From assembly GCA_003550425.1 (NCBI GenBank), contig PUKE01000285.1, positions 1 to 34,784 of the forward strand: DNA of 34,784 bases, written 5' to 3'. The notes below the pieces were generated by a model, which saw only the letters and a program-made list of their open reading frames with translations, searched no databases and was not told the origin of the DNA. The stretch comes from Nitriliruptoria bacterium (GTDB taxonomy: Bacteria > Actinomycetota > Nitriliruptoria > Euzebyales > Egibacteraceae). Positions 1 through 34,784 of this stretch are shown here, one piece after another (position 1 is the stretch's first letter; every line of letters starts with the position of its first letter). The position numbers and the translations under genes were made by a program.

Positions 1-407
1 GCGAGGAGATAGCCGAGCAGGACGGCCTCGTCCTCGTCGAGGCCATCGCCGGCCGCGGCCTCCTCGGCCCCGAAGGCCGCCGAGACCACCGTGTCGCCCG
101 CCTGGATGCTGCCGGCCTCGCGCCAGACGACCTCCCCGTGGTCACCGCGCACGCGCAGCGGGTGGTTGTGGGTCACCTCGAGGCTGCGCCCGGTGCGCAG
201 CGTCAGCCGCACGACGGGCTGGCGGCCGTTGTGGGTGAGCGCGGCGATCCCCTCGAGCGCGCCGCGCTCGTTGACCGCGCGCAGCCCCTGATCGCGGACG
301 TCGGTGACGCGCGAGGCACAGGTGGCGGGCTGGCCGGCGCGCGCGAAGACCTCTTCGATGGTCTCCAGGCCCCGATCGGTCCACAGGGTGGTGCCGGCCA
401 CGAGGCA
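1..407 (-). other. Intein inserted in the RecA Walker A motif (N-terminal splicing domain, start of probable homing endonuclease domain)
   Basis: Block [21 protein letters not shown]; block [15 protein letters not shown] (TxxH); then QAGDTVV and EAVLLGYLL, consistent with LAGLIDADG block C at the window edge. Confidence 0.93.
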
Positions 408-614
408 CTTGCCGCTGCTCTCGGGCCCGTAGATCTCGGTGACGCGCCCACGGGGGACGCCGCCGATGCCCAGCGCCACGTCCAGGCTGATGGCGCCGGT
501 CGGGATCGCCGAGACGGGCTCGGCGACGCCCTCGCCGAGCTTCATCACCGCGCCCTTGCCGTACTGCTTCTCGATCTGGCCGACTGCCATGTCGAGCGCT
601 TTGTCGCGATCCAC
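1..614 (-). CDS. recA: Recombinase RecA, N-terminal extein (69 aa) interrupted by an intein; 3' part runs off the left edge of the window
   Basis: Minus-strand frame open to the window edge (absent from the ORF track because truncated). GTG start at 614: [69 protein letters not shown], then [20 protein letters not shown]... (intein). I translated the frame codon by codon to position 3 and found no stop. Confidence 0.95.
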
Positions 615-727
615 CTGGGTCCTCCTCGCTGGCTGCGGGCGCTGGTTCGGTGACTGGAGCCGCACGGTACCGGTGGGGTGGGACACGGCGACGCAGGCGG
701 CGCCGTGGGCTGTGGATGCCATGCTAG

Positions 728-741
728 CGAACCGGTGTTCG
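728..741. promoter_or_regulatory. SOS/LexA box (CGAACCGGTGTTCG)
   Basis: Matches the Gram-positive/actinobacterial GAAC-N4-GTTC palindrome, extended to CGAAC-N4-GTTCG; ~115 bp upstream of the recA start. Confidence 0.8.
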
Positions 742-891
742 ACCGCGGGGGAGGTCGCGCACCGTCCCGGCCTCGCCTCGCGGGCGCGACCCTGCGCCGG
801 GCAGCGGCGCGCGGCACCATCCTCCCAGCCCGTCCACCCGAGCCCCGCGTGGGCTCCGACGGGCCGCGGCGCCGAGCGCGAGAGGAGCGAG

Positions 892-1857
892 GTGGTGAGC
901 GGGAGCCGACCGACGGCGGTGACCCGAGGCGGGTTCCTGCTCGTGGCCGCCGCCGCGGCGCTGTGGGGCACCGATGGGCTGTTCCGCTTCGGACCCGCCG
1001 AGGGGCTGCCGGCCAGCACGATCGTCGCGGTCGAGCACCTGATCCTCGTGGTGCTGCTCGCGCCGGTGCTCGTGCGCGCCACGCGCCGCGCCCGCGCGAC
1101 GTTCGACCGCGGTGACGTCGTCGCGCTCGTGCTGGTCGGCGTGGGCGCCTCGGCCGTCGCGACGGTGCTGTTCACCGCAGCCTTCGCCTTCGGCGACCCC
1201 AACACCCCGCTGCTGCTCCAGCAGCTGCAGCCGCTGTTCGCGGTCCTCGGCGCGCGGCTGGTCCTCGGCGAGCGACTGCTGCGGCGCTACCCGCTGTTCT
1301 TCGTCGCCGCCGTGGCCGGCGCCTACCTCGTGACCTTCGAGGACCCGAACGACGCCACCATCGCCGGGGCCGCCCCGGCGCTGCTCGCGGCCGCCGCCGC
1401 GGGCCTGTGGGGCATGGGCACGGTCCTCGGGCGGCGCCTGACCGCCAAGGTCACCTTCACCGAGCTGGCAGCGCTGCGGTTCGGCGTGGGGCTGCCGGCC
1501 GCGATCGCGCTGCTGCCGATCGGCGGCGGCGCGGCGGCCGCGGCGACCCTGGACGGCGAGGCGCTCGCCTCCCTGCTCCTCCTCGCGCTCATCCCCGGGC
1601 TGCTCGGGCTCACCGTCTACTACCGAGGGCTGCGCGGCACGCCGGCCTCCAGCGCCACGCTCGCCGAGCTGGCCTTCCCGTTGAGCTCGCTGCTGGTCAA
1701 CTACCTCGCCTTCGGGGCAACCCTGACGCTCACCCAGGGGCTGGGGGTCGCGCTGCTCGCCGGCACGATCGCCGCCATGGGGCTGGCGCACAGCCGCCGG
1801 CCCGAGGCCACCGGCGTGCAGGTGCGCCACAGCGTCGCCGACGCCGGCGGGCGCTGA
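892..1857 (+). CDS. EamA/DMT-superfamily transporter
   Basis: Multiple hydrophobic segments, two EamA-like repeats ([44 protein letters not shown]). GTG starts at 892/895 preceded by a purine-rich RBS (gaggagcgagg). Confidence 0.85.
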
Positions 1858-1879
1858 CGGCGCGCGGCGGCGTGGTCGG

Positions 1880-3421
1880 TCACCGGGCCTCGTCGTCGTA
1901 CTCGCGGGCCCGGTGGGCCTGGAGCTCGCGCATCCGACGTCGACCCGGCATCGCCAGCGCCGCGACGAGCGCGAGGAGCAGCACCCCGAAGGCGACCTCG
2001 AACACGCGGTTGTAGGCCGCCTGGGCGGCCTCCACCTCAGCGGGCGTGGACACCGCCGGCGTGATGGTGCCGAGCTGGGCCACGAGCAGCGCGGCGAGGA
2101 TGGCCGTGCCCACCGCGCTGGCGACCTGGCGGTTCAGCGAGCGCAGCGCCGAGGCCTGGGTGATCAGTCGGTTGGGCACCGCGTTGATGCCCGCCACGTT
2201 CAGCGGGATGCGCATGAGGCCGGTGCCGAGCCCCTGGGCCAGCAGCACGCCGGTGATCCACCACACCGACGTCGTCGGGGTGAGGTTGGCCAGCTGCCAG
2301 GTCGTGGCGCACATGATCGACAGGCCGACCAGCAGCGGGCCGCGGGCGCCGACCCGATCGGCGAGCCACCCGCCGACGGTCATGGTCGCCGCGACCCCGA
2401 TGGCCGAGGGCGCCATGATCAGCCCCACGTCCTGGGCCGAGAGGTCGCGCAGCACCTGCAGCTCGACCGGCAGGAAGTTCAGGCGCGCGAAGGTGACCAC
2501 GGTGATCATCCAGACCACCAGCAGGGACACGACGAACGTCGGCGTGGCCAGCAGCCGCGGCTCGACGATCGGGTGAGCGCGGCGCAGCGAGCGACGCCCG
2601 AGCGCCACCAGCACGACGACCCCGAGCACCAGCGCCGCCACCGTCGGCGGGGCGTCGAAGCCCCAGTCGCCGGCCTGGCGAGCGCCGACCACCAGCAGCG
2701 CCACGCCGAGGAACGCCAGCGCCCAGCCGGCGGTGTCCAGCGGTCGGGCCTCGCGTCGCGCCGGGTCGCGCAGCAGGCGCGCGGCCAGCGGCACCGCCAC
2801 CAGGCCGAGCACCACCAGCCCCGCGAAGATCAGCCGCCAGCTGCCCTGGGTGACCACCAGCCCGCCCAGCGGCGGGCCCAGCGCCGGGCCCGCCATCACC
2901 GCGACCCCGCGGATGCCGAGCACCAGGCCGCGACGATGCGGCGGGAACACCGCGAGCACCATCGCCATGCCCAGCGGCATCAGCGCGCCACCGCCAGCCC
3001 CCTGCACGAAGCGCGCGGCCAGCAGCGCCTCGAGCGAGGGCGCGAGGGCGCTGAGCAGCGAGCCGAGGGTGAACACCGACAGGCTCGCCACGTACACGCG
3101 CTTGTGCCCGAAGCGGCCGGCGAACCAGGCGGTGGCCGGCTGCACTGCGACGACGGCCAGCAGGTAGGTGGTGATGACCCAGTCGACGTCGAGCAGGCCA
3201 CCGGGCCCGAGGTCGGCGGAGATCTGCGGCAGCGCCACCCCGAGGATCGTGGTGTTGAGCACCACGAGATAGCTGCCGACCAGCACCACGCCCATGACGA
3301 TCCATGGGCGCCAGCCCGCGCGCGCGGCGCGGACCGCGGCGCCATCGCCCGCGCTGGGGTCGTCGGTAGTCGTGCGGTCGGCGTCCGGGCCGTCTCGGTC
3401 TGGGGGTGGCGACGCGGTCAT
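1880..3421 (-). CDS. DHA2-family (EmrB/QacA-type) MFS drug efflux transporter, 513 aa
   Basis: ~14 TM segments; VVLNTTILGVALPQI, DVDWVITTYLLAVVAVQPATAWFAGRFGHKRVY, ALGPPLGGLV motif C-like. Confidence 0.9.
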   Translation of the reverse strand: MTASPPPDRDGPDADRTTTDDPSAGDGAAVRAARAGWRPWIVMGVVLVGSYLVVLNTTILGVALPQISADLGPGGLLDVDWVITTYLLAVVAVQPATAWFAGRFGHKRVYVASLSVFTLGSLLSALAPSLEALLAARFVQGAGGGALMPLGMAMVLAVFPPHRRGLVLGIRGVAVMAGPALGPPLGGLVVTQGSWRLIFAGLVVLGLVAVPLAARLLRDPARREARPLDTAGWALAFLGVALLVVGARQAGDWGFDAPPTVAALVLGVVVLVALGRRSLRRAHPIVEPRLLATPTFVVSLLVVWMITVVTFARLNFLPVELQVLRDLSAQDVGLIMAPSAIGVAATMTVGGWLADRVGARGPLLVGLSIMCATTWQLANLTPTTSVWWITGVLLAQGLGTGLMRIPLNVAGINAVPNRLITQASALRSLNRQVASAVGTAILAALLVAQLGTITPAVSTPAEVEAAQAAYNRVFEVAFGVLLLALVAALAMPGRRRMRELQAHRAREYDDEAR

Positions 3422-3585
3422 GGGAGCCCCGAGGCTAGCCCGCGGCGGCTGGCCGGCCGCCGCGGCCGCGGCCGCGGCGCGCCCCTATCCGCACGGTGTG
3501 TCGGCCGCGCGGCGAGAACACGGCCTTGGACGACACAGCTCGAGCGAGACGCCGGGCGTGGATCGCGATCAGGCCGCGCATCACG

Positions 3586-3601
3586 GGTGTGACGACACAC
3601 C
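3586..3601. promoter_or_regulatory. Operator-like palindrome GGTGTG-ACGA-CACACC
   Basis: Perfect 6-bp inverted repeat around a 4-bp centre, ~165 bp upstream of the MFS start. Confidence 0.45.
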
Positions 3602-3641
3602 TGGGCAGACCGCGGGGCCGGCGGCGACGACACACCTGGGC
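3591..3641. repeat. Direct repeat gacgacacacctgggc x2 (3591-3606, 3626-3641), 35-bp spacing
   Basis: 16/16 identical copies in the gap between the MFS and HTH_42 genes; a shorter related copy (gacgacacagct) lies near 3530. Confidence 0.85.
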
Positions 3642-3659
3642 GGACAGCGGGCGCGGCGG

Positions 3660-4766
3660 TCAGGCCGGGTCGGCGACCTCGACCTCGGTCGACTCGCCGG
3701 CGAGGGCGAGCAGCGCGAGCATGCGGTCGGCCTCGGCGAGCAGCCCGGCGCGGTCGGCCTCGGCCAGCAGCGCGAAGGGCTCCAGGACCACCCTGACGTG
3801 GTCGGGGGCACGATCGATGCGCCAGGTGCCCGCCACGAACCCGTCGATCAGCAGGGTGGGCTGCACGCGCGCGCCGGCGCGGAACACCCGCGGGCGTCGC
3901 TGCGGCGGGATGATCCGGCTGCGGTCGTCGTGGGCCATGAGGACGTTGTCGTAGGCGGGCAGCAGCCGCGGCGGCGCGGGCTCGTCGCCCGCGGGGCGCG
4001 GGGCGCCGGGCACGTCGAACAGCTCCAGGCCCCGCTCGTCGCGCAGGACCTCGAGGTGGGGGCGCAGCTCGGGCAGCACCGCCTGCTGGCGGGTCATGCT
4101 CGTGAAGGCCTGCATGTCCACGACGCCGGCCGGGCCATAGGCGGCGAGGTAGCGCCACAGCAGCGTGGCCTCGTGGGAGACCGAGGCCGGCTCGGCCTCC
4201 AGCCAGTCGGCGGCGGTGGCCAGGCGCGGGGCGTCGTCGTGGTCCCACGTGCCGGCCGGCGGCAGGTGCACCAGTGGCAGGGCGGTGGCCACCGCCCAGG
4301 TCAGCCCGGCCGGGTCCTCGTCCGGCGCATGCGCGGCGAGCACCGCGCCGAGCTCGGCGTCGGTCAGCGGGTCGGATGCCAGCGCGGCGCGCGCGACCTC
4401 CACCAGGCGGGGAACGTCGACGCGCTGCCACACCTCCCCGAACAGCCCGCGCGTGGCCCGCTCGAGGGCCGGCTGGACGGCCACGGCCAGCCGCAGCAGG
4501 TCCCGCGCCGACACCAGATGCGCCGCCGCGCGCACGAAGGGGGCCCGCACGAGGCGACGCTGGGCCAGCAGGTCGGCGACCTCGTCGGGGTGATAGGCGC
4601 TGAGGCGAGCCCACAGCCCGAGGTGGGGCGGCTCGGCCTCCTGGGCCTGGACCGCCACCAGGTGCTCGATGGCGGCCAGTGGGTCCAGCGTGGCGCGCTC
4701 CAGCAGCAGTTGGCGCGCGAGCAGCGCCCGGTTCAGCTCGCGGCGGGTGAGGACCGTGTCGGACAT
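3660..4766 (-). CDS. Winged-helix HTH_42 (DUF1006/AlkZ-like) protein, putative DNA glycosylase, 368 aa
   Basis: RRELNRALLARQLLLER...IEHLVAVQAQEAEPPHLGLWARL, FVRAAAHLVSARDL, RVFRAGARVQPTLLIDGFVAGTW are characteristic of the HTH_42 family; Q40-A-Q42 matches the Q-aliphatic-Q motif of AlkZ-like glycosylases. Confidence 0.85.
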   Translation of the reverse strand: MSDTVLTRRELNRALLARQLLLERATLDPLAAIEHLVAVQAQEAEPPHLGLWARLSAYHPDEVADLLAQRRLVRAPFVRAAAHLVSARDLLRLAVAVQPALERATRGLFGEVWQRVDVPRLVEVARAALASDPLTDAELGAVLAAHAPDEDPAGLTWAVATALPLVHLPPAGTWDHDDAPRLATAADWLEAEPASVSHEATLLWRYLAAYGPAGVVDMQAFTSMTRQQAVLPELRPHLEVLRDERGLELFDVPGAPRPAGDEPAPPRLLPAYDNVLMAHDDRSRIIPPQRRPRVFRAGARVQPTLLIDGFVAGTWRIDRAPDHVRVVLEPFALLAEADRAGLLAEADRMLALLALAGESTEVEVADPA

Positions 4767-4835
4767 GGCGGCGCTCGGGGCTCGGGGGTCTGGGGTCGGG
4801 ATCAGGGCGCTGGGCGCTGGGCTCTTGGCTCGAGG

Positions 4836-6122
4836 TCAGGTGCGCGGGGGGTCGGTCTCGCCGGCCAAGACCCGGCGGGCGAGGTCGAGCGCCGTGGCCG
4901 AGGCCATCCGCTGGATCTCCACCCGGGTGCGGGCGGGCACCTGACGGCGACGGTGCCGCTCGGCCGCGGGCTCCTGCCGTCCGTCCCAGACCGCGGCGAT
5001 GACGGTGCCGACCTCGGCGTCGCCCTGGGGCTCCGGTCCCGCGACGCCGACCAGCCCGAGGCCGACGTCGGCGCCGCACCGCTGCGCCGCGCCACGCGCC
5101 AGGGCGGCCGCCACCGCCTCGTCGACCGGGCCCCTGGCGGCGAGCAGGTCGCGGTCGACCCCGCCCAGCGTCGCCTTGAGGTCGGTGGCGTAGCACAGCA
5201 GCCCGCCGCGGAACCAGGCGCTCGCGCCGGGCACGGCCACCAGCCGCTCCCCCACGCGCCCGGCGGTGAGCGACTCGGCGACCGCGAGGGTGTGCCCACC
5301 GGCGGCGAGGAGGCGGGCGACCTGGTGCTCGGGCCCCTCGTCGTCGATGCCGGCCACCGCCGGGCCGAGGCGACCCGCGATCGCGTCGACGACCGGCTGC
5401 GAGCGGGCGACGGCCTCCTCGCGGGTGGCGTCCTTGGCCGTGACGCGCACGCGCACCTCGCCGCCCGAGGCGAGGAACGCCACGGTCGGGTTCGCGCGAC
5501 CGTGCTCGTCCTCCAGGCCGGCGACGAGGTCGCCGAGGCGGTCGGCGACGTCGGACTCCCCGATCCCCGACGTGCGGACCAGGCGGCTGATCGTCGCGCC
5601 CTGACCGGCGGCCTCGGACAGGGCGGGCAGCAGATCGCGGTGCGCGAGCTCGTGAAGCTCCCATGGCGGCCCCGGCAGGCACCAGACCTCGGTGCCATCA
5701 GCGAGCGTCACCACGAAGCCGGCGGCCGTGCCGGCGGGCCACAGCACCCGCGCGCCCGCGGGCAGGTCGCACTGGACGAGGTTGCGCTCGGGCATCGACC
5801 GGTGCATGCGGGCGAAGCGCTCGCGCAGGTGGTCCACGAGCCCCTGGTGGCGCTCGAGGGGCACCCCGGCGAGGTCGGCGACCACGAAGCGGGTGAGGTC
5901 GTCCTGCGTGGGGCCCAGCCCGCCGCCGACGATCACGACGTCGGCCCGGTCGGCGGCCTCCGCCAGGGCCGCGGCGAGCCGCTCGGGGTTGTCGCCGACG
6001 ACGGTGTGGCGGTGCACGTCGACGCCGATCTCGGCCAGGCGGCTGGTCAGCCACGTCGAGTTGGTGTCGACGATGTCCCCCAGCAGCAGCTCGCTGCCGA
6101 CGGCGACGATCTCTGCGCGCAA
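4836..6122 (-). CDS. cinA: CinA family protein (competence/damage-inducible; MocF-like + NMN deamidase domains)
   Basis: TTG start at 6122: LRAEIVAVGSELLLGDIVDTNSTWLTSRLAEIGVDVHRHTVVGDN...GGLGPTQDDLTR; C-terminal VAESLTAGRVGERLVAVPGASAWFRGGLLCY. Confidence 0.93.
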   Translation of the reverse strand: MRAEIVAVGSELLLGDIVDTNSTWLTSRLAEIGVDVHRHTVVGDNPERLAAALAEAADRADVVIVGGGLGPTQDDLTRFVVADLAGVPLERHQGLVDHLRERFARMHRSMPERNLVQCDLPAGARVLWPAGTAAGFVVTLADGTEVWCLPGPPWELHELAHRDLLPALSEAAGQGATISRLVRTSGIGESDVADRLGDLVAGLEDEHGRANPTVAFLASGGEVRVRVTAKDATREEAVARSQPVVDAIAGRLGPAVAGIDDEGPEHQVARLLAAGGHTLAVAESLTAGRVGERLVAVPGASAWFRGGLLCYATDLKATLGGVDRDLLAARGPVDEAVAAALARGAAQRCGADVGLGLVGVAGPEPQGDAEVGTVIAAVWDGRQEPAAERHRRRQVPARTRVEIQRMASATALDLARRVLAGETDPPRT

Positions 6123-6204
6123 CGGGGCCTCGGAGGGGTGGCGGGGCGGGCTCGGGCGGCCGCGCAGTATAGGCCGCCGTCGTGCGCGCGCCCCGCGGGG
6201 GCGC

Positions 6205-6532
6205 TGTGCACCCAGTGGCCCCCTGGCCTGCGCTCTGGGTGCAGATCCGACCACCACACGGCCGCTGTGCACCCAGTCGCCGGCGGGACGCCCGAACGGA
6301 GGGCCGATGTGCACCCAGTGGCCCCCTGGCCTGCGCTCTGGGTGCAGATCCGACCACCACACGGCCGCTGTGCACCCAGTCGCCGGCGGGGCCAGGGAAC
6401 GAAGGGCCGATGCGCACCCAGTGGCCGCCTGGCCTGCGCTCTGGGTGCAGATCCGACCACCACGCGGCCGCTGTGCACCCAGTCGCCGGCGGGACGCCCG
6501 ACCGGGTGCACGAACGACCACATGTGGTCCGA
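6205..6532. repeat. 103-bp tandem repeat array (~3 units: 6205, 6308, 6411), each containing TGCACCCAG / CTGGGTGCA / TGCACCCAG
   Basis: TGTGCACCCAGTGGCC(C/G)CCTGGCCTGCGCTCTGGGTGCAGATCCGACCACCAC(A/G)CGGCCGCTGTGCACCCAGTCGCCGGCGGG recurs with exact 103-bp period; the third unit is longer and ends at the palindrome 6504-6541. Confidence 0.95.
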
Positions 6533-6541
6533 TGTGCACCC
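6504..6541. repeat. 38-bp symmetric interrupted palindrome GGGTGCAC-N4-GACCACATGTGGTC-N4-GTGCACCC
   Basis: Both 8-bp arms and the 14-bp core are perfect and share one centre (6522/6523). Confidence 0.9.
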
Positions 6542-6656
6542 AGTCGTGGGCAGCGGGGCAGCGGGGCGGCGCGGCAGCGGGGGCGGGCAGCCGGCGGCGC
6601 GGCGGGCGGCGGGGCGGCGCGGCGGGCGGCAGGGCGCCGGGGGCGGCGACCGGCCG

Positions 6657-9305
6657 TCAGCGCTCCGCGCCGCCGCTGGAGGGCGGGGCCTGCGCGGCGT
6701 GGGGATCGGGCCCCGCGGGGCCGCTGGCAGCGTTGGGCTCGCCACCGGCAGCGCGCTCGCCACCGGAGTCGGGCTCGCTAGGAGGCCCTGGGTCGCCGGC
6801 GCCGCCGGCGGGGCCCCCGGCGGCGGCGCCCCCGGCGGCACGCCCGCCACCGAGGCGCTGCTCCAGCTCCTCGACGGTCATCAGCACCTGGCGTGCCTTG
6901 GGGCCCTCGCTCGGGCCGACCACGCCGAGCTCCTCGAGCTCGTCCATCAGCCGCCCGGCGCGCGCGAAGCCGACCTTGAGCTTGCGCTGCAGCATCGACG
7001 TCGACCCCAGGCCCGAGCGCACCACGAGCTCCATCGCCGCGGTGGTCAGGTCGGCGTCGCTCGCGTCGTCGCTCTGCACGTCGGCCCAGCGGGCGTCCTG
7101 GCCCTGCTTGATGACGCCGGCGCGGTAGTCGGGCTGGCGCTGGGCGGTGCAGTGGCCGACCACGCGCTCGAGCTCCTCCTCGCCCACGAACGCGCCCTGG
7201 AGCCGGTGGGGCTTGCTGGCGTTGGCGGGCTGGAACAGCAGGTCGCCGTCGCCGACGAGCTTCTCGGCCCCGTACTGGTCGAGGATGGTCTTGGAGTCGT
7301 GGCCGGTGGCCATCGACAGGGCGATGCGGCTGGGGATGTTGGCCTTGATCAGCCCGGTGACCACGTCGACCGAGGGCCGCTGGGTGGCCACGATCAGGTG
7401 GATGCCCACGGCGCGGGCCATCTGCGCGATGCGCACCACGGCGCTCTCGACGTCGCGGGGCGCGACCATCATCAGGTCGGCGAGCTCGTCGATGACCACC
7501 ATGATGTAGGGCAGCTCGGGCCACTCGGGCTCCTCGCCGCGCGCGCGGGCCGCGGTCTGCTCGGCGGCCAGCCGGCCGCCGGCGGGCGGCTCGTTGACCG
7601 TGCCCTGGCGCACCGCGGTGTTGTAGGCGTCGATGTTGCGGTAGCCGAGCTCCGACAGGCGCTCGTAGCGCTGCTCCATCTCCTCCACGACCCACTCGAG
7701 CGCCTCGGTGGCGCGCTTGGGGTCGGTGATGACCGGCGTGATCAGATGGGGCGCGCCCTCGTAGTGGTTGAGCTCGACGCGCTTGGGGTCGATCAGCACC
7801 ATCCGCGCCTGCGCCGGCGTGGCGCGCATCAGCACGCTGGTGACGATCGCGTTCATCAGCACCGACTTGCCCGACCCGGTGGCCCCGGCGATCAGCAGGT
7901 GCGGCATCCGGGTCAGGTTCGCCATCAGGTGGTTGCCGCCGATGTCGATGCCCACCGCCACCGCCAGCGGGTGCGTCTCGGCGCGGGCGGCGTCGCCGCG
8001 CAGCACGTCGCCGAGGGTGATCAGGTCGCGCTCGCGGTTGGGCACCTCGATGCCGATGGCGCTCTTGCCGGGGATCGGCGAGACGATGCGGATCTCGGGC
8101 GTGGCCAGCGCGTAGGCGAGGTCGTCGCCGAGCTTGGTGACCGCCCCGACGCGGACCCCCTCGCCGAGCTCGATCTCGAAGCGCGTGACCGTGGGGCCGC
8201 GCCGCACCCGTGCCACGCGCGCGTCGACGTTGAACTGGCGCAGCGTGTGCTCCAGCGCCCGCGTCATCTGGTCGAGGCTGTGCTTGTTGCCGGTGGCGAT
8301 CGTGCCGGTGGCCAGCAGCTCCAGGGGCGGCAGCTCGTAGTCCGCGTCGGTCGCGCCGAGCTCGGGGCCGCGCGCCGCGAGCCCGGTCGGCAGCGTCGCG
8401 GTGTCGGCAGGCCCCTCGGCAGGCCCCTCGGCAGGCCCCTCGCCAGCGGGCCCAGCGCCGCCAGCCCCCGCGCCGGCGCGCTCGGCCCCGGCCCGCTCGG
8501 CACCTGGCTGGCGCGGCGTGCCCTCGTCGCCGTCGGCGGCGGGCGCCTGCTCGCCGTCGTCGATCAGCCCCTCCACGATCGGGCCGTCGTCAGCGCGCCC
8601 CTGCCCGGCCTCGCCCTCCCCGCCGGGCGCGGGGGCATCCCCGGGCGCGGCGGCGTCGTCGGCCGCGGACCCCGCCGCGGTGGCCTGCGCCTGCTGCTCG
8701 GCGCGGGCGGCACGGCGGGCCGCGCGGCGCTCGCGCAGCCGCGCGAGGCCGGCCTGGCCATGGTCGAGCAGCCACGCCGCCAGCGGGCGCGGGCTGCGGC
8801 CCACCGCCAGCAGGATCCCGGCGAGCACCGCGACGAGCAGCAGCACCGTCGCGCCGGCGACGCCGGCCACCGTCGTCACCGGTCCGACCAGCAGCGCGCC
8901 CAGCCACCCCGAGGCGGCGTGCAGCGCCTCGGTGGTCGCGTCCAGGCGTGGGGCGCCACGGGCGAGGTGCCACAGCGCCAGCACCCCCAGCACGGCCAGC
9001 ATGACCCCGGCGGTGAGGCGGCCCGGCGGCCGACGCTGGGCCAGCACCGCCAGCCCCGACAGCACCAGCAGCGGCGGGGCCACCAGTCCGAACACGCCCA
9101 GCGCGCCCCGCACCAGCGCCTCGAGCCAGGCGCCGAGCGGGCCAGCGGCGTCGAGGTAGGCGCCGAGGCCGGCGAGCACGCCGAGGATGACCAGCAGGGC
9201 CCCGGCGAGGTCGCGCAGCAGCTCGCGGCGCGCCGCCGCGCGCCGCGCCGCCTTCGAGCGCGGGTCGCGCTTCTTGCCGCGGGGGCTGGAGCGGGTGGAG
9301 GCCAT
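6657..9305 (-). CDS. ftsK: DNA translocase FtsK/SpoIIIE
   Basis: N-terminal TM region, PHLLIAGATGSGKSVLMNAIVTSVLMRATP Walker A, VDELADLMMVAPRDVE, RPSVDVVTGLIKANIPSRIA, C-terminal gamma winged helix (STSMLQRKLKVGFARAGRLMDELEELGVVGP). Confidence 0.97.
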   Translation of the reverse strand: MASTRSSPRGKKRDPRSKAARRAAARRELLRDLAGALLVILGVLAGLGAYLDAAGPLGAWLEALVRGALGVFGLVAPPLLVLSGLAVLAQRRPPGRLTAGVMLAVLGVLALWHLARGAPRLDATTEALHAASGWLGALLVGPVTTVAGVAGATVLLLVAVLAGILLAVGRSPRPLAAWLLDHGQAGLARLRERRAARRAARAEQQAQATAAGSAADDAAAPGDAPAPGGEGEAGQGRADDGPIVEGLIDDGEQAPAADGDEGTPRQPGAERAGAERAGAGAGGAGPAGEGPAEGPAEGPADTATLPTGLAARGPELGATDADYELPPLELLATGTIATGNKHSLDQMTRALEHTLRQFNVDARVARVRRGPTVTRFEIELGEGVRVGAVTKLGDDLAYALATPEIRIVSPIPGKSAIGIEVPNRERDLITLGDVLRGDAARAETHPLAVAVGIDIGGNHLMANLTRMPHLLIAGATGSGKSVLMNAIVTSVLMRATPAQARMVLIDPKRVELNHYEGAPHLITPVITDPKRATEALEWVVEEMEQRYERLSELGYRNIDAYNTAVRQGTVNEPPAGGRLAAEQTAARARGEEPEWPELPYIMVVIDELADLMMVAPRDVESAVVRIAQMARAVGIHLIVATQRPSVDVVTGLIKANIPSRIALSMATGHDSKTILDQYGAEKLVGDGDLLFQPANASKPHRLQGAFVGEEELERVVGHCTAQRQPDYRAGVIKQGQDARWADVQSDDASDADLTTAAMELVVRSGLGSTSMLQRKLKVGFARAGRLMDELEELGVVGPSEGPKARQVLMTVEELEQRLGGGRAAGGAAAGGPAGGAGDPGPPSEPDSGGERAAGGEPNAASGPAGPDPHAAQAPPSSGGAER
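8404..8441. repeat. 12-bp minisatellite (tcggcaggcccc x3) in the ftsK linker encoding EGPA repeats
   Basis: Three perfect tandem copies; encodes AGEGPAEGPAEGPAEGPADT. Confidence 0.85.
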
Positions 9306-9309
9306 GGCG

Positions 9310-10965
9310 CTAGTGGTCGACGATCACCGGCAGGATCACGGGTCGGCGGCCGGTCTGCTCACGCCAGTAGCGTCGCAGGGTCTCGACGGCGACGCGGCGC
9401 ACCAGCGAGGGCTCGCTGCCGCGCTCCTCCTCGCCGCGCAGGGTGCTGGCGAGCTCCTCGGCGGCCTTGGTCACGAGCGGCTCGGCCCGGTCGGCGCTGA
9501 CCACGCCCTGCTGGACCACCTGTGGCGAGCCGACGAGCCGCGCGTGGGCGTCGACGGTGATGACGGCCACGCACACGCCCTCCTCGGACATCGCGCCACG
9601 GTCGCGCAGCACCGCGTCGCCCACGTCGCCGATGCCCAGGCCGTCCACGAACACCCGGCCGGAGTCGAAGCTCGGCCCGGGGCGCACCATGCCGTCCTCC
9701 AGCAGGACGCTGTCGCCGTTCTCGCAGACGTGGATGTGCTCGCGGGGCACGCCGCAGTCGGCCGCGATGTCGGCGTGGGCGACCATGTGCCGGTACTCGC
9801 CGTGGACGGGGACGAAGGCGCTCGCCCGCACGATGTTGTGGAAGAACGCGAGCTCGTCGGCTGCGGCGTGACCGGAGACGTGGACGTCGGCCGAGCCGGT
9901 GTGGACCACGCGGGCGCCCTGGCGAGTGAGCCCGTTGATGGTGCGGAAGATGGCGCTCTCGTTGCCGGGGATGACCGAGGAGGCCATCACCACGGTGTCG
10001 CCGCGCTCGAGCGTGACCTGGCGGTGGCGCCCGGCGGCCATCAGCGACAGCGCCGCGAAGGGCTCGCCCTGCGAGCCGGTGCACACCAGCGCGACCTGCT
10101 CGGCGGGCAGCCGCTCGACCTCGCGGAGGTCGACCACGTCCTCGTCGTCGTAGTCCAGCACGCCGAGGTCGCGGGCGATCGGCATGATCCGCAGCATCGA
10201 GCGGCCGACGAAGCACACCTTGCGGCCAGCGTCCACCGCGGCGTCGACCACCTGCTGGACGCGATGGATGTGGCTGGCGAACGTGGTCACCACGAGCCGA
10301 CCCTGGGCCTCGCCGAAGACCTGGCGCAGCGTCTTGCCGACGGTGCGCTCGGAGGGCACGTGCCCAGGGGTGTCGGCGTTGGTCGAGTCGGCCAGCAGCA
10401 GCGCCACGCCGTCGTCGCCGAGCTCGGCGAAGTGCGGCAGGTCGGTGGGCTGGGCGTCGATCGGCGTCTGGTCGAGCTTGAAGTCGCCCGAGTGGAGGAT
10501 GGTCCCGTGCGGGGTGTGCAGCGCGGTGGCCAGGCCGTCGGGGATCGAGTGGGTGACGCGCAGGAACTCGAGGTCGAACGGGCCGACCTGGTGGCGCTCG
10601 CCGGCGGCGACCTCGACGAACTGCCCGCTCACGCCCTGGTGCTCGGCGAGCTTGGACTCGGCCAGGCCGTTGGTCAGCGAGGTGCCGTAGACCGGGACGT
10701 CGGGGAAGTCGCGCAGGAAGAACGGCAGCGCGCCGAGGTGGTCCTCGTGGCCGTGGGTGAGCACGAGGGCCTCGAGGTCGTCGGCGCGCTCGCGCAGGGC
10801 CGACCAGTCGGGCAGGATCACGTCGATCCCGTGGTGCTCGGCGTCGGGGAACGTCAGGCCCGCATCCAGCACGAGGATGCGGCCGTCCACCTCGATCGTG
10901 GCCATGTTGGCCCCGATCTCGCCGAGCCCGCCGAAGAAGCGCACCTGCACCGGGGGCGAGGTCAT
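9310..10965 (-). CDS. rnj: Ribonuclease J (metallo-beta-lactamase/beta-CASP)
   Basis: VRFFGGLGEIGANMATIEVDGRILVLDAGLTFPD, LVLTHGHEDHLGALPF, LHSGDFKLDQTPID, VHVSGHAAADELAFFHNIVRASAFVPVHGEYRHM. Confidence 0.95.
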   Translation of the reverse strand: MTSPPVQVRFFGGLGEIGANMATIEVDGRILVLDAGLTFPDAEHHGIDVILPDWSALRERADDLEALVLTHGHEDHLGALPFFLRDFPDVPVYGTSLTNGLAESKLAEHQGVSGQFVEVAAGERHQVGPFDLEFLRVTHSIPDGLATALHTPHGTILHSGDFKLDQTPIDAQPTDLPHFAELGDDGVALLLADSTNADTPGHVPSERTVGKTLRQVFGEAQGRLVVTTFASHIHRVQQVVDAAVDAGRKVCFVGRSMLRIMPIARDLGVLDYDDEDVVDLREVERLPAEQVALVCTGSQGEPFAALSLMAAGRHRQVTLERGDTVVMASSVIPGNESAIFRTINGLTRQGARVVHTGSADVHVSGHAAADELAFFHNIVRASAFVPVHGEYRHMVAHADIAADCGVPREHIHVCENGDSVLLEDGMVRPGPSFDSGRVFVDGLGIGDVGDAVLRDRGAMSEEGVCVAVITVDAHARLVGSPQVVQQGVVSADRAEPLVTKAAEELASTLRGEEERGSEPSLVRRVAVETLRRYWREQTGRRPVILPVIVDH

Positions 10966-11105
10966 GGCACTGGGTCCTTCCTGGTCATCGGAGGCGAGGC
11001 GCGCCCGCGTCCACGTCCGCGTCGGTGTCCGTGTCCGAGGTCGGCCTGCCGTCGTCCGGCCGACGGCACCGCGATGCCGCCCCGTGGGGGCAGCGCCTCG
11101 TGCCG

Positions 11106-11127
11106 GGTCGACCCCGCGGGGCCGACC
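11106..11127. terminator. GC-rich palindrome GGTCG-a-CCCCGCGGGG-c-CGACC downstream of dapA
   Basis: 22-bp near-perfect palindrome 37 bp past the dapA stop; no T-tract, so the terminator role is tentative. Confidence 0.35.
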
Positions 11128-11163
11128 ACCCCACGAGGGCGGTCGGATGGTCGCACGCCGAGC

Positions 11164-12045
11164 CTAGGCGGCGACGCCCACCTGTGACAGCGCCTCGCGC
11201 ACGCGCGCCACGACGTCCTCGTCGGCGTCGGCCAGCGGCGGGCGCACCGGGCCGGCGGGCAGCCCGAGCTCGTGCAGGGCGGCCTTGAGCGGCACCGGGT
11301 TGGTGTCGGCGAACAGGGCGCCGAACAGCGGCAGCAGCCGATGGTGCAGGGCGCGGGCCTGGCTGGGCTCGGTGGGGAATCGGGCGATGAGCTGCGCGAG
11401 CTCCTCGCCCACCACGTGGGCGGCGACGCTGACCACGCCGAAGCCGCCGACCGACAGCAGCGGCAGCAGGTCGATGTCGTTGCCGGCCCAGATCCGAAAG
11501 CCCTCGGGCACCGAGGCCGCGATCGCCGCTGCCCGATCGAGGTCCTTGGTCGCGTCCTTGATGCCGGCCACGTTCGGCGCGGCGTCGATGACGCGCAGCA
11601 GCGTGTCGCGGTCCACCTTGCAGGCGGTGCGCCCGGGGATGTCGTAGACGATCACCGGCAGCGAGGTGGACTGGGCGACGGTGGCGAGGTGGGCCTGCAG
11701 CCCACGCTGGGAGGGCTTGTTGTAGTAGGGCGTGACCAGCAGGATGCCGTCCACGCCGAGGTCGGTGACCTCGCGGGTGAGCTCACAGGTGGCGGCGGTG
11801 TCGTTCTTGCCGGTGCCGGCGATCACCGCGGCCTCGTCGCCGATCGCCTCCCGCACCGCGCGGATCAGGTCGAGGGTCTCGGCATGGGACAGCGTGGGCG
11901 CCTCGCCGGTGGTGCCGCAGACGACCACCCCGTCCGACCCGCTGTCGACCAGGTGGCGCGCCAGGCGCTGCGCACCCTCGAGGTCGAGGCTGCGATCGGC
12001 GTGCAGCGGTGTGGCCATCGCGGTGATGAGTGGTCCGAACGGCAC
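11164..12045 (-). CDS. dapA: 4-hydroxy-tetrahydrodipicolinate synthase
   Basis: FGPLITAMATPLHADRSLD, VVCGTTGEAPTLSHAETLDLIR, LLVTPYYNKPSQRGLQAH, VIVYDIPGRTACKV, NVAGIKDATKDLDR, IWAGNDIDLLPLLSVGGFGVVSV. GTG start at 12045. Confidence 0.95.
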   Translation of the reverse strand: MPFGPLITAMATPLHADRSLDLEGAQRLARHLVDSGSDGVVVCGTTGEAPTLSHAETLDLIRAVREAIGDEAAVIAGTGKNDTAATCELTREVTDLGVDGILLVTPYYNKPSQRGLQAHLATVAQSTSLPVIVYDIPGRTACKVDRDTLLRVIDAAPNVAGIKDATKDLDRAAAIAASVPEGFRIWAGNDIDLLPLLSVGGFGVVSVAAHVVGEELAQLIARFPTEPSQARALHHRLLPLFGALFADTNPVPLKAALHELGLPAGPVRPPLADADEDVVARVREALSQVGVAA

Positions 12046-12083
12046 GGCGACCCCCTTGGACGCAGCGGCAGCGCAGGCGCAGT

Positions 12084-13382
12084 CTACCGAGGGCGACCCG
12101 GCTCCTCGTGCGAGGCTCCGCCGGCCGTGCCCGCCGCGGGCGACTCGTCGCGGCTCGGCGCCGCCGAGGGGGCGAGCCGGAAGGTGACCAGGAAGCGCGC
12201 GCCGCCGCCGGGCGCGGGCTCGTAGCGACACGAGGCGCCCATCTGGCGGCACAGCTCGGCGGCGAGCGGCAGGCCCACGTGGGCCTCCGAGGGTCGGTCG
12301 GCGTCGAACAGCCCCTCGCTGCGCTCTGGGTCGATGCCCGGCCCCTCATCGGTGACCGCCAGCACCGCGTGGGCGCCCCAGGGCACCGCGTGGACCCGGG
12401 CGGGGGTGCCCGGGGGCGTGTGCTCCACCACGTTCTCCAGCAGCAGCAGCGCCACCCGGCGGGCAGCGCGCGGATCGCCGACCACCTTCAGCGGCGGCAC
12501 GTCCACGGCCACGGGGTGCTCCGACAGGCGCGGGCCCAGGCCCGCGAGCGCGTCGACGACGACCGCCTCGAGCGCCACCGGCTCCAAGCGACGATCCTGC
12601 TCGGTGCCGAGGACCCCGAGGTCGGCGAGGCGGCCGACCTCGGCGTCCAGCCGCGCCGCGGCGACGCGCAGGCGCCCCGCGATGCGCTCGCGCTCGGCGC
12701 GCTCCTCGGCGGCGTCCAGCCCGTCGGCCGCCTCCTCCACCTCGCGCAGCACCGGCCGGACGTCGTCGCTGGCGCGGCGCACGAGCCGGCGCCGGCGGCG
12801 ACCGCGGCGGCGGACCTGGGCGGCCTCGGCGCCGGCGCGGTCGATCAGCTCGTGCAGGCGCGAGGCGTAGATGTCGGTGAGGAACCCCACGGCGAGCAGC
12901 ACGCCCACGCTGATGGCCAGCACCACGGCCCGGTCGCCGAGGTCGGCGCGGTGCAGGAACAGCGGCTGCACGCCCAGCTCCTCGGCGGCCAGGTGCGTGA
13001 GGGCCACCGCCACGGCGAGGCCGGTGAACAGGCGCGCCCCCAGCGGCCCCAGGAGGATCCCCGCCGACACGATGACGATCGTCTGCAGCATCACGGTGCC
13101 CGAGCCGGTGCCCCCGACCACGGCGGCCGCGGCGGCGAGCACCACGAGGTCGGCCAGGAGGCTGCCCACGGTGGTCAGCCGCGGCAGGCGCGGGGAGCTC
13201 GCGAAGTACCAGGCGGTGGCCGCGAGCAGCACCGGCAGCCCCACGAGCAGGGGCCACACGTCGGTGCCGTAGATGAGCCACAGCACCACGACCGCCACGA
13301 GGTAGGCGATGCTGCCGACGGCTCGGACGAAGCCGAACCGGCGCAGGAGCACCTCGTCAGGGGTCAGCAGCGCGCGTCCCAT
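12084..13382 (-). CDS. Orphan membrane histidine-kinase-like protein (HATPase_c) with degenerate H-box
   Basis: ~6 N-terminal TM segments; LLLLENVVEHTPPGTPARVHAV (N-box), VTDEGPGIDPE (G1), HVGLPLAAELCRQMGASCRYEPAPGGGARFLVTF (G2); H-box-like SDDVRPVL lacks His. Confidence 0.8.
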   Translation of the reverse strand: MGRALLTPDEVLLRRFGFVRAVGSIAYLVAVVVLWLIYGTDVWPLLVGLPVLLAATAWYFASSPRLPRLTTVGSLLADLVVLAAAAAVVGGTGSGTVMLQTIVIVSAGILLGPLGARLFTGLAVAVALTHLAAEELGVQPLFLHRADLGDRAVVLAISVGVLLAVGFLTDIYASRLHELIDRAGAEAAQVRRRGRRRRRLVRRASDDVRPVLREVEEAADGLDAAEERAERERIAGRLRVAAARLDAEVGRLADLGVLGTEQDRRLEPVALEAVVVDALAGLGPRLSEHPVAVDVPPLKVVGDPRAARRVALLLLENVVEHTPPGTPARVHAVPWGAHAVLAVTDEGPGIDPERSEGLFDADRPSEAHVGLPLAAELCRQMGASCRYEPAPGGGARFLVTFRLAPSAAPSRDESPAAGTAGGASHEEPGRPR

Positions 13383-13389
13383 CGCCGGG

Positions 13390-13395
13390 ATCCTA
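13390..13395 (-). promoter_or_regulatory. Candidate -10 (TAGGAT) for leaderless transcription of the kinase-like gene
   Basis: TANNNT hexamer ends 7 nt before ATG 13382; the TAG overlaps the stop codon of the upstream ATP-grasp gene. Confidence 0.4.
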
Positions 13396-14286
13396 GAGGC
13401 CCCGTCGACCGGCCAGCGACCGGGCCGCGCGGGCGCGGCGGGCGAGCCCGGCCGCGAGGCGCTCGGTGGCGCCCGGCGCCAGGCGCAGGAACAGCGACGG
13501 CTCGGTCAGCTCGACCTCGAGCACGCGCGGGTGGCCGGCGTCGTCGTCGACGAGGTCGACGCGCGCATAGGCCAGGCCGCCGGCCTCCAGCGCGTCGAGG
13601 GCCGCCTGCGCCACGGCGCGCTCGTCGTCGCGGGGCGCCCTCGGGGACAGGTCCTCGGGCGCGTGGAGGCCCTCGATGGGACCGGCGTCCGGCGCGAGGA
13701 TCGGCCCCTTGCGCACGCCGTGGCTCACCGCGCCGTCGAGCAGGATCACCGCGGTCTCCCCACGCGCGTCGACGCTGGCGAGGTAGGGCTGCACCATGAC
13801 CGTGCGACCCTGGACATGCAGCGACCGCGCGAGGGCGAGGGCGCGGGAGCGCTGCCCCGCCTCGACCCGCAGCGTGTCGCGCGACCCCGCCGAGACCGAC
13901 GGCTTGACCACGACGGGGCGATCAGGGGGCAGGGCGAGGTCCTCGCCGGGCTCGGCGAAGGTGGTCGGCACCACCGGGACCCCAGCCCGCTCCAGGCGGG
14001 CGAGGTAGCGCTTGTCGGTGTTGCCGCGCACCACCGACGGCGGGTTGACCACGGCCGTGACCGCGGCGACCTCGTCGAGCCAGGCATGGAAGTCCGACAG
14101 GCGCTCGGGGTAGTCCCAGGTGGATCGCAGCACCACGAGGTCCCAGGCGGACCAGTCGGCGCGCGGGTCGTCCCAGGCCACCGGGGCGGCGGTCACGCCC
14201 TGCGCGGCGAGGGCGGCGAGCAGGTCGTCCTCGTCGGGATCGGCGCCGAGCGCGACGGTGGCGGTGGCCAGGGCGAGGCGGGTCAT
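13393..14286 (-). CDS. ATP-grasp domain protein (RimK-like amide ligase type)
   Basis: VVLRSTWDYPERLSDFHAWLDEV, VVNPPSVVRGNTDKRYLARLERAGVPVVPT, RPVVVKPSVSAGSRDT, VMVQPYLASVDARGETAVILLDG, VLEVELTEPSLFL. Confidence 0.85.
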   Translation of the reverse strand: MTRLALATATVALGADPDEDDLLAALAAQGVTAAPVAWDDPRADWSAWDLVVLRSTWDYPERLSDFHAWLDEVAAVTAVVNPPSVVRGNTDKRYLARLERAGVPVVPTTFAEPGEDLALPPDRPVVVKPSVSAGSRDTLRVEAGQRSRALALARSLHVQGRTVMVQPYLASVDARGETAVILLDGAVSHGVRKGPILAPDAGPIEGLHAPEDLSPRAPRDDERAVAQAALDALEAGGLAYARVDLVDDDAGHPRVLEVELTEPSLFLRLAPGATERLAAGLARRARAARSLAGRRGL

Positions 14287-14363
14287 GGGGCCAGTCTGCA
14301 GCGCCGCGAGCGCGGTGCCCTAGCGTGTCCCCGCGACGCCCCGCGCCCACGAGGAGGTCCCCC

Positions 14364-14675
14364 GTGCTGTGGCACATCGTGCGCTTTCGCTTCCCCGCTG
14401 ACGTCGACCCCGCCGCCCGTGCCGACCTGGAGGCTCGGCTCGCCGGCCTGGACGCGATCGACGAGGTCCGCTTCGTCCGCGTCGGACGGGACCTCGACGA
14501 CCCGCAGGTGACCGGCCTGCTGACCGGCTTCGCCGACGAGGCCGCGCTCGCCGTCTACCGCGACCACCCCGAGCACGTGCCGGTCGTGGCGCGCGCCCGC
14601 GAGCTGTGCGAGGACATCGTGCGCCTGGACGTGGTCACCGACGACCCACCCGACGCGCTGCCGCGGACGATCTGA
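14364..14675 (+). CDS. Dabb family (stress-responsive A/B barrel) protein
   Basis: VLWHIVRFRFPADVDPAARADLEARLAGL...FADEAALAVYRDHPEHVPVV; GTG start preceded by GAGGAGG RBS. Confidence 0.85.
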   Translation: MLWHIVRFRFPADVDPAARADLEARLAGLDAIDEVRFVRVGRDLDDPQVTGLLTGFADEAALAVYRDHPEHVPVVARARELCEDIVRLDVVTDDPPDALPRTI

Positions 14676-14688
14676 CCGCCAGCACGGA

Positions 14689-14702
14689 TGAAAGCGCTTG
14701 CG
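14689..14702. promoter_or_regulatory. LacI/CcpA-type operator TGAAAGCGCTTGCG
   Basis: Palindromic AAGCGCTT core with central CG; resembles cre-like LacI-family sites; 30 bp upstream of the HAD-GH65 start. Confidence 0.6.
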
Positions 14703-14732
14703 CGACGGCCGCGCGTGCGATTGGCTGGCCCC

Positions 14733-17700
14733 ATGCGATCCTCACGCCCTCATCTCGACGCCCTGATCTTCGACCTCGATGGGGTCCTGACCGACACCGC
14801 GGCCTTCCACGAGGCCGGCTGGCAGCGCCTGGCCGACGAGCAGGGGTGGGCCTTCGACGCAGCGCTCGGCGACGCGCTGCGCGGCGTGTCGCGCATGGAG
14901 TCGCTCGAGCGGATCCTCGCCCACAACGACGTCCAGGCCAGCGAGGCCGACAAGCAGGCGTGGGCCGACCGCAAGAACCGCTACTACGTCGAGGCCCTCG
15001 ACGCGGTCAGCCCCGACGACGCGCTGCCCGGCGCGCTGGAGCTGGTGCTGGCCGCCAAGGAGCGGGGCCTCGCCGTGGCGATCGGGTCGAGCTCGCGCAA
15101 CGCCCGCACCGTGCTCGCGCGCCTCGACATGCTCGAGCTGTTCGACGCTATCAGCGACGGCGACAGCGTCGAGCGCGCCAAGCCCGCCCCCGACCTGTTC
15201 CTGCACGCCGCCGCGCAGCTCGGCGTGGAGCCCGCCCGGGCCGCGGTCATCGAGGACGCCGAGAGCGGGGTCGACGCCGCGCTGGCCGGCGGCATGCTCG
15301 CCGTCGGGGTGGGGCCCGCCGAGCGGCTGGGCCATGCCCACCACCGCTGGGACACGGTGGCCGAGCTCGACCTGGACGTCCTGGTCCAGCCTCGCGGCCC
15401 GGTGGAGCAGCACCTCGAGAACAACGTGATCACCGCCGACGGCTGGACGGTGCGCGAGCGCGTCTTCGAGCCCGGCCAGCTGCTGACCACCGGCTCGAAC
15501 TACCTGATCGGCAACGGCTACCTCGGCTACCGAGGCACGTTCCCGGAGTGGACCGCCGACCAGTACGTCGGCTGCATCGTCTCCGACACCTACGACTGCG
15601 CCGACGGGCGCTGGACCGAGCTGTGCAACGCGCCCAACGCCCTGCACAGCCAGGTGTCGATCGCCGGCGAGCCGGCGGTGATGCTGCCCGGCGCCACCGA
15701 CGACGTCGCCGAGTACGAGCGCGAGCTCGTCACCCGCTACGGCGTGCACCGCCGATCCTGGCTGGCCCGAGGCCCGCGCGCGGTCGCCGCGCGGCTGTCC
15801 GACGAGCGCTTCGCGAGCGCCGAGGACCTCCACGTGGTGCCGATGCGCCAGGTCGTGGAGGTCGACGAGCCCACCGAGGTCACCGTGCGCACCGGCATCG
15901 ACGGGGTGGTGTGGGACCTCAACGGCGATCACTACCGCGACATGACCAGCGAGCGCGACGGCGACGAGCTGGTGATGACCGCCTGGACCACCGAGCACGG
16001 CCTCGAGCTGGTCGTCGTGCAGGCGCTGCGGGTGGTGCGCGGGCCGGCCCCCGACCACGAGGCCGACCACGCCGAGCCCCGCCGGCACCTGCGGGACCTG
16101 ACCTTCCAGCTCGCCCCCGACGAGCCCCTCGAGCTCGAGATCGTCATGGCGGTCTGGTCGGAGAACGACGGGCCGGAGCCGCGCGCGTCGGCGCTCGCCT
16201 CGGCGCGGCGCACCGCCGAGCTCGGCTACCAGCGCGCCAAGGCGCGCCACATGGTGCGCTGGGACGCGCGCTGGCGCTCGCTGGACATCGCGCTGGAGGG
16301 CGACCCGGCCGCCCAGGCGATGCTGCGCTACAACCTCTACCAGGCCGTCATCGCCACCCCCACCCACACCGATCACCTGCCGATCGGCGCCCGCGGGCTG
16401 TCGTGCCAGGCCTACCAGGGCGGGGCGTTCTGGGACCAGGAGATCTTCAACATGCCCATGTGGCTGCACACCGACCCCGAGCAGGCGCGCCGCCTGCTGG
16501 TGTACCGCCACCGCACCCTCGACGGCGCGCGGCGCAAGGCCGCGAGCCTCGGCTTCGAGGGCGCGTTCTACGCCTGGGTGACCGGCCTGACCGGCGACGA
16601 GCTGTGCCCGAGCTACTTCTTCACCGACGTCAACACCGGCCGCTCGTTCAAGAACCACTTCAACGACTGGCAGATCCACATCTCCCCCGACGTGGCCTAC
16701 GCCGTGCAGCACTACGAGCGCGCCACGGGCGACTGGCAGTTCATGGTCGACCACGGCGCCGAGATCCTGTGCGAGGTGGCCCGGTTCGTGCGCTCGCGGG
16801 TGCACTGGCGCGTGGACCGCCAGCGCTACGAGATCGTGCGGGTGCTCGGCCCCGACGAGTACCACGAGGGGGTCGACAACAGCGCGTTCACCAACTGGAT
16901 GTGCGCCGACGCGGTCGAGGCGGCGCTGGAGGTCCGCGAGCGCCTGGCGACCCACGCGCCGCAGGCGCTGGCGGCCCTGGACGCGCGGCTCGGGCTGACC
17001 GAGGACGAGGTCACCGACTGGCGCCACGTCGCCGAGCGGCTGTACCGCCCCGCCCCCGACCCCGACAGCGGGCTGCTCGAGCAGTTCGACGGCTACCTCG
17101 ACCTCGAGGACACCACCCCCGAGGTGCTGCGCGAGCGCCTGCTCGACCCCAGCGAGTACTGGGGCTGGCCGAGCGGGGTCGCGGTGGAGACGCAGGTGCT
17201 CAAGCAGGCCGACATCGTCCAGCTCGCCCTGATGCAGCCCGAGGTCCTCACCGACGCCCAGGTCGCGGCCAACTACGACTACTACGAGCCGCGCACCCAG
17301 CACGGCTCGTCGCTGTCGCCACCGACCCACGCGACGGTGGCGATCTCCCGGCTGGGGCGGGTCACCGAGGGGCTGCGCCTGTTCCTGCGCACCCTGGGCA
17401 CCGACCTGTTCACCCGCGCCTCGAAGGTCTCCGGCGGCACGTTCATCGGCGGCATCCACACCGCCGCGGCGGGGGCGACCTGGGACGTGATCGCCCGTGG
17501 GTTCTGCGGGCTGCGCGAGCGCACCAACGAGCTCGTCCTCGACCCGCGCATCCCCGGCCACTGGACGCGGCTGTCGCTGCCGCTGGTGTGGCGCGGTCGC
17601 CGCCTGCGGCTCACCGCCGAGCCCGCGTCGGTCACCGTCCGCGCCGACGACGACAACGCCGAGCCGCTGCCGCTGCGCCTGCGGGGCGAGGCGATCACGC

Positions 17701-17738
17701 TGCAGCCCGGGCAGGACGCCCGCCGCGACCTGGGCTGA
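14733..17738 (+). CDS. Fused beta-phosphoglucomutase-family HAD hydrolase / GH65 disaccharide phosphorylase
   Basis: N-terminal LDALIFDLDGVLTDTAAFHEAGW...IGSSSRNA...KPAPDLFLHAA...VIEDAESGVDAA; C-terminal GH65 GNGYLGYRGTFPEW, GAFWDQEIFNMPMWLHTDPE, catalytic-acid region VLGPDEYHEGVDNSAFTN, TQVLKQADIVQLAL. Confidence 0.93.
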   Translation: MRSSRPHLDALIFDLDGVLTDTAAFHEAGWQRLADEQGWAFDAALGDALRGVSRMESLERILAHNDVQASEADKQAWADRKNRYYVEALDAVSPDDALPGALELVLAAKERGLAVAIGSSSRNARTVLARLDMLELFDAISDGDSVERAKPAPDLFLHAAAQLGVEPARAAVIEDAESGVDAALAGGMLAVGVGPAERLGHAHHRWDTVAELDLDVLVQPRGPVEQHLENNVITADGWTVRERVFEPGQLLTTGSNYLIGNGYLGYRGTFPEWTADQYVGCIVSDTYDCADGRWTELCNAPNALHSQVSIAGEPAVMLPGATDDVAEYERELVTRYGVHRRSWLARGPRAVAARLSDERFASAEDLHVVPMRQVVEVDEPTEVTVRTGIDGVVWDLNGDHYRDMTSERDGDELVMTAWTTEHGLELVVVQALRVVRGPAPDHEADHAEPRRHLRDLTFQLAPDEPLELEIVMAVWSENDGPEPRASALASARRTAELGYQRAKARHMVRWDARWRSLDIALEGDPAAQAMLRYNLYQAVIATPTHTDHLPIGARGLSCQAYQGGAFWDQEIFNMPMWLHTDPEQARRLLVYRHRTLDGARRKAASLGFEGAFYAWVTGLTGDELCPSYFFTDVNTGRSFKNHFNDWQIHISPDVAYAVQHYERATGDWQFMVDHGAEILCEVARFVRSRVHWRVDRQRYEIVRVLGPDEYHEGVDNSAFTNWMCADAVEAALEVRERLATHAPQALAALDARLGLTEDEVTDWRHVAERLYRPAPDPDSGLLEQFDGYLDLEDTTPEVLRERLLDPSEYWGWPSGVAVETQVLKQADIVQLALMQPEVLTDAQVAANYDYYEPRTQHGSSLSPPTHATVAISRLGRVTEGLRLFLRTLGTDLFTRASKVSGGTFIGGIHTAAAGATWDVIARGFCGLRERTNELVLDPRIPGHWTRLSLPLVWRGRRLRLTAEPASVTVRADDDNAEPLPLRLRGEAITLQPGQDARRDLG

Positions 17739-17763
17739 TGCGGGGTCGGTCGCGCCGCCGTGA

Positions 17764-17807
17764 GGGTCTCGCGGGGGCGCGACCACCGGGCGCGGTCACC
17801 GAGACCC
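17764..17807. terminator. Inverted repeat GGGTCTCG...CGAGACCC with inner GACC/GGTC
   Basis: 8-bp outer stem between GH65 stop and the next gene; could be a terminator or operator. Confidence 0.35.
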
Positions 17808-17820
17808 CCGCGGGAGCGGG

Positions 17821-17826
17821 CATACT
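17821..17826 (+). promoter_or_regulatory. Candidate -10 (CATACT) for leaderless transcription
   Basis: Hexamer ends 6 nt before ATG 17833; no clear RBS. Confidence 0.4.
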
Positions 17827-17832
17827 GCCCCC

Positions 17833-18663
17833 ATGAGCTCCCAGGACCCCCGCAACCCGCCCGACCCCGACCACGAGGTGCGCGACGACGAGACCGAGTG
17901 GCTCGGCGAGGAGCGCGGGGAGAGCGATGACGCCACCCGCGCGCTCGGCGGCGACGACGCGACCCAAGCGCTCGGCGGCGACGACGCGACCCAAGCGCTC
18001 GGCGGCGACGCGACCCAGGCGCTCGGCGGCGCAGGGCGCGTCTACTCCTACGAGCACGACCCCCAGGCCGCCGGCGAGCAGGAGCCCCTCGCCGAGGAGC
18101 CGGTGGCCGACGAGCCCGGTCCGGCCGATCCCGAGCCGCGCCGCGGGCGCGACGTCGCGATGGCCGTCATCGGCGCGCTGGTCGGGTTCATCCTGGCGTT
18201 CGTGATCGTCGCGCTCGGCACCGGCGAGGCCGACGGCGTCGACCCCGCCGAGGTCGAGGCGCAGATCGCCGCGCTCGAGGCCGAGGTCAGCGCGCTGGAG
18301 GACGAGCTCGAGGCCCGCGACGAGCAGCTCGACGAGCTCGCGGCCGAGCGCGACGAGGCGCTGGAGGAGGCCGTGGAGGGCGCCGACGAGCTCGAGGAGC
18401 GCCAGGAGGCGCTGCTCGAGCGCGAGCGCGACGTCGAGGAGCGCACCGCCGAGCTGAACGAGCGCGAGGCCGAGCTCGACGCCCGTGCCGAGGAGCTCGA
18501 CGCGCGCGAGGCCGCGATCGCCGAGCAGGAGGACGGCGCGCCCCCGCCCGAGGCCGACGACGAGAACGGGGAGTTGCCGCTGCCCGACGTGGACGGCGAG
18601 GCCGCCGAGGGCTTCGTGGACCGCGTGCTCGACGGCATCCGCGACCTGTTCGGCGGCGACTGA
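17833..18663 (+). CDS. Single-pass membrane protein with N-terminal (D)DATQALGG repeats and long extracytoplasmic coiled coil
   Basis: RRGRDVAMAVIGALVGFILAFVIVALGTG TM segment; heptad-rich EVEAQIAALEAEVSALEDELEARDEQLDELAAERDEA...; acidic N-terminus with four repeats. Confidence 0.85.
   Translation: MSSQDPRNPPDPDHEVRDDETEWLGEERGESDDATRALGGDDATQALGGDDATQALGGDATQALGGAGRVYSYEHDPQAAGEQEPLAEEPVADEPGPADPEPRRGRDVAMAVIGALVGFILAFVIVALGTGEADGVDPAEVEAQIAALEAEVSALEDELEARDEQLDELAAERDEALEEAVEGADELEERQEALLERERDVEERTAELNEREAELDARAEELDAREAAIAEQEDGAPPPEADDENGELPLPDVDGEAAEGFVDRVLDGIRDLFGGD
17926..18030. repeat. 27/24-bp minisatellite encoding DDATRALGG-DDATQALGG-DDATQALGG-DATQALGG
   Basis: Units at 17926, 17953, 17980 (27 bp) and 18007 (24 bp). 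Confidence 0.95.
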
Positions 18664-18680
18664 CCGCGGCTGACCGCGAC

Positions 18681-18730
18681 GCCCCGGCCTGCCCTCGGCC
18701 CGCCCCGACCGACCCCGAGGAGGCCGGGGC
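18681..18730. terminator. Bidirectional terminator-like stem-loop between convergent genes
   Basis: GCCCCGGCCT(gc)CCTCGG ... CCGAGG AGGCCGGGGC: 16 bp of stem with one 2-nt bulge. Confidence 0.65.
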
Positions 18731-18733
18731 CCT

Positions 18734-20359
18734 CTAGCCGCCGGTGCCGCCCTGACGGCGCTCGGTGCGCTGCTCGGCCTCGAGGCGCTCGAGCTCGGGG
18801 TCGGAGTGGTCCACGAACCGCATCATCTCGGCCACCGCGTGGTGGCCGGCGCGCTGGGCGATCGCCTCGTGCATGCGCTGGGCGACCCTGCGGTAGGAGG
18901 GGTGGCCGGCCGGCTGGGTGCGCAGCTCCAGCATCTGCATCGCCGCGCGGGCGTTGAGCTGCAGGGCGTAGCGCAGGCGCCACGCGAACCCCACGGCGTA
19001 CTGGGACTGCCGCGGCAGGTCGGGGTGCAGCCGCGCCCACAGGTCGGCCTGGCGCTGCAGCGCCTCGTGCCAGGGGGCCTCGAGGCCGGCGTCGACGAGC
19101 TCGGCAGGCGTGTCGTAGCCATGCCGCGGCGACAGCTCCTGCCAGTCGATGGTGAGCATCCGGTGGCGCTGGAGGTCGCGGAAGGCGCCGTAGTCGCTGA
19201 GCACGTCGAAGCGGTACCACACGCGCTCCAGGGCGCGCGCCGGCTTGTGGCGACGGTTGCCGCGCTCCCCCACGAAGGCGCGCAGCACGCGGGCGCGCTC
19301 CTCGCCGGTCATGTCCAGCACCTGCTCGCGCAGCTGGCGCTCGGGCAGGTGCGTGTGGGGGTACAGCGCCCCGGTGACCAGCTCGATCTCGGCGTCGGGC
19401 TCCCAGTCGACCAGCTCCACCTCCGCGGCCGGCGCGGGCTCCTGGTCGCCGATCAGGTCCGCTGCGACCGCACGGGTGTCCTCGCGGGTGCGGCGCTGGT
19501 AGTCCGCCCACGCCTCGCCCCGGTCGGGGCGGTCCACGCGGGTGAGGAACGCGGGGATGACCTGGCGCAGCTCGGTCAGCAGCGCGTCGCCGGTCGCCCG
19601 GGCCTCGGCCAGCTCGTGGCCGCGCAGGCGCAGCAGCATCTGCTCGTAGGCCTGGCCGCTGGCGAACACCCCGACGTTCGACACCGTCGCGGCGGGCAGC
19701 AGCCCGCGCAGCACGTCGCAGGCCTTGGCGCTCAGGCTGCGCTGCCAGGCCCGCTCGCTGACCTCGGGGTCGCGGGGGTGGCGCGTGGCGAGATGCTCGC
19801 GCAGCGCCGGCAGCAGCTCGGCGTAGGTGGCGAACACCGCGTCGAGGGCCTCGACGTAGGCGGGACCGTGGCGTGAGGCCATCACGTCGGGGTCGCGGTA
19901 GTAGCGCCAGCGGCCGCCCGGCTGGTCGTCGTAGGGGACGTAGCGGGTGGACTGCTCCAGGTAGGCCGCCAGGCGCCCCCACTCCACGATCTTGGTGAGC
20001 AGGTTCGAGGCCTGCTCGATGGCCACGTGCGCGCCGCCGAGCTGGGCCACCGAGTCGTCGCCGTACTCGACGAACACTCGCTCGTAGAGCCGGTCGGCGC
20101 GGCCGTGCTCGGCGTCGGCGCCACCGTCCTCGGGCAGGTCCTGGGCGAACTCGTCGAGCAGCAGGCGCCGCAGGCTCTTGGCGCTGCGCGAGTAGCGCGC
20201 GAACAGCGCGCCCTTGGCGACCTCGGGCAGGCCGCGCAGCGCGAACACCGGTCGGTCGAGGTTGGTGACGTGGCGCGCGAGGATCGCACGCTCGTGCTCG
20301 GTGAAGGACTCGACCACGTAGGGATGGGCCGGCCCGGCGGCGGGATCGGCGGGGCTCAT
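18734..20359 (-). CDS. FAD-dependent thymidylate synthase (ThyX) family, tandem-duplicated, 541 aa
   Basis: N half: ALRGLPEVAKGALFARYSRSAKSLRRLLLDEF, YGDDSVAQLGGAHVAIEQAS, EWGRLAAYLEQSTRYVPYD. C half: YGAFRDLQRHRMLTIDWQELSPRHGYD and RYALQLNARAAMQMLELRTQPAGHPSYR. Confidence 0.8.
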   Translation of the reverse strand: MSPADPAAGPAHPYVVESFTEHERAILARHVTNLDRPVFALRGLPEVAKGALFARYSRSAKSLRRLLLDEFAQDLPEDGGADAEHGRADRLYERVFVEYGDDSVAQLGGAHVAIEQASNLLTKIVEWGRLAAYLEQSTRYVPYDDQPGGRWRYYRDPDVMASRHGPAYVEALDAVFATYAELLPALREHLATRHPRDPEVSERAWQRSLSAKACDVLRGLLPAATVSNVGVFASGQAYEQMLLRLRGHELAEARATGDALLTELRQVIPAFLTRVDRPDRGEAWADYQRRTREDTRAVAADLIGDQEPAPAAEVELVDWEPDAEIELVTGALYPHTHLPERQLREQVLDMTGEERARVLRAFVGERGNRRHKPARALERVWYRFDVLSDYGAFRDLQRHRMLTIDWQELSPRHGYDTPAELVDAGLEAPWHEALQRQADLWARLHPDLPRQSQYAVGFAWRLRYALQLNARAAMQMLELRTQPAGHPSYRRVAQRMHEAIAQRAGHHAVAEMMRFVDHSDPELERLEAEQRTERRQGGTGG

Positions 20360-20367
20360 GGCGTGAC

Positions 20368-20373
20368 AGTCTA
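20368..20373 (-). promoter_or_regulatory. Candidate -10 (TAGACT) for leaderless ThyX-like transcript
   Basis: TANNNT ending 8 nt before ATG 20359. Confidence 0.35.
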
Positions 20374-20550
20374 GGGCCCTGCCCTGCTCAACGGACCCGG
20401 TGGAGGGGGCGCAGCGGCTGCACTAGGCTCGCCCGCACGCTGCCCGCGCGCGGGCGGCGGCCGCCGCGGGGCATCGTGCGAGCACGCGAGGCCCCGAGCC
20501 GCCCGCGCGATCGTGCCGCTGCCGAAGGTGCCGGGGTGACCACAGGAGCC

Positions 20551-26130
<5,580 letters not shown>

Positions 26131-27288
26131 GGGCGGTCGCGGCGACGAACAGGGCGAGCACGAGCCCCCAGCCGGCGTCGTAGCCGCCCGTGACGTCGAC
26201 GAGCCAGCCAAAGACCAGCGGCGCGACCACGAAGCCCGAGTAGAACGCGGTCTGGTACACCCCCGAGGCCCAGCCGGTCTTCTCGCTGCGCACCTCGCGC
26301 ACGATGCCGAGCATCGCCACGGTGTTCCAGGCCACCGCGCTGGCGCCGTAGGCCACCACGCCGACCCACAGCAGCGACCGCGGCCCCGCGCTCGCGCCCC
26401 ACATCAGGGCCAGGGAGACCACCGCGGCCGCCGCCAGGGCCACCAGCGGCGCGGTCACGGTGGCGCGCCGCTCGGCCAGGCGGCCCCACACCACGCGCGA
26501 GATCACCCCGACCAGCCCGATGACGGCGGCCGCGAGCCCAGCGACGTCCTCGGGATAGCCCAGCGCCTCGACCGCGTACAGCACCACGAAGGCGCCGACG
26601 ATGGCCAGGGCGCCCCCCATCAGCAGCGCGTAGCCGGCCAGCCAGCGGCCGAAGCGCCGCTCCTCGGCGGTCGGCGCGGACGCCGAGCGCTGGCTGCGCG
26701 CCGCTCGGCCGACGGGGTCGGGCGGGACGACGGCCACCGCGGCGGCGATGCCCGCCAGCAGCGTCAGGGCGGTGGCGACCAGCGCGCCCCGCCAGCCCAG
26801 CGCGAGGGCCAGGCTCGGCAGCGCCAGCCCGGCCAGCAGGGAGCCCATCTGCACGCCGGACTGCTTGACGCCCATCACGACCCCGCGGCCGCCGACCGGC
26901 AGGTGGTCGGTGATCAGCGCGTTGGTGACGGGGTTGGTGGTCGCGGTGGCCACGCCGCCGAAGGCCACGGCGGCCACGACCACCGGGTAGGAGGGCGCGG
27001 CGGCGACCCCGAGGACCCCCAGACCGGCGATCGCGAACAGCGCGAGCAGCAGCCGACGCCCGCCGAGCCGGTCCACCAGCGGACCGGCGATCGGCGACCC
27101 CAGGGCGCCCACGCCGAACAGGACGCTGGTCAGCAGCCCGATCTGGGTGCGGCTGAGGTCCAGGTCGGCGGCCAGGAAGGGCGCGAGCACCCCGACGGCG
27201 AACTGCAGCAGCGTCGCCGCGGTGGTGGCCCACAGCAGGGTGGCCGCGAAGCCGACCCGCCAGCCCCGCCCACCCGTGGCCGGCGCGC

Positions 27289-28005
27289 TCACTCCAGCAG
27301 CGCCTCCAGCCCGACGGTGAGCCCCGCCAGCGACGGCACCTGCCGCACCGCGAGCAGGACCCCGGGCATGAAGGCCGAGCGGTCCAGCGTGTCGTGGCGC
27401 ACCGTCAGGGTCTGCCCGGTGGCGCCGAACACGACCTCCTGATGGGCCAGCATGCCTGGCAGGCGGACGCTGTGGACGGGCACGCCGTCCACCGTGCGCC
27501 CGCGGGCCGGCTCGTCGGCGGGGCCGGGGACCGCGGGGTCCGAGGGCCGAGCCTGCGCGATGAGCCGGGCGGTGCGCGCCGCGGTGCCACTGGGCGCGTC
27601 GACCTTGCCCGGGTGGTGCAGCTCGGTCACCTCCGCGTCGGGCAGGTGACGGGCGAGCTGGGCGGCGGTGCGCATGAGCAGCACCGCGCCGAGCGAGAAG
27701 TTCGGGGCCACCAGGCAGTTGGCGGGCCCCGTCCGCGCCCGCAGCTCGGCGAGGTCGTCGTCGTCGAGGCCGGTGGCGCCGACCACGACGTGGACCCCGC
27801 GCTCCAGCAGCCAGAGCGCGTTGCCCCTGACCGTGGCAGGCGTGGTGAACTCCACGGCGACGTCGGCGCCGGCGTCGAGGACCTGCTCCAGCGAGTCGGT
27901 CGCCTCGACCTGCGCCACGAGCTCCAGGTCATCGGCCTCCTCGACGGCGCGGCACGTCACCGTGCCCATCCGCCCCTGCGCTCCCAGCACGGCCACTCGC
28001 AGCAC
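27289..28005 (-). CDS. dapB: 4-hydroxy-tetrahydrodipicolinate reductase
   Basis: VLRVAVLGAQGRMGTVTCRAVEEADDLELVAQVE, VVVGATGLDD, APNFSLGAVLLMRTAAQ, ELHHPGKVDAPSGTAARTA, HQEVVFGATGQTLTVRHDTLDRSAFMPGVLLA; RBS aggaga before GTG 28005. Confidence 0.95.
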   Translation of the reverse strand: MLRVAVLGAQGRMGTVTCRAVEEADDLELVAQVEATDSLEQVLDAGADVAVEFTTPATVRGNALWLLERGVHVVVGATGLDDDDLAELRARTGPANCLVAPNFSLGAVLLMRTAAQLARHLPDAEVTELHHPGKVDAPSGTAARTARLIAQARPSDPAVPGPADEPARGRTVDGVPVHSVRLPGMLAHQEVVFGATGQTLTVRHDTLDRSAFMPGVLLAVRQVPSLAGLTVGLEALLE

Positions 28006-28025
28006 GTCGTCTCCTGTCAGGCCGG

Positions 28026-29351
28026 TCAGGCCGCGCACCAGGCGGCCAGGTCGTCGGCGGCGTCCTCGTCGACCGGGCCGCCGACCGCCAGCGTGTAGGG
28101 GCCGCCGAGGACGGCCTCGGTGGCCTCGCCGACGGCGTCGGCGTCGACCGCGTCAATGCGGGCCAGGACCTCGTCGAGGGTGCGGAAGGGCTGGCCGGCG
28201 AGCAGCGCCCGGCCGAGTCGGGCCATGCGGCTGCCGGTGTCCTCCAGCCCCATCACGACCCCGCCGGCGAGGCTCGCCTTGGCCCGCTCCAGCTCCTCGC
28301 GGCCGAGCCCGTCGCGCCGCACCGCGTCGAGCTCGCCGCGGACCGCCGCCAGCAGCTCCTCGAGGCGCTCGGGGGCGGTGGCGGCATAGACGTCGAAGAT
28401 GCCGGCGTCGCGGTGCTGCTGCTGCTCGCTGCCCACCGCATAGGCCAGGCCGCGGCGCTCGCGGACCTCCTGGAACAGCCGGCTGGCCATGCTGCCGCCG
28501 AGGGCGACGTCCAGGACCGCGGCCGCCCAGCGACGCTCGTCGTGACGGGGCAGGCCCGGCCCCCCGAGCACCACGTGGGCCTGCTCGATGGGCTTGTGCT
28601 GGACGACCGCGCGACGGGGGCCAGGCTGCGTCGGCGCCTCGCGCGGCCGGGCGGGGGCGGGGCGGCCGGCGGCGCCGCCGAGCGCCTGCGCGACCGCCTC
28701 GACCACCTGGTCGTGCGCGACGTTGCCGGCCGCGGCGACCACGAGGTTGCCAGGCACGTACTGGCGGGCGTACCAGTCGGCGATCGCGTCGCGGGAGACG
28801 CGCCCAACGGTGTCGAAGGTGCCCAGGACCTCCCGGCCGAGCGGATGGCCGTCGAAGTGGGCGCCGCACCACAGGGAGTGGCACAGCTCGTCGGGCAGGT
28901 CCTCGTGCTGGCGCAGCTCCTCGAGGATCACCCGCCGCTCGGCCTCGACGTCCTCGGGCGCGCAGCGGGCGCCGCCGATCATGTCGGCGAGGATGGCGAT
29001 CGCCTCGTCGACGTGGCGGTCCAGCACGCGCGCCAGGAAGCAGGTGTGCTCCTTGGTGGTGAACGCGTTGCTGTCCCCGCCGATCGCGTCGAACGCCTCG
29101 GCGATCTCGCGGGCGCTGCGCCGCTGCGTGCCCTTGAACAGCAGGTGCTCGAGGAAGTGGGTCGCGCCGGCGAGCCCGGCGTCCTCGTCGCGCGAGCCGA
29201 CGTCGACCCACCACCCGACCGTCGCCGAGCGCACGTGGGGCATGCGCTCGGTGGCCACGCGCAGCCCGGAGGGCAGCGTGGTGACGTGGACGCCCTCGGC
29301 GAGGGCGACGGTCTCACCCGCCGCCCCCGAGGCGGCAGCGGCCGGCGTCAC
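28026..29351 (-). CDS. M16 family zinc metallopeptidase (insulinase/processing-peptidase-like)
   Basis: HFLEHLLFKGTQRRSAREIAEAFDAIGGDSNAFTTKEHTCF (HxxEH); ATG overlaps the pnp stop by 4 nt. Confidence 0.93.
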   Translation of the reverse strand: MTPAAAASGAAGETVALAEGVHVTTLPSGLRVATERMPHVRSATVGWWVDVGSRDEDAGLAGATHFLEHLLFKGTQRRSAREIAEAFDAIGGDSNAFTTKEHTCFLARVLDRHVDEAIAILADMIGGARCAPEDVEAERRVILEELRQHEDLPDELCHSLWCGAHFDGHPLGREVLGTFDTVGRVSRDAIADWYARQYVPGNLVVAAAGNVAHDQVVEAVAQALGGAAGRPAPARPREAPTQPGPRRAVVQHKPIEQAHVVLGGPGLPRHDERRWAAAVLDVALGGSMASRLFQEVRERRGLAYAVGSEQQQHRDAGIFDVYAATAPERLEELLAAVRGELDAVRRDGLGREELERAKASLAGGVVMGLEDTGSRMARLGRALLAGQPFRTLDEVLARIDAVDADAVGEATEAVLGGPYTLAVGGPVDEDAADDLAAWCAA

Positions 29352-31813
29352 GAGCGGCGCCGGCGGCGGCGACCACCGCCGCCGTCGTCGTCACCCCCGC
29401 CGCGACGCGAGCGCGACTCGCCGCCGCCCTCGTCGCCGCCGCGACGCCGCGAGCGCGTGCGGCTGCGGCCGCGGCCACCGCCCTCGCCCTCCGAGGAGCC
29501 CTTGGGCTCGGCGTCCTCGGGCTCGGGGCCGGTCGAGGCCTTGGCGGCGGGCTCGGGCGCGGGCTCCGGGGCGGCCTCGGGCGCGGGCTCGCCGCCGCCC
29601 TCGGCGCCCTCGGGGTCGGCGAGGACGAGCGAGAACTTGCCGTCCCCGCGGACCTCGGCCACCTCGACCCACAGCTTGTCGCCGACGCTGACGGCCTCAT
29701 CGGCGTGCGACAGCCGCTGGCCACCCGGCTTGGGCAGCTTCGAGATGTGCAGCAGGCCATCCGAGCCGGGCGTGAGCGACACGAACGAGCCGAAGTCGGC
29801 GTTCTTGACGACCGTGCCGTAGTACCGCTCGCCCTCCTGGGGCACCACCGGGTTGGCGATCGCGCGGACGCGGTCCAGCGCCGCCTGGGCGGCGATCCCG
29901 TCGGAGGAGTAGATCTGGACCAGGCCGCGGCCGTCGACGTCCTCCACGGAGATGTCGGCGCCGGTCTCGTCCTGGATCTCGTTGATGATCTTGCCCTTGG
30001 GCCCGATCACCTCGCCGACCTTCTCGAGCGGGATGTACTCGGTGAGCACCCGCGGCGCGTTCGGGTTCATCTCGGCGCGCGGCTCGGCGATGGCCTCGGC
30101 CATCGCGTCGAGGACCTCCAGGCGCGCGTCGCGGGCCTGGCCCAGCGCCTGGCGCAGGATGTCGGCGGAGATGCCCGCGAGCTTGGTGTCGAGCTGCAGG
30201 GCGGTGACGAACTCGCGCGTGCCCGCCACCTTGAAGTCCATGTCGCCGAAGGCGTCCTCGGCGCCGAGGATGTCGGTCAGCGTCTGGAGCTTGCCGTCCT
30301 GGCTGACCAGGCCCATGGCGATGCCGCCGACCGGCGCGTAGATCGGCACGCCGGCGTCCATGAGCGACAGCGTCGAGGCGCACACGCTGGCCATCGAGGT
30401 GGAGCCGTTGGAGCTCATCACCTCGCTGACCAGGCGCAGGGCGTAGGGGAAGTCCTCCTTGGGCGGCACGACCGCGGCGACGGCGCGCTCGGCGAGGGCG
30501 CCATGGCCGATCTCGCGGCGCTTGGGGCCGCGCATGAAGCCGGCCTCACCGGTGGAGAACGGCGGGAAGTTGTAGTGGTGGATGTAGCGCTTCTCGGTGT
30601 GGGGGTCCACGGTGTCCAGGCGCTGGGCCTCGCGGGTCATGCCGAGGGTGAGGATGTTGAGCACCTGGGTCTCGCCGCGGGTGAACAGCCCGGTGCCGTG
30701 CATCCGCGGGATCAGCCCCACCTCGGCCGACAGCGGCCGGATGTCGCGCGGCCCGCGGCCGTCGATGCGCACGCCCTCGTGGACGATGCGCTTGCGCACC
30801 GTGGTCTTCTCCAGCGACTTGAAGGCGTTCTTGGCCTGCGCCTCCAGCTGGTCGTCGGTGACCTCGACGGCGCTGGCCTCCTCGTCGTCGAACACCGCGT
30901 CGATGGCGGCGTCGCGCAGCGCGTCGATCCGCGCCTCGCGCTCGGCCTTGTCGAGCTGGTCGTCGCCGACGATGCCGGCGAGCTCGTCGGCCGCCCGGCG
31001 CTCCACCGCGGCGTAGACGCGCTCGTCGTAGTCGGGGTAGACGGGGAAGGTCTTCTCCGAGGTGGTCCCGACCTGGTCGACGAGCTCGCGCTGGGCGTCG
31101 CACAGCTGGCGCAGGTAGGGCTTGGCCTCGTCGAGCGCGTTGGCGAGCACCTCCTCGGTGGGGGTGGCGCCGCCGGTGTCGGCCGAGACGACCGCGTTCT
31201 CGGTGGCCTCCGCCTCGACCATGAGGATGTCGATCTCGTCGGTCTCGTCGTTGAGGCGGCCGGCGACCACGAGGTCGAAGATCGCCTCGGACGCGAGGGT
31301 CGAGAAGGTCGGGAAGGGCGTCCAGCGCCCATCGCGGTCCATGGCCATGCGCAGCCCGGCCACGGGGCCGTCGAAGGGCAGGCCCGACAGCATCGTGGCG
31401 ACCGACGCGCCGTTGATCGCGGCGACGTCCGGCGGGTGCTCCTGATCGGCCGACAGCGTCATGATCACGACCTGCACCTCGTTGCGCAGGCGCTCGTCGA
31501 AGGTCGGCCGCAGGGGGCGGTCCACCAGGCGGCAGGTCAGGATCGCGTTCTCGCTGGGACGGCCCTCGCGCTTGAAGAAGCTGCCGGGGATCCGCCCGGC
31601 GGCGTACATCTTCTCCTCGTAGTCGACCGTCAGGGGGAAGAAGTCGAGGTGCTCCTTCGGCTTCGACGACGCGGTGGTCGTGACGTTCAGGACGGTGTCG
31701 CCCATCCGCACGACCGCGGAGCCGTCGGCGAGCCCGGCCAGCTTGCCGGTCTCGAAGGTGATGTCGGTGTCGCCGACGCGGGTGTGCGCGTGCTTCGTGC
31801 CGAGCGTGCCCAT
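29348..31813 (-). CDS. pnp: Polyribonucleotide nucleotidyltransferase (PNPase) with low-complexity R/G/D/E-rich C-terminal tail
   Basis: GRIPGSFFKREGRPSENAILTCRLVDRPLRP, RTRGETQ-type RMHGTGLFTRGETQVLNILTLG, EVMSSNGSTSMASVCASTLSLMDAGVPI, KH (EVIGPKGKIINEIQDETGADISVEDVDGRG) and S1 domains. Confidence 0.97.
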   Translation of the reverse strand: MGTLGTKHAHTRVGDTDITFETGKLAGLADGSAVVRMGDTVLNVTTTASSKPKEHLDFFPLTVDYEEKMYAAGRIPGSFFKREGRPSENAILTCRLVDRPLRPTFDERLRNEVQVVIMTLSADQEHPPDVAAINGASVATMLSGLPFDGPVAGLRMAMDRDGRWTPFPTFSTLASEAIFDLVVAGRLNDETDEIDILMVEAEATENAVVSADTGGATPTEEVLANALDEAKPYLRQLCDAQRELVDQVGTTSEKTFPVYPDYDERVYAAVERRAADELAGIVGDDQLDKAEREARIDALRDAAIDAVFDDEEASAVEVTDDQLEAQAKNAFKSLEKTTVRKRIVHEGVRIDGRGPRDIRPLSAEVGLIPRMHGTGLFTRGETQVLNILTLGMTREAQRLDTVDPHTEKRYIHHYNFPPFSTGEAGFMRGPKRREIGHGALAERAVAAVVPPKEDFPYALRLVSEVMSSNGSTSMASVCASTLSLMDAGVPIYAPVGGIAMGLVSQDGKLQTLTDILGAEDAFGDMDFKVAGTREFVTALQLDTKLAGISADILRQALGQARDARLEVLDAMAEAIAEPRAEMNPNAPRVLTEYIPLEKVGEVIGPKGKIINEIQDETGADISVEDVDGRGLVQIYSSDGIAAQAALDRVRAIANPVVPQEGERYYGTVVKNADFGSFVSLTPGSDGLLHISKLPKPGGQRLSHADEAVSVGDKLWVEVAEVRGDGKFSLVLADPEGAEGGGEPAPEAAPEPAPEPAAKASTGPEPEDAEPKGSSEGEGGGRGRSRTRSRRRGGDEGGGESRSRRGGGDDDGGGGRRRRRRS

Positions 31814-31917
31814 GGGTGCGCTCGCCTCCTCGTGATCGGGGTCAGACGGCTCCCGGACGCCAGCGGCGCCCGGGCTCGTCGGTGACCGGGGCGAGGGAGC
31901 GACGCCGGCATGGCTGC

Positions 31918-31985
31918 CAGTTCCCAGTGGTCGCGGCTGCGCGCGGCGCGCCTCGGCGCGGTGCAGCCGCGGCCACTGACAACTG
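31918..31985 (-). ncRNA. Long stem-loop in pnp 5' leader (candidate RNase III/PNPase autoregulatory element)
   Basis: Arms 31918-31940 and 31963-31985: CAGTT-cc-CAGTGGtCGCGGCTGC / GCAGCCGcGGCCACTG-ac-AACTG, ~20 of 23 positions complementary. Confidence 0.7.
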
Positions 31986-32063
31986 ACGGTCCATCGACGT
32001 CGGCTCCTCGCGGGGTCACCGTTGGTGCTACGGGACGCGCGTGCGGGTGCCCGCCCCAACGCG

Positions 32064-32093
32064 ACGACGCCGAGCCCTGCGGCTCGGCGTCGT
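32064..32093 (-). terminator. Perfect 13-bp stem, 4-nt loop hairpin immediately after rpsO
   Basis: ACGACGCCGAGCC-CTGC-GGCTCGGCGTCGT, 2 bp past the rpsO stop. Confidence 0.7.
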
Positions 32094-32095
32094 GG

Positions 32096-32368
32096 TCAGC
32101 GGCGGATCCCGAGGCGCCCGATGATCTCGCGGTAGCGCTCGATGTCGCTGCGCTGGAGGTAGTCCAGCAGCCGCCGGCGCTGGCCGACGAGCATCAGCAG
32201 CCCACGGCGCGAGTGGTGGTCCTTCTTGTGGGTCTTGAGGTGCTCGGTGAGGTGCTCGATGCGGGCGGTCAGCAGCGCGATCTGGACCTCCGGGGAGCCG
32301 GTGTCGCCCGGCTCGCGCTGGAACTCCTCGATGATCTGCTGCTTGTTCTCCAGGACGGCCTTGGCCAC
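32096..32368 (-). CDS. rpsO: 30S ribosomal protein S15
   Basis: [93 protein letters not shown] start. Confidence 0.98.
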
Positions 32369-32481
32369 GGATCAGTCTCCTTGTCGCACGTCTCCCGCCG
32401 GGTGGACCAGGCGATCGGGGGTCGGCCTGCCTCGGGGACTTCGACCCTCCTCGCGGCCACGGACCGCGGCACCCGCGCGCG

Positions 32482-32497
32482 GGCACGATTGCGTGCC
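32482..32497 (-). terminator. Hairpin GGCACG-N4-CGTGCC in the E1-rpsO gap
   Basis: 6-bp stem, 4-nt loop, 58 nt after the E1 stop; terminator or part of an rpsO leader. Confidence 0.3.
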
Positions 32498-32554
32498 GCC
32501 CGTCGAGGCGGCTACCGAGCAGTCTGCCACGCGCCGCACCCGCGGACAACGCGG

Positions 32555-34784
32555 CTAGCGGCCGCCCCGACCGGCGGCGAGGAGGCGCCGCACGCCGGCG
32601 ACGATGTCGTCCTCGCCGAGCAGGACGTGGTCGGCCGCGGGGCCGAGCGGCACATAGCTGTCGGCGCTGCGCGCCGAGCCCACCGGCCGGTCGGCGAGGC
32701 CGCGCTCGGCGAGGTCGCCCAGCACCGCGTCGGCGATCCCCCCGCCGGTCGCGCGGGCCTCGTCGGCCACCAGCACCGCGCCACACGCCCGCACGTGGGC
32801 CCGCAGCGCCGCCAGCGGCAGCGGGGCGAGCCAGCGCACGTCGACCACGCGCGCGCCGACCCCGTCCTCGGTGGCCAGCCGATGGGCTGCCCGCAGGCCC
32901 AGGCGCAGCCCGTTGCCGTAGGTGACGATCAGCGCGTCGCGGGCCTCGGGATGCCACACGCCGACCTCGCCGGGCAGCAGGGCCGTCCCCGGCGGCGTGG
33001 GCTCGCACAGCCACCCCTCGTCGCCGTCGACGTGCAGGTCGCGCTCGTGGTACAGCGCGATCGGCTCCAGGAGCGCCACGACGCGCCCCTGGGCGGCGGC
33101 GAGGGCGAGGCAGCCGCGCAGCATCGCGGCCGCGTCGTCGCCGCGCGCGGGGCAGGCGACCACCAGCCCCGGGATGTCGCGCAGCGCCCCGACGCTGTTG
33201 TCGTTGTGGAAGTGCCCGCCGAACCCCTTCTGGTAGGCGAGCCCGGGAACCCGCACGACCATCGGGCTCTGGTAGGCCCCGGATGAGAGGAAGGCTTGCG
33301 AGCACGCCTCGCCGCGCAGCTGGTCGAGGGCGTTGTGGAGGTAGGCGAGGTACTGGATCTCGGGCACCGGCAACAGCCCGAGCAGCCCCGCGCCCTGGGC
33401 GGTGCCAAGGATCGTCGTCTCATCCAGCGGGGTGTCGAACACGCGCCGGGCCCCGAAGGCGCGCTGCAGGCCGCGGGTCACGCCGTAGACCCCGCCCTTG
33501 GCCCCGACGTCCTCCCCGAACGCCAGCATCGTCGGTCGGCGGGCGAGCTCCTCGGCGAGCACCGCGTTGAGGTGGCCGGCCAGCGTGCGAGGCTCGCCGG
33601 ACCGCGGCGGTGGCACCGCCGCTGCGCCGGCCTCGGCCTCGGCGCCGGCCTTGGCCTCGGCCCGCACCCGGGCGTCGTCGAGGGGGGTGGCCAGCGGCGC
33701 CATCACGGCCTCGGCGCTGCCCAGGGGCGGCTCGCCGGCCACGTCGTCGGCGAGGCGGGCCACCTGGGCGCGGGTCTCGGCGACGACCTCGCGCAGCTCG
33801 GCCGGGGAGGCCGCCCCCGCCGCGGTCAGCGCTCGTGCCAGAGCGAGCAGCGGGTCGCGGGCCTCGTCGGCCTCGATCGCCGCGCGCGAGCGGTAGGCGT
33901 GCTCGACGTCGCCGCCCGCGTGGCCCCACAAGCGCACGACGTCGAGGTGCAGCACCACGGGCTGGCGTCGCTCGCGGCAGGCGGTCACGGCCTCGGCGAC
34001 GGCGTCCCAGGCCTCGGCGGGCGTCCCGGTGGCGTGCACGTAGCGCAGGTGCGGCCAGGCGCCGAGGGTCTCGGCGACCCACCGCCCGGGGGTGTCGACG
34101 CTGATGCCGAGGCCGTTGTCCTCACAGACCAGCAGCACCGGGGCGGGGGCTCCGCGGCGGGCGGCGTAGCGGGCCGCGTTGATCCCGGCCAGGGCGGTCG
34201 CGTGGTTGATGGCCGCGTCGCCGAACGAGCAGCACACGATGCTGTCGTGGGGCACCGGCAGCGGGAGGTCGAGCCGGCGGGCGCGCTCGAGGGCGAACGC
34301 GGTCCCCGTCGCCTTCGGCAGGTGGCTGGCGATCGTGGAGGTCTGCGGCGGCATCCAGCGAGCCGCGCTGCCCCAGACCTTGTGGCGGCCCTGGGCGATC
34401 GGGTCGGCGGCGCTGGTGACCAGCGAGCGCAGCACGTCGCGCAGCACCGTCTCGCGGTCATCGCCGGCGATGCGATGGCGGGCCAGCACGAGCGCCCCGG
34501 AGCGGTAGTGCAGCAGCGCGGGGTCGGTGGGGCGCAACTGTGCGCCGAGCAGCGCGTTGCGCTCGTGGCCGGCGCTGGCGATCGTGTACCAGCCGGCCCC
34601 GCGAGCCTTGAGCTCGCGGGCGGCGAGGTCCACCTGCCGCGAGGCGACCATGTCGGCGAACGCCGCGCGGACGGCGCCGGCGGTGAGCCCCGAGCCCGGC
34701 TCGAGCGGTGCGTCGGGCGCCAGCCGCGCCGCGGGCTCCGGCGCGCTCGCGAGCAGCGCGTCCAGCCGCGCCTCCGAGGCAACC
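32555..34784 (-). CDS. Fused alpha/beta E1 component of a thiamine-dependent 2-oxoacid dehydrogenase (branched-chain/pyruvate type); 5' end beyond the window
   Basis: Alpha: GWYTIASAGHERNALLGAQLRPTDPALLHYRSGALVLAR, SFGDAAINHATALAGIN; beta: NAVLAEELARRPTMLAFGEDVGAKGGVYGVTRGLQRAFGARRVFDTPLDE, EIQYLAYLHNALDQLRGEA. Frame stays open to 34783 (VASEARLDALLASAPEPAARLAPDAPLEPGSGLTAGAVRAAFADMVASRQVD...). Confidence 0.92.
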   Translation of the reverse strand, partial: VASEARLDALLASAPEPAARLAPDAPLEPGSGLTAGAVRAAFADMVASRQVDLAARELKARGAGWYTIASAGHERNALLGAQLRPTDPALLHYRSGALVLARHRIAGDDRETVLRDVLRSLVTSAADPIAQGRHKVWGSAARWMPPQTSTIASHLPKATGTAFALERARRLDLPLPVPHDSIVCCSFGDAAINHATALAGINAARYAARRGAPAPVLLVCEDNGLGISVDTPGRWVAETLGAWPHLRYVHATGTPAEAWDAVAEAVTACRERRQPVVLHLDVVRLWGHAGGDVEHAYRSRAAIEADEARDPLLALARALTAAGAASPAELREVVAETRAQVARLADDVAGEPPLGSAEAVMAPLATPLDDARVRAEAKAGAEAEAGAAAVPPPRSGEPRTLAGHLNAVLAEELARRPTMLAFGEDVGAKGGVYGVTRGLQRAFGARRVFDTPLDETTILGTAQGAGLLGLLPVPEIQYLAYLHNALDQLRGEACSQAFLSSGAYQSPMVVRVPGLAYQKGFGGHFHNDNSVGALRDIPGLVVACPARGDDAAAMLRGCLALAAAQGRVVALLEPIALYHERDLHVDGDEGWLCEPTPPGTALLPGEVGVWHPEARDALIVTYGNGLRLGLRAAHRLATEDGVGARVVDVRWLAPLPLAALRAHVRACGAVLVADEARATGGGIADAVLGDLAERGLADRPVGSARSADSYVPLGPAADHVLLGEDDIVAGVRRLLAAGRGGR

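What the first reader, a model, noticed from the sequence alone, without database searches (positions are those of the whole stretch)
1880..4766. Candidate genotoxin-tolerance module: AlkZ-like glycosylase + DHA2 efflux pump beside SOS-controlled recA
The 368-aa HTH_42 protein has Q40-A-Q42 in VAVQAQEAEPPHLG. Established: AlkZ-type DNA glycosylases of this family use a Q-aliphatic-Q motif, whereas YcaQ/AlkX types use Q-aliphatic-D, and AlkZ homologues can confer self-resistance to DNA-alkylating natural products in Streptomyces. Here the gene directly precedes (same strand) a DHA2 drug exporter and lies between cinA and recA. The combination looks like export plus lesion unhooking.
Basis: partly seen in the sequence, partly recalled or inferred. 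Interest (0 to 1): 0.65.

Follow-up and report, generated by a model that had tools for sequence, protein, structure and literature searches.

The report
AlkZ-like DNA-repair glycosylase beside exporter
The gene very probably encodes a DNA-repair enzyme of the known AlkZ type that cuts out chemically damaged guanines, but its place next to a drug exporter and recA is a peculiarity of one bacterial genus and is weak evidence for a joint toxin-tolerance system.

Summary
Window 3660-4766 (-) encodes a 368-aa PF06224 (HTH_42, AlkZ-like) protein. Q40 and Q42 align with the catalytic motifs of Streptomyces AlkZ (QAQ) and E. coli YcaQ (Q45/D47), are invariant in a 42-sequence alignment, and the confident model matches AlkZ best (TM 0.78). 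It therefore most likely is an N7-alkylguanine DNA glycosylase of the AZL (QxQ) type. In a tree it falls in a large QxQ clade, spread over many phyla, that excludes AlkZ itself. The organism is a Nitriliruptoria MAG with one PF06224 gene and no sign of PKS or NRPS clusters, so antibiotic self-resistance is unlikely. The glycosylase-DHA2 pair, with an opposite-strand EamA gene, sits in the cinA-recA interval only here and in one sister species (86-87% identity, purifying selection). Nine other cinA-recA intervals lack it, close DHA2 orthologues occur in genomes without detected AZL, and no full-length DHA2 adjoins the AZL at 79 other loci. The SOS-like box belongs to recA (perhaps EamA), not to the pair. 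The 'module' is possible but weakly supported. A better-supported pairing emerged in the same clade: an epoxide hydrolase directly upstream, in three phyla.

The parts
3660..4766 (-). AZL: PF06224 / HTH_42 AlkZ-like DNA glycosylase, 368 aa
   Evidence: Pfam 235.5 bits; AF2 pLDDT 94.7; Foldseek best hit AlkZ 5UUJ TM 0.78, second AlkX/YcaQ 9zd6
4641..4649 (-). codons for the catalytic-type motif Q40-A41-Q42
   Evidence: aligned with AlkZ QAQ and YcaQ Q45/D47; invariant in A1
1880..3421 (-). DHA2-family (EmrB/QacA-type) MFS exporter, 513 aa
   Evidence: TIGR00711 above cut-off; 87% identity to the sister species, dN/dS 0.20
3422..3659 (-). 238-bp AZL-DHA2 intergenic gap holding a 35-bp tandem duplication (3584-3653); 43-44 bp in the sister species
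   Evidence: no promoter- or terminator-like site found
895..1857 (+). EamA-family transporter, convergent with DHA2 and divergent from recA; part of the same genus-specific insertion
   Evidence: Pfam EamA 89.8 bits; ortholog in L032 about 4361-5326
727..742 (-). SOS-like box TCGAACACCGGTTCGC between recA and EamA
   Evidence: one mismatch to TCGAACN4GTTCGA; kept in the sister species
1..608 (-). recA 5' part with intein inserted after the P-loop lysine (intein from about 401 down), truncated by contig end
   Evidence: complete in L032 5642-7987
4836..6122 (-). cinA (competence/damage-inducible protein A family), upstream neighbour
   Evidence: Pfam CinA, MoCF_biosynth, CinA_KH; conserved cinA-recA neighbours in the class

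Best explanation
The gene encodes a monofunctional DNA glycosylase of the AlkZ-like (QxQ) branch of HTH_42. By analogy with AlkZ, HedH4 and YcaQ it binds duplex DNA in the concave face of three winged helices, and the two glutamines promote hydrolysis of the N-glycosidic bond of N7-alkylated guanine, leaving an AP site for base excision repair. In this organism it most likely serves general protection from environmental or endogenous alkylating compounds, not self-resistance. The gene arrived in, or was moved into, the ancestral cinA-recA interval together with a DHA2 exporter and an EamA gene in the ancestor of one Nitriliruptoria genus. AZL and DHA2 may share a transcript, but neither their functional coupling nor any SOS control is shown. 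Shown: family, motif, fold, clade, conservation, insertion. Inferred: activity, substrate class, role.
For: PF06224 235 bits. QxQ aligned with AlkZ and with YcaQ Q45/D47, whose alanine mutants are inactive (PMC7367128). In HedH4, Q41A and Q43A are at least 225- and 10-fold slower (PMC9040887). Model pLDDT 94.7, best PDB fold AlkZ, next AlkX. Tree: QxQ/HxQ branch including AlkZ, support 1.0, separate from QxD and HxS/T types; P0001 in a 120-member QxQ clade (0.96) without AlkZ. Sister species keeps cinA-AZL-DHA2-EamA-recA at 85-90% identity with dN/dS 0.12-0.22. cinA-recA intervals of nine relatives, six in the same family and three in other families, lack all three genes. Only one PF06224 gene, no condensation domain, one full ketosynthase match.
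Against: No enzymatic data exist for any member of this clade that I could identify. Overall identity to AlkZ is only about 20%, and AZL enzymes can be very substrate-specific (HedH4 does not excise 7mG; PMC9040887), so the substrate cannot be read off. TxnU2, LldU5 and HedH4 sequences were not at hand, so whether they fall in this clade was not tested.
Confidence: 0.78

Rival explanations
1. A genuine two-part genotoxin-tolerance operon: DHA2 exports an environmental alkylating or crosslinking compound and the AZL removes the adducts that form; both are co-transcribed.
For: Same strand, adjacent, kept through about 0.4 dS of divergence in two species, 43-44 bp gap in the sister. AZL and an EmrB/QacA antiporter (HedH4, HedH1) occur together in the hedamycin cluster (PMC9040887).
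Against: Seen in one genus only, so one event. No full-length DHA2 directly adjoins the AZL at 79 other homologous loci, and MFS genes within 6 kb at 11 of them look like background (background not measured). DHA2 orthologues of 68%, 52% and 50% identity sit in genomes G048, G334 and G015 with no AZL match at E 1e-40, for G048 and G015 none at 1e-5. The gap is 238 bp in the window.
Confidence: 0.2
2. Self-resistance to a DNA-alkylating natural product made by the organism itself, as for AlkZ and azinomycin.
For: QxQ motif and AZL branch shared with AlkZ.
Against: No condensation domain and one full-length ketosynthase match in a 95%-complete genome. The Pfam-annotated neighbours are housekeeping genes such as ftsK, RNase J, DHDPS, dapB, PNPase and an acyl-CoA carboxylase. 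P0001 is outside the AlkZ subclade.
Confidence: 0.03
3. A QxD-type (YcaQ/AlkX) housekeeping ICL glycosylase.
For: Same fold family; AlkX is the second fold hit.
Against: Third motif position is Q, not D; QxD sequences form their own group.
Confidence: 0.02
4. A non-catalytic HTH_42 or winged-helix protein, for example a regulator.
For: Winged-helix architecture; the Lhr C-terminal domain shares the fold.
Against: Both catalytic-type glutamines are invariant while most columns vary, which is not expected for a protein that lost catalysis.
Confidence: 0.05

Closest known systems
AlkZ of Streptomyces sahachiroi (PDB 5UUJ; azinomycin B self-resistance)
   Same: PF06224 fold (TM 0.78), QAQ at the same alignment columns, same AZL branch of the tree
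   Different: About 20% identity, separate subclade, not in a biosynthetic cluster, single copy, neighbours cinA, DHA2, EamA and recA
YcaQ/AlkX (E. coli, A. baumannii, T. fusca; PDB 9zd6)
   Same: Same superfamily and fold, aligned first glutamine, likely general protection role
   Different: QxD motif, separate group of the tree, TM 0.63-0.64
HedH4 / TxnU2 / LldU5 (QxQ AZL enzymes of the hedamycin, trioxacarcin and LL-D49194 clusters)
   Same: QxQ motif, AZL family (from PMC9040887, PMC8934636); the hedamycin cluster also holds an EmrB/QacA antiporter
EmrB/QacA DHA2 exporters (TIGR00711)
   Same: The DHA2 neighbour scores above the family cut-off
   Different: Only 32% identical to the second DHA2 of the genome; substrate unknown

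Membership tests
HTH_42 / PF06224 DNA glycosylase superfamily | Significant match to PF06224 over the full domain | tested here: met
   235.5 bits, positions 1-328 of 329
HTH_42 / PF06224 DNA glycosylase superfamily | Three winged-helix plus beta-domain fold | tested here: met
   AF2 pLDDT 94.7; Foldseek 5UUJ TM 0.78, 9zd6 TM 0.63-0.64
AZL (AlkZ-like) subfamily | (Q/H)xQ catalytic motif at the AlkZ position | tested here: met
   QAQ aligned with 5UUJ QAQ; invariant in A1
AZL (AlkZ-like) subfamily | Groups with AlkZ and apart from QxD (YQL) and HxS/T (AZL2) proteins | tested here: met
   147-member QxQ/HxQ group containing AlkZ, support 1.0
AZL (AlkZ-like) subfamily | Usually in or near biosynthetic clusters, often several copies (reported for Streptomyces; typical, not strictly defining) | tested here: not met
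   One copy; no condensation domain, one full ketosynthase match
AZL (AlkZ-like) subfamily | Excision of N7-alkylguanine adducts or ICL unhooking | not testable with these tools
   Needs purified enzyme
AlkZ proper (azinomycin resistance glycosylase) | Membership in the AlkZ subclade | tested here: not met
   AlkZ is in a 27-member sister group; P0001 in a 120-member group without it
YQL / AlkX | QxD motif | tested here: not met
   Q42 instead of D
SOS regulon member | LexA/SOS box upstream of the AZL or DHA2 transcription unit | tested here: not met
   Only 727-742 (recA) and one chance-level site at 30888
DHA2 EmrB/QacA exporter | TIGR00711 above curated cut-off | tested here: met
   286.6 bits against 230.2

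The most novel reading that the evidence does not exclude
In one Nitriliruptoria lineage a free-standing export-plus-repair operon, outside any biosynthetic cluster, pairs an AZL glycosylase of an uncharacterised environmental clade with a dedicated DHA2 pump to tolerate a foreign DNA-alkylating compound, the counterpart of the epoxide hydrolase-AZL pairs seen elsewhere in this clade.
Probability: 0.18. Interest if true: 0.45.

Novelty: new member of a known kind. Interest (0 to 1): 0.25.

Why it matters
Experimental work on AZL enzymes that I could read concerns biosynthetic clusters of Streptomyces. This gene belongs to a QxQ clade spread over many phyla, for which I found no tested member, in an organism without evident alkylator biosynthesis; it argues that AZL enzymes also serve environmental tolerance. 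The neighbourhoods of that clade, above all the recurrent epoxide hydrolase-AZL pair, make a testable prediction about substrates: adducts of epoxide-bearing genotoxins.

Tried and rejected
(1) Co-regulation with recA through SOS: rejected; the only relevant box is recA's, and an oppositely oriented EamA gene intervenes. (2) Self-resistance: no condensation domain, one full ketosynthase match. (3) A widely conserved AZL-DHA2 pair: rejected. A first tblastn with low-complexity masking found no DHA2 near any other AZL; that was partly an artefact, and the profile search found MFS genes within 6 kb at 11 of 79 loci, though no full-length one directly adjacent to the AZL. (4) The promoter and terminator scan found nothing; it has little power in DNA of 76% GC. 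(5) Rfam: no match in the window. (7) The first DHA2 dN/dS used a wrong start base; corrected.

Full report
Observation. The reading frame at 3660-4766 (-) encodes 368 aa with VAVQAQEAEPPHLG at residues 37-50. Pfam assigns PF06224 AlkZ-like at 235.5 bits. The gene at 1880-3421 (-) is a DHA2 exporter, TIGR00711 above cut-off. The order along the - strand is ftsK, cinA, AZL, DHA2, with EamA on the opposite strand before recA. The window is a whole contig of a 2.9-Mb, 95%-complete MAG. Its closest relative in the search collection is a MAG labelled Nitriliruptoria (PWER01000158, locus L032).

Is it an AlkZ-type enzyme? In an alignment of 42 relatives from many phyla, Q40, Q42, R54 and R79 are among 12 invariant columns. 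A profile from that alignment finds 5UUJ (AlkZ) at 6e-49, with QAQ on QAQ. E. coli YcaQ aligns with its Q45-I-D47, residues whose alanine substitution abolishes 7mG excision (PMC7367128). HedH4 Q41A and Q43A are at least 225- and 10-fold slower than wild type (PMC9040887). The AlphaFold model has mean pLDDT 94.7. Its best PDB matches are AlkZ (TM 0.78), then AlkX/YcaQ bound to DNA (0.63-0.64), then the Lhr C-terminal domain.

Which branch? I gathered the PF06224 genes of 14 genomes and further relatives. The set contained QxD, HxQ, HxS/T and QxQ types. In a FastTree tree rooted on QxD, the QxQ and HxQ proteins including AlkZ form one group (147 members, support 1.0). Inside it P0001 lies in a 120-member clade (0.96), all QxQ except one LxQ, that does not contain AlkZ; AlkZ sits in a 27-member group that also holds HxQ types. 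So this is an AZL enzyme in the broad sense but not an AlkZ proper. I found no characterised member of its clade, but could not include HedH4, TxnU2 or LldU5.

Is there a module? In the sister species the order cinA-AZL-DHA2-EamA-recA-recX is the same, with gaps of 35 bp (cinA to AZL) and 43-44 bp (AZL to DHA2). Protein identities are 85-90% and dN/dS is 0.15 (cinA), 0.22 (AZL), 0.18 (EamA) and 0.20 (DHA2), so all are under purifying selection. In nine relatives where cinA and recA were found on one stretch (L148, L149, L150, L151, L153, L154 of the same family; L155, L156, L157 of other families), none of AZL, DHA2 and EamA lies between them. The three genes are therefore a genus-level insertion and count as one event. 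The DHA2 has orthologues of 68% (G048), 52% (G334) and 50% (G015) identity; none has an AZL nearby, and these genomes show no AZL at E 1e-40, for G048 and G015 none at 1e-5. Among 80 AZL loci with about 10 kb of flank, a full-length DHA2-type gene directly next to the AZL occurs only in the sister species; MFS genes within 6 kb occur at 11 others, and the only adjacent one is a short, opposite-strand match in L034. In the window the gap is 238 bp and holds a 35-bp tandem duplication. The scan of 1850-5000 gave no promoter- or terminator-like site, which says little at this GC content. Co-transcription stays open; functional coupling is possible but rests on one lineage. A precedent for the combination exists in a biosynthetic cluster: hedamycin has HedH4 (AZL) and HedH1 (EmrB/QacA) (PMC9040887).

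SOS. A near-consensus actinobacterial SOS box lies at 727-742, between recA and EamA, and is kept in the sister species. None lies near cinA, AZL or DHA2. DHA2 and EamA converge, so recA and the AZL-DHA2 pair are separate transcription units. cinA and recA are neighbours in all relatives examined, so nearness to recA comes from the insertion site and is not evidence for a damage-response link.

Role. One PF06224 gene, no condensation domain and one full-length ketosynthase match plus three fragments (one is expected for fatty-acid synthesis) leave no sign of a PKS or NRPS cluster. The Pfam-annotated neighbours in the window are housekeeping genes, among them RNase J, DHDPS, dapB, PNPase, an M16 peptidase and an acyl-CoA carboxylase. 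General tolerance of environmental or endogenous alkylators is the best reading; it is inferred.

Side result. In the same QxQ clade an epoxide hydrolase of the EHN type (PF06441) lies directly upstream of the AZL, same strand, in four Paenibacillus genomes, an Acidothermales MAG and a Ktedonobacteraceae MAG. In Paenibacillus a WYL/HTH_11 regulator follows (L095: 4825-5991, 5995-7095, 7104-8042). In a 397-genome sample of the phylum, 21 genomes have both AZL and EHN genes; four have EHN directly upstream with gaps of -1 to 32 bp, against 0.025 adjacent pairs expected. The expectation is a rough count that assumes 950 genes per Mb and independence; two of the four genomes share a genus. The EHN-linked AZLs are scattered over the clade. 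No paper in the held library names AlkZ together with epoxide hydrolase. Azinomycin, hedamycin and trioxacarcin alkylate through epoxides (PMC9040887), so the pair suggests detoxification plus repair for epoxide genotoxins. The window's genome has no EHN match at E 1e-50, so this does not rescue the module here, but it points to the kind of substrate to test.

Verdict. The protein assignment is sound and ordinary: a new member of a known family. The proposed module is not excluded but weakly supported, and the SOS link is not supported.

Noticed in passing
L049 4740-8086, L051 4740-7969, L095 4825-8042, L100 4735-8051, L067 4842-7116, L093 4794-7107; genomes G086, G100, G311, G404: An EHN-type epoxide hydrolase gene lies directly upstream of the AZL glycosylase in Bacillota, Actinomycetota and Chloroflexota (4 seen against 0.025 expected in a phylum sample); in Paenibacillus a WYL/HTH_11 regulator follows. 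Possible detoxification-repair operon for epoxide genotoxins; no held paper names AlkZ with epoxide hydrolase.
   Followed up: partly
window 1-401 (-); L032 5849-6985: recA carries an intein directly after the P-loop lysine (GPESSGK/C); it is 379 aa and complete in the sister species. recA of L149 and L150 also aligns only in widely spaced pieces, suggesting further insertions.
   Followed up: partly
window 6198-6505: 103-bp unit repeated three times upstream of cinA, with GTGCACCCAGT and complementary elements; related 20-mers (up to 3 mismatches) lie on other contigs of the genome, 27 matches against 4 for the reversed control pattern. Similar GTGCACCC elements precede cinA in the sister species.
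   Followed up: partly
window 3584-3653: 35-bp tandem duplication with GACGACACACCTGGGC in the AZL-DHA2 gap, absent in the sister species; its 13-base core occurs at one other place in the genome.
   Followed up: partly
window 17924-18031: Four copies of a 27-bp tandem repeat in the 17833-18663 (+) reading frame.
   Followed up: no
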